Source: Paramacrobiotus metropolitanus
Lineage: Eukaryota > Tardigrada > Eutardigrada > Parachela > Macrobiotidae
Assembly: GCF_019649055.1 (NCBI RefSeq)
Contig: NW_026570297.1
Span: forward strand, 310,001-374,000
Reading direction: 5' to 3'
Length of the DNA stretch: 64,000 nt
Notes under the pieces: model-generated
The model's database searches: none
Seen by the model: the letters and a program-made list of their open reading frames with translations, nothing else
What the model was told of the DNA's origin: nothing
Program-made: the position numbers and the translations under genes
In this document: positions 1-64,000 of the stretch, piece after piece
How the letters are laid out: every line of letters begins with the position of its first letter
Numbering within the stretch: the first letter of the stretch is position 1

Positions 1-48
1 ATGCAACAAATATCATTTTTTCGTCAGCCATCCATTTTGGAACAACCA

Positions 49-727
49 TCAGCGTTTGCGGGGATGCCCGTTGAGTTTGTGTTGCGTCTTGCCGCCGGCG
101 TCGCTGGTGGGCCGCGAGGGGATCTTGGAGGCGGTGCTGGGCGGGGCCAGACCCGGATTAGACACGTTGGAGACGCTGGAGGAGCGCGAGTGGTTGCTGT
201 TGGTGTTGTGGCTGCTGGCGCTGTGGCTGGGCCGTTCCGGGGAGTGGGCGCGGCTGTTGCGCTGACTGACAGAGCGAGAGGAGGGCTGCGAAGGGCCCTT
301 GCGGCCGTTGCTGACCGTCAGGTGGGAGTCGGTGTGCGAGTGTCCCATGCCGCCCCCCACGAGGCGGGTGTGGCGGGCCCCGCTCGGCTCGCTGCTGGTC
401 TCCAGACTGCCGCGACGGGCCTTCCCGTTCTCCTGCCGCCACGGGGCGCCATGCACCGACTTCTCACGGATCTATTCACAACGCAAATGTTAATCAATCA
501 AGATTTTAAAAATCTGTAATTATTTTCTTTAAATGTTGAATTTATCTGGTTGTACAACGAAAGCACAACGTAGCAGCTACCTACCTTAGTGATGGGGCCC
601 ATGGTGGGCTGCGAGAGGGGCGTGGTGGCCAGCGAGTGCGATTTGGCCTTGAACGGCGTCATCGACTGCGAGGCGCCTTCCGGCAGGATGAACTGTTCGC
701 GCAGTTCTATGTTTGTGCGACCTTTGG
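49..727 (-). other. C-terminal tail with SxIP end-binding motif
   Basis: Exons 727-585 and 471-49. The first contains the family sequence [20 protein letters not shown] directly after GAS2. The second is Ser/Arg/Asn-rich and contains [11 protein letters not shown], an SxIP motif in a basic Ser/Pro context, which in MACF1 and Shot recruits EB1 to growing microtubule ends. The protein ends RKR with TGA at 49-51. The remaining 48 bases to the left edge are 3' UTR. Confidence 0.93.
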
Positions 728-3700
728 CTACACAAAACACAAGAAAACACCGTGTTAATTCCCACAAACTAATCAACTGTAATTCCGAAAGCAGGTCAGC
801 AGTAAACGAACGCAACTGATTTTGAAATAGTCACTCACCTCGACAGGGGTCGTTCTTGACGAGGAACTCGTCCAGCGCCACCCATCCGCCTCCGACCCGC
901 ACCATCACCGTGCTGCGCAGAATGCGCACCAGCCGCAGCTTCTGCGACTCACCAAACTGCAACACAAAACACAACTTCCATCACCTGCTTACGTAGTGAG
1001 TTGCCTAACACGGCGTTTTCCAGCAAAAATTAGCTTTAAAATTCAACTCAACACAGTACTTTGATACTGTGAAGTGCAAACTGTGTGTACTGCAGTTAAA
1101 CTGGAAAAACTCCACCTGTAAATAGAAAAACCGCGACTTACGATATAGCGTCCCTCGCCGACATGCTGGACTTTGTAGTGGTGCTTGCAGGTGCAATTCT
1201 GCACTTGGAACGTCACCTCGTCCTCAATCTGCCAATAAACAACATTTTAACCGTTAATTTCCAGCTACGGGCTAAATAATTCTGATCCAACCTCCTTTAG
1301 TAACCAACCTTGTCGGCATCCGTCAGGTTCTGTGTGCTGCGCCAGTCCGGCTTTAGTGCGTGCACAAACTCGGGATAATCAACGAAGCCGTCCTTGTTCT
1401 GATCGAAAATATCCGCCACAATTTCCATCTCCAGCGGCGTTGTTTGGAAATCTACGTCGAAGAGAAAACAGACTGTCAGACTGCGCTGATTAACATACAT
1501 GGCACGATGCGGGAACTCACTGCTCTTCAGAATACAGTCGATAAATTCGTCACGTGTCAGTTTGCCGTCGGCATCACGATCCAGTCGCCGGAAAAAGTCC
1601 ATCACGCGCAGCTTCTTCACGTTCATAAATCGCACAAACTACAAAAGCAACTCGTCAAATAACGACAAAAAACTGACAACTTTTCTCAGGAGGTGAAAAA
1701 TTCCATTTTCTTGCTATCTCTTCTTATTTTTTAAACAGAAGAATCGTACCCGTCGACGCCAGTCATCAAACTGGAAATTCTGCAGTTTCTCCAGTTCCAA
1801 CACGTGCGCCAACTGCTCGGCCAGTCGTTCTCGCCGTTCAGCAGCCAGCTGCAGAACGTTCCTATTGCGGGTGAATAAATCCCTGGCCGCGTTATTCCCC
1901 ATCACGGCCTTCTCCTTCCTCCTTGCCCCCGGCGTCCGCCGTTCGGCTCCTCCTTCTCCACCATCAGTTTGCCCTGCGTCTGCCGCTCCACCGTGGCCTG
2001 CTTGGCGTACAGCTCTGTCTCGAACTCCTGATGCTCCTGGATCAAGCGTTTAACGGAGTCGAGTTCCTCCGGGAGGATCTCGCTGTGGGAGGCCACAAGG
2101 TTGGCCTCGGCGGAGAAGAACCACACCAGCAGCTGCTCCAGTTCCTCCGCTGACTTTTCCAGCGTGGTCATGTGCTCTTTCAGGCGTTGCTCGCGCTGCT
2201 TCATCAGCAGCTCCAGTTCCTGCCAGCGCGTACCTAACACTTTCAGCCAATGCCGCACCGTCGCCGCCGCGTCGGGGTGCGGTTGTGCCTGGATTTCCGC
2301 GCCTAATTCCATCGCGGTGTCGTAGTTCACTTGTCTGGCCTGCATTTCACCTGCACGAAGGAAAGAGCATTACTCTTTATTAGGCAATACCATGCCCACT
2401 TTAACAAAACGTCTACCATTTAAATGAATAACCTATTAAAGAATAAACAAAACAGTATTTACGTCCTAAAACAATTCAGATCAACAAAATAAACAACGAA
2501 ATGCTTATGCCCACTTTTCCTCAACAGAATAAAATAAGTAATAAAACAATTATGCTGATTTTTTGTTAACATAATACCACGCGTAATTTTGTAACAAAAT
2601 AAGTAACGAAATATTAAATAAAAAATAGTTTTGCGCGCTTATCGTTAGCAAAATAATTCCTGTCACTTTTTTCGGAACAAAAAGTGGAGTATAATAATTA
2701 TGTTCAAACGTACTTTGCTGTTCGTGGATTTCGAAGATGGCCATCTGGACCTCCTTGACGTCGTCCGGAAGCGCCCGGAAGACCCTGATCTTCATCTCGG
2801 TGGCGCCGAGCCACTCAATGAGCGAGTACAGCACCTGGTGGAATTCTACGGCGCAGCGCATGGCGTCGTTCAGCCGTTCGCGCCGCTTCCCGGCCAGCTG
2901 CCTCACGGTGTCCCACTTCCCCTCCAGCTCTTCCAGTTGCCGGGCCATCACGGCATCCGGCTCCGGGGTGCCGGCCAACAGTTCCTTAGCCGCTTTCTTC
3001 ACACTGGCAATATTCGGCGCCCGACTGCTCAGATCGTTTTCCACCGCCTTGAACTGCTCGTCCAACGCCTTCACCGTGTCCAGATCGCCGTGCACTTTCA
3101 GCGACTCAGCCAGCAGCGGCTCCAGCTTGGTCAGCCAGTCCAGCATGGAGGTCAGGGCGTCCTTCAGCTGCCCGGAGAAGAGCAGCGCCTCCTCCAACTT
3201 CCGTTGCCGTTCGGCAGATTTACTCCCCAGCGTCTTCCAGCGCTTCTGCAGCTCCACCAGCATATTCTGGATGGCCGTCTGCTCGCCCTTGGCGGCGCTC
3301 TCCTTCAGGATCCGGCCCATCTTCGTGATGCCGCTCAGCGCCGCCTGCTTACTGGCCATAGCCTTGACGAACTCCTTGTGTTTGGCCAACTGCGCTCTAA
3401 TCTTCTCCGGGTCATTCGGCACGCCGGTGACGCCGTCCAGCTGTTGTTCAGCGGCGTCGATCCACTCCAGCATCTCGGCGTGATGCTTGCTGAACTCCCG
3501 GCCCTCGGTGTAGGCGGTGTTCAGCGCCCGTTGGCGGTCGGCGGAGGCCGAGACCAGCTTGTCCCAGCGCTGCTGCACGCTGGCCAGCAGGTTCTTAATC
3601 TGCACAACGTCCTGCTTCTGCGAGAAGTACTTGAGGGTGGTGCCTTTCTTGTCGAGCGCGCCTTGAAGCGGTAGATGCTGCGACAGATCTTCCTGGAAGG

Positions 3701-6700
3701 TCTTGTGCTCCTCGATCTGCTGGACAATTACATCCAGGACGCGGGAGGGTGGTTTGGCAGCGGAAAGGCCTTTCTCGGCGTTGGTCAGCCACAGTGTGAA
3801 ACCCTGCAGCGATTCGTAGAATTCCACGGCGTCCCGCACGGCGATCTCCAGCTTAATCTGCACACGGCAAACAGCAAGTGAATTAACAGAAAATATATGA
3901 ATTTATGTATTTTGTTCTTAATTCGCTCATCTTTATTAATTTAAAAACAAAAGTATCATTTAATTTAAATTTATTTTTTCGCTGTCACAAAATGATGAAG
4001 GCGAAAAAGATTCCTTATTTCCGTCCTTACTTTGCGGTCATTGGCCTTTGTCTGGGCGGCTTCCCAGCGGTGTTTAAGGGTTTTGAGATTGTGATCCAGA
4101 CTGACGGAGTTGGCGTCGGGCGCCATGGTCAAATACTCTGCACCGCGGCGGAGGATCTGCTCCACCACGGCCTTGTTAGCCTCCAGATCGTTGTACAGCT
4201 CCTATTAAATTTCCAATGAATTACTTTCTTTGCACGACGACCAGAACGACGTTCACCTACCATGAAGTTTGCCAGCTGGTCTTTGGCCGTCTGCGGCAGT
4301 CCGCCCACCGGGCGCGATGCAATCAGATGCTGATCCTTGTCGGCCAGCCAGTTCAGCAGATCCTGTATTTCGTCTTGAAACGACTCCGCCTACAAAATAC
4401 ATTCATACAACCCCCATGTTACTTCGCAAAACATTAATAAATTTTAATAATATGACCGGAATAATTCTATTATGTAATTCCCTACCTCTTTGAGATGTTC
4501 TTCCAGGAAGGTTTGCTTAATGTCGGCCTTCTGCAGCAGCTGCTGCCACTTGAGATTCATGTCGTCCAGCAGCGCCGACGTAGACGCGGCGTCCTCCCCG
4601 CCTTCGCTCTCCTCGATGATCTGACTGCCGGCTTCGTTCAAGATGTCCAATGTCCGTTCGTTGGCGATCAGATCGTTCAGCAACACCTTCAACACGAATA
4701 CAATAAGCAAGATAAAAAAAAATAACAAAACCACATGCAACCGAAGTCTGCAACATACCTTGTGTTTGGCCAGCTCTAGTTCGATGATCTTAGGATCGCC
4801 CGAGGGGATGGTGTACTCATCCAGGCCCTGCTCCTTCTCCACAATCCAGGCCACCAGCTCGTCCAGGGCGTGCCGGAACTGTCCGAGATGCACCAGCGCT
4901 TCCTCCAGCTCCTTCTTGCGCTCGTTGACCTGGTCGTTGAGAGAGTCCCAACGCTCGCGGATCTCCTCCACCGGGCCCTGCACCACCAGCGCCTGTTCCT
5001 CCGACGTCTTCATAATCAACTCATCAGCCTGCTCAAAACAACCCAATTTAAAACAGATCATCACTGCAACAGCGTCAAAACACACCTGGGCAATTAGGGA
5101 CTCCACTTCGACGGTGTGGGGCTCCATGTGCGCCCGGAAGGCCTTCAGCTGCTCCATCTGCCGCTTCACCGCCTCAATATCCGCCCCGATGCTCCCCATC
5201 CCGGCCAGCTGGTCCTCGGCTTCCTCCAAGAACACCAGCAGGGACTGCAGCAGTCCGTGAAAGGTCATGGACTTCTCCATGGCCTCCACCAGGTCCGTGT
5301 CGCGCTGCATGAACAACTGCGTAATATTGCCCCAGGCGTGATCCAGATCCTCCATGTTCTTCTTCACTTCCGGTTTATCCGGCTCCCCGCACTTGACCAT
5401 CAGCTCCTGTCCGGTGCTGACGCACTGCTCATAATCCGGCTGCGTCGTCTGATTGAACTCCTCTTTTAATTCCTGCAGTGCATCCTGCTGTTTGCGGATG
5501 GTGTTGACTTCCACCGCCGGCGGCTCCTGACCCTGGAGGACCGCTTCGAACTCTTTGATCAGCGCTTGGACGTCCGCCAGTTCCTTCCAAAATTTCACCG
5601 AGATCTTGTAGGTATCTTCCAGCGAGCGTCCCCGGCGTTCCGTCTCCTTGAGGATGGTGTCCCACATATCGTCGAGGTTGGCCAGTTTATCCTGGATGGC
5701 GTCCACGGCCTCCCCGTCATCGGGGGTCCGCCCGGCGATCTTGGCTAGTTCCCCAGCGGCCCGCTTCGCTGATTCATACGCTTGTGACCGTTTCGCCAGA
5801 TCCGTAATCAGTTTATTGTTGTCCTCCATCTGTTTCTGCAGTTTCCCCGGCAGCGCCGAGATGGGCTCGCAGTTGGCTAGTTTATCGGCGGTGCTGTTCA
5901 AGGCTGCCAGGACACCGTCCAATTTGCGGAAAAACTGCTGGTGTAGTTGCTGTGTGCCGTTGGCATCCGCTGAGATGGGGAGATGCTCGCCGTCCTCGCC
6001 AGTCGACAGGGACTGCATTACGGAGTTAAGGGTGTTGTGGAATTCCTCCATCTTTTCGCTGGCTAATTTCAGCTCCGTCTCGCGGTTATTGGCACGCAAA
6101 GCCAGATTGGCTAACTGGTCCTTCATACCGTCGATCTGCTCGCGCCACGGCTCGGGATTACTGACGTAGCTGTTTTCTACCAGATCTTCCAGGGCTTCCT
6201 CAACATCATGAACCTGTACGCAAAAATATAATGTTATAAGAATCCTAAAACAAATTCCAAAAATCCGCGCCGCACCTCTTTAGCCGTGTCGTCAATACTT
6301 CCGACAAACTGGTCCATCTGCACCAGCTGATCCGTCAGCGTCTCCAGATCCTTCCCTTGCGGGCCCATATTGTCCAACTCGTCCTCCAGCTCGTTGACAC
6401 ACTGTTCTGTCTGTTTCAGTTCGTCCACAAACCGGCCCACCGCTGCCGTGGCCTTCTCCAGAAACTCCATGGTATCGGCGATGGAATTATCCAGGGAATG
6501 GTAACGCGTGCGGCTGGCCAGCAGCGCCTCTTCAATATGACTGACGTCCCCGTCTAACGCCTGCCCATCGGCCAGCAGCCCATGCCCCAGATCCTCCACC
6601 AGATCCATCTGGCGCTTCATGCTGTCCACGTCGTCCTTCAGCGCCATCACGCGGTCCATGGACTTCTGATCAAGCTGGCTGTCTTCCGCCTGCACCAGCT

Positions 6701-9700
6701 TCTCCTCCGCGTGGGCCAGCGCGCCCTGTAGCGTGGCCATGGCTTCCTCGTAGTCGCCTAGACGGTGGGCAATATCCTCCAGTGAGCGGGCCCGCACCAT
6801 GGTCTTCTCGTTGATCGTGTCCCAGCGCGTCTGCAGCGTGTCCACGGCGTCGCGCACCCCTTCCAGATCGGCTTCACAGGCCGTCAGCAAGGAACTGCCG
6901 TGCTGCTGCACGGCGTCTAGATCGCCGCTGTGCCCAGAAATATCGGTACGCAGATCCTGCACCTCCCGCACTTGATCATCCAATTCTTCTTGTCTGTAAC
7001 GAATTCACAACACCAATTATTCATCGCTCAGAGAACATAAGGCTGCGTCTGTCTATACTTGAATTTCGGTGGTTTGAATTCGGCAGCAATGTGCTCCGCC
7101 TTAGCCAACCATGGTTCCAGAACATCCACGGACACCTTGTAGCGTTTGGCCAGATCCACTCCATTACTGAGCTGCTTGTGCCGGTCCGACAGTTGTCGGT
7201 CGAGACCCGTCCACTGCGCCTGCATGGCGTCCAAGCGAGTGGCGGTGGCCGCGGGTAAGCGGCTGCCCAACTCCCGTCCTTGTTTTAAAAGGGCGTGCAC
7301 ATCGTATTCGCGGCGCGCCACTTCGCTCCGCACATCGTCAAAGGCCTCCAATTGATGGCTGACAACGTCCAGCAGCGCAGAGATCTGTCAAACGCTCTTT
7401 CCTAATACATTCTGCAAGGCCAACGACGTTGACGAGAAAACGTACCTTAACATCGGGTCGGACACGGTCGTCCATCAGGCGCAGCCATTTGGACAGTTCT
7501 TCGAAGGCCAGCTCGAATTCCTGCCCTTGTTTGACATTTCTTTCTAACCCGCTTCGTAGACTCTCACCGCGCTTCTGCAGATCAGCGTACTGCCGTTTAG
7601 CGGCGTCCAATTTGGAGTTGATTTCGCTGGAGATCACTTCGTTGTTCAGCACTTCACACAGCGTAGCCGCCGCGTTTTCCGTATTCTTGATCAGGTAGGC
7701 TTTACCACTGATTTCCGCCTCGATCCGGTCGAGTTCCTGAAAGAACAAACTCACTTGAATAACTGCTACTGTCAGAAGAGTCGTCGGCAAAGTTAGTAAG
7801 TTTCTGTTTCTGTTGCAACCGGTAAACGGCGAAAACAGTTAAGCTAACTCACCTGCAGCTGGTTTTGTGCACTGGATGCGCTATCGCCGTGCACAAAGTT
7901 CTCGTAGACCCTCTTCATTTCATCCAGCCATTCGTTCAGAGTCTGGCAGCTTTCGGTAAACACCTGGCTGGCAAAGCCAGCGTTCTCAATCTGCCGGCGT
8001 CGGTTCTCCAACTGATTGCCCAGATCCGCCCACAACTCATCCACCGCCTGCAGCTTCCCGAGCAAACTCTGCCGCTCGGACTCCTTGGTACGCTTCAGGA
8101 CCTGCTCCGACTCCTCGTGCAGTTTGTCGATAAGCGTGCGCTGACCGCCCAGTTCCTCCAGCAAGAGATCCACCTGTTGTTTCTGGTGCTCCAGCAGCGT
8201 CAGATCGTACGACACCGGTCCTACAATCAAATTTATCGTAAGCAGACCATTCGCCACACACAGTGACCGGTGTAGACTAACCTAGAACGGACAGCATCTT
8301 CTGCTTCTGCAGCAGCCAGCCATGTAGCAGCTCGCATTCGTGCAGGAAGAAGGACACACTGTCCAGCGCACGCATTCGATCGCTGCCGGCGCGCTTTAGC
8401 TCCTCCCACCGGTCCAGCAGTTTGTCCTGTTTGCCGCGCATTTCCTCGGCTTGATTATCCGTACGCAGCTGAATATCGCCATTGATGCCCACGAGGCGGT
8501 CCATCTGGTTCTGGAATTCACCCATCTGCCGTTCTAATTCTTCGAACCTAGAATAGAATCGAAATGCTTCAAGAATTCGCAAAAAAAAGGTTTTTCTATA
8601 AGACCTGCATCAGCACTGCAAGTTACACAAAGAAAATAAATAGTAAATTTCGCGCACTTTAATTCCATATTAAACTGGACATACCGTAATTTCGCCATTT
8701 CCAGGCTGTGCTTATCATTGGCCATTCCCTCGGCTTCGTTGATGTGTCGCTCGTGGACGCTCATCCATCCCGTGGCCTCGTCGTGATGGGCGTTGTAGGC
8801 TACGAGCAGCTCAACCAAGCACTGCAGATTCTGCTGTTTATTGCTCACTTCCGCCGTCAGCTGGTCCAACTGCGCCGTGGTATTAGCCAGCGCCGTCTGC
8901 AGCTCGTTGGATTGGGCGTAGATGGCCGGCGGAGTGCCGGACATGTGGGCGCGGTGCTCGTTGAGGAGCGCCGTCAGGCCTTTAGACTGGCCGCGCGCCG
9001 ACTCCACCTGGGTGCGCAGGGCACTGAGATCGGCGCCGCGGGAGGTCACCTGCTTCTGCACTTTGGCAATGTCCACCAGGGCGTCCTGGATAGAAGTGAC
9101 GCTGGAGAAATTGATGGGTTTGACGACGGACAGGCTGGCGCGACATTGCGACACCCAAGTCGACAGATCCGAGCACTGCTCGTCTAGGCCGGCCAGGGTC
9201 TGGCTGAAGGCTTCCAATTGGACAAGAACTTGGTTTGCTTTCTCTGAAAAGCATCAAATCATTAAGGAGATATATCCCCACTGCACTTAGCATTCATCAA
9301 TTACCTTTAAGAGAATCCGCGCGGGCTTTGCGCTGCAATGCCACCGGGTCGATCGGTGGATGGTACTGCACCTCGGCATCGACGGTTTTCTGCCCGTTGG
9401 TCTGCGTACCCACGAGCCGGTGGTCCGAGGAAGAGCCCCGTCGACCAGCCGAGTCCACCGCGGACGAGGCACCTGAATCCGTGGAGCCGCGGCGACTGCC
9501 GTTGCCGTTGGGGGCTCCAAAGTAGTACAGCCCCATGGACTGCTTATTCTTAGGACTGGCTCCGTCCGACTTGGGTTCGGTGCGTTGATGGGGTTCGGCC
9601 GAATGGAGAACCGGCTCCAGCGTACTACTGGAGCGGCGTCGATCGCCGTTCGCTTGCGGGGCACCCAGGTTATCGTAAGGAGAGCGACCATGCACGAGAT

Positions 9701-12700
9701 GACTGCCGTGCGTGCCGTTCACCGGTTCACCTGTGTACACAATAACGGATTGTCAAAGCATCAACATTTTGCTATCCCTTATAATTCCAACTAATCGAAA
9801 CCTGCGTTGTCGTACCTGGCCCAGCACCGCTGGCAACCTCCTTGCCGTTAATCCACAGCCCAGCGTTGGCCACGCCGCGCTCGTTATACGACTGAATGTG
9901 CACCACAGGCGACATGCCGTTGGCATCGCTGCGCAGTCCCAGACCGCTGGTGCTGGCGTAAGAGCCATCGGAGCCGAACGAACGCGTGTCGTCACTCTGA
10001 CTGTCGTCGCTCTGTTCCCGTTGCTCCACCAGGCGGGTCGACGAGATCTTCTCCACACGGCGCGCCACCTGGCGTTCTTCGGCGGTGAACGTCTTCCCCG
10101 CGATCTACCCAAACACTTACCAATAAGCTAATGACAACGCGCTGTCGTACAGTTACAGCAAGAATCTCCAAAAAACGAAGGGATAACCATAATAGCGCGC
10201 ACATCACGGTGCGAGCCAACGGGTAATGATCGGCTTACCTGAGCAATGATTCCTTCCTGGTAGAAGCGCTTTATGGTAATAAACTTCTCCTGTACTTCCA
10301 GCACAGTGCAATAAATAGTCTCCGCATCGTAATAGCGCGCATCCCGCAGTGTCCGTGCATCGGTCATCGTGGTGCGGATTGTCACATCCATATCACGCAG
10401 TTGCGTATCATAATTATCACAAATACTTTTGGCCTCGTACGGATTCTTCACCGACCGAATACGCAGTTCATCCTGTGTCACACACAAGGCCGGTCACCTC
10501 AGAATTACATTAATTCGAAAGCAACCGGACTGACATAAAACACATCGTTATCTCAGTAAGTCGGAAATAAAAAACGACAATTTCCCCAAATGGGAAGATC
10601 ATATAACCACAAGATGTCAACCGTAGACTATCGTCTTACCTGCTTCATCTGATCCCGCAGCTGATTCAGTCGGTCGACGATGATGAGGACGGAGGTGCGT
10701 ACGGATTCCGCTTTGGGATGGAGACGCTCACAGCGGCGCAGATCGTCATGGAGAGCGTGCTCTCGATTGTCGATGGCTTGCAGCATCAGTCGCCACACCT
10801 TGTCCAGGGTGGCCGGCTGGATTTCCTCCTTCACAGGCACTGAGGCGGCATTGATATATAAATTCTGCCAAAACAAACCCGATCAAGACAGACTCGATGC
10901 GTGATCATTAGTCCACCGGACGCACCTCTAATTCATAGTACAACTCGCTGAGCTGATTCTTGACAGCCAGCTTCTTTGGAAGATCATCCGACCGCAAAGA
11001 GGCACATTCTTTGATCAAACTCTATTAATCCAACAATAAAAATTGTCGATTAACCGGACGGGTTCGGTGAGGCAGCCACATGTTCAAAAGCGCTCACCCG
11101 TGTTTCGCGATCACTGGAGGTTTCGTATTTTTTATGCATCTGACTGATGATCCGCGTCATCCAGCTGCTCAGCGCAGCCGCTTGGTCCACGTACAAATTC
11201 GTACGCGATTCACGCAGCTGCAAACAGACATCTCATAATAACATACAAAAAACAAATAAATTACTGTACATATAAAAAAAATAAAATGCAACTGTATTTA
11301 AATACAGAATATAACCAGAATATATCCCTGTAAAATTGATGATTAATGTAGGTATTTTATCATCTTCAAGAAAAAATGGACAAGTGACGCTGCATAATTC
11401 GACGACAGTCAAATGACTGTAAAGAGAGCTACGGTTACATAAACTGACCGGTTCCAGCTGCGGCGCGGTGTTGCTGAGGACATCGTAGAGCGATGACACG
11501 TAGGTAATAACCGACTTGTCATCCGGTTCCGGAGTGTCCACATCTAGTAAAACACAACTTTCATCAGCCTCTTCAGCATAAAACAAGTACGCTTGGATGG
11601 CGCTATTTAAAGACCCGTAAATCCGGAAAAACGTGCGGCCCCCCGAGCAACGTACCTTCCGGATCCAAAAGGCGCGTGACGTTGAATTCCTTCTCGGCAA
11701 TACTGAAGGCGATCTCAAGATTCTCACGGTTGGTGCGCTGTCGAGCGGCACGGAAATCAATCAACTGCGGCCTGCACAAAAGAAGGAAATTAACGGGCGC
11801 ACTGGCCGACAGTTGGCTGCCCGACGCCACCCGGAAGACCGGAATCGAACATACCGGTAGCGGTGGAAGAGCGCGCTAAAGGCCAGCCCGTCGCGCCAAC
11901 TACGGGAGAAATCCTTGCAGCTGACACCCGGATAGCCCTTGACAATATCCCGCACCCACACCAGCAGCGCGTTGCGGGCTTCCCGCGCGTTCAACTCCTC
12001 GTGCTGCTGACTGGCCTCCGCCTGGCCCTGATTGTGGCTCTGCGCCAAATTCACTGAGATCTACAAGCAACACCAATTATCACCCTGTATTGTAATGCTC
12101 GTGACGCCGGCATCTTCGAACCATATAACAAGCCAGTTCTTTTCTTGACCTCGATGACTCAAGTGCCGCCGCACACACGGCGTAACAATTCGCAACAACA
12201 AGTCGCCGTTTATGTGGGTGACGCCGTCAGAACGGATGCGCCAAGAGATTGATTGTGTAATGTCCAAGAGCGCTCTTCACGTTGCTAAACGCGCACTCAG
12301 AGAGCCACTTTAGAAGATACAAAGCGCTCATCAATTATCGGGACACGCAAACCTATCACTGTCAAGATAATTCCAATCAGATTCTGTCCGGAGCATTCGT
12401 TAACAACACAATGGGTCATATGCTAGCTTAATTTCTCTTGTGAGTAATTCACGAAAATTTTATGACTAAATATTCAGTCAACACATATATCTAAATTAAT
12501 TAGCAAAAAATACAACTAACTGCCCTTCTTTCACCCATTCTAGATTATGTATCACGATTTATTGCGTACGTGAGAAAACAGCATGTAAATTAATCAGCAA
12601 AAAAACTACCCTTATTTCATTAGATTAGGATTGATGTACCACGATTATTGACATACGTGAAAATGTGACGACAAACATTGTCAACAAAAGGACAATCGTC

Positions 12701-15700
12701 ATAAACAAGAAAAAATTCCGCAGGAAATCAAATCCGCATTCAAGAAGGGAACACGGTCAACAATGAACTGCCAAATTCTGTCAGAACTGATTATCGTCTT
12801 GTGTACAAAACTGACGCGGCTTGGTCACGTCTAAACACCTCCGCCTCACTATGAGCAACATTACACCACACAAAGCCGATTTCGCCAAGAATATCATCAG
12901 AAAACTGCTAACTCAGTAATTTCAGGTATGCGATAACTGTTGCCTTTGCAAGCAGACGCATGGGAAATCCAATACGCCGAGGCGCTCGGAAATCCTAGCC
13001 AAGCATACAGTAATTACCGATTTAACCGGTGCAAATACTTTCGCTAACGAGGCGCTGCCCCGCAAAAACGGCAAACGCTTGGCGGACTATCCGGGTCACG
13101 CATTCAGACACCCGGCCCGCCGTGGTCAACAAACAGTTACCCAATAAACAAAACCATGGTAATAAAACACGATAACTATTGCGGAGATCGGAACAATTAC
13201 ATTTTTAACTACTTGTTTCTCCTTTCTTTGGCTACAAGCGCAAACGGTAAAAAAATCCAAAATCTTCAGAACGATCTGTGCAGAAACACTGCCCAGCTGC
13301 ATTCACCTGTGATCCAAACAAATACTGTGGCAGACCATTCTTCAAACCCAGCCCGTTCGACGGCGATAAATCCACCCATGATCCGCCCTTCACCTTGCGG
13401 ATGCGCCGGTGCACCGTCACCGTCTCCTCCTCAGTGACATTCCGGCGCCGTTTGACCACGCGGTGCTTGCTGCTCTTATTCAGCACGCTTTCGCAGCTTT
13501 TGCTGGACACCTCGCTGAAACGCGGGCTTTCTTCGATGAAGACCCGCGACAAACGGGACTCCTGCACAGTGCTGTTCTCCGGCTGGTAGTCGTCGATGGT
13601 GATGTTGACGACGCTGCGGTTGCGATGCTCCACCCGGGATTCCACGAGGGGAACCACGGGCGGTGCCGGCGGATGGCTGTTCAACGCCGGCTGACTGCCC
13701 ACAATGTATAGACGTGCGGAACACGGGGCGTCGTCACCCTCATCGAAATTGCGCCCGCGGACGAAACGATACATTCCGCATTGAATTCAGCGCATCCCGA
13801 GTCACGTAATCCCAATTTATCCACAAGAATATTCGATAAATATTGTTAATTCCATAGTACTTCCACAGAATACTGCAGTTGACGGATCAAGACACCTGGC
13901 CGCGATGAATCAATATTGTCGGTCAAAAAAGGAGAAAATAAACCAGCAGTCTCTGAATCCATTCATCAACAAACGCGATACAGTCGGATGAATAAGAGCT
14001 GGCAACTTGTCATAACTGCGAAAGTCAGTTCAACGTTCGGCAACGGCAAACAGCCTAATAATTTCCGGTTGGGCCGTCTGACAGATCAGATCGCAGATAT
14101 GTGTAATAAAAATTCAAAAAATGTCTGCGTTGAACAATCTCGACTGCCCCGCATACACGGAAGCAGCGCGACAAGAATTCACTCTCGCAAACTCTCACAG
14201 CTGAGCTGACACTGTAGTACGAAAAACGAGCTCGGATGGATTCTTCATGGTATTCGAGAGTGGATTTGGCGCAGTTACGCACTTAATTCAGCTGCGAATC
14301 ATCAAGGCGTAACGCCACTGTGTTCTGACAGAGAGAGAAACAGGTACGTACATTATTGGTACATATACACAACCAACCACCTGCCATGCGTCGCAACGTG
14401 CTGGACAGTTTGCAGATCGCGCAACGACCGTTAAGTAGTGGCGAATTATTTTTGCCCAGGTAAATGATCAGACAACATCAACATTCAACGAGAACGCCAA
14501 ACGCCAGTCGGCCCCGTTATATTAATGTGCTGCTTCACCGACGCAACTACCATAAACAATCACATTCCGGCCTCCCATTCATTCACCAGCATCCATCCTA
14601 CTCCAACTACGTCGTACTTATTTTAATGTTGCACAGCAGGCAGTTTATCAACTCTCTGTTTAACTCCGCAATTCCGCAATGTTATTTTCGTCCGAACTCT
14701 CTTCAAGAACTAATTTCCGTGCAACGACAAGTCAACTCTTCCAATAAAAAATAAAATTCCACGTCATTTAAATGAAAGTCAAAGTCTGGAAGCTAGGATA
14801 GCATATGCAGCAAAACAAAATCGTGATGCTACAAAATCGTCAAACGCATTCAGATGGACATGCCACAATGCGATTACACCCCAGTGATTTTATCCCTTTT
14901 GCCCGCTACAAACAATACTATTCTATCATTTAGTCAGGGAATTTATACGGAAATTTCACAATCGTCGCCTTCACGCATGAAGGGCAATATTTCAATATTT
15001 CGAAAAATAAACCCCAACGCTTAAAAGAAAAGTATACGAGTATACAAACTTGCGAGAGCATCCCCGAGAGAGCGTCATTGCGAAAAATTGGAAAACAACG
15101 AAATAACGTCGATCTACCAATTCATCTCAAGTTTTTACTAAAAACAACATAAAGCCCTTTTAAAAATAACTGCAAAATTTAATTAAAAGAATTCACTTCT
15201 ACTGTGTTGAATCGATTAAAAATTTTAATTTCATCCAAAATTATAATTAACTTATATTAAAATCAAAAGTTATCCACGTGTTACAAAAGTTTTGACAGGA
15301 TCGTGCATGACAGTGATGTAATCGAATCTCGTTAGTCATAACTGATTACTGTTAGCAATAATGGCTCATTCTAGCGGCTGACGCCTCCGCAGTCCGTCTG
15401 AATATTACGAGCATAATCAGGCTGTGCGGCGACACCGAGTCATCGAAGTAATAGTACTTTTATAATAACAGTAACAATATTAACAACGTGACTGCAGAGA
15501 ATTATCGAACAATCCGACGAAGTATGAATATATCCAACAGCCGACGGTTTTGGCCGGCGCGACTGACCTGAAAGTGCAGGATGATGGTCCATATGAGGCC
15601 CAGCGTCAGCTTGGGATTCCCATCGACAATATCCTCCGGCCGAATGTTAACAACTTTAATCTGCACGAAAGCGCAACAATATTCGCAAATCGCTCATTAA

Positions 15701-18700
15701 TCCGCACAAAAGAATACGCTGTGAACTGCCAGCGGCTACATTCTAATTCAGCGAGTATCACTTCGTTAGTCAGCATAAGTGAAGAAATTTAAACGAGCGG
15801 TTAGTCATTTCTCAAATCAAAATAGACCAGCTTTTTTAATCGTTCGCCAAAGGAACGGCGCCGTCGCCATTTTATTTCTTTGACAACGTATCCGTACCAT
15901 CGTGATCAATTTTTAATTTTAATGTAAGGGTAAAATGACTAAGCGGTTCGGAAAATGAAAAACAAAATTCAACCAAATCTTGCCGCAGAAATCCATACAA
16001 AATCGTTCAATGCGGACGAATCACAATTTTATGGTTTAAAATTTGATCAGAAATAAGGTGCCAAAAAACCACTGGGTAAAAAATTTCCGCTATTATAAAC
16101 TACTGGGTAAAAACTGCCAGTTGTGGAACGGGTAGTTTAAACCAACAAAAATCCAATTAAAAGGGAAAGATGCGTACCTTTCGATACTTGAGGAACTGGA
16201 GTCCCGCATTGCAGTTCTGCACTTTGTGGAAGCGCATCCGGCCACGCTCGCGCGCCTGTAATAATCAGACTCCAATTAAAAAGCCGGCAAAACAATTTTT
16301 ACAACAAAGAACATCAATTTTCTCTGACGGCATCCCGTTGTGCGCCGGCTGACAAGTTGTCACTTTCAATGCCGACGCACAGAATGCACCGGTATTGTCT
16401 CTCGCGTTGCCTTCCGCCACTTACCAGCAGTTCACCTGACAAGACTTCCAGCAGCGACAACAGATTGTGCCCATCTTGCAGATCTTCGAACAAGTCGTTC
16501 ACCGTCTTTCCGGCCTACATTTTTCACAACCATAATTCATAAGAGACAAATTTAAACAATCGTATTCGAAAATCTCATGCAATGCTACTCGCCACTCGCC
16601 AGAACGGATCATTTTGATTATGAGGACATTTGGGTGCTGTGGGTGCTGTGAACATACCCTGCACGATTAGGCTGCGATGAACAGCCGGCTAAATTTATAG
16701 CCGTTTGCATTCAGACTGTGATATCAGTAGCGTTGCGAGCTACGGCTAACCAGCTGTTCATCGCAGCCTAATCGTGCAGGGTATGTTCACAGCACCCAAA
16801 TGTCCTCGTATATGTAGTTTCCTTATGATCCATTAAACTGACAACAAACCATTATGCTACTTTCTCATCTAAATATTTGTAGAACACTGGTGAATGTTAT
16901 CGACACATTACTGAATATATTCTTGTTAAATAATATTTGCACGAATTTGAATTATTTTATTCACATAAAACTTCGCCGCCATAAGAAGCCACAACAAAAA
17001 TTCAGAACAAGATCTCAACATATAATGTTTACGGTGATCTCGTATTTAAATTGTATTACTTTTTAAAACATTATTGTCGATATATTTACTCATATTGTAA
17101 CTATTCAGTCACTGCAAAGCAACTGCTTTTTTTAACAGACTGATCCGTTCTGGCGTTCAATTAGCCGGAAAACCAATAATACAGAGTTCACATCATTAAT
17201 AATGCAAGCACGTTTACTTTCAAAGTACAAACACACACTGCAGCACACATACACAAACGAAGTCCAGCAAAGCAAAAAGCAGAAAAACACCCAACCATGC
17301 TATATACACCAGAGCAGAACAACCGGCAACGAAAACTGATATCGATTTCCCGAAAGTTATTACGGCAGTGTTTACATATCGCACGTGCTGGACACATGTG
17401 GAAAGGGAAAAGTACCGAGACTGCACTGCTCGTTAGCCCTACAATGTTAGGCTCACACGAACAGGGATCAGCAATTCAGCATGCAGCGGAAGCGTAAAAA
17501 GGGGCAAGTGTCAATGGACAGCGGTCAGTTCAGATAAACAACGCCAGTCTACATCGTCAGGCAGACGGGGAGCTTATAGAGTTAATTTCTACAACATGGT
17601 CGTAATAGGAATTCATTCCAGTCAGACGAATGAAACGCAGATTGACGCATTAGTCCCGTATCGAATTTCAGGCAGTGTGAAGCGTTTGCTGGCTAATGAT
17701 TACTGTTATGATCAGGAAACAGAAGTTATGCATTCAACGGGATACAGCACGACAAAGACCAGATAAGTGGCCGACAATCCATGCTCGATAACGTTAAAAC
17801 ATTATGAATACGTTATGAATCTTTCTCAAATTAACTACTTGAAGTAGCCGTGGACTGACCTGTATAAACCTCCAGTGCTGGAAGATGCAAAATAAATAAA
17901 AGCTTATTAAATCAGGAAAACCAAGAACCACACACCTTCATTACATCATGCAGGAAATTATTTCAAATGAGGAAAATCAAAACACTCTTTCAAACAACTG
18001 CAATACGATCAAATATAATATTTTTAAAACGGGATAAATGTTAGTTAAAAAAGTAACGAAACTTTTATTCAAGCGACGCTATTTTAGATGTTTTCCTGTG
18101 CAACAAAAAACTTTGGAATGCATCAGTAGATGCTTAGGTCTGAGCTGACGTTTAACAGGGAATTTTTTTCTCGAACATCCCATACTGAAATTTAAGACGA
18201 CCGCGAGAGAACGACCAAATAGGTAAAAACTAAAAACACTTCAAGATACCTTCGCCTTAATTCAGCTGCAATCTTCTATGTACACATAATCGAAATATAT
18301 TTCATGGCTCAAATACCAACCACCCGCTGCCGAACAGTGGTTCTCATAAACGAGTCAAAGAATTCGCGCTGAGCACGAGCTTTATCTTTATGTCCACCGG
18401 AGAGAACGACCACCGACGCCGGAAAAAAGCTCGTGAAACGGGAGATAAAAACAGTCAAAGTATCTGCCGTTTTCATAAAACTTCCACAGATACGACTCCC
18501 GAAAAGTACATCGCTAACCTACGATCTCCCTTTTACAAAAGCAGACCGAAAAAGCTATCGGGCGTTGTTAAATGCTAGGCAGTTTCTATTACCAATCATC
18601 TGTGCTTGTTTAATGCCAGAAGCAATAAGAAGCGAAAAAGCGATAACTACCTAAATTACTCACTATAAGGATTCTTGCTATGAGCAAAAAGATTTTTCGC

Positions 18701-21700
18701 GTAGCAGAACGGAAGAACAAAGCAGAGAGGAGCAAAAAGTCGTGTTGATTAATTACGATAAAAGACATACCTTTTTCAAGTGCTTGTTCACCCATTTCGT
18801 AAACGTCTTCTTCTGAATGGCATCGCGCTCATCTGCAAAACAGCGAACATGCATTTCCATTATATGCCGCTAACTGACCACTCTCGAGTGCGGCGTACAA
18901 CACATCGCCACCGTACACTACATCAAATAAACAATATTACGCGCCGCAACAAAAGACCATCCAAAAAACGAACAAGCAATCCACGCACTAAATTATCGGC
19001 TTGTCGGAAGCGATTCAAGTGCTCTTCAAACAAACCAGCCATCTTGCGATGTGTAGCCAGCGTCATACGGGTGAAAAAAGAATCACCGAGCCCAATATTT
19101 GTCAACAACAATGAACAATTACCAACAAAAACGCTACAATAAATACAGTTCCGGTGCTTAATCAAATTCTACCACGATTTACTCACATAATTACATAATT
19201 AAATCCTATTACCGAAAAGTCGGAACATATGAAAAGTAATAACAATGTCAGTAGTATAAGCAGCAGAAATTTATAGCTTCAAGAAGGTTTGAATTATCGA
19301 CAAAAATTACCGTAATTAAAACTCCAAATTTAGGAAACAAAAGCGTACGAGTACAAAAAATTCTACATTGAAGTGATCCTTAGAAAATAAACAAATTTAT
19401 CTTACCGGCAATATTGTGCTAACATATACGTTAAACCAGTTAACAAAAAAAGGAAAGCGCACAACAGAACAAAGGTAATCCATCAACCAACCTCTGAAAC
19501 GTTCGAGGCTCTCCTCATACCATTCCTTAGAAACTCTAGGCAATTCATCCATGAAATATCACCATAATTATTCATAAATCGATTGCAAATATCAACCGGC
19601 TATGCAGATGTTTTCGCGACACTAATTTTACAGTTTAACACTATTATAGCGAAACACGATATAGCAATCCAGCAAAGCATGTCAAGTTCAGCAGACACGT
19701 CAATCAGCGGGAGCAAAACAGCTGAAAACTATACATACTGGCAAAACCCAATTAAACGCGCAGCAGAATCCGATCGATAGGCTCTCAATACAGAACAGTC
19801 CTGCACCGCATCGATGAGTTCGGATACTGTTATAAAACGTGAACAATATCAACCTGCACTGTGCGGTCGATCGGAAAGCATGGTGGCGTGTCTGTGGCGA
19901 AGCGGCCATCAACACAGTGCACACTCACCGGGCCAGCCGGTGCAAAGGTGCGCTACAGTGCCAATTAGACACTACTCTACAACCGGTCTTATTTGCTCTG
20001 TACGTACTTCCTTCGCCTTTTGCGCCATCTGTTCTAACACGAGTTGGCAGTTGCGGCAGTACAAGTAACTGAAGTAAGTAAGTACACTATTGCTGTCCAA
20101 GCGATACCGTTTAAGAATGAAACCGCTCTGCCATCGACACCTCTAACACGATTCGCAACAGTTGCTTTACAATGTCTTCACAACTCCGAAGTTGGAGCGA
20201 CAATGTCAAACAACCCTGTAATTTCGACCAATAAAACTATTTCCGTGAAAGAGACCCATTCTTTTAGACCACATTTCGCCGTTTTTTTCGATAACTATAT
20301 ACGCTCGTGCACAAGCATCGCGCTTTCGAACTATCGCTACAAGCAGACGATACATTACAAGATCGAAGATTCTGCTGCTACAGACGACTAAAATAAATTA
20401 CGTCAAAATCCGCAAAAAGCAGGTAGCGAAGATGTAAAAAATTTATGTATTTATACTGTAGCGGTCAAATTCGGAGCAACCTCGCGATAATTGCCATGAC
20501 CAAAACTATCGCAAGCAGCTGGTCAGTAAACACGCCGGTAGTACACGTTGCTCGTACGTATCGACCATCAATCGTGCCTGACAAGCACGACCTTTGTCAG
20601 TTCGAAAGTAAATATGAATGCAGCATAAATTAACATTGAAACGTCGCCTTATCAGCTCAAGAGAATTAATCACCAGCGCTGGTGCGTGTGCGAGAGATGC
20701 TGCTCAAAATGCTGACCGGATACGGAACTCAACTGCAGAACTCTGCTCCAATCAGCGTCATACCGGCGTGCGAAGTTGCCGAATGGCCACACGCGCAATA
20801 TCTAATCAAGCCCTTAATTGCTCGCCAGTTCACAAGTGGCCAGCCCTTTGACGGCACTCATTACTATCAACCGCACTGTTTACCAGATGAGGAGGATCAG
20901 CTGCGCCGTCCACACACACAGGTGGATCTGACCAAACACGTCCAACCAATTTGGCAACGAACACGCCGCTGTTTTTAAAAACGCTGCGGACAGAGGCAGC
21001 TGATTTCACATGCTTCAGTAGCGAATAAAATGTGCAACTTGCGTTTCCTTCAATGGACAGAAAAAACCTGTTGAACGCAGCCGACTAACAGGTTTTTACT
21101 CCAAAGTTGTAATTGGTCCGCTTATAAAAAGCCTTACGATCTAGTTCGCTTCATCCCCAGAAGCACAAAACTCTAGCAATTTTATCTAAAGATTTTCGGT
21201 ATTTTCCGTATCATTATTACCTACAGATCAACAAATGCAAAAATATTATCCAACCTGAGTCAGTACACGAACTTCGACCCGGTAAATAAACATGACTAGC
21301 TAGGTCAATACGAAAGACAGTACTTGAGAAAGAGACCAGATCAACCAAACTAAATAAAAGCACCAAAATACTCAGACGTATCATTATTAAACATACCTAT
21401 TATGAAAACTGAACGTAAAAAGAAACACCCACGTATTTATCACTCACAACTTCGAACGCGAAAAGATTTTAAGGTGCGCACCTTCTCAAGCAGCCACCTA
21501 GAGTAGGGAGACTCAACTACATAAACACCAACTGCCCGTAAATTTAAATCCATTACTTAATTTAATTTTCAATAACTATATTATTCTAAAAATTGTTTTC
21601 GGCTGCAAACACAACCGTATAAAACTGAGAAAAACAATTACCAAATATATCTTAACCGCTTACGTCAACACAATGGACAATCACAGATTCACAATCACCG

Positions 21701-24700
21701 TTTGAGTTTGAGAGAAAAAAAAATTATAAGAAAATCCCGATCTTAAGCGAAAGGCGATACATACATTGACACGAAAACAAATAAACAAAGAGAAGATAAT
21801 CGAATTCGCCGATTAAAATCAGCTCACCAATGGTTAAAGAACAAGAAATTTTTCGCTTGGAAATCTTCCGCAAAGGTTGGCGGTCCGACATGTTGTTACC
21901 AGCAGTGAAAATCGACAGCAAAATCGCTTACCTTTTTGCACAGAATATAGTTCAATCATGACGCCAATAAAATTATCGCTCTTGCGTAATAGTCAAATTC
22001 CACTAACAGTCAACACATAATCCCATCAACATTTCCATACTTCCCGCACGCTCTCCCATTAAAATAATTTCCATAACAAAATCAAAGCTCATAAAACGCA
22101 AGTGGGCAGTTTTACGACGCACCGTGACCATGAACCGAAAGCTATTAACTGGCAGAAATCACAACAGAAAACACGTCTCGGAGATGTGTACATACTTGGA
22201 CTGCACCGCTAAACTGCGACAATGAGACAACGCTTGGCCGTAAAAAACCCCGGTAATGCGCCCACGAGCGGCCTGCACTGGCAAACTGGTTATACAGTGG
22301 CGCCGACGAGCGATGTCAGTCCGTAAAACGGTAAATAAATAAATATCAACAAATGGCCTCGTTTCACCTGCGCGCCGGTGTACAACTTTTACGCTCTCGG
22401 CGACGTTTCCAGCCACTCACACCGTCGACAACGATTAAACTCTAATCCACACATTTTCATATTTTCAGATAGTTAGCTGCCCACATTAAGCAGTCAGCAA
22501 ACAAAAGTATCTTTTTCCAAATTACGGTACGAGCACAGATGCAGCGAGTCGCGACGCATATTCTGACAACGTACACGCACAGCATCAAAGAAACATATTC
22601 AAGGCGTTTTCCTATCTCCAATATATTGCATCAAGTACGCAGAACTGCTTCCAAAATTTACAAAAAGAAAATGAAAACATTTTTAAAAACCGCAAAACAA
22701 AAACCAAATATCTCCGTTAATTAGGTACGAAATTGTTCAGTTTTCCGGGGACATACACCAGATCGTTAAATCTTAGAAGTATCAGAGTTTTGTTAAATAG
22801 TAATCAAAGACATACGAATTTTAATCTAATCAAGCCCACCAGTCACCACAAATTATGAAAGCGCGTGTTACCGCGAACTTAAAAATAATTACTGAAAATT
22901 TTCACATTTAATAAACTGTAGCAAGAAAAGGCCGAAAGAATTTATTTAAAAGTCTAGCATGTGATAAATCAATTTTGTTTGGGTCCGCAAAGATAAACAC
23001 CGGTATCAGTGGAGCATAATTGCAGGGTGACACATCAACAACATATGATCAGACAGCAATCCAATAAAATGACGCTGTCCTACCACTAAACTGACACGCT
23101 TATCGCATCATACAAACAGGAGCAAATTCCCTGCTAGAAAATGCATGCCCATGGCACGATTACGCCATTTGCTCTGGTTATGCAATAGCTATAAACCCAG
23201 AATCGACACTTTTTCATGATACATACTTCTATTCTGATGTTTATCCACTTCCAGAGCAACTTTTAACTGCAAACCCGAAACCGGAAGCAGCCCTATTGTG
23301 CCCTGGCTGCTTTTAATAACATCCTACGGGCACTGCGAAATAAACTGCAGCTTAAGCTAAACAGTAAACAGATCGATTGTACTCACACGAATACATAATA
23401 TCTATATTTCCGTAATAGTATACATTGCTGAGTCAAGCGACTATTGATAAAAGGATACAATCGAGCGGTAATGAGAGGCACTTTGGCCGCATAATTGGAT
23501 TTGCGTCGGGCGTCTGACACATCCCTCTTCCCGTGATGAGTCACTTGTCAGAGTCACAGTTGTTAAATGTGCAGGACATGCCATGAATATGTCTAAACAC
23601 AGGAGAGCGCAGACAGCATTGGAAACGCCATCGCAATATTGCATCCCACTGTCAACAAGACAAACCGGAAACCAGACTGTCACGCCGCACGCGCAACACC
23701 CTGCGCCAAATGTTGGCTGCTGGCCCGACACATGCTTGACGCTGATCCCGTTCTCCCTCCCACACTAATCCATTTAAATCACTCGTATCACTCACACCGA
23801 GTAACACAGATATGAGATATCCATTCGTGCGATTCACGATTATTTTCTGTCTCCTACTTTTTATTAACTACAGGCACAACGTTAACGTGTACTTTATAAA
23901 TTCCACTGCATTACAAATATAAGACTCCACAAAATTACGAGAATTACAGTGAAGAAAAGCACTCACACTTGACGACATTGGTATGCTCCTGTGTCACTTC
24001 CAGTTCACTCTCAGTACGAAATAAAGTCTTGTTCCTGCGAAACGATATCGCCGCTTTCGCCATCCCGAGACTATTCCGACCAATAACCCGAGAACAACAG
24101 TTCGGAAAATTCTACTTCAGACGCATAACGCAAAACTACTCTTCAAAACACAGCAGAAATCAACCCGCAAACGAACCGGAAATGGCTTAGAGATGCACTT
24201 CTCTACGGGCTCTACCGTTCAGATATGTATAACAAATTAATGGCAGTAGGAGGGGTGCTTAGTCGGCCTAATCTGCGATCTCATAATGCTTATCGCTTCT
24301 ATCCCGATAAAACGTATCCAATCACAATATATCAGAAATAAATATTACTAATAATAACACTGACACAGCCGTTGTATCTGTACCGTCGACCTGCACTAAT
24401 TTCCAGTGCAGTTCACTGAACAAATTCAGTCGCCACAACTATCTAAACGGACCTACAAATTCAGATAAGCTACAATAACCTGACACTCTGCCTGATCAAT
24501 CTGGGTGAAAATCAGGAACTACAAAGGGCACCGCAGTAGCCTACAACCAGGTGGAACAAAAGCCTCCTATCAAAGTAAACACCCATCGTGTTCCCGGCGA
24601 AATCACAAATGACCACAGCGACAAGAATAACAAAAGACCAAAGGGGTGCACAATCAAGCTTCTTCTAAAAGACTACGTCACTGCATTGTTGCAATGTCTC

Positions 24701-26399
24701 CGTCCCGGGAAGTCATAAATCAAAGTTGTACGTTTGTCAAAAGGTTACTCCACTCATTGCTGGACGTGAAGTACCTAACCAACAAAATTGTTACTTAATT
24801 CCTAACGTAAAAAACTGTAACACCCCATAAAACAACACTTGCACAAAATTTTTTTCAAGAGCACAGACTGCACAGTGACAGCACACTTCAGATAATTTTA
24901 AATTGAGAAACTTCTACTACCAAAAGTATAGCATTTTCAAATATTTAATTGCTTCTGCTATTTTTTCTTATAAATATTAGCAAGCGAGCAACGCAACATG
25001 ATAGCAATTAATATAAAAAAAACTTCAATCAAATTTCAAAACCCAAATAACCACTCAAAAGTCGGACGATGCGGCAGTTACCCAACACTGTCTGTCATAA
25101 GTTTAACCCACAACCGAACAGTTCCCAGTTAAATACACTGAGATTCTAAAAATAATCCCAGAGCACACGCGGCTGTCATTTTTAAAGCAACCTAATCGAC
25201 ATGTTCCTATTTCAGTTTTGTGGCAATGAACTGCTGCTCCACTTTCCCCGGCCAGCGCCAACGTTATGAAGAAGCGCACCAAAAATAAATCCATCGCAAC
25301 TGTATTTCCGGTTGATCGCCGCACAATACCGCCAAAGCGCTATTATTGCTTAATTCAGCTGCTTTATTTACCGTCACGCCTTGTTCCTAGTCGGGTATTG
25401 ATTTTTCCATTCAGAAAATATAAAATCGTAATCACTCTGCCTATTCATGAATTATTTGCCAAAGGAACGCTAAAGCAGAAACACGTTTTTTCATCGGCCA
25501 CAAAAACGTAGCAATCCACTAAAAAAACTCAGATGCAAATCTCCTATTCTTACAACGCTCCAAACGCATTAAGTCACGAGCTTTTTGGAAAACTCTGCGA
25601 CAATAAAATACCCAAAATAAATTTCACAATAAAATTATTAAACTTCTGAAAATAAAAATTTTTAATTATGCTTTATTAAAATAAAATTTATCAATTATTC
25701 TTTATTAAAAAATTCCAGCTGCTACCGCACGAACGGATAAATTCACACCGGCCACTTTTCTATGCACAACAAAAACATGCCATAATACTCGTCCACTGCG
25801 CATAATGCAGCCATCGAAAATGAAAATGAGTGGGACATGTTTGCAATGGGAAACGCGCAAGAGCCGCGGCGGCTCATTTGCAAGTCACAAAGCGCTCGTA
25901 ATCGTCCACTTGAAAGGAAAAAACAAACGCTCACCCGCTCGTCTTCCATGCTTATGTTAGCCTGAAAACAACATTTCTACGTGGGTCTTAGCGGTGCCGT
26001 TTGCTGACTGCTCTCGCTTGGCCGTGACTCGCGGCTGCGCCAACTATGTACGACTCTCTGAAGGCCATAATTAACTCAACTAATCCTTCACTCATCACCA
26101 AAGGACGGCAAATTACTGCAAATTCCGAGAAAAGCTTCGACTAAAGAAACTCATTGCAAGCAACATCTACCTCATTTCTGCGTTAAAAAATCGAGCGAAA
26201 AAAATTCCACATACGCGAAAACCTGACTCAAACTACAGCGATGCAAGGAAAATCGAAGAAACTCGCGAAATTCTTGGCCGATATTTGTACCTGCTATTTT
26301 GAGGACCACGCGATCCGCCGGATCCAGTTGGTAGACAGAGAGCGGCTGCTCCTTGGACCACTCCAGCAGCTGGACGTGCTCGTCCGACAGATGTTGCAT
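49..26399 (-). CDS. Spectraplakin (MACF1/dystonin/Shot/VAB-10 family), long isoform
   Basis: Giant cytolinker joining F-actin (N-terminal CH pair) to microtubules (C-terminal GAS2 and SxIP). Exons, high to low coordinate: 26399-26291, 18832-18771, 16514-16425, 16255-16178, 15660-15568, 12060-11855, 11771-11656, 11543-11449, 11217-11098, 11021-10926, 10864-10640, 10472-10239, 10104-9816, 9730-9305, 9243-8685, 8547-8282, 8220-7853, 7736-7446, 7384-7059, 6993-6276, 6213-5086, 5031-4759, 4686-4486, 4389-4261, 4201-4031, 3857-2714, 2350-1750, 1638-1521, 1451-1309, 1228-1142, 956-839, 727-585, 471-49. Every junction has GT/AG, and phases match throughout except for one frameshift inside exon 2350-1750. 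Total is about 3,150 residues, shorter than the 5,000+ of fly Shot or human MACF1. The start ATG at 26399 opens a 36-residue leader ending in the family motif [12 protein letters not shown], which joins [14 protein letters not shown]. The stop is TGA at 49-51. Family assignment is secure; exact exon ends are hand-called. Confidence 0.95.
839..1638 (-). other. EF-hand pair and GAS2 domain of the spectraplakin
   Basis: Exons 1638-1521 and 1451-1309 encode two canonical EF-hand loops, [12 protein letters not shown] and [12 protein letters not shown], both with intact acidic calcium ligands. Exons 1228-1142 and 956-839 encode the GAS2/GAR domain, with the Cys-containing stretch [12 protein letters not shown] and the invariant core [19 protein letters not shown]. 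This module binds the microtubule lattice, and calcium at the EF-hands modulates it in MACF1. All introns interrupt at phases compatible with one reading frame. Confidence 0.97.
1750..9243 (-). other. Spectrin-repeat rod of the spectraplakin
   Basis: Thirteen exons from 9243 to 1750 encode about 2,000 residues of continuous heptad-rich helix, enough for roughly 19 spectrin repeats of about 106 residues. Typical repeat signatures recur, such as conserved Trp in [24 protein letters not shown] and [16 protein letters not shown], and the motif LAKHKEF. The last repeats, exons 3857-2714 and 2350-1750, are the closest to the corresponding C-terminal repeats of MACF1. Repeat count is estimated from length. 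Confidence 0.9.
1902..1945 (-). other. Apparent frameshift in a spectraplakin rod exon
   Basis: Exon 2350-1750 starts in the frame that reads [15 protein letters not shown] and reaches a stop near 1902. The conserved continuation ([17 protein letters not shown]...[10 protein letters not shown]) lies in another frame of the same exon. The exon is 601 bases, one short of what its flanking phases need. No plausible intron with a pyrimidine tract exists in the overlap. A run of five C at 1925-1929 (plus strand) is the likeliest site of a lost base, through sequencing error or a real indel. Confidence 0.75.
9305..10104 (-). other. Ser/Arg-rich disordered linker of the spectraplakin
   Basis: Exons 10104-9816 and 9730-9305 encode about 238 residues rich in Ser, Gly, Asn, Asp and Arg (for example [13 protein letters not shown] and SRRGSTDSG), with no predicted repeat structure. 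The segment sits between the short plakin-type region and the spectrin rod, where canonical spectraplakins carry the rest of the plakin domain. Clusters of RRxS-type sequence look like basophilic kinase sites, which is an inference. Frame and splice phase are continuous with both neighbours. Confidence 0.8.
10239..11217 (-). other. Shortened plakin-type helical region
   Basis: Four exons (11217-11098, 11021-10926, 10864-10640, 10472-10239) follow CH2 and encode about 225 residues of helical sequence, including [15 protein letters not shown] and [16 protein letters not shown]. It resembles the first spectrin-like repeat of a plakin domain. A full plakin domain is about 1,000 residues and contains an SH3 inserted in a repeat. 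No SH3 signature or further plakin repeats are visible before the linker and rod, so this region looks reduced. Confidence 0.7.
11449..12060 (-). other. Spectraplakin CH2 domain (three exons)
   Basis: Second calponin-homology domain, in exons 12060-11855, 11771-11656 and 11543-11449. Landmarks are [51 protein letters not shown] and [14 protein letters not shown]. Together with CH1 it forms the tandem actin-binding module; alone it binds actin poorly in characterised family members. Its first exon starts in phase 0 and is the shared acceptor for both the CH1-containing and the CH1-less transcripts. Confidence 0.95.
12061..13306. other. Spectraplakin intron between CH2 and the alternative first exon
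   Basis: AT-rich, with many short stop-interrupted frames on both strands. No coding exon, repeat or RNA gene was recognised. Confidence 0.6.
13307..13774 (-). CDS. Alternative first exon: CH1-less spectraplakin isoform
   Basis: A 156-codon open exon starts with ATG at 13774 and ends at a GTGAAT donor (AC at 13305-13306). It ends in phase 0, as does the last CH1 exon, so it can splice directly to the CH2 exon at 12060 without a frameshift. The product would have a unique basic, Ser-rich head (it contains VVKRRRNV and [13 protein letters not shown]) followed by CH2, with no CH1. Drosophila Shot is known to make a comparable isoform (Shot-C) lacking CH1 with weak actin binding. An ATG seven bases upstream in another frame could act as a uORF start. 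Expression is inferred, not shown. Confidence 0.7.
13775..15567. other. Intron upstream of the CH1-less first exon
   Basis: This should contain the promoter of the CH1-less transcript, running leftward. No clear TATA box was identified, and I see no coding exon in it on either strand. Confidence 0.5.
16597..17155. mobile_element. MITE-like element with 15-bp terminal inverted repeats
   Basis: CGCCAGAACGGATCA at 16597-16611 is repeated perfectly in inverted orientation at 17141-17155, bounding 559 bp. Just inside the left end lies a long hairpin: arms at 16622-16685 and 16753-16807 match over 55 bp, except that the left arm carries a tandem duplication of a 9-base unit (GGTGCTGTG). No coding sequence and no obvious target-site duplication were seen. 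It lies in the intron between two CH1 exons, about 80 bp from the exon at 16425-16514. Confidence 0.65.
17156..18770. other. Spectraplakin intron (CH1), unremarkable
   Basis: AT-rich intron sequence without recognisable exons, repeats or RNA genes. Confidence 0.6.
18833..26290. other. Large first intron of the spectraplakin
   Basis: About 7.5 kb with only short random-looking frames, apart from the candidate alternative first exon at 21828-21891. A 36-codon open stretch on the minus strand at about 18955-19063 (starting [16 protein letters not shown]) ends near weak donors and was not accepted as an exon. First introns of this size often hold enhancers; none can be pinpointed here. Confidence 0.6.
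21828..21891 (-). CDS. Candidate alternative first exon of the long spectraplakin
   Basis: ATG at 21891, with A at -3, opens 21 codons ([20 protein letters not shown]...) and runs into a GTGAGC donor at 21826-21827, leaving one G. That phase fits the CH1 exon at 18832, which starts with AT, recreating the same GAT codon used by the first exon at 26399. The peptide is short and basic. Alternative N-termini ahead of CH1 are known in Shot, MACF1 and dystonin. The evidence is start codon, donor and phase only, so chance cannot be excluded. Confidence 0.4.
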
Positions 26400-28829
26400 T
26401 CTGCGTCCGGATCTCCCAAAAACGCGAGCCTCAGATTCTACAGTTTCTCAAATCCATTTCTCAAACAGTCCATAGACTGTAATAACATACATTACAACGG
26501 AGGTTGCTCTTACCTGTTCTCTCATACCCCGTCGCGTTGTACGCAATTCAATAATCTCCTCAAAATTAATAACTCCTGGCCAAGCTGGAAAACAGCTGTT
26601 TTACAATCATGAAACGATGATCAAACACAAATCGCTCGCTGTTCAAACGTCTGCGTGAGTTCGTCTTTATCACCACACACGGCTCATGCTGCAGTGTCAG
26701 TGTGCATAAGTCGATGGTGACGCATGGATTCAATACAACGCAGTATGTATTGATATCCGGTTAGGGGGCGGTCCGCAAAACTTCTATTGGTCTGCTGTCA
26801 TACACCGAATCACAGTATGTAGATGTACGCAGCAGTACGGATTAAATTTGCATCCCGTACGCGTGTTATTATTTAGCTTTTTTTTTTCACGATAAATGCA
26901 GCCAAATTTGCCGATTCACTACATTAAGGTTTCCGTATATTTTTCGGAAGTTACCGTATCTTACATTGATCGTTTATTAAATGGACCAAGCCGAGAAAAA
27001 CGTAGGCTTAATTTGCACTGACGTAGACGTGCGCAATTGCGCAATAATGCGCATTATTCGATGAATATGAGTGGCCACTGGCTAGTGTATTAAGGAAAAA
27101 TTATTATCTGCGGACATGGTACGTCTTTTGCTATTTTATCTCACAAATAAAAGTTAATATCATTCCTGATTGCTTAAATAACTGAAGAAATGTAGGCAGG
27201 CCAATTGAAAATTATCATCAGAAGGAAATGACATTGCAGATACTGTATTAGTGGAATCGGAAAAGGGTTACGTTACGCGCTTCGTGGCGTCGACATACAA
27301 GTTTCAACTGAGTCTTGACGAAGGCTTAATTTTGCCACCACAACTGCCACAATCCGGCCCCGATTGCAATCTTTAGTGCACCGTGCTGGTGTTCTCGGGC
27401 GGTAAATAGTGCGGTGAGGCCTTTTATCGCAGTGCTGCATGCAGTGGCCAGCGTTGGGCTCTCCTTGGTCGTTCTCCGGATGCACGTTGTCCAACCGAAC
27501 CGCGCCCGAAGCCCAGTGCCGCGCCATCTTGGCAGCGACAGTGACCATTATCCGGCCGTAATGCGGAAGGTGCGCCGCAAGACCCAAAGCGGACACTGCG
27601 CTAGCGAGTGGACCGGCATTCGACGCTTCCGCCTCCTTGCAACTGCAAACGGCGCGTATCTCTACGCAAACCAACTGAAAGTGCAGCCCTAGCTTGATGA
27701 AAGTGCATGGTAGTGCAGCGCCTGACACCTGCTGCACAAGGTCATGAATTAGGCCCCGGTGAATTGGGAGCTATATAAATGTCTGGCGTGGAGAATACAA
27801 GTATTTAAACCACAGCTTGGCGGTTATGTGCATTGTGTCACCACAGAAAACGGCGAGTGCTAAATGCACGCGATGCGCTTCTTTAACTGAGTACTCCCAT
27901 GCACGCCACGCGCGTGTACTCGAAACTACCTTCGCCTTCAGCAGTTCGAAGTCTACGTAGACTTCGAGCTGCCGAACGCGAAGGTACGTGCCGGTGTAGA
28001 AGCTGTGAGGTATTAGATTCCGTGCGCATGACAATGTTGCCTTCCAAGGTTTTTTACTGTGCAGTATTCTGTCAACTGGACGTCAACCCGGATAGTTTTG
28101 CTGAATTGTAAATTCGTAGCCAAGCAATCTTGCCAACGTGTTTGATCGTAACCGACTGCTTCCTGAATGTACGAGTATAACCGGCCAACCCGATGTCCCA
28201 CCCGAAGATTTTTTCCATGTCCGCCGCGTCCTATCCCAAAACATATACAGTATATATGCATTACTCACTGGCCCGGATGATGAGATGATGGTGCTAGACT
28301 GGAATGTTGCTTTTCTGATCAACCAGTCAGCAACAACTGCCACCGAAATCGAGTGTCCGTCTTGGCGAGTGTTGGCCGGGAAGAGTGTACAAGGGTTGTT
28401 TCTCAGAAAAGCGCTGTTTATCAGTCCGGACGGTTTTGCTGGTTACAAGTTTTTATTATAGTGTGCATTGTTGGGGCATTCGCATTAATTTCGATGTAGA
28501 AGTACATTCAGCACTTACAGATATATTATAAATTGTATTATGCTGCGCCTACGCACGGGCTTGTGCAGAGTTATTAGTAGCTCCGCAGACGAGAATAATC
28601 CATTTCAGAACTCAAAACAGCTCATTAGCACAGGTGCAGTATTTCAAGCACTAAATAATTCATCCCGTAAAGTTGAACCTGCTGCTGCTACTTACTTATA
28701 TAATATCCTGTACTGGCTGTACATACTAATAGTATGTGCATGTATATTATATATATAGATATTGATAGATATACATGCAGTAGTATCGCAAAATACGTAT
28801 TTGTTAATATGTGTTATCAAATTGGATCG
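26400..28829. other. Intergenic region upstream of the spectraplakin
   Basis: Expected to hold the promoter of the long spectraplakin transcript, reading left from about 26.4 kb. A GC-richer patch at 27.27-27.74 kb has overlapping open frames on both strands (154 codons minus, 92 plus), neither recognised. Near 27770 there is a TATATAAA string on the plus strand, and at 27928-27985 a long palindrome. No gene can be supported. Confidence 0.5.
27928..27985. repeat. 58-bp near-perfect palindrome
   Basis: Centred between 27956 and 27957. The outer arms ACCTTCGC and GCGAAGGT and the inner core TTCGAAGTCTACGTAGACTTCGA pair almost completely, with only a few mismatches between. It could extrude as a cruciform or fold as a hairpin RNA, or it could be a dimeric protein-binding site. 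Confidence 0.9.
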
Positions 28830-29423
28830 TCACGTCGTCAAACGTCTTTCCTCGGGATATCTCCATCCCTGCATCACCTCGTTGTGGTTGTGCTGAGATA
28901 ACGGCGCTAGGCGGGTGTTATCCACTGGGTGCAATCTTTCGCTATCTCCGCTGGCTGTCGAAACGTCGCTGGGCACATCCAGTTTTCTATGTCCATCTTT
29001 TGACGCATTCAGTTCATCCGCTGATACAAGAACCGGTAGATAAATCAGTCGCATGGCGCTCCAATCTCCTTCGAAACCGTCGGGAGACACGGCGGTCTTA
29101 AAGGGAATTACGTCACGTGAACCAACAGCTCCCACAATGTGTGCAGGTTGAGCGTTGCTGGTGGACAGCGCTTGGCTGGCGCTGCTGGTGTTGATCTGCG
29201 GTGAGACGATGTTGGTTATCTGGATGCGAATTATGTCGTCTTTGCCGTGGACAACGGTAACATCAGGATTAATATTGGTGCCAGGATTTAACTGACGCGA
29301 CCGCGGTACTACCGAAGCATGTTGGTGGGGGCGAGCAGGAGATTTCACGGGCTGCTTGGAAGCGATAATCGGCCCGGGTTGCATATACAGAATTACGAAA
29401 GCGACTTTTATGAATGCAAGCAT
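28830..29423 (-). CDS. Orphan protein with N-terminal signal-like segment
   Basis: Uninterrupted 197-codon frame from ATG at 29423 to a stop at 28830. The first 21 residues (MLAFIKVAFVILYMQPGPII) are hydrophobic and look like a signal peptide. The remainder is Ser/Pro/Asn-rich and polar, with no Cys and no domain I recognise. The frame stays open 29 codons upstream, but without a better start. A TATAA on the minus strand at 29456-29460 lies only about 33 bases before the ATG, which leaves almost no 5' UTR, so it may be fortuitous. It could be a secreted disordered protein or a chance frame. Confidence 0.45.
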   Translation of the reverse strand: MLAFIKVAFVILYMQPGPIIASKQPVKSPARPHQHASVVPRSRQLNPGTNINPDVTVVHGKDDIIRIQITNIVSPQINTSSASQALSTSNAQPAHIVGAVGSRDVIPFKTAVSPDGFEGDWSAMRLIYLPVLVSADELNASKDGHRKLDVPSDVSTASGDSERLHPVDNTRLAPLSQHNHNEVMQGWRYPEERRLTT

Positions 29424-30135
29424 TGTCGTGAAGGTCGGATAGAGACGTAGAAGAATTATAAAAAGGCAAAACTGTGTATTACGGTAAAAAAGATCAACAG
29501 CCAAAATCAAGGGAATTTTGCTGTTTACGTACGAGTACTATGTACAGTACTGTGCTACTTAAACGGCGTTATAGCATTATGCTTCTGACACTAGACAGTG
29601 ATTCCAAATCTGGCGAAACGCACGGCCGGACTCAAAGTACAAGGACATATATTGTAGCTAGAACATCCCGGATGCGCATTTTGGCTCTGGCAGAGCGGTG
29701 ATAGCTGAATCTTTGCACCTTTTTGCTCACGCGTTCTCGGTTGTGTTAATTGCATGTGACCTTAATTATTGTGGATTTGTATTGAATATATTCTGAGTAA
29801 GTCGCAATTCAAACTGACAGTGCAAAATAATCGGGTGCCTTCCGCAATCAGAAAGAATATAGAAGCGAAAAGTGACCGGATGCAGTTCTCGCTGACATAC
29901 GCTGTTGTGTTTCTAATCGTAAGTTTCTCACCGACCTACTCTGTATTTCTTACAGGAAAATAAAACTGATACGAGTACAAGCAGCACAAAACGAATTAGT
30001 GTACAGTACAACCAGGTCTTGTTATGGATGGATACTATCTGCACTGGTGCATAAATGCATTTTTAATTCAATTTGGCGCTACAAAACAGTCACAAGTTTC
30101 CATAAAAGTGAAACAATTGTACTGAATACACAGCC
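29424..30135. other. Intergenic, weak exon candidate at about 29.88 kb
   Basis: On the plus strand ATG at 29881 opens MQFSLTYAVVFLI, followed by a perfect GTAAGT donor and, 37 bases on, a TTTCTTACAG acceptor leading into about 30 further open codons. The implied intron is very short and the product is tiny. Nothing else was recognised. Confidence 0.3.
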
Positions 30136-32895
30136 TCAGCCGACTACGGAAATGGGCGGCCTAATCACACAGAACATTTCGTCTAAGTTGGCCGATGCTG
30201 GTGCTGTTCCCATGACAGAGGCCGCGTTCCCGCGTTGGACGTCAATGCTGATCCGTTGGCGCAAAAACTCCGTCGCCCGTACCTCGCCTGTTTCCTGTTG
30301 TATCATCTTCCCGACTTCGGTGACCAAATGAGATGCGTCCGGTCCGAGTGGTCCGAGTGTTTCGACGCCAAATGCACGGAACAGGTAATCCCGGGTGAGT
30401 TCCCGATACTTCGCCACTTTATCCTGCTCTGCGCGCGCCGCGGCTGCTCCCGCTTGCTTCGATGTTGCCGCGATGTGCGACAAGGCTACCGTGCACACAC
30501 ATGTGGCGTCCCAGGTCAGCATTTTTCCTCTTTCCCATGGGACCAAAGTCACTCCGTCGGGGCGCTTGCCATTGGTTAGGCAAGTACCAGGTGGCTCCAC
30601 TCAGTAGAGCCCTGCAACGGACTGGTAAATCCGAACCGCTCCGAATCCACTCCGATTTTCGGAGCGGATTGGACGGATTTGTTTTAAAAAAATTCGGATC
30701 GGAGTGGTTTCGGAGTTTAGGCTTGCCTGAATGGATCGGATTCGGATGTAATTATGACTCCGAATTATCCGAAATAAAATTATATTTTCAACTGATTTTT
30801 ATAGAATTTCCATAATTTTTAGGACAAAAAGCATCGCCAGCTTCGCGCTCCGCGCGAGGCTTCTGTGTGATTCGGTAAAGCACTAAACGTAGCTACTTCT
30901 ATTACTTACGTTAACTTCAGTTACTTACTCTGTGCCCTTTGTTAGAACCGAAGCTTGTTCAATAAAAAAAAAATCCGAATTACAACTTTTATGAGTTCTT
31001 TTGTTGAGAACTAAAAGAGATGCCACTAACACGTGAAAGCACCAGCCAGAAACTGTGGTTTTTGCGATGGCAAAAAGATCAAAATTTTCGGAATTCGCAA
31101 CTCGAAAAACGCTCAGGTATGAGCAATCTATGGCTAAGACGACGCAAAATTTAAACGGAGATTACATAAAAATCAAATAAACGTTCCGAAGATTTTGAAA
31201 ATTGAGAATTTCGATGATAACCTGGCGTGCGCTATCTTTAATTGTTGCAGCGGATAGTATAGGTATTATAGATTTTTCTGGAATGAAATAAAAAATAAAT
31301 ATGACAAAAATTTTCGGAGCGGATCGGACTGGATTCGGATTTGTAAAAAACATTTACGGATCGGAGTGGTCGGAGTATGATTTTGAAAATTCGGAGTCGG
31401 ACTGGGTTCGGAGAAAAATTTATTAGTTCGGATCGGACTGGACGAAGTTTTCGACTCCGTTGCAGGGCACTAGGCTCCAGTTCCGTTTCAATACCGGCGG
31501 AAGCAAAGGCGCGCTTTAAAGTGACATTGATGCAGCTGTGCCTGGGCTTCCGGCGCCGGCTTTTTTTACAACTCAGGCCATGGTATCCTCGCGCATCGGC
31601 CCATTCACCACAATTGCAACGGTGTGGAATGGTGACTGGTACGCCGAGACGCAGGCCGACAGCAATTCTGAGTGTGGTGTCGTTTAGGAAGTTACCGAGG
31701 GAAGCGGCTGGAAGTGCTTCCAGCCATGCGCCGTTATCCTTAGTGCTCACACCGCGAAGACGGGCTTCGCTTGACATGTCTGACTGGGCTGCCGCCAGGA
31801 GGGTTTCCACCGTGCCGTGGATGATCGGTTCATCCCAAATCTTCTGATGTTTTCTGGTTTCGAAGGCCGGAAGGTCAGCTTTGGTCATTTGCTGCCACTC
31901 TTCTGCGGCGCCGCGACAATAAATTTCCGGGTCAAAATCAACTAACTCGTTAGTCAGTTTAGCCACTGAGTAAGCCGAGGCCAAAAAGGTTGGAAGGGCC
32001 AGCTTCTCAATGCTCCGGATTCCGAGACCACCCTGTGCGACGGGAAGTGCCGCTTGCATCCATATGGCTTCGGTAATGTTCACATTGGTAATTCTCGACA
32101 GACAGTCGATGATCATTTTGTCGAACTGTCGCAAGAACTCCGTTTGCAGGTAGCACCGCGCAGTTCGCAACCTGTAAATCATTCTTACCGGACCCATGCT
32201 GCATTTCAAAAGGTACAACGCGTGGTGGGCAGGCAGCAGTGTTAAGCGTTGTGTCATCTTGGCAATCTTCTCCGTTTCAACAGCAAGGGTGCCTGCAACC
32301 GCGTCATCGTGGAGTGGTGCGCCAAGGTAGTTCAACTCGTTCAGGTGCGGCAACTGCAAATCAGGGAACGATTGGAGAAACGCGTTAGTTACCCTTTGGC
32401 GATCGGTTTCGGACCCTCCGATCACTACCAATTCGCATTTGGCGATGTTCAAATGCAGCCCGGCATTTTTCAACGCTTCTTGCAGAGTACATAGGTCATC
32501 GTATACGTCTTCAGGGTCACCTCCAAGCGCATCGTCATCCAAAAAACTCTCGCGAAATTTTGATTTCAGATGGCGGTGTGGTTTGATGGTGGCGAGGCAA
32601 TATAATAGCGGTCCTTTGGGATCACCCTATTGTGTCCCTGCGTGGGAAGAGATGCGGTAGGCGCCATGCAGCAATACCGATGGTGTTCCGTAACACTGCC
32701 AGACATAACGGTAGTACAGTGGTAGAAATTCCTCCGTTGCTTCGAGGATTTTATTACGGTCAAGAGAGTTGAATGCATTTTGTACATCCAGTTTCAAAAA
32801 GACTTGAACTTTGTCGCTTTTGACGGCATTCTCGATAAAGCAGCGCGCACCATGAACTGCTGCTTCAACGCCACCTTTCGTGCATATGCATTACT
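30136..32895 (-). pseudogene. Degenerate non-LTR retrotransposon (LINE) reverse transcriptase
   Basis: Reading leftward from about 32895: KGGVEAAVHGARCFIE and KLDVQNAFNSLDR (RT domain), GDPKGPLLYCLA, the catalytic box FLDDDALGG (F-x-D-D), then the C-terminal half with a Cys-rich motif CNCGEWADARGYHGLSC, and finally RPDGVTLVPW...LTWDATCV and RISIDVQRGNAAS. This C-terminal block is typical of LINE-like polymerases in marine invertebrates. The 5' part before the RT core is missing, and a TAG stop lies where Gln is expected just before GDPKGP (near 32625). An 872-bp element interrupts the frame at 30601-31472. It is a dead, 5'-truncated copy. Confidence 0.85.
30601..31472. mobile_element. hAT-like non-autonomous transposon nested in the LINE
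   Basis: The ends read TAGAGCCCTGCAACGGA (from 30605) and the inverse of TAGTGCCCTGCAACGGA (to 31472), a 17-bp TIR with one mismatch. Flanking 8-mers GGCTCCAC (30593-30600) and GGCTCCAG (31473-31480) form a target duplication with one mismatch. Removing the insert and one copy keeps the LINE frame open. Subterminal zones are packed with CGGAGTGG / TCGGATCGGA motifs, a common hAT feature where transposase binds. There is no transposase frame inside. Confidence 0.85.
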
Positions 32896-33871
32896 GTCAA
32901 TAAACTCAAGGTACTCATCCCAGATTTACTACTTATTTCGTTTCCGTAACTTCGCAATTAATTACCTCCCTGAACCACTGTTCACAGCATGCATTTAAGG
33001 TCACCGTTTTTAAGCAAGACAAAATTTTGCACAAATATGCTGTATATGTACTGATGTACAATATATATATATATATATATACAGTACATATAACACCTAA
33101 GCTGGCTTTAACCCGTCGTGGCATAATATTTTGCATTTCCGATGCATTAAAGAATACACGGGAACCATATGTCCTGACATAACATATGTTCTATTATTCT
33201 ACAGACACCACTCATACTTCATATGCAGCTACATATGGACAACGTAACGGTATTTTATGAAGCCAGGGACAGCACAGAAAACGATGTCCCATATTTGCGT
33301 CACAAAAGTAACGTAACGTATTTTCTGTGCAACCGACTGCCTATCTCGTATCTGGCATCTCCGTACATTATTAACGCAACCTTTTAGAAGGTCGCGTAAT
33401 ATGACATGATTAGGTGTGTGGTCATTGCGAAGTGACGGAAAATCTATTCCTTTTCGCGAAACTCTGATAAGCTTTGTACTTCCCAAGCGGTGGCCAAAAA
33501 TAGCATTACATGGTCCTATCAGTTTCGTTCATCGTCGCTCTGACTTTCAGTTTTTACGTTTTTTTCGCCCAGTGAGGTGTATTTCCTTTGCCGCTTCCGA
33601 TGTTAGATAGCGTTTTATCGCACTATCCATCCCCATAAACAAGCTATGCTATCTAACCAGGTTCGAGCAACATGGCCGGCTTTCACTGTTTGGTAGCAGC
33701 TGAATATTACAGGGTAACACAAAGCGCGACAACTATCGCAGTAATCGCACATTATTTATGACGGTACCACAGGAATGCCGATGACTAATACACGAGTTTA
33801 TGCGTTTACAGCAATCTGGAATTCACACTGATAAGGATCGCGTAGACGATAGCTTCCTACCCAATGGAAAG
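32896..33871. other. Intergenic, includes (TA)n microsatellite
   Basis: A run of about eleven TA dinucleotides lies at about 33060-33081. CATATG-containing strings recur around 33167-33238. No gene was seen. Confidence 0.6.
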
Positions 33872-33879
33872 TATAAATA
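33872..33879 (+). promoter_or_regulatory. TATA box of the acidic secreted LC8-like gene
   Basis: TATAAATA lies 88 bases upstream of the ATG at 33967, giving an expected transcription start near 33900 and a 5' UTR of about 65 bases. Confidence 0.6.
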
Positions 33880-33966
33880 CTAACCGAGAACTGTAACAGT
33901 TTCCATCTTTCACGTTCAACGGATTAAGTCATTAACCTTTGACGGTGTATTAATAAATTTCCCGCA

Positions 33967-35767
33967 ATGTCGGCAATGTTTTATACAGCCTCTTTGGCTT
34001 TTCTCCTGTGTAGCTTCCAGTTAGCTACCTCTTCACCGTTAGGCTTTCGTGAAAACTACGAGGAAGATTTGGCTCAAGCTTTAAATGGGGGTTCCATTGC
34101 ATACGATCAGCAGCAAGCGCTTGACGACGCTTTAACGAGTGAAGAGCTGAGAGAATTGTACGATTCGGTGAGCGACGATAGTACTACCATTTCCCCAGCA
34201 GAAGAAACATTCACGGAAGAACCCGAAATAAGTACTGATGCCACATTCCCGGACAACCATGAGGAGACGGAAGTGACCGCCACAGAAGAAACCGTTACGG
34301 AAGCACCCGTCGAGGATGAGGAAGAAGACATTTTCGCAGGTTTTCAAACAGAATCACCGGATGAGGAAGAACCGGCAACGACAGCATCACCGGCAGATGA
34401 CGATGGTCTGGTTGAAACATTACCAGAAGAAACCGATGAAACAACTGAGCCCCCATTGGTGGACGACGATGAGGCAACGGAAGAGGCGGTAACAGAAGAA
34501 ACAGTTACGGCAGCGCCAATCGAGGATGATGACATTTTCGCCAGTGTTCAAACAGAATCACCGGATGAGGATGAACCGGCAACGACAGCATCACCGGCAG
34601 ATAACGATGACCTGGTTGAAACCGTCACAGAAGCCGTAACGGCGGCACCGGAAGAGGCTGCCGACGAGTATGATGAGGAAACATCCGCAACGGAAGTTGT
34701 TATTTTTCCGCATGAGGAAGTGGAGGCTACAACGGTAGCACCGGTTTCGGATGACGTCAGTGATGACGATGACACTGCGTTAATATTAATACCGCCGGCA
34801 CCAATAACCAATGATCACTTCCTCCCTAATTTGCCAGTGGTAATCGAAATTGCAGGCGACAACAATGAAGACAACTCTGGAGCAACTGCAACAGATGAGG
34901 AAGCGATTGCTACAACGGAAGCATCCGTTCCGGATGACGTCGGTGCCGACGATGAAGCTTTGCTCGGAACTATACCGGCCGCGCCGACGCTGAGGAATAA
35001 TGATGACTTTCCCCCTTGGGATTGGTCCGTCCGAGGGCCTTGGATTTATCCTGGCAGTCCGGTAGTTGATTTGACCAATACGGGTGACGAGGACTTATTC
35101 TCATCATTAAACAATACAATGCCATCAACCACTGCTGTGGAACCTCTTTGGAATCCAATGATGCCTCCGAACTTTGGATTGCATGAGACAGCGCGCATTG
35201 ACGATCTGAACATCCCTATGCCCACATTTCACTTTGCTGCGCTGCAACCTTTCGCCGGTAGTAGTTATGAAATGGACGTTGATTCGGATGCAACCGATAT
35301 GCAGCTGTCGTTGTTCTGGCGTCTCAACAGCGTGGCCAGAAAAGCATGCAATTCGTACATGTACAGTTTACCGACTCCACCGGAAATGGCCGGAAAACTG
35401 ATGACACTTCTGAAATCGGAGCTCCCGTTGTATAAATGGAATGTGTTCATCGGCTATGCTCTCCCGGACACACTGAAGGTAAATTAATTTCAATGACTGC
35501 ACAGTGTCACTTTGTCACTTACAAAATTTTTTTGGTAGAATTTTTTTAACTAAGCAGTGGATCGAAACTGCATATCTGTAGTATTATGACTGCGATATCC
35601 CTTAAAAGTGTAGTCGGATGTAAGAATTCGTCAGTATAATGTATTAACTGATTCTTATTTTGCAGTACACCTATCAGGGCCGTTATAAAGGAACCTGCAA
35701 TGGAAATACGTACTTCATCTGGTACAGCTACAGTGATACCGAAGCCACTAATAAGGACACTAACTAA
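33967..35767 (+). CDS. Secreted acidic repeat protein with C-terminal LC8-like domain
   Basis: Exons 33967-35478 and 35666-35767 (GTAAAT donor, TTTTGCAG acceptor, phase 0), 537 residues. The signal peptide is about residues 1-22 (MSAMFYTASLAFLLCSFQLA). Residues 30-400 are extremely acidic and Thr/Ala/Pro-rich, with two near-identical copies of a unit containing TESPDEEEPATTASPAD, also nearly identical in DNA. The last 90 residues (LNSVARKACNSY, LLKSELPLYKWNVFIGYALP, YTYQGRYKGTCNGNTYFIWY) align in order with LC8 dynein light chain (helices, then WHCIVG...F.YF), although LC8 is normally cytosolic. The same domain and intron position recur in the gene at 42.0-42.6 kb. An AATAAA overlaps the stop codon at 35766-35771. 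The LC8 relationship is inferred from pattern. Confidence 0.85.
34326..34630 (+). repeat. Internal coding repeat in the acidic protein gene
   Basis: Two copies of a roughly 75-base segment, starting TTTTCAAACAGAATCACC at about 34338 and GTTCAAACAGAATCACCGGA at about 34548, differ at only a few bases. The flanking acidic Thr/Glu codons are also related. It looks like a recent in-frame tandem duplication of about 210 bases. Confidence 0.8.
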
Positions 35768-35771
35768 TAAA

Positions 35772-36740
35772 CTGGTCTACATTTTAACCAAAATTTGATA
35801 CTGCACAGAAAGTACCATTCTGGCTCAGCTATTTAATGCCGCTTCCGGTGTATATTTTGGGCTTTCCTAGCTGTATGTGTTTCTATAATTGTTTTATAAT
35901 TTGATTCAGCCAAATTGCTCCTGTTACTTTTTGGCGGTACTGTGTGACGTACCGATTAGGCTTGTGTCGCTGTGATGGGTCTACAAAATTAGTATGAAGA
36001 AGAATGAATGAGCGCGAAAACCGATAGACAAAAGACTTACATATGGCCGGTAAAAACCGGAAGGAAAAAACTAAATATCCATGTAGCATTTTTATTAACG
36101 GAAACCGGTTCGTATTTTTTAAATTAAATGATAATCTGCATAATGCAGTGAAGAGGGGATATCCATCCACAATTTCCGTAAAGTTTTTAACGGATGCATC
36201 CATATGATCACGCATATATTGTACGGTACTGGAGCTGCAAAATTACAGTTGCTTGTACTGTAGTATAATTTTGCGGAAAAAAGCTGCAGTGAACATGCAG
36301 CTGCATGACTACTGAGTAGTACTGACTACTACCAAAACTAAATTACGTATGAATACATTTTCAGCGTGTATTTATCCAGCATTAAGTTAAAGGAATTTTT
36401 TGGGTATTGCACCGTGGCACTGGAAACGCCTATTACACACAAGTGCTGCATCAGTTGTTTTACAACAGAGCACCTTTTTGATGAAAACAATATTAAGTAC
36501 AGTCATTTTTAGGATAGTTAAATAAACGGGTTACAATACAGAATGACGATGCACATGATTGGGAACGACTTCGATGGTTGCCATTTAATAAGTATACATA
36601 CATAGTAAAACAGTATGCCTAATGGAGTTTGTTTTATTTGTCTGCGCCATAAACTACATAAATCTGGCAATGCCGTACTAAAATTATTGTTGTTATCTTG
36701 TTCTTGTATTACCGTGCAAAACAATGAGATAACTTAACGA
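35772..36740. other. Intergenic, nothing recognised
   Basis: AT-rich with short frames only. Confidence 0.6.
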
Positions 36741-36959
36741 CCAAAAACAAATCGATGTCTTTTTCGAGTAGCAATTATATAACTATGTAATATGTACAAA
36801 CAGATACCATCAAGTCTGACTGTATGCAATCTGCTCTGCGTTCATTGTTTTTATTCGCTCTCCAAGATAATATTTGTGCTGTTATACTCCAGATGCAATG
36901 TTCTAACATGTAAGGTCACATCAGCATTAGGTGGAAAACACAAGTACCGTTAAATTATA
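36741..36959 (+). repeat. 219-bp direct repeat, left copy
   Basis: Identical by eye, base for base, to 39523-39741. The pair brackets the retroelement remnant at 36960-39522. It is too long for a normal target-site duplication. Confidence 0.95.
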
Positions 36960-37176
36960 GGACAGTTAGCTAGCTAAGTGAAGTTAAATTCGTGGTAAAT
37001 TCCATGTACTTCTTTGTTTCGCGCAGGCTCAGCCCACTTTCTTTGTCATGCCTGGCGAATACGTGTTAGCTGCCGCCGACCGTGCACCGGCCCGATGCCT
37101 TTCGCATTCTGTTCCGATCAGTCGTGTTGTCGAGCTGTTGTTTATCATTGCGTTGATTAGCTCTCTGTTTCATTTC
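36960..37176 (+). repeat. Split direct repeat A1
   Basis: Starts GGACAGTTAGCTAGCTAAG. Repeated with small differences at 39176-39397. Confidence 0.9.
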
Positions 37177-38667
37177 AGCACTTATTTTCCTCAACAGTTT
37201 GATAAAATTAGAGAGTAATTCCACCTGTGGAATCGGTACATAATGCCTCCAGCCACCAGAAGCAAGAAGACGGCCAAAAACACCGAGAGCCCCTCGCCAA
37301 AAGTACCACCAAAACAGCGCCTGAAAAGCATCATAGTTCGCCCTGAACCATCTGGATCGAGTGAAGTTCAATTAGTAGAACCTACTCTTCAGTCTGTCCT
37401 TCAGCAGCAAAAACATCAGCAACAGCTGGACTCGCTGCTCGCCGTAATGAACTCAGCTGCCTCAAGCGGTGCGCCCTTGTCCCTTCGTCAAACCTTCAGA
37501 TCCAGCTTGGTGACGACTTCGGGAGAATCGTGCATCAGGTGGACTCCGTAAACAAGGCAGATGGCGGAAAACGCAAGCGCCGTAGAAATCGAGGTGAGAA
37601 AAGTGGTTCCTCATCCTCTGAACAGGACAGCGACAGCAATAGCTCGCCAGAGCGTAGCGCAGCACTACAGCGCCATGGCGACCGAGATGCTCGGCCGCTT
37701 AGGGCCACCAGTGCTGCAGCCATCTACGTCTGATTACTCTGTTCATCAGCTGCCATCGATTCCTGATAAAAAGCTACGAAAAACTGCTGGACGAGGAGTA
37801 TGTGGACTTCGATCTGTTGCTGCGGCGAAACAGGGTCGAGAAGCCCAAAAACTGCAGTCTAATCTGTCCTTTGTGGACGGGAAAATGACGCTCACCCTGA
37901 AGATGGCAAAGTCAGAATTGACTCGTTCGAGGCATGGGCAGGAGCCTTTCCGTATTTGCCAGCTACCGCATCACCGTCGCACCGATGTTATCTGCGAAGT
38001 TTTTTAAATATCTGGCCATTATTGCGTCGTACGCTGAGCGTGATGTCCCGACCGCTAACTGGCTTGGTACGACAGGCAGTTCCGTGCGTTTATTACCAGC
38101 CACCCGCGGGAGTACGATCTCTGGGCGCATCAGCACGAAGATACGTACATTGATTGTATCCAGAACCCGCTTGTACACGCGTGTAGAGCCGACTGACAAT
38201 ATTCGCCGCGTGAAGGAGCAAAGAAGGACGACGAATGCCGCAATTGTGGCATGGCTGGGCTTTATTAGCAGCTGCCCGCTGCCACGGAAGGGCAACCAGG
38301 TTATGGGCAGCCATCCAAAACGTCGCCGCCGCTGAAGGAGAAGTATGTCGCAATTTTAATTTCGGCAGCTGCAACGCCTGCAAAGCGCACCGGATTCACA
38401 CTTGTTTCGTGTTAGATTCCACCGGGCCGTCAACTGCACGAAAACCGACCCTTGAGGTGACACTGCCGGTGGATGCGCGTTCCCATGCGCCACGCCTTCG
38501 CCATCGCCGGACTGCTTGCCTGACTGTCTCCATAAATGACAAGATAAAACCAACTTTACGATGGCCGCATCGGTGTGCCTGAACCTGAACCCTACCCAGC
38601 CGGGCGCTGGTGATGTCATCACACAGCCGCTACCCTCAACACCTCGGGTCACCTCAACTTATAACCT

Positions 38668-39130
38668 TTACCGGACCGGACAGATTGTTTGGGGGCAGTC
38701 GGGCGAAAGTGGGTATCGGACACACGTCAAGGTGAGGTCGCACCTGCACTTCATTGTCGCATACGCCGCCGCGCCGACCTGCACCACCGCAAACATGTAA
38801 TCTCATCCGTCGCTACATGCTCATTCAGTCACAATCGTCGCTTAGGCACAATGCCACCGGACACTGGATGGATATCGCCGTTAGAACCGCTAACCAACTG
38901 CCTGACAGCGAAATCCAGCTGGACCGACGCTGGCGAAGCATCTGCCTTACTGGTACATTTCACCACACCGGACCACCTCCTATCGTGAACTCTTACCGGA
39001 CGGAGTAATTTGTTTTGGGGCAGTCGGGTGGAAGTGGGGATATCGGAAGCTCGAACCGGTGAGGTCATCACCTGCACCTTCGACTTAGCATATGCCGCCG
39101 CGCCGCCGACCTGCTCTACCCGCAAACGCC
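38668..39130 (+). repeat. B-type repeats of the retroelement
   Basis: Two related units of about 135 bp at 38668-38801 and 38992-39130 share GGGGCAGTCGGGTGGAAGTG and a GCCGCCGCGCCG tract. A third, short copy is at 39472-39512, downstream of A2. Confidence 0.8.
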
Positions 39131-39175
39131 CAATTACTTCCGCTGCTCTCATACGGAATTTCCACAAAATTTAAA

Positions 39176-39397
39176 GGACAGTTAGCTAGCTAAGTGAAGT
39201 TAAATTCGTAGTAAATTCCATGTACTTCTTTGTTTCGCGCAGGCTCAGCCCACTTTCTTTGTCATGCCTGGCGAATACGTGTTAGCTGCCGCCGGCCGTG
39301 CACGCGGCCCGATTGCCTTTCGCATTCTGTTCCGATCAGTCGTGTTGTCGAGCTGTTGTTTATCATTGCGTTGATTAGCTCTCTCCTGTTTTCATTT
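39176..39397 (+). repeat. Split direct repeat A2
   Basis: Second copy of A1, lying between two B-type repeats. Differences include GTGG/GTAG and small indels in the CCGTGCAC region. Confidence 0.9.
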
Positions 39398-39522
39398 ACC
39401 ACCCACCCACCCTACAAGGTGGCGTTTTATGTTATTGCTTTCGCAACTGTCCTGTTACTCAGTGCAATAAACGGGGGCAGTCGGGTGGAAGTGGGGATAT
39501 CGGAAGCGGGGGATATCGGATA

Positions 39523-39741
39523 CCAAAAACAAATCGATGTCTTTTTCGAGTAGCAATTATATAACTATGTAATATGTACAAACAGATACCATCAAGTCTG
39601 ACTGTATGCAATCTGCTCTGCGTTCATTGTTTTTATTCGCTCTCCAAGATAATATTTGTGCTGTTATACTCCAGATGCAATGTTCTAACATGTAAGGTCA
39701 CATCAGCATTAGGTGGAAAACACAAGTACCGTTAAATTATA
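39523..39741 (+). repeat. 219-bp direct repeat, right copy
   Basis: Exact duplicate of 36741-36959, immediately after the retroelement remnant. Confidence 0.95.
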
Positions 39742-40136
39742 TGACAATTTTAGTTTTATAAAATGCATATGCGGTAGTAATCAAATGCATATCGGAAATC
39801 CGATCAACCCGATCTGGGAGTGGTAGCACCGACAGTTCGAGGTGTCGATGCAATAAGAGATGCATCGCACTGGCTTTTGTTGATACGGAATACGCGATAC
39901 CGGTAGGTAAGCCTAAAATACAAATTATTTGTTAATAAAATATCTGCTTTTCAATAGAAACTGCACTTTCGTCCTCTCTTCCTCACGACATTACTTTGTC
40001 CGCTTGTCGCATTTAAGCTAGTGAAATCTTTTTCATGTACAACGAAGACGTTAATACTTACTACTTTTTAATATTATGACAATAGAGAAATCGAATAATT
40101 AACCGGTTTTCTTAAATCGCAATGGGATAACGAACG
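39742..40136. other. Intergenic, nothing recognised
   Basis: No frames or repeats of note. It may contain the true last exon of the gene at 40.1-41.4 kb. Confidence 0.5.
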
Positions 40137-41379
40137 TTAGATATGAGTTAGATAATCATTCGATGCGCAAATAACATATCTATCTGTTGTTATTTGTTTA
40201 TATCTATCTGTTCGCACGTACGTCACAGAGTTCATTTTTCCCGGATGGAACTTCGGCACACATTCGGCGACGGGTGACCACTGCGCCTCAATTTCCGACT
40301 CGGCCGCTTTACGGGTGATGGGGCACTGCCATTGGTTGATTTGGTCGTTATGGCTGGCAGGATCGTAATCCTCAGCGTACACTCGCAAAACCGCATCCTA
40401 TATGAAAATTAAAATTATAAGTACAGATTTCTGCTTGCAGAACCAATTACAATATATATGCCACATCTGTAGCATGTTGACCAACTGATTATGATTTATG
40501 GGAAAAAATGGTGACGCAACCCCTAATATTACATGAATCGCGTACTTTGTACGGTTTCGCACAGCTGTCTCGTTTTATCTTCTTGTTGATCAGCGGACTG
40601 TTAACATTGTCCGCTTCGAAAACCTGCGGCCAATATTCCACAGCCACGGCACCGGGCCACTCAGCGTTCGGTCGATCGCTGCAAAAAAACGGGGAAAACA
40701 ATTTAATCGAGGTCGAATAAACTAAAGTTATTATGAATTTATCATTAACATGTTTAAATATATGTCTTCGAAATCTTGATGTTTTTTGCCTGTGCCTCGC
40801 ACTGATCTAAAATGTGCCTTGCACTGATTTAAGTAAAACTCCTTACATTAACAGAGTTAGCAATATACTCCTATAGCATTAATGGATCTCCGGATCCACG
40901 TGGAAAAATCAAAAAATAATTTAATCAAATAATGTTTAACAATGATTTTAGCTAAAAAATTTATTAATTTTTTAGATGTTCTTATTATGTTAATTATAAT
41001 TGCTAAAATTTTAGTAACTACCGGCAAAATATTTATTAATAGTCTTACGTGTCAAGATGAGCAAAAACTCTGGGGTCACAAGCGCCGAAAGTATCACAAT
41101 AAGCATTATTGGCGGTCACTCCACCGTCATTTGTTAGTTTGATCAGTTCCGCTTCCACGCGGATGTACTGATCATTGGGATCTCCCAGATGGGCCGTGCC
41201 ACGTCCGCGTGTTGCTGCTCCGTATAATCGCTCGGCAAACGCCGTCGACAACACCTATAATAATATGAATTAAAAATTTTACCGTAACAGTCCAGATTCC
41301 CGTGTTTGGAATATAATGGGAATTGTTCGAAACATATCCAACGTACCAGACAGAGAGTAATTACCCCCAGATACCTCAT
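40137..41379 (-). CDS. Unrecognised secreted Cys-containing protein
   Basis: Exons 41379-41347, 41254-41049, 40678-40546 and 40397 downward, with phases 0, 2 and 0 matching at every junction. Exons 1 and 2 together make a good signal peptide (MRYLGVITLCL + VLSTAFA, then ERLYG). The mature part has conserved-looking Cys and turn motifs: NAYCDTFGACDPRVFAHLD, AEWPGAVAVEYWP, LRVYAEDYDP, NQWQCPITR and WSPVAECVP. The N-terminal pattern loosely recalls the C2-like MNNL fold of Notch ligands (CD-x-F-x-x-CDP, then LRVxAxDxD), but I would not assign it. The 3' end is unsure: the frame can run to a stop at 40137, or splice from a GTACGT donor at 40220-40221 to a short unseen exon. About 200 residues. 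Confidence 0.7.
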
Positions 41380-41453
41380 TTCCGTAAAATTTTCTGGCTT
41401 TTTGATGCTTTAAGAAAACTTACATTGAGAAAATAGGAAAATCCAGTCTTACA

Positions 41454-41662
41454 TGTCGTTGGGTGCACGGCCGTGCGAACTGTTAAGTGCACGCAATTGT
41501 CGATCATTATCGATCAGGACGACCTTTGCCTTCACTTTCGCATAAAGGAAACCAGCCTTCTTGTGTGAATCATCAGGCGCTAATTGGCCGGAAGAGGGTT
41601 TGCTTCCGCGTGCTTCCGTGAAACCAAGATTATGCAGAAACTTCCACTCCACTAAGCGTGCC
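41454..41662 (-). other. Orphan exon-like frame related to the downstream gene
   Basis: An open frame reading SSGQLAPDDSHKKAGFLYAK followed by VKAKVVLIDNDRQL ends at a GTAAGA donor (41452-41453) in phase 2, the same phase as exon 41254-41049 next to it. The spacing of D, G, hydrophobic and ND positions resembles that exon, but the Cys pair is missing. It could be a duplicated or mutually exclusive exon, a paralogue fragment, or chance. No start or acceptor could be fixed. Confidence 0.3.
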
Positions 41663-42009
41663 AATTGACTTACAAAATTTATTACCGGTAAACCTTTCAG
41701 GAATTACTTCGCAGACTGTTTAATCTGTATGCGCCGGAAAACAAATGAATCCATTTGAAAGTACAAAATAAAAATCAGAACCATACTAAGCGGTTGAATG
41801 AATGTTGAATTTGCATTTAAATGCAGTAGTTTTTTCGTTCCTCCAAGATTCAAACCATAAAATTAAATTTCAATGAGATTTCTACAGACAGCAAACAATC
41901 CAGGAACGCCGGAAGAAGTACTTGTTGGTTGAACATGATTGTGCTTCACATGATTATAAGCAGGACTGTATCTCAGAATTCTTTTAAGTAATTAAAGTCA
42001 GTCGACAAA

Positions 42010-42623
42010 TCAGGGTCGAGAATTGAACCATACCGCATACTGGTTCTCGTTGCAGGTTCCTCTGTATCGACCTTGGTATGTATACTGCAAAGAGCACATT
42101 TCATCATAACTACATTGGCCACAATGACCTCATGAATAAAGTTTTTACCGTTAAAGACTGTGGTATTTCTTCCCCGACATAAACATGCCAGTAATAATTT
42201 GCATACTCCTTCTTCAGCTGCTTCTTTAAAGAAAGGGCAATTTCCCGCTGCGAGGATGCCGGGTACCGGTTGCAGGCCTGCCTGACCACGTTATCCATGG
42301 TTAGTACCATGGACAGCTTCATCACCGTCTTCTCCATATCGGCTACCGGCCGGTGCTGGGTGGTGCTGTCGGTGTCCGGTGCTTCCGTGGCATGCGTAGG
42401 CAGGTGTCCCATATCCATGTCGCTGTTGGCTTCCCCATCCGCATCCCATTCACCCACTGCATTTCGTATTGTGCGTATTGCTGAAACACAGCATCAGAGT
42501 TTTCGCCTAACAAGTAAAGCAGAAACAAGTAAAGCAGTTTTTACCGGTTGCAGCACTGGGATGCAGAAGTACACTGCAGCACATCAGTGACGATAGCAGA
42601 ATCAGGAAATTATGGATATACAT
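42010..42623 (-). CDS. Small secreted protein with LC8-like domain
   Basis: Exons 42623-42545, 42480-42149 and 42084-42010 (phases 1 and 0), 161 residues. The signal peptide is MYIHNFLILLSSLMCCSVLL up to about residue 25. An acidic linker follows, then a domain with DNVVRQACNRYPASSQREIA, LKKQLKKEYANYYWHVYVG and, across the last intron, YTYQGRYRGTCNENQYAVWF. It is a paralogue of the C-terminal domain of the gene at 33.97-35.77 kb: the YTYQGRY-x-GTCN motif is shared and the intron falls at the same place before YTY. The fold-level match is to LC8 dynein light chain (WHxxVG core); secretion would be an unusual setting. The role is unknown. Confidence 0.85.
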
Positions 42624-43789
42624 CGTTAAAGGTTATTTCTTTGAATATGATCATAAAAAAATCACAATAAATTTAGCAGCACGTGTGCTCTTTCAGCGAA
42701 ACGACATTGTTGTGCAAAAATAGTCGAGCCGGAAACGATACTTATTCTATCGTTCGATCTTGATGTATACTTCTTGTACAGATAATCGTTGTGATCTTTC
42801 CCCGAATGCAAACTGTACCGTTGCTGGTTGTGACGAATGAGGCCATGTGCAAGTTAGCTGCTTACAAAGTATTACCGGTAGTTTTACTCCAAAGATACTT
42901 ACGCGCGGGCTTGACATGGCGCCTAAGTCGGCCTAACACACCCATGTAGTTGTGGTAATATGCGCGGATGGAGTCGAAAAACGAGGCTTCTCCCGTCGGA
43001 ACCTAAATTTTCCATCCCTTTCACTTTCTTTTGTTATGGCCGATTAGGACGCTAAGGTAGAGAGCTGCGCGAGAGTCCTTCTTTAAGTAAGTAGAGAAGG
43101 ACTTTCGCGAATAACGTAAAACCTTATGAGAGGCTCACGTATTACGTAAAATCTTATGGGTGGCGTTAGCAGTAGATGGATACAGTACAGTAATACATGG
43201 ACAAAGGTCACTAAAGAGTGACGGAATGGCCGAAAACGTTGAAAAAGTTGTCGGTAACGTCGAAAACGTTGAAAAAGTCTACAGCTGACCATGAGCTGAA
43301 TGTCCACCATTCGCCATATGTTTTCCGACAGCTTGCAACGTGTTTATTTACTAACCCGGATTCTGTACTCCTTGCGAATACTGTATGTTTTCAAAAGTGT
43401 TTGATTTATTAAAACAAAAAATTGTGAAACGGATATCAGCCAAGATTACATAATTAACATTGTTATTTTGTCGCGTCGCGGTGGTGTTTCAAGAGTGTAC
43501 GTTGGGCGTGTCACTGTGTATCGCCAGTAGCCAGTGGCTACTGGCGATTATGAAAACAATAATTAATTAATTAAACAACAATGTGATGGTCAATATCCGG
43601 TACATTAATGCAGTGTTCACGGTGAAATTGAACCGTACGCACGTATGGCTTTGTTGGTTGTGCAGCAATTACGCACTTTTACAAAAGATCTAAATCCAGC
43701 TCCCAAATTTACAATTTCACAATGCACTGGTAAGCTCCAAAATATAATGCAAATGCATGGTTATTATAATATTTCGCTGGAGCGTATCA
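42624..43789. other. Intergenic with short repeats and a palindrome
   Basis: The string GAAAACGTTGAAAAAG occurs twice near 43225-43278. A perfect 14-bp-arm palindrome, ATCGCCAGTAGCCA with its inverse, lies at 43520-43548. No gene was seen. Confidence 0.7.
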
Positions 43790-46700
43790 TCACATTTTAT
43801 AAACTGCAAAGCAAAAGAATGCAAAAGCGATGCCGATACTCGAACTTTCCCATCTTCGAGCACTCGAACGTGGACCCCCGGTGGTGGTTGCGTCTGCAGC
43901 ACGAACACCGGCAGCAGCGGTGCCGTTGTTCGGTGTACCGATCGCCGGTTTCGCAAGTTTGTCGGATGCTCCAATAATTGGCTTGGTGTCGGAAGTGATG
44001 GTTTGTGGTTTCGGCAGAATCACGTAGGGTGCTTTGATACACGTCTCGGGCGCGGGTGGAACTACATCGTAAGGAGCGATAACAGCGTACCGGGTTTCGT
44101 CCACCTACGCAACAAGCCGTAAAGTTTTTACAAGCGCATTATGCATATAATTTCGCAAGCTGAATATTGCTTATTTCAGGTGGAGAAAAATTACAAACAC
44201 ACCTATCATATTGCTCAAGCTCTATGAACCATTGAACATACGGTATTCCCGGAACAAACACCGGTCTGCTTTTGGGAGTTGTAAAAATACTGCAGGTTGG
44301 CAATGTTTCCAACATTCCAGTCGTACTTTGTCGTGAAGTAAGTTCGAATCAGGGAGCCGTTATTAGCATCTTCCATGAGCGGTTCGTTAACATCCGGGGC
44401 CGAGTTAGCATCGGACCTGAACGACCAATTCGATAAAATTAAGTATCAAAACTCAACATTTACATAATATCACATACTACATATATCAGTACGTTGCCTA
44501 AATAGAGAAATTTATTTAATTAAGTACTTGCATACGAGTAATTGTTTGATGACTTTAATACGTAGTTTAACTTGTTGTTCATGAGCAGTCTTATGAAAAA
44601 AAATTCGAAATAAAAGGAAAGCAAAACTTACAATACAGGAATGTAAGCGGTAGTTTCCAGAAACGATCGTGGATTAATTCGGCTTCCACACGAAGTTAAG
44701 TTAATGGCCGGATAATATGACAGATAGGCTAGACAGGATTCGCCGTCCATTCCAATTCCACCCTAAAATTATTAAATAACACCATATAAAGACCACTTTG
44801 TGGCCCATACAAACAGCTTCCGCCATTCTGCAAAAGTTCACAAAGATCGCTTACAAAAACCGGAGCTTTCGAATCGCTCGTGGAGTAATGGCATTCCACG
44901 ATCAGGCGATCACCCTACGAAGTTTTGTTACAAAAAAACAAAATATCTTTTCAAAAATGGATTCCTTTACCGGTAAAACCGTAATTTCTGAATCAGGCTG
45001 TCGCGCCTCCGGATAAGTCGGGTCAACATTGTTATCACTGAGAATAACATCGATATCGGTGCTTTTGGTACCGCGCACCACCCGCACCACCGTTTTCCGC
45101 CCTATAGTGCAAAATTCGGAAAGTTTACCCTACGTGTACTATATATACTTTGATATTATACGAAAGGTTAATATTCACAATCAGCTCAGTTTTACATAGA
45201 CGGAATGCAACAAACCCGGTTCTACGGCAAGCAATTTTTTGACGTGCTTTAGACATCATCGGAGCATAAAACGCCGTCTTTAGAACGGCATGTTTCAGTA
45301 TACTTATGGAGCCCCTTTTTATGTACATTTTCACGTCTAAAATACATGGTCTACGGAACTATATTATGGCTTTCTGAAATTCAAAAAATAACCATCCAAA
45401 AGACATCTTTTGGATGAAGAAGACATGGGCGCTTTTTTCTCGAATAGAACCGGGGAAAGGGTAACATATAAGAAGTATTTATTCACCCATAAATTACCTT
45501 TCCGGTGTATGTTCATAACAGAACTGAATACTCTAATCCCGCTCGCTGGTATCTGGAGAATACAAAGGTCACGTTCAGGATGATTTAATAATTTGTAGGT
45601 TTGTTTGAAAATCATTTGATAAATTTGTAAGTTATTGTAATAATTATCGTCAACACACCGACTGCGTGCAGAAATCCATGCAGGAACTGGTTATAACGAA
45701 ATCCTCTACTCCCGGTGGAACTGTCAGCGGATCTAGCGAATAAGTAAATTATGAATAATTCAACTGGTAATAACGATTACAGATGTCCTTGCAAACAGTA
45801 CTCGTACAAATACATACAATCGTACTGCAATAATCCCGCCGTCAGTATACCAGCATTATGAGTCCGGATCTGGTTGGAAAGCAGCAGGAGCAGTCCCGAG
45901 TTATCGATAAAATCTACATCGTGATAAATTTAACGATTAAACACTATTTTAATTTGTATGATTTTGGACTAACTTGCCTGTTTTACGGCTGTTATCGTAC
46001 TGGACTTGCATCAGCACGTACCGTCCACTATTTTCCTTCGTTAATAAAATTCCCGTACCATTTGGATAAAAGTAATCCTAAAACGAATTTATTCATATAA
46101 GTTTACGTTTTTTCGGACGTTTTTTGCTCATATTCTCTATGCCATCGCTTTTTTTAAATTGATTTTGCTTTCTTACGTAGTTTCCGCTGAACCATACTGC
46201 AATCAGCGTACGGCAGTACTGGTTTTTAACGGCCCGCTCTGGCTCGGTCATGGCGACAGGAGCGCAATCAAAATCTTTGGGACTGAAATCGTCGTGTACG
46301 TGTTCATCACATAAATAAATGGAAATCTGACGAACGAATGCTTCGTTTCCAGGTTTAATTTGGGGCCGCACCTATCCAGAAAAATTAGAATTCATCCATA
46401 TCATTGCAGTTCTGACAATGATCGAATGCGACACGAAATTATCTTTGCAGAAAGAATCAAGGTTCAGTTTGTTTTAAAATTAGAAATTAATAGCTATATA
46501 ACATAAATTACCATAAACCGGTTATTATTAATTTATTACTGAATCAGTCAGCTAAATTGTGCCGTACAGCGATAATGTGGGAATCCTGTTCGATGATTGG
46601 CAATTTGGCCATACTGCACTGACAGGAAGTTGTGGTGGTATTTCCAATGGTGACCTGTATACAACGAAAAGGTTATACAATGCACATCTCCGAAGTAAAT

Positions 46701-48294
46701 TTTGTCTTTAATAAAAAAGCCACATAAACCCGCATTTATGGTTCTAAATATCTCCTATAAAATCGTACGAAGCCATGTAATACGAAATTTATTCGATAAC
46801 GCCTAAAGCGGAAGCGTAATTATAAAATTAGTACATCGAAACTTTTGCATCACCATTTTGAAATTCCTTAAAATGTCGCCTGGGAACAATACAAAGAAGC
46901 TAAAACTTTTTGTTAGCAATAGATATGACGGAAGGTATTAATATCGATCGTGATTATCTTGGCGGCCAGCTATAGGTGATTAATATCGATGTTGATTTTT
47001 GAGCAACCGGCACAGTTCATTATCCCACTTTCTTCAGACATTACGATATAAATTATGCACTGCGTATGTGGTATCGTACCGGATCCATGCGGATGCTCAT
47101 ACTCTGCAGCTTATTCCCATCCATCATCGGATCACGCACTTCAAACGCTTGGGAAAACATCAGGAGACTTTTGTAGCCGCGCTGGTTGTGATGGGGAATA
47201 CGGGTCGGATCAGCCGGGTCTTGTAGGTGATACGACCAGATGACACGCAAGGTATCGCGCTACATGTGAGCAACAGCGCTAGATTAGATGTCGTTTATTT
47301 TGCGGCGCAATAATATATTTGCTATTTGGATACCTATTACGATCACTGCAATTACATGAAATTACTTATTCTAGCAATGTATCTTCACCGTAAAATTTCG
47401 GTCCATCTTTGTATCACATGTAGATAACGCCCGGATAGCGGTGACGGTTGTCTCGTTATTTATCTGTTTTCCGGCGATTAATATCCAGTCCTGCTGGGGA
47501 TCCACATCAAAAATTATCTGACGCGCTGTTCGGTTAACAAGCAGAAATCGGTCCTGAAAATACAATGTACCACAAAACATAACGTCAAGTCTCCATTCCC
47601 ACTCTGTACATAAGTACCGATCACGTACTCTATGTTTTATACTAGGATGGTCAATTATTAGCAGACGTAGCAAAGATTCTATCTTATTTTAAATGCAAAT
47701 CAACCTACAGATTAATTCGGCGTGCACACATTACTGGAATGCGCTACTGTGCATTCCAGTAATTACTACCGTGCTTTGTAAATGCACTACTGTGCTTTGT
47801 ACAATAAGTGGCCACATATACTTGTATGTATGGTCTGGATGCATACGCAGAGTAAAAAATTAATTAAAAGAGCTGGTTATGTATTAGTGGGGATCTTTTA
47901 CAATGCATGTTCGGTTCCGCACTACTGTATCTGTATGCAATTTTACGTTTGTTTTTCCCTACATACATACAGATATGTATAAGGCAGTGGTCACTGGCCC
48001 ACTACTAAGGGTAGGCTCATAAGTACTACATAGTACCGTAAGAAACGTTTCGCCTGTTGTATCGTTGACCCACGCGACGAAGACGTCAGAATTGGGCATA
48101 TTACCATCCGGTGAAAGACCCAGCGCAAGCCATCCCGGTGTCTGTACCGTCGCCTGAACTTCGATATGTGTGCTGTTATAACGCCAGCTCAAGCGAAAGG
48201 TCTTCTTCGCATCCAGATACGTATCGTGCACGTGATCAAGCGGCATTATTTCCGCCAAGCAAAAAGGTACCAGAAAAATCAGGGTCACACGCAT
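43790..48294 (-). CDS. DBH/MOXD1-like protein lacking copper ligands (pseudoenzyme)
   Basis: Fourteen exons: 48294-48037, 47553-47389, 47259-47080, 46654-46568, 46371-46177, 46077-45978, 45913-45818, 45732-45659, 45552-45498, 45101-44971, 44914-44855, 44762-44632, 44416-44242, 44104-43790. All ph ases match; 673 residues. Signal peptide about 1-15, then a DOMON domain (GWLALGLSPDGNMPNSDVFVAWV), then Cu2_monooxygenase N and C domains with conserved Cys and YYP motifs (YNQYC-type, SSCMDFCTQ, ESCLAYLSYYP). The catalytic copper ligands are gone: the HH pair is R244-Q245 (AFVRQISIYLC), the third CuH His is Q321 (MQVQYDN), HxH is N399-I-H401, and the Met ligand is S476. A C-terminal hydrophobic segment (SIGIAFAFFCFAVYKM) suggests a GPI signal or membrane anchor. 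The intron after exon 46077-45978 uses a GC donor. Confidence 0.93.
47730..47763. repeat. Stem-loop in MOXD1-like intron
   Basis: ATTACTGGAATGC and its exact inverse, 13-bp arms around an 8-base loop. Confidence 0.85.
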
Positions 48295-50213
48295 TCCATC
48301 ACAGGGCTAAAACGTTTTTTTGTTATAAGCATCTTGTAACGCGAGTAGTATATTAGCAGACAGATTAATTAGGAGGCTGTTTCAGAATAAACCCAAATAT
48401 TGGCGAGGTGGATCAGCTGTCATCTGTTTACTGGAAAACCGATAACCAGACGGAATTGCAGCATAGAACCGTGCAAAAAATGGATGCCCTTGCAAGTGCG
48501 CACATACAGGCGCAATTAAAGGTGAGTTTTGTATGTTACCAGAAAAGAAAAATTGACTGGCGGCTTTCCCATTGATACCGTTCCTGGGACTGGAAAGCCA
48601 ACAGGTTTTGATGTAATGTCAAGTTGATCGGTAAATATGCACTTCATCTGTTTCACCGAATATGTGTCCATAACGGCAGAACTGTACCGAGTGCGATCGA
48701 GTCTTTGTTTTCGACCGGTTATCTGAATATGCTATATAGTACCCAAGCACATACATAGGCACGCATGCATGGTATAGTATACGGACAAAATCAAGCGGGA
48801 AGAATACTTATAAGAAGCTCTTAATTTAAGCGCACATTAGCAAATAGCCCGGGGGCGTCGCGTTTTTTCGTTCCCTATTCTCACCGTGAGAGAATATTCA
48901 TCTGACTGATAGCCATGCTAGAATGAATGATAGAGAAAAAGTAAGCCAAAAAATATTCCCATTACGACGTTTCTACGCCTGCGATATATGTGTAAATGTG
49001 AGCCAGCACGTATAAATTTGCACGGAGTGATAAATGTGCGCTTAAGATGTAAATACTAAATAGCACTGCAACTTAAGTTGTATATAAAAAGGTTTGAGAT
49101 GGGTATTAAGTACAAGATTTATACTAGGCGCGGCGCCCCAAAGTTTTCAGATCTCAATAATCAAAACGATTTTTTTAAAAACTGACAACGCCAATAGATC
49201 GACCTCGGCCCAGAACTGGCTCATATGATTTTCGTTTGTAAATTCGTTCGACCAGAATCGTGTCGGCACGACGCCGCAAACGAATTCTACGAATTCTCCA
49301 TTCAAACCGGCCGTGGATCACAAGCAACGCGGAGGCGAAGCCGAAGCTGTTTCTTGCATAATTATATTGTTGCATCTCAGTATGCTAACGGTACGATATA
49401 TCAAAGCCGACCGCTGCGGCTAGCGCGCTGACGTTGCCGGTAATACGAGTGCACATGTGGACTTTTTTTACAGATAGGATGCAAACGCCTTCAAAATGTC
49501 CTACTCAGTAAAATAAGCTTTACGATTTGTAACTGTAAATGGAGCTGAAAGTAACCCCAGAACAGCATATTTCTTGGAAATGCACGTTTTCATGGATTTA
49601 ATTTGCCGATGGTTACGGTTAAATGCCTTACTCAGTTTGATATTCTGCAACCGTTATGGGAAGATCGAATAACCTGAAATTCCCGATCACCAATCTAGCG
49701 GCTTATCATCCCTATCGGGGAGTTGCGCATTAGAAAATTACTGTCCTACGCACAGTAATCTAGATGCACGAAATTTCGGCGGAGGTGTATGACCGAGAGT
49801 ACCCAGGTGATGACGCGCCTTGTCCGGCCGACGTAATCGTCTCGGTCGTGTCTTTACAATTCCATAGGATTTCATATACCTGCGCAACACCACGCGTTAC
49901 GTTGACGAAAATTCTCTAGTATATATACTTCATTAAGAAAATTATAGGAACCATACTTCCGGTGCGCTGTTACTGTTTCGCAAATGTATTGCATGCAATG
50001 CGATCATTTAGCACCGGCGCTCACATAATATACTCGTACTTCATGAGTTACGCTACACGTATAGATAACAGACATGACTACATTTTTCATGCGAAGCAGG
50101 CGCAGCTATCGCATGCATAAGCTCGACTTTAAGTGAATGGGAAAGCGTCCGCCCCCTTTGTACTCTGTGACTCAGCAGTTTCTATAACTCCACCTCCTCC
50201 TTCACAACTTAGA
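48295..50213. other. Intergenic, nothing recognised
   Basis: Presumed promoter of the MOXD1-like gene at its left end. Short frames only, with no repeats of note. Confidence 0.6.
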
Positions 50214-50324
50214 TCTCAGAACTCATAACTCATGACTCAACTCATAACTCAAGACTCAACTCATCACTCAACTCATAACTCAAGACTCATCTCAAGACTC
50301 AGCTCACGACTCAACTCGTGACCC
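50214..50324. repeat. ACTCAT/ACTCAA-type minisatellite
   Basis: About 110 bp of imperfect tandem repeats built from AACTCATAACTCAAGACTCA-like units. A related beginning (GATCTCAGAACTCA) recurs at about 56077. Confidence 0.9.
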
Positions 50325-50902
50325 ATGGCTATTAGCCCCACCAATACATGTGAACAGCCTGCTTCGCATAGAGCCACCCCTGGGTGGCAGCTCTTTGATT
50401 TATATCTATATGCATGACAAGGTCATGCAACTTGAGCTTGACGTTTGGGTATTCCCAGTTGTTTAGTGTAAGACGCATATTGACCGGCAGTTCAAGAAGT
50501 ATGGCATTCTCTTCCGGTACTCAAATGATCTACGCGTAATATAATTAAAATCCTGGTTATAAGATACGCGACGGATAGCGGCGTCATTCAATCTTACCGG
50601 TACAGATACTGACGTGATCTGCGTACAGTATGCGCGCCTGTGATGCTAATCAGATGTTGCACGCATTGGGCCGGCGTGACCTAGCATCAATTTGATCTTG
50701 GAAATAATTACGGGAAACAACCGCAGAATCTTCGCACATTGGGGTTTCCCATACAAATACCGCTGCATCTACTGTATCTCAAGAAACCTTGCGTTTGTGA
50801 TCTGTGCTTTTTGTACTTCAATTATGATCTGTATCCTCAAATGTTTTGGTATAAATACCGTTAACTTCTGTTGTAACCTTCAACTGCAGCGTTGCTAAAA
50901 AA
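50325..50902. other. 5' flank of the GPCR gene
   Basis: No clear TATA box and no other gene. Confidence 0.5.
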
Positions 50903-51952
50903 ATGAACACCAGTTCTGCAAACTCCAGTTTCATTTTCCCGGTGATAAAGCTCCGCGACGATCAGTTCACTATATTCTTCAACGTGTCGCTAACTTTATG
51001 CATCTGCATCAGCAGTCTGATTTTGTTCGTCATTATTCTCATCGCCTGGAACCAGCGCTTGCGCACCGGCTCCGGCGTGCTCATTCTCCACCAATTAATC
51101 GTGGAATTCCAGCTGGTGGCCATCCACTGGCCCATTTTCCTGTGGATGCTAGCCACCTCCCAGCACAGCGGCACCAGCCAAACCGTGACCTTTTGCCGGC
51201 ACTATCACTTCTCCTACATGATCACCGTCACCGCCAGTCTGTGGGGGCTGGCGTTCCTGGCACTGAACCGGTTCGTGGCGATCTATCTACCGTTTCACTA
51301 TAATAAATTTATTTCCCATATGAGCTTGACAATCATGATCGTGCTGATGTGGAGTATTGGTTTCTTCACGCATCTACCGTTTTATTTGGGAGCAGAGGGT
51401 GGTTTTGTGCCGGCACCCCCGTCGGGGATTTGCAGCATCTACAATCAGCAGTCGGCGATGATTTACGCGTTAACCAATATTCCGAGGACCTATTTACCGT
51501 TGACCTTTTCCGCCTTGTTGTACTTACTGGTCTTTGCCAAAGTCGGTTACGCCAAATGGCAGAAAGTGATGGTCATCACTCCCAATCGTATTAACCATAT
51601 ATTTTTTACTGCCTCGTCAAATAACGCGAATCCCGGGAGAAAGGTCAACCGGGAATTGTATCAGAACCGCGTGACCATGGCACGAATGCTGTTTATAGCG
51701 GCTATCATCCACTGCATCTGTTTTTTGACGGTACCCATTGGAGTGACCGTGGCGCCGGGTCTGTATCAGCGCAGTCCACTGTACCGTAATTGGTTGCGGA
51801 CGCTGTTTTTTGTGGGATATGTCTCGACGCCGGTACTGCTGTTAGGAATGAGCAAATCGCACCGGGACAGTGCGAAACGGATGTTGCGGCATCCCTTGCG
51901 GCCTATTGTCAGCGCAGTGGCAGCGAATAGTGCCGTGGCCCAGTTTCAGTAA
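50903..51952 (+). CDS. Orphan rhodopsin-like (class A) GPCR, intronless
   Basis: 349 residues in one exon. Seven hydrophobic segments lie at about 22-49, 58-85, 101-127, 141-161, 185-215, 259-284 and 299-316. Possible N-glycosylation sites are N2 and N7. C98 (start of TM3) and C177 (second extracellular loop) fit the class A disulphide. The DRY motif is replaced by N122-R-F (LNRFVAIYLPF). The TM6 CWxP motif is altered (CICFLTVP) and the TM7 NPxxY is absent (STPVLLLGMS). The C-terminal tail is short and basic. The ligand cannot be inferred; a peptide or chemosensory orphan receptor is possible. AATAAA at 52022-52027 lies 70 bases after the stop. Confidence 0.92.
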   Translation: MNTSSANSSFIFPVIKLRDDQFTIFFNVSLTLCICISSLILFVIILIAWNQRLRTGSGVLILHQLIVEFQLVAIHWPIFLWMLATSQHSGTSQTVTFCRHYHFSYMITVTASLWGLAFLALNRFVAIYLPFHYNKFISHMSLTIMIVLMWSIGFFTHLPFYLGAEGGFVPAPPSGICSIYNQQSAMIYALTNIPRTYLPLTFSALLYLLVFAKVGYAKWQKVMVITPNRINHIFFTASSNNANPGRKVNRELYQNRVTMARMLFIAAIIHCICFLTVPIGVTVAPGLYQRSPLYRNWLRTLFFVGYVSTPVLLLGMSKSHRDSAKRMLRHPLRPIVSAVAANSAVAQFQ

Positions 51953-52665
51953 AACTGTACGGTCTACATGATATCCAGCGATTAATGCTTTGATATGCTT
52001 GAGCGTAGTTAATTTTCGTTTAATAAATAATCAGGTTTCATTGTTTCCTCGATCATAGATACAAATGCTTGTGTAAAAACAGATTCGCTTTATCCCGTAC
52101 GATATTTGCATCGCACCATAATGATTTACGTAATTCGTTGCACGCGTTCGACTACTAACTGCAGTGTCGGGAACCCTGTAGTCCTGTTTGGTTTCTAAGA
52201 ATGATGATCTTAAACCGGTCTGATGCGCTGAATTCTGGATGAGCAGCGATAAAAAATATGGATTTACGTAATTAGCATAATAACACGTTCTTGTTGTGGT
52301 GTGTTTAAACAGCGTACACATTTATTACGCCCTCAAAATCGTTGTACTACGTACGGTGCACTGCCGTAACTACAAACCAAATGGTCGCGTTTCACTAATT
52401 CATCTCCGAAATTACGCTCTTTTAATCACAAAATGGAATTTTATTTACCATATTATTCCATTTCACAGAGAGGAAACCGCATTCTAAGCAACGCAGAAAA
52501 TGCGAATTCTCAAAACGGATATTCTTCCTATTCTGCTAATCGAAAGCAGAATCCACCATCCACTTATCCTTACATAAATGACAAATAATTTATCACGATA
52601 ATCAAGACTGAAGCGTTACAAAATTACTATAAAAACAGAGTTTCAGAATCTCGCTCCCGTCTTTG
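51953..52665. other. 3' region between GPCR and YIPF genes
   Basis: Convergent 3' ends. Contains the GPCR polyadenylation signal and no other gene. Confidence 0.6.
52022..52027 (+). terminator. Polyadenylation signal of the GPCR gene
   Basis: AATAAA 70 bases after the stop codon. Confidence 0.5.
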
Positions 52666-55600
52666 TCAGCCCATTTCCGGTTGCAGAGAATGCTGAGAAG
52701 AATTGGAGGCAATCAGCGATGACAGCGTGGTAACCACAAGGGACAGTGTGTTGTTTAGCTGCTGGCCGATTTCCGTGGCATTACTTATCAGCGATACCGT
52801 TGTTGGCTCTGCAAATAACCAAAAAGCATAAATCACAGCAAAACGTTCACAGCATAAGAGCTTGTGCACAGCGTTCAATACAAATTATATTTTAAAACAA
52901 TAATTACGATACCAGTAAACTACGAGAATTTCGAGATATTTTCCTGTAAATATCTGTGCTTGCAGACGGACTTTTTTCAACATCATGAAGAATTCAATTC
53001 AGGTTAATTTTTAAAAATAAATGAAAAATAGTAACATTTGAAACAGATTTTGCGTTCTATCTTACCCAACAGCAACTCAAAAGGAAAAACAGACTAAGCC
53101 AAGTAAACAAAATAAACTATAAACATTCTGCACAAATAAAAAAAGTAAATATATAATGTACGTAATTGAATTAGGTAAGCGCAAGAATGAAAATCGAGCA
53201 AAATAAAGTATCGATCAAAACTCACATTCTCATATGTATGCACTTACGAGATGTCGTCAGTGTCAGCGACACCGCCACCGGTTTGTCCGGTGTGCTGGTA
53301 TTGGAGAAGTGCGTCAAATTCACTTCCAGTCCAGCTGGCGAGATGGTGGTGGTGCCGTTATAAATACTCGCCATTTCCGGATACCGGAAGAACACCTCCA
53401 TGAAACTGAAGCTGAGCGCCAAGTGACCGGCAAACACTAGCAGTCCCACGATGATGGCCGAGGCACTGTGCGTGTAGTGCAGATGATTCCAGAAGACATA
53501 GGCCAGAATAATCCCGGACAGGGTGGCGGCCGTCAGGGCCGACACCCACTGGACGTATACGTTATTGATCAGCCATAAAAACTGCAACAAGAAGGAACCA
53601 AATTGAGTATTCTGCTTTAAACGGCGTCTGTTCATCGCTGCGTATTAATTTTAGCCATTTTCTCAGAAGAACTTCTGCTGCATGCGTATTCAATATGCAC
53701 CGCAACTGCCACTACTGCACTGGAGTAAATCGAGCTAAATAAAATCAAATAAATAATGAAACAAAACCGGAAAATACAGTTATTTATGTCGGGATTGCAT
53801 CAGAAGCCATTGCGTCCACCACACGTGCAGAAAAAAGCCAGAAAATGCAAAACAGGATCGATGAAGCCATACAGTACCGTGGTGGATAACGCAGAATCTC
53901 ATCCCTGTCATCTGGATGCAGATATCCGCTTATCCACTACACTACAGTATGTTAAACGCAATCATTACCACAGCACAACACCATAGCTTTCACCGCACAA
54001 AACTGAATGCAGCCTGTCAAACACAAGCTGACGCCAACATGCAGAAGTGTCATTTCATCAGGAAATGAAGCAGTAGCACTGTTTTTACGACAAGAACACA
54101 TTGTAAACCTTACCGAGACTGGAATGTAGATGCACATGGAATATCCATACAGGCACAAAGCGCCGGATAATTTCAGATTCCCATGCATTTTCATCCACCA
54201 TAACACCGTCCATAAAATCAGCGGCACCACCCAAATGTAAACAAAAACAGTTATCGCAGCGGCGGAAACTGCAAAATACATAACAAAAATAATTTAACAT
54301 TGATATACAAAATATAGAAAGGCGAAAATTCTCCAAACATGTTAGACGTCTAAAAATAGCAAATGACGAGATCCAACAACAAAACTGCGATTACTTTTAA
54401 AGCAAATTCAGGCTCTGTAATCTGCATCACGTAATAATTATTATTAACAATTAACCCGATTTTAAAACACGAATGAACTGATAAATATGTAACACTAGTC
54501 AGCTTCGGTATATGGCAGTATTACATAAAAGAATTAATCTTTTCTCGGCTTTGCTTTCAACTTTTCTTTCTAAAAATACTACTACTCGTACGAGTATTTT
54601 TAAAAAATAATTTCTATAATAAACAAATGCTTTCACCTGTTTTGAAATCATATTCCCAGCTGAAATTTTCTCCACGATTGTGAAAATAGCTGGCAATATT
54701 TCCCAGTACCGCAATTATAAAAACCAAGGTGCTTCCGATCCAAAACGGCCCTGCAAAAAAAGGAAAGCCAAACAAATTACGGAAATACGAAATCGGTAGC
54801 CTAAGGAAGATGATGGGCTTCGCAGTTCGTAGTCGTACCGTATAAGTCCGGTTTAGCACCAATAAAAGCCTCGACAGATTCACTTTTTAGGTATTTCGGG
54901 TATGGTACAAATGATAGAAACATCCGCCGCAACACCTGCAAACACAAAACATCAAATGTTTCCGCTGACCTAATTCCCAAAACAGTTGACTGGCAATTTT
55001 TAATTAATCATTGTTATCATGGTTAAAACTTAAAATCATGTTGTTGTAAACTCAACGCAGCTCCTTCTCCGTTCATTGTGCGACTCCATATGCACTCTGC
55101 TACAGCGAACATATGACAACCGCCATAAAGAAAACTAACGTGTTCGAAACTGTGCTACGTCGCCAACATGTCAGCAGTTCGATTTATAAACCCGGGTTAA
55201 AACCCAAACAAAATCCATTCCGAAAAACTGTAGAAATTTTATGAATTATAACCTCAATAAAGTGGTTCTTCGTACCTCGGATGTGTCGACATCGAAGAAA
55301 CTCTGCCAGAATTTCCATGTCCACACAGGATGTGCCATGACGGTTTTGGCTCCTTCGATGGCTTTCTACAAACCCGACATTCAGTATTTCCTTTCACATA
55401 TTCTTCTCAATTTGGCTTACAATCGCAGCGTCATCCTCCGGCGGCAAGGGCACATTCTGGGTCTCGAAATTCTCCGGGAATCCAAAGTGGGGAATCGGCG
55501 GACTTTGAGCGCCACCGAGACTGCCACTGGGTGCTGTGGCCTGATTATACTGCGTGGAGGAAGGATAGAAATCGTAGCTGGTGGCTGCAAAGGGGGAAAC

Positions 55601-55722
55601 GAATTACTATAGAGCTGGTTCAAAACACCCGTGACTCGTGAGCGCCGGGTACCATTCACGTTGCTGGATGGGCCCCGGGATTCGTATTTGGAAGATCGAA
55701 ATGGATTGCTGTCGTCATCCAT
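52666..55722 (-). CDS. YIPF1/YIPF2 homologue (Yip1-domain Golgi protein)
   Basis: Eight exons: 55722-55629, 55584-55421, 55365-55276, 54935-54839, 54750-54637, 54268-54114, 53581-53248, 52808-52666. Phases match at all junctions; 396 residues. The cytosolic N-terminus is Ser/Pro-rich, then comes the family motif VWTWKFWQSFFDVDTSE, then KPDLYGPFWIGSTLVF and five hydrophobic spans, including the signature GALCLYGYSMCIYIPVS split by an intron before FLWLINNVYVQW, and MEVFFRYPEM near the end. YIPF1/2 are five-pass Golgi/late-Golgi membrane proteins that bind Rab GTPases and act in vesicle traffic and glycan processing. The luminal tail is unusually long, with several Asn-x-Ser/Thr sites. The first intron, 55585-55628, is only 44 bases but has a strong pyrimidine tract. 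Confidence 0.93.
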
Positions 55723-58299
55723 CTCTGAAGATGTCTCAAGGAATGTCGCACGCTAGCGGCAAAGCTCAAAGGTTTTTTGGTTTACCCAGAAACAGAAATT
55801 CGGTGACCGATTTTAATTTTCAAAGTGTAGTATGAAGAACTGAAAATGGTAAAGTATGAGAATGAACCAGAGTTGAAACATGTAAAGATCAAGACTCAAG
55901 AGGAAAAATTCTGGAAACTTAACCGAAAAAATGAAAATCTAAAGACTCTCAACTCTCAAGTGGAAATCTGTGGTCCTATGAAGGCTATGATTCAGGGCAA
56001 TTCGGGGCAAATCTGCTGCACTTCTGACGGCCAGTGCCATTACGGAATCGCAGTGCAAGCCGCCGCCCGGGGGTAGGATCTCAGAACTCAAATTGTGACT
56101 CAAATTCACTCAATCACCATTGTTCTTAACTTTCTTACGATTCTTAACTTTCTTACTTTACACATAAAATTATAATATTACAAGTATCGGTCGCGCTAGC
56201 GCGCGACCAGTTGTGTTCGAGGTATGGAAGAATGAAAAAAATACAAAATATATATACTTCGTACAGCAATAAAATTGATTTTGAGAAATATTTCAAATAT
56301 GAAACCCCAGCGAGGCCAGCTCCGAAAATATTTTAACATGTAGAAATACGGACAGTTTTCAAGCTTTCCGGTTAAATTCGACCAGTATTATAAAAACTGT
56401 GAAAGCCTCTGCAATTTTTCTTTTTGTTTGCATTTTCACGGTTTTTGGTCACGTTTTTAATGTAACTTTAAATTGCCGATCTACGAACTGAAAACTTGAA
56501 TTTTTTTGTACGACCGATAATATTTAAACGGTGATTAAACGAATGGAATGGGATCATTTACACAATGCCACAAAAAACCATTCAGCCGACATTTTAGCGA
56601 GAATTAGAACTTGTGAGAAACAATTAACGGTTGCCCAAAGTGACCTGGCAGGCTGCATCTTTAGGAATTTTCAGCTATTCAGTCAAGCTCTTCAGTATTT
56701 ATAAAAATAAAATAAATACATATTTATCAGATTTTGAGGTTAGTGAATACCCAAGCTATCACCAGCATCACAGAGCCGCTATTTGAATGAATACGGTAAA
56801 CGGGCTGCAGGCTGGCTTTTAGATATTTTGAAATTACATATAAATTAGACAATTTAGACCGTGAGATATTGAGGTACTCAGATTTCTAGATATTTTTAAA
56901 TTTCGAAACTTTGGAGGCTCAAAAATTAGAGTAACGGCCCGCTGCGCGAAGCCGAGTCAAATATTTAGAAATTTGAAATGTAAAAGCTTTTGGAGCCGAC
57001 TTTCGAAAATTTATAGTTATTTTGAGGTATTCAAACAGATTTAAAAACATCTTAAAGGTTTCAAAAATTAACAAAAAATTATAAGTTTGATGGGATTAAC
57101 AATTTTAAATTACTATAGTTTAGGTTGCTAAGTTGCGAAACTTGTATTTGCTCATTCGAGACGTTTCTAGAATTTACTGGAAATTTCTATGAACTTTAAA
57201 CGCTAAGTACTGAAAGTTTGAAAGGGTTTTGAAAACGTTCCGGAAACCAAAATTTTTTTCCAAGCGGGTAGGAAGCTTCAGAAGATGCTGGATTTTATAA
57301 AATAACCAAAAGCTTCACAAGTGGAATCTCGAATTAGGAGATAATTTTCAAAACTAACAACCTTTAAGTACTAACAACCTTTAAGTACTACAGCTTCTAA
57401 AAATTTTTTTAGACCTTCTCCAAAACTTAAGATTTTTTTAAAGATAAAGGTAGGAACGTTTGCGCGATGCTCTATTTTATAAAATTATTAACTTATTGAA
57501 AAAATCAATTTTGATTTAGGAGATAATTTCCAAAAGGTAAGGACGTAAGGATATATGAATCTACTACTATTGATACTTCGCTTTTTCTCACATTCCGGTC
57601 ACTCTAAGTGTATGGTTTCGTATTACCGGTCACCGGTTACCAGTACGACCGCACATGTGGCGCACCACATCAACAGCTGCTTTTAACAACTTGCTTTCGA
57701 CAAGATGCAGTATTAAGTAAAATCGGCCAAATACTACCCTAATTTTTAATTTCGTCTGTTGAAATTTGTAGACGTAAAAGACCAATTTTTTTGCGTCAAT
57801 TATTTTTTGTTTGCTGTTTTTTTTATGAAAATTTACTGATATTTACGCTTAAAATTTCTTAAGAGAAGTCGTTTTTAAGAAAACTAATGATCTCTCATCA
57901 TCTCTGTAAACTTCGATATGTCAGGAAATTTGACTACGTGGTGACCGAAATATGAAGCCATCATACCTTACACTCAAAGTGAATATGAGAAAAAGCGAAG
58001 TACGGAAGTATCCATAGACCAAAACCACATAATATATGTACTGTACTTGCAATGGTAAGTCTGAAAAGATATTGTATATAAATGTTCGATGACATAACAA
58101 ACGGTAGTAACTGATCCATGGAAATAATTATGGAATCCGACATCATATTCTTATGAAAACAGTACTCGGTAGGGTATTGATACACTGCGTGGACAATCTC
58201 TCGATTGTGTGGCGGCAGCTTCGGTATAAGAAAGAGGAATACTGGGATTTAAAATAATTTCGGATTTGTGTATATAAAAGGAATAATAATAGTAGGGGA
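55723..58299. other. Intergenic, AT-rich
   Basis: Contains a small ACTCAA-rich tract at 56077-56116, related to the 50.2-kb minisatellite, and a GGTCGCGC...GCGCGACC palindrome near 56190-56210. A 76-codon plus-strand frame at 55846 is compositionally simple and was not accepted. Confidence 0.6.
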
Positions 58300-59290
58300 A
58301 AGAATTTTGTGAGTGCATGGAAAACATGAGAGGTTGTGGGTGTTTCTTTACTACAGTTGAGAACTTGAAAATTGCGCGTTTAGTCAGTAACTTTCCATAG
58401 GTTTACACAGTCATTTTGGTAGTAGTAATTTGTGTAGTCAAGAAAGTTGATTGCTTAATGGAGCGAACTATTATTTTTTGCACTGATAGTCTTGGATGTG
58501 TACTTGTGTAGTAACGGGTGGTTTGTATATGGGATGTAGGCTGGGACGTACATTAAAAGGTTGCTCGAGAAAATGTTTGGTTTGATTGGTTTGTTCACTG
58601 GATTTTTTGAGTTCGGTGGGTATATTAGAAGTTGAGGAACGTTGTGTTTGAATATTATGGATTTGACAAAGCATATGCAGTAAGGAAAATGTTTTTCTTG
58701 TTGGTTATTTTCTGATGGCGGGTTTAGAATTTCGGAAGCTTACTGATTTAGGTTGTTGCGTTTTGTTTGGCTTTGGTATTTTTAGGTTGAGTATAGTTCA
58801 GTAAGTTTTCTTTCATTGATAGTTTCTTTTAAGTATTGTTTTTTTTAATAAAATAATGGAAACTGGTTGTATGCGTGCGTAATTATAGAAAAAAAAACCG
58901 CAAAATGGAAACTGATGGTAATTAAAGCATTAAATGTAAAGTTAAAAAACAAAAATGTAAACCCAACAGGGTCAGCAAAACACAACAATTCAGGACAAAA
59001 TCGTAAAGTAATGCTTAGAAAAGATCGGGACAACCATTACACATTACCATACTCCGCAAATGTCTTTAGCACCATTATAATATGCTTGACTACCTCGTGT
59101 AACCTTTCCAATTTTTGGATATAAAAACTTAGCAACACTTTTATTACCTAAATCTTTCCCTTTACAAAAATTGTCATTTCTTTTTACAAAAACTGTCATT
59201 TTTAAGAACATAATTAATCGTCCGTTCTACCTGATCCCATTGATAAAGGTTTAGAGCTCGAAAACGTATGAGCAATCTTTTTGAAACCTA
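58300..59290 (+). mobile_element. Diverged Helitron-like element copy, plus orientation
   Basis: 58300-58850 is the inverted counterpart of 61030-61530 at roughly three-quarters identity. Just after it comes ATGGAAACTGATGG (58908) and KVKKQKC-type coding, which corresponds to the start of the element read on the minus strand at 60.95 kb. The frame is broken throughout. Confidence 0.55.
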
Positions 59291-59329
59291 TTTTCTGCAC
59301 TTAAAAGACGCAATTTAAAATATTTTTCA

Positions 59330-61530
59330 GGTGAAATATTTTAAGGCCGATCATCAGTTAAACCACCATAACCAAACGGAAATAGATTAGGATACGCTTT
59401 TTCTTCTAATCCAGTTTGTGATTTCCAGTCCCAGATTAATTTAGAAATCAAAAAATCCGTTATAAAAAATCAAAAAATCAAGCGCCTTATAGACAATATT
59501 AAAATCAACAGAATAAATGACTTTTCTACTACAATTATCAAAATCGTTTTTTTAGCCTGACATACAGCTAATAAACAATCTATAGCCGGACGTGGTAGCA
59601 AACATTCGAAATTTTCACTAGAATCACTAGTTACATGAAATAATTGCCCTACACATTTTGTTAAGCTATTTTTCAAATGCATTATTGTCGAAAAAGGCTG
59701 TACTAAACGCACTGCCTGGACTTCCATGTAACCAAGATTATTTAACCAATTTTCTCTACCAATATCTAAAATAGAGCCCGCACGAGGATGTCGGCTCGGC
59801 TCACACGAGCACTCGAGCGAGCAGGCGTCGTTTTGCGAATTTGCGAACGAGCCGAGCAACAGGAAAAAAAATTATGAGCAAGCTGAGCGAGCGGGATGGT
59901 CGGGTGCGAGCGATCGTGAGCCTACTGGCCAACATTGTGCGAACTGGAGAAGTTTCTGGTAAAATTACATTGACCGACCTGAAAACGGTCTTAAACCATC
60001 GTCACCTTGTAGCTTCGCGCGAAGTGATTTACTGACTTTACTAGACCGGTTGGAACTCAGGACTAACTTTTGATATTTAACCGTAGCGAACAAAAAAACA
60101 TTATTTGACGGGTTTGCAGAATCAGTTGAATGCTTCCTAAGAAAGATGCATCTTAATTTTTGAGCATTCTACTGTATGTATTTATTTCAGACTAAATTAA
60201 AAAAATTACATCAAGTTGGAAGTTAGAGAAATGTATCAGCGAAAAAATGAAAAATTGTAATGAAACGGATTACCAGTATGGAGATATATACAAGTGATTG
60301 TCTCTGAACATCCGAATCATCCGATTGCACTTACAGAGTTTTTGTGTTGGTGAAAAGTTTGGTATAATTAAATCGTGCAAAAAACTGATACGTAAATTTT
60401 TGCCGATCTCACGAGCGAGCCGGTTTGCCAAAATCAAATTACGAGCGAGTTGAGCGAGCGGAAGCAAAAAAAAATTGGAAAACGAGCGAGTCGAGCGAGC
60501 GACGGTTGGAGCGCGAGCGAGCTGAGCGAGCAGGACGTTTCATAAAGTTAAAACGAGCGAGTTGAGCAGCACTTTTGCTGCTCGTGCAGGGCTCTAATCT
60601 AGAACAATTTCGCCGTAAATCGTAAACACAAAAATTAAAATCTTTATGCTTATGTAAAGTCATACATCCTGCACATAGTCTAGCATCAGCTTTTAAATCA
60701 CTATGTAACATTCCTGAATTATCACCGATCAAATCAGATGCAACTAAAATATTGCAACAATCGCACGGCATATAAGCAACCATGACCTTTCTCCAATAAT
60801 TTTTTCCAAACATACCAGGAAACGCACCACCTTTAGTATTCCGATTACATTTCTGTTTTTTAACTTTTACATTCTCATATCTACCATCATCACCACTTCC
60901 TACATTATCCTCCCTGCTACAATTACCATCAGTTTCTATTTATGTTTCTTTCTATAATCACGCATGTACTACGCATGTATTTCTTACGATCACAACCACC
61001 TTCCATTATTTTATTAAAAAAGAATTCTTAAACGAAAATAATGTATGAAAGAAAACTTACTAAACCATACTCAACCAAGAAAGACTTACCAAGCCAAACA
61101 AAGACAGCAACCTGAACCAGTAAGTATCCACAAATCCACACCGGCCACCAAAAAAATAACCAACAAGAAAACATTTTGCTCTCACTCCATATGTTTCGTC
61201 CACTCCATAATAACTCCAACACAAGATTCCTCAACTTCTTATATACCCACCGAACTAAAAAAATCCAGTCAACAAACAAATTGAACTATACGTTTTCTCG
61301 AACAACCTTTTGATGTACCTACCAACCTACTTTCCATATACAAACCACCTGTTCCTACACAACCAAGACTATCAGAGCAAAACGTAATAGTCTGCTCCAT
61401 TAAGCAATCAAATTTCTCGAAATTTCTTGGATTTTCCATAACAATCCATCACCATCTACAACCCGCAACACACTCCACTTCCTGTAACACTTCATTAACA
61501 CTCGAATACGAACAACCAGAAAGTCGAATA
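59330..61530 (-). pseudogene. Degenerate Helitron/PIF1-type element, N-terminal region
   Basis: Read leftward: GGAFPGMFGKNYWRKVMVAY, a zinc-finger-like block with CDCC and CAGC, then DIGRENWLNNLGYMEVQAVR, LVQPFSTIMHLK, a FHV-type strand, and finally KLIWDWKSQTGLEEKAYPNL followed by FPFGYGGLTDDRP. This order, Cys-rich block, N-x-W/LxxLxxxE, PFxTI, then AxPxLFPxGxGG, is that of the region in front of the Rep/helicase in Helitron-like elements. A hAT-like insertion splits it at 59772-60596, and frameshifts and stops abound. Rep and helicase motifs are not present. Confidence 0.6.
59772..60596. mobile_element. Second hAT-like non-autonomous element
   Basis: Ends TAGAGCCC-GCACGAG and the inverse of TAGAGCCCTGCACGAG. 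Flanked by ATCTAAAA (59764-59771) and ATCTAGAA (60597-60604), an 8-bp target duplication with one mismatch. Both subterminal zones are dense in GAGCGAGC motifs. The TIR start TAGAGCCCTGCA equals that of the element at 30601-31472, so both probably use the same transposase family, although the subterminal repeats differ. No transposase frame. Confidence 0.85.
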
Positions 61531-61728
61531 TATTTATACCATACTACAGTAAAACTCCCACTACCTTCACCCTAATTCAATGTAGACCTATTCTTCAATA
61601 CACTGGATTAGTACACCCTTTCTTCATTATCACTTTTCGTCAGACATATCACCTTTAATATAATTTACTATATTATTGAATTCCTTATTCAGCACTTTAT
61701 ATTCCTACCCCTTATAATCTCCACATAC

Positions 61729-61945
61729 AATATGCTCCTGCAATGTACTCTATATTATGTAGACATATTGCAATGTGCTCCACATATGTAGGAGCACACA
61801 TATATGTAGGAAACACATAGTGCTCTTACATATGTAGGAGCACATTGCAGGAGCATACTGATTACGTTTGTTTGGATACTACAATTCCGTTTTTCTCCTC
61901 CAAGAACCGATGCAATGTGCTCCTACATAATGTAGGAGCACATAA
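61729..61945. repeat. Cluster of palindromes (TGCTCCTACAT family)
   Basis: Arms TATGCTCCTGCAATGT (61731-61746) and their inverse (61842-61857) enclose further ATATGTAGGAGCACA copies. A separate perfect palindrome ATGTGCTCCTACAT-A-inverse is at 61915-61943. It looks like nested foldback sequences. Confidence 0.85.
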
Positions 61946-63685
61946 TGTAAACTAAAAAAGATGCCGAGCTAACAACGCCATCTACAACTTTCACGCATCG
62001 TTACTCGACTCATGTCACATGACTCATGTCACATGACTCGTGTCACATGACTGTTAGGCCCCACCGCTTCCTTCAACCGGCCGGACCCTTCCGTACTCTA
62101 CGGGCGCCAAAAATTACTTTTGTTTACACACGGATATCGAAGACCAAAAACCGAAACTACAGTTTCATATATGCTACGACTGATTCTAGTCGTATACCGC
62201 ATATAAGAACCTGTCACGGTTCAAATGAACCTGCCGCAAAAGTAATGGTTCACAATAGCAGACCTCAGGCATATCCAGCTTTATCATTCCCAGCCTGGTA
62301 TTGCTTTAACAATTTTTTTGGTTCGAAGTCCAAAGAGATAAGCAATAACCAATAACAACACATACCGATGGACTTATGCGAGCGATGTTTGAATGCTACG
62401 CTTACTAGTCATGCATCACCGTAAAATGCATTTACTTCTCGTAAGACGATTTGCATGGGCGGCACCGGAGACTCGGAGAGCAGCGAAGGGATAAGGAATA
62501 AGAAATAACAGGAAATGATACTTCAAGAATTTTGACTAAAAGAACCTCATAATTTCCTTACAAAATAATTGTCGCTTTAAATTTTCTACCGAGAAGCTTC
62601 GTAGTACGTTGCTAATTGCGCGTATAAGAGGGATACAATTAGCGCGATGGATCAAAATGTTTTGCACCGCTCTTCTACAGAATGTGCAGCTGGGATATTT
62701 TTTCGCAAAGAAGACTTCGCCTTTGTCAAAAATTAATTAATTAAGCAGATCAATTAACTAATGCAGATCAGTTGCTAATTAAGTGTCAGTTCATTTTGTG
62801 CCGCTGAATGAAACTGGAAACGTTTACCGCTGTTAGCCGACATGGCACAGTACATTTATGAATTAACGCAGTGTAAACTGTAATTGTAATTAACGTAAGT
62901 AGATAAATTACCTAATGGTCTGAAAACAGGTGAATTTTAATTGCTGATGTACACGCTTATATAGATATATTACATGTATGTGTATCAGTGTATGTGCGTA
63001 GTAGACTGTTGTTTTCATGCTTGCTGCCTGATGCCGTGATGCGTATTTGCAAAACGGAGCTGTTCACGCGGGTATTTCTAAAACGTGCCGTATCTTTCCT
63101 TCGACCAGTTAAAAAGCAGATCGGTTCGGATTGTTATGAATCATAATCCTGGTCAAAACAAAACCAGACCGGAGATAAGAAAGCCAAAAGTGTTTGAGGA
63201 CGCGTAATATTGTCATAACAAAAGCCAGTGACCAGAGACAGAGCAGCCCAGCGAAGCTGGCATATGTTGCTTGAAAGTGACTGATCTACAGTATCTGTAC
63301 ATTGAAAGTGAGTCCATCTACACTCTACTTGTAAAAAAATCTGTACTGAGTCGGCAGTCTTCGCATTATTGTGGATCTGTGAGCCCAACTCAGCCCATAT
63401 CTTCTCATTGTATGTAATCGTTTCTAACGACTCCCCAAAAATAAGCGCACAAAAAAATTAGACAAATCTTCATGGATATTTTAGATAAATTATCGAATCT
63501 GTGGTAGAAAAAATCGATCGCAGAAGTATCCAAAAAAATAAAGAATTATTCATAACAAAAATCGTGCCCCTGATCAGTGAAAACTAACTTCAAGGACAGG
63601 CAAACAATTTACAACGTTGCATTAAATATTCACGTATTGTTATGATCCGTCTTAATCGCCTTCATGTAAACTCATCGAAAAGCCT
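61946..63685. other. Intergenic with a short tandem repeat
   Basis: At 62008-62051 the unit GACTCATGTCACAT is repeated three times with small changes. A 109-codon plus-strand frame starting at 62026 runs through it and was not accepted. Nothing else was recognised. Confidence 0.6.
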
Positions 63686-63932
63686 TCATTCGGTTCCAGT
63701 CGGAACGGCCACCGTTAAATGAACTTGCAATTTCAACGAGAAATCACCAGGATTGACGTAACCGTTGGCCGGGTCCAGTAAATCCTCGAGCATAGAATTA
63801 TGTAAAGAACAGTAAAATTCAAAATATTAAATATTCCACCCAGCACGCACAAAAATCTCACCTCCATGGAGATGTATTTAACAATTCCCCAGCCATCAGC
63901 CGCCTCCTTTTTGGAGAACGCATGGGACACCA
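63686..63932 (-). CDS. 3' end of a MATH/TRAF-domain gene (partial)
   Basis: Last two exons, 63932-63862 and 63784-63686, joined in phase 0 over a 77-base intron. They read VVSHAFSKKEAADGWGIVKY, ISMEDLLDPANGYV, then SLKLQVHLTV and a stop at 63686. SHxF...WG...YI...DLLDPxxGY...L.V.V is the end of a MATH (meprin and TRAF homology) domain, so the protein ends with this domain. The upstream exon is past the right edge: the frame can be read into a hydrophobic MELIILINVC stretch, but this is better explained as intron ending in GTTGCTGCAG at 63933. Which MATH family it belongs to cannot be told. Confidence 0.75.
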
Positions 63933-64000
63933 CTGCAGCAACAAAGCACACATTTATCAAGATTATCAGTTCCATACCAAGTGTATTAATCTTGTATTAG

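Follow-up and report, generated by a model that had tools for sequence, protein, structure and literature searches.

LC8 is a highly conserved hub protein that normally resides inside cells, and domains with the LC8 fold generally form dimers in which a crossed-over strand makes main-chain contacts. These dimer contacts are described as main-chain and sequence-independent in the available part of one account (PMC5431922). Among the LC8-like proteins of flatworms, the fluke TAL/CaBP proteins are described as having no signal peptide in the available parts of four reports (PMC3317908, PMC5372573, PMC8141160, PMC9336510), and some tegument-allergen-like proteins are released by cercariae and cultured worms, as stated in the available part of one of them (PMC3317908).

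The window analysed here, a stretch of 64,000 nucleotides from the tardigrade Paramacrobiotus metropolitanus, carries two genes, A and B, which a sequence-only reading had interpreted as encoding secreted proteins with an LC8-like domain. The gene models are as follows.

33967-35767, forward strand: gene A, exons 33967-35478 and 35666-35767, 537 amino acids
33967-35478, forward strand: gene A exon 1 (open frame, GT-AG intron), with the signal peptide, a long acidic Thr/Asp/Glu-rich region and the start of the LC8-like domain
33967-34029, forward strand: predicted signal peptide of gene A, about 21 amino acids (rule-based test)
34147-35166, forward strand: acidic region of gene A (by composition), with an internal 112-nt repeat
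35284-35478, forward strand: pre-intron part of the gene A LC8-like domain (helix 1, helix 2 and the strand with the invariant Trp)
35347-35349, forward strand: first conserved Cys codon of gene A, in the pre-intron domain part
35479-35665, forward strand: phase-0 intron of gene A
35666-35767, forward strand: gene A exon 2, YTYQGRYKGTCN hairpin, directly after the phase-0 intron
35696-35698, forward strand: second conserved Cys codon of gene A, in exon 2
42623-42010, reverse strand: gene B, exons 42623-42545, 42480-42149 and 42084-42010, 161 amino acids
42545-42623, reverse strand: gene B exon 1, predicted signal peptide followed by a phase-1 intron (gene model, rule-based test)
42149-42480, reverse strand: gene B exon 2, linker and start of the LC8-like domain, which runs downwards from 42352
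42274-42272, reverse strand: first conserved Cys codon of gene B, in exon 2
42085-42148, reverse strand: phase-0 intron of gene B, at the position seen in gene A
42010-42084, reverse strand: gene B exon 3, YTYQGRYRGTCN hairpin, directly after the phase-0 intron
42054-42052, reverse strand: second conserved Cys codon of gene B, in exon 3

The two genes have in common a C-terminal domain, roughly 90 residues long and 43% identical between them, which is interrupted in both models at the identical position by a phase-0 intron, and the KAC/QAC and GTCN motifs occur in each of them, which confirms what had been observed on the pair. When the first 22 last-exon codons are compared, the synonymous sites are saturated (14.7 differences over 12.5 sites) and dN is 0.22, indicating that the last-exon motif has been kept by selection and does not reflect a recent copy. 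The interpretation of the two products as secreted LC8-like proteins is likewise largely supported by the evidence presented below, and the reading of A and B as members of a secreted LC8-fold family, a branch that would have moved into the secretory pathway, been stapled by a disulphide and come to serve as an extracellular dimeriser, is given a probability of about 0.7.

Profile similarity to LC8, whose absence had been named beforehand as refuting that interpretation, was found with Pfam, in a PDB profile search and with hhalign. Gene B matches Pfam Dynein_light (PF01221) with an E-value of 5e-6 for the full protein and 1.4e-6 for the domain alone; its domain, the best of nine family members, scores 29.0 bits against a cut-off of 29.1. 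Two of the nine members match this family, and the Pfam scan of gene A returned no match. Each of the 19 PDB sequences that gene B matches at E ≤ 10 belongs to a dynein light chain (the best with E 0.02), and with the nine-member family profile dynein light chains take ranks 1 to 25 of the 28 PDB matches, at modest E-values (best 0.0066). In hhalign the family scores 31.1 against five LC8-type sequences, 200 column shuffles giving 19.9 at most, with a probability of 74% against the five sequences and 15.9% against a single one. The profile alignments to LC8 cover the first 60 or so positions and end before the last hairpin, so that the assignment of the region of the second Cys rests on the fold prediction and the exon structure. 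An NCBIfam search gave weak unrelated matches only.

The AlphaFold2 models, likewise designated in advance as a test and computed as single chains (B: pLDDT 72.3, pTM 0.62; A: pLDDT 79.3, pTM 0.73), predict an LC8 fold for both domains, the match to LC8 being stronger for B than for A; neither this test nor the profile searches refuted the interpretation. Every one of the 50 Foldseek matches listed for each model is a dynein light chain or a chain from a dynein or axoneme entry; those of the B model share about 20% identity with it, and no match at E ≤ 0.001 was found for the A model. The best VIA-align Z is 11.2 over 82 residues for B and 9.1 over 85 residues for A, the Z-values of 8.4-9.1 for A being little above the 7-8 typical of this tool for models without a clear match. 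Such low identity, the modest E-values and the Z of 6-9 reached by Tctex-type chains might suggest a shared small alpha/beta arrangement in place of common descent. This is considered very improbable, since the sequence profile, the Pfam match and the column-shuffle control agree with descent from LC8, and the intron has the same phase and nearly the same position as in the genome's own LC8 gene. The latter carries its phase-0 intron 11 residues past the Trp; in the 11 family members with both exon borders read, the domain intron is in phase 0 and lies 11-17 residues past the invariant Trp.

At least 12 further family loci were identified in the same genome, and the fully readable members show a signal-like start, a helix-helix exon, the phase-0 intron and a final exon with the conserved Cys. 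The nine-member alignment used above covers 9 of the 14 loci (C98, C9b, C37, C218a and C218b being left out); an earlier alignment included C98 in a short form, and the C123 row of the family alignments possibly carries one surplus Val at the exon junction. A final exon of C98 directly after its exon 2 was rejected, the true one lying about 650 bp further on. A pattern search with the final-exon motif returned 14 sites against eight in a reversed control; nine of the 14 belong to the family, the sites on C8 and C272 were discarded after reading, and those on C15, C30 and C70 had no match in any protein search. At C21 a 38-residue match lies within an open frame of 413 amino acids (E 0.35, and 19.9 bits with E 4.4e-5 when a limited set of open frames was searched), and the final-exon motif is absent from the part of this locus read. 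C135 was rejected as a member and resembles repeat DNA.

Both A and B pass a simple home-made rule for signal peptides. The paralogues with signal-like N-termini that had been suggested as worth seeking were found, and the rule is passed by every one of the 11 N-termini examined from the family, those of A and B among them, against 67 of 636 control ATGs in the window, a contrast that is flattered because the family start exons were selected visually. The LC8 gene of this genome does not pass. This background rate and the choice by eye could also mean that the hydrophobic stretches are uncleaved membrane anchors or wrong exons and that the proteins are not free outside the cell; we regard this as improbable, as the passes are without exception, the stretch forms a separate exon with a phase-1 donor in seven of the 11 (B, C68a, C7, C98, C123, C154 and C9a) and the conserved Cys pair is in keeping with an oxidising compartment. 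Judging from its N-terminal sequences, the family is apparently secreted.

Only three columns are invariant among the nine members, those of the two Cys and of one Trp; the helix-1 Cys is present at 12 of the 14 loci and the final-exon Cys in all 15 final exons. In the AlphaFold2 models C27 of B lies in helix 13-29 and C79 in strand 73-79, and correspondingly C22 of A in helix 8-23 and C76 in strand 70-76. Since the two Cys are co-conserved and mature A and mature B hold exactly two Cys each, an internal disulphide is likely in both, as suggested by the sequence-only reading. Conservation of the pair while most other positions vary would also suit LC8 relatives in which the Cys serve in intermolecular disulphides, metal binding or redox chemistry, and some members deviate from the simple pattern: in C37 the usual helix-1 column holds Asn and a Cys lies eight residues earlier, additional Cys occur in C68b, C98, C238 and C9b, and the last exon of C9b carries CNGC. 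These alternatives are judged unlikely, given that in A and B the two Cys stand alone, distant in sequence, each where one of two predicted elements adjoining in the LC8 fold comes to its end.

According to the favoured reading, an LC8-type gene would have acquired a signal-peptide exon, joined through a phase-1 intron in most members, and expanded to at least twelve loci. The Cys close to where helix 1 ends would most likely pair with the Cys that closes the first strand of the final hairpin, stapling helix to sheet in the secretory pathway. As LC8-fold domains usually dimerise, the likeliest role of the family would be that of an extracellular dimeriser, in which the product of gene A would bring two long acidic chains together (Asp and Glu 29%, Thr 13% of residues 61-400) and gene B would represent a near-minimal version.

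A competing, less probable view is that the family comprises fast-changing gland, immune or reproductive secretions in which the stapled LC8 fold is a stable scaffold with varied surfaces and no dimerising role. The high divergence among aligned members (19-43% identity to B), the clusters on C9, C68 and C218 that include apparently broken copies, and the dN/dS of about 0.5-0.6 for the C238/C9b pair all fit this view; against it stands the description of LC8-fold dimer contacts as main-chain and sequence-independent in the available part of the cited account (PMC5431922). One copy, at C9:421117, has a stop inside the final-exon motif. In C218a the helix-1 Cys codon reads TGA; its 9.7-kb locus yielded three weak, unrelated matches in a permissive Rfam search and no SECIS element, and a broken copy is favoured over a selenocysteine reading.

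It is also conceivable, though doubtful, that disulphide-locked LC8-fold dimers cross-link other secreted chains as an extracellular counterpart of the LC8 hub, and in gene A perhaps also its own acidic arm, whose VQTE stretch of the LC8-client type could allow A to assemble into extracellular chains. As a client motif this stretch is unconvincing: in the shuffle test, one or more such motifs arise with a probability of 0.07 and two or more Q-T/V-D/E sites with 0.04, and both sites sit in two copies of a single internal repeat. If the secreted-dimeriser reading holds, a lineage has exported LC8, added a Cys pair and expanded it into a dozen genes, showing an intracellular dimerisation domain turning into an extracellular building block and providing a natural set of LC8 variants free of dynein and client constraints.

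Among the known systems, the Tctex-1/DYNLT light chains have a related overall arrangement (Z 6-9) but score lower than LC8 and are absent from the PDB sequence matches of B and of the nine-member profile; a Tctex-type identity was ranked below LC8. The flatworm tegument-allergen-like proteins (SmTAL, CsTAL, FhCaBP) resemble the family in their lineage-specific expansion and in the C-terminal placement of an LC8-like domain in larger proteins, and appear among the structural matches of the B model (FhCaBP2 Z 9.7; FhCaBP4 and CsTAL3 Z 8.7). However, they possess EF-hands, whereas a Pfam scan found none in B, the A domain or A residues 1-505. With LC8/DYNLL (PF01221) itself the family shares the predicted helix-helix-strand-hairpin fold, profile similarity, the helix 1 D-M...M and A...Y positions, the Trp before the next strand and a phase-0 intron near the same place. 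It differs from LC8 in the signal-like N-terminus (rule-based, starts picked by eye), the linker or long acidic arm, the loop insertions, and the two Cys, one replacing Leu29 of LC8 and the other lying, by predicted-fold position, near position 78. At the start of helix 2, where the client-groove residues of LC8 are presumably E35/K36, the residue just before the helix is Lys or Arg in two of 13 members (B and C37) and Glu-Lys occurs in none, by eye and in a column made uncertain by the loop insertions. As the best member falls 0.1 bit under the Pfam cut-off and the proteins appear to be secreted, we would call the family an LC8-like branch and not DYNLL proper.

Genes A and B of the window are convergent, lie about 6 kb apart and belong to a family of proteins that combine a signal-like start with a C-terminal LC8-like domain of about 90 residues. 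The surrounding genome comprises 169.8 Mb in 533 contigs (the window's contig, C1, has 4,484,719 bases) and the GC content of the window is 44.2%. The features in window coordinates are as follows.

33967-35767, plus strand: gene A, 537 aa
34318-34429 and 34522-34633: internal direct repeat in the acidic arm of A (112 nt, 88%), the two copies encoding FQTE and VQTE stretches
36740-39749: transposon-like unit of about 3 kb separating A from B, with outer direct repeats of 228 nt (99%) and, nested inside, direct repeats of 136 and 71 nt (97-100%)
42623-42010, minus strand: gene B, 161 aa
41045-41254, minus strand: frame containing NAYCDTFGACDPRVF, which may resemble the N-terminal part of Notch ligands
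1905-9253, minus strand: several long open frames, the longest of 611 aa, which may resemble a spectrin/dystrophin-type gene

The introns of both gene models are GT-AG. In A, the signal-like N-terminus is followed by an acidic arm and the C-terminal domain, and in B by a short linker and the domain; the two domains are 43% identical. Over the first 22 codons of the last exon, dN is 0.22 and the synonymous sites are saturated, which indicates purifying selection on the motif common to A and B. The common phase 0 domain intron proposed in the sequence-only reading is seen in both models, and the phase is the same in all 11 members with both borders read (A, B, C7, C9a, C37, C68a, C68b, C98, C123, C154 and C238; C-numbers denote contigs of the same genome and letters the loci on one contig), at 11-17 residues past the invariant strand Trp. 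In the genome's own LC8, a phase 0 intron lies 11 residues past the same Trp, between GSY and VTHETK.

The LC8 pattern claimed for the domain was recovered by profile searches. B matched Pfam Dynein_light with E 5e-6 as the full protein and 1.4e-6 as the domain alone (29.0 bits; cut-off 29.1); A gave no match in the Pfam scan, and two of nine family members matched Dynein_light at E <= 10. Among PDB sequences, phmmer matched B at E <= 10 to 19 entries, every one a dynein light chain (best E 0.02), and dynein light chains fill ranks 1-25 of the 28 matches of a nine-member family profile (best E 0.0066); the genome's own LC8, as a comparison query, retrieved 45 dynein-light-chain sequences from the full set at E <= 0.001. 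Alignment of the family profile with hhalign against a set of five LC8-type sequences, comprising yeast Dyn2, the LC8 of this genome together with its divergent C6 locus, and two more, scored 31.1 (probability 74%, P 2.8e-5), against at most 19.9 in 200 column shuffles and 10.0 for the reversed profile; with a single LC8 sequence the probability was just 15.9%. The family-LC8 alignments span the first 60-70 or so positions and end short of the last hairpin, the sole one to extend into it being a weak phmmer match of B to 9y6s_6U (E 0.91).

AlphaFold2 models built from a two-row alignment likewise agree with the proposed LC8 fold. The B model (pLDDT 72.3, pTM 0.62) has helices at 13-29 and 35-49 and strands at 53-59, 73-79 and 82-90; the A model (pLDDT 79.3, pTM 0.73) has helices at 8-23 and 32-46 and strands at 50-56, 70-76 and 79-87. 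LC8-type chains head both Foldseek lists against the PDB (best E 1.8e-4 for B, 1.3e-3 for A). In VIA-align, B reached Z 11.2 across 82 residues and A Z 9.1 across 85 residues, with canonical LC8 at 8.4; since the best Z is typically 7-8 when there is no clear match, the A model on its own lends weak support. Fluke LC8-like domains rank below the LC8 chains (FhCaBP2, Z 9.7 against the B model).

The genome was searched by protein and by pattern and the loci were then read, which yielded further paralogues, most of them with signal-like starts; because only the best candidates were scored, all counts are minimum values. The helix-helix exon is present at at least 14 loci (the 11 members named and C9b, C218a and C218b) and the final exon alone at two more (C218c, C9c). 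At C218a (about 66.9 kb, minus strand) a TGA replaces the helix-1 Cys codon, while exon 2 is otherwise open, the donor normal-looking and the final exon open; an Rfam search found no SECIS at the locus. Reading of C218b revealed no final exon, C9b has apparently lost its donor GT and C9c carries an in-frame stop in the final exon; these three and C218a may be broken copies. C9a, C9b and the third final exon, C9c, form a cluster at 414-421 kb of contig C9. The PF01221 search also gave canonical LC8 (C113) and further LC8-like loci on C2, C6, C40, C49 and C54. On contig C21, near 541.5 kb, a 413-aa open frame matches the profile of the helix-helix exon weakly over 38 residues (19.9 bits).

A simple signal-peptide rule is passed by all 11 family N-termini tested, including those of A and B, compared with 67 of the 636 window ATGs taken as controls, and is failed by the genome's own LC8. 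Because the start exons were picked by eye, the result is supporting evidence for secretion and not proof. C37 has a candidate signal exon outside this set. The signal-like stretch is a separate exon with a phase 1 donor in B, C68a, C7, C98, C123 (acceptor not fixed), C154 and C9a; C238 has a weak donor after it, C68b a phase 0 intron within it and A no intron there. No signal exon was identified at C218a and C218b on reading the loci.

The invariant columns of the family profile are two Cys and one Trp. The helix-1 Cys is kept at 12 of 14 loci, the exceptions being C218a and C37 (Asn, with a Cys eight residues before the site); all 15 final exons that were read have the second Cys, partly by construction since several were found via the motif itself. 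Mature A and B have only these two Cys, one predicted close to the end of helix 1 and the other close to the end of the last hairpin's first strand. Extra Cys occur in C68b, C98, C238 and C9b (there as CNGC). At the first site, the five LC8-type sequences carry Leu, Met or His.

The groove residues of LC8, which we take to sit at the start of helix 2, seem by eye not to be kept in the family, so that classical client binding appears doubtful in most members. LC8-fold domains dimerise through main-chain hydrogen bonds even with differing interface residues, according to reports on CsTAL3 (PMC5431922) and FhCaBP4 (PMC12347358). The simplest proposal is that a secreted, putatively disulphide-stapled domain dimerises and carries arms of different kinds; the dimer step has somewhat under even odds.

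We know of no earlier account of a secreted LC8-like tardigrade family. Searches of the open-access literature on tardigrade dynein light chains, new tardigrade secreted families, secreted or extracellular LC8, LC8 domains with a signal peptide and TAL-type proteins gave no description of it among the matches listed. The reported ability of TALs to be released from cercariae and cultured worms (PMC3317908) and the reported presence in cyst fluid of a tapeworm protein with an LC8-like domain (PMC3510090) count against strict novelty of extracellular LC8-like proteins. Among expanded LC8-like families, the best known is that of the flatworm TAL proteins; those studied in four reports are stated to lack a signal peptide (PMC5372573, PMC3317908, PMC8141160, PMC9336510), whereas the tardigrade family has signal-like starts.
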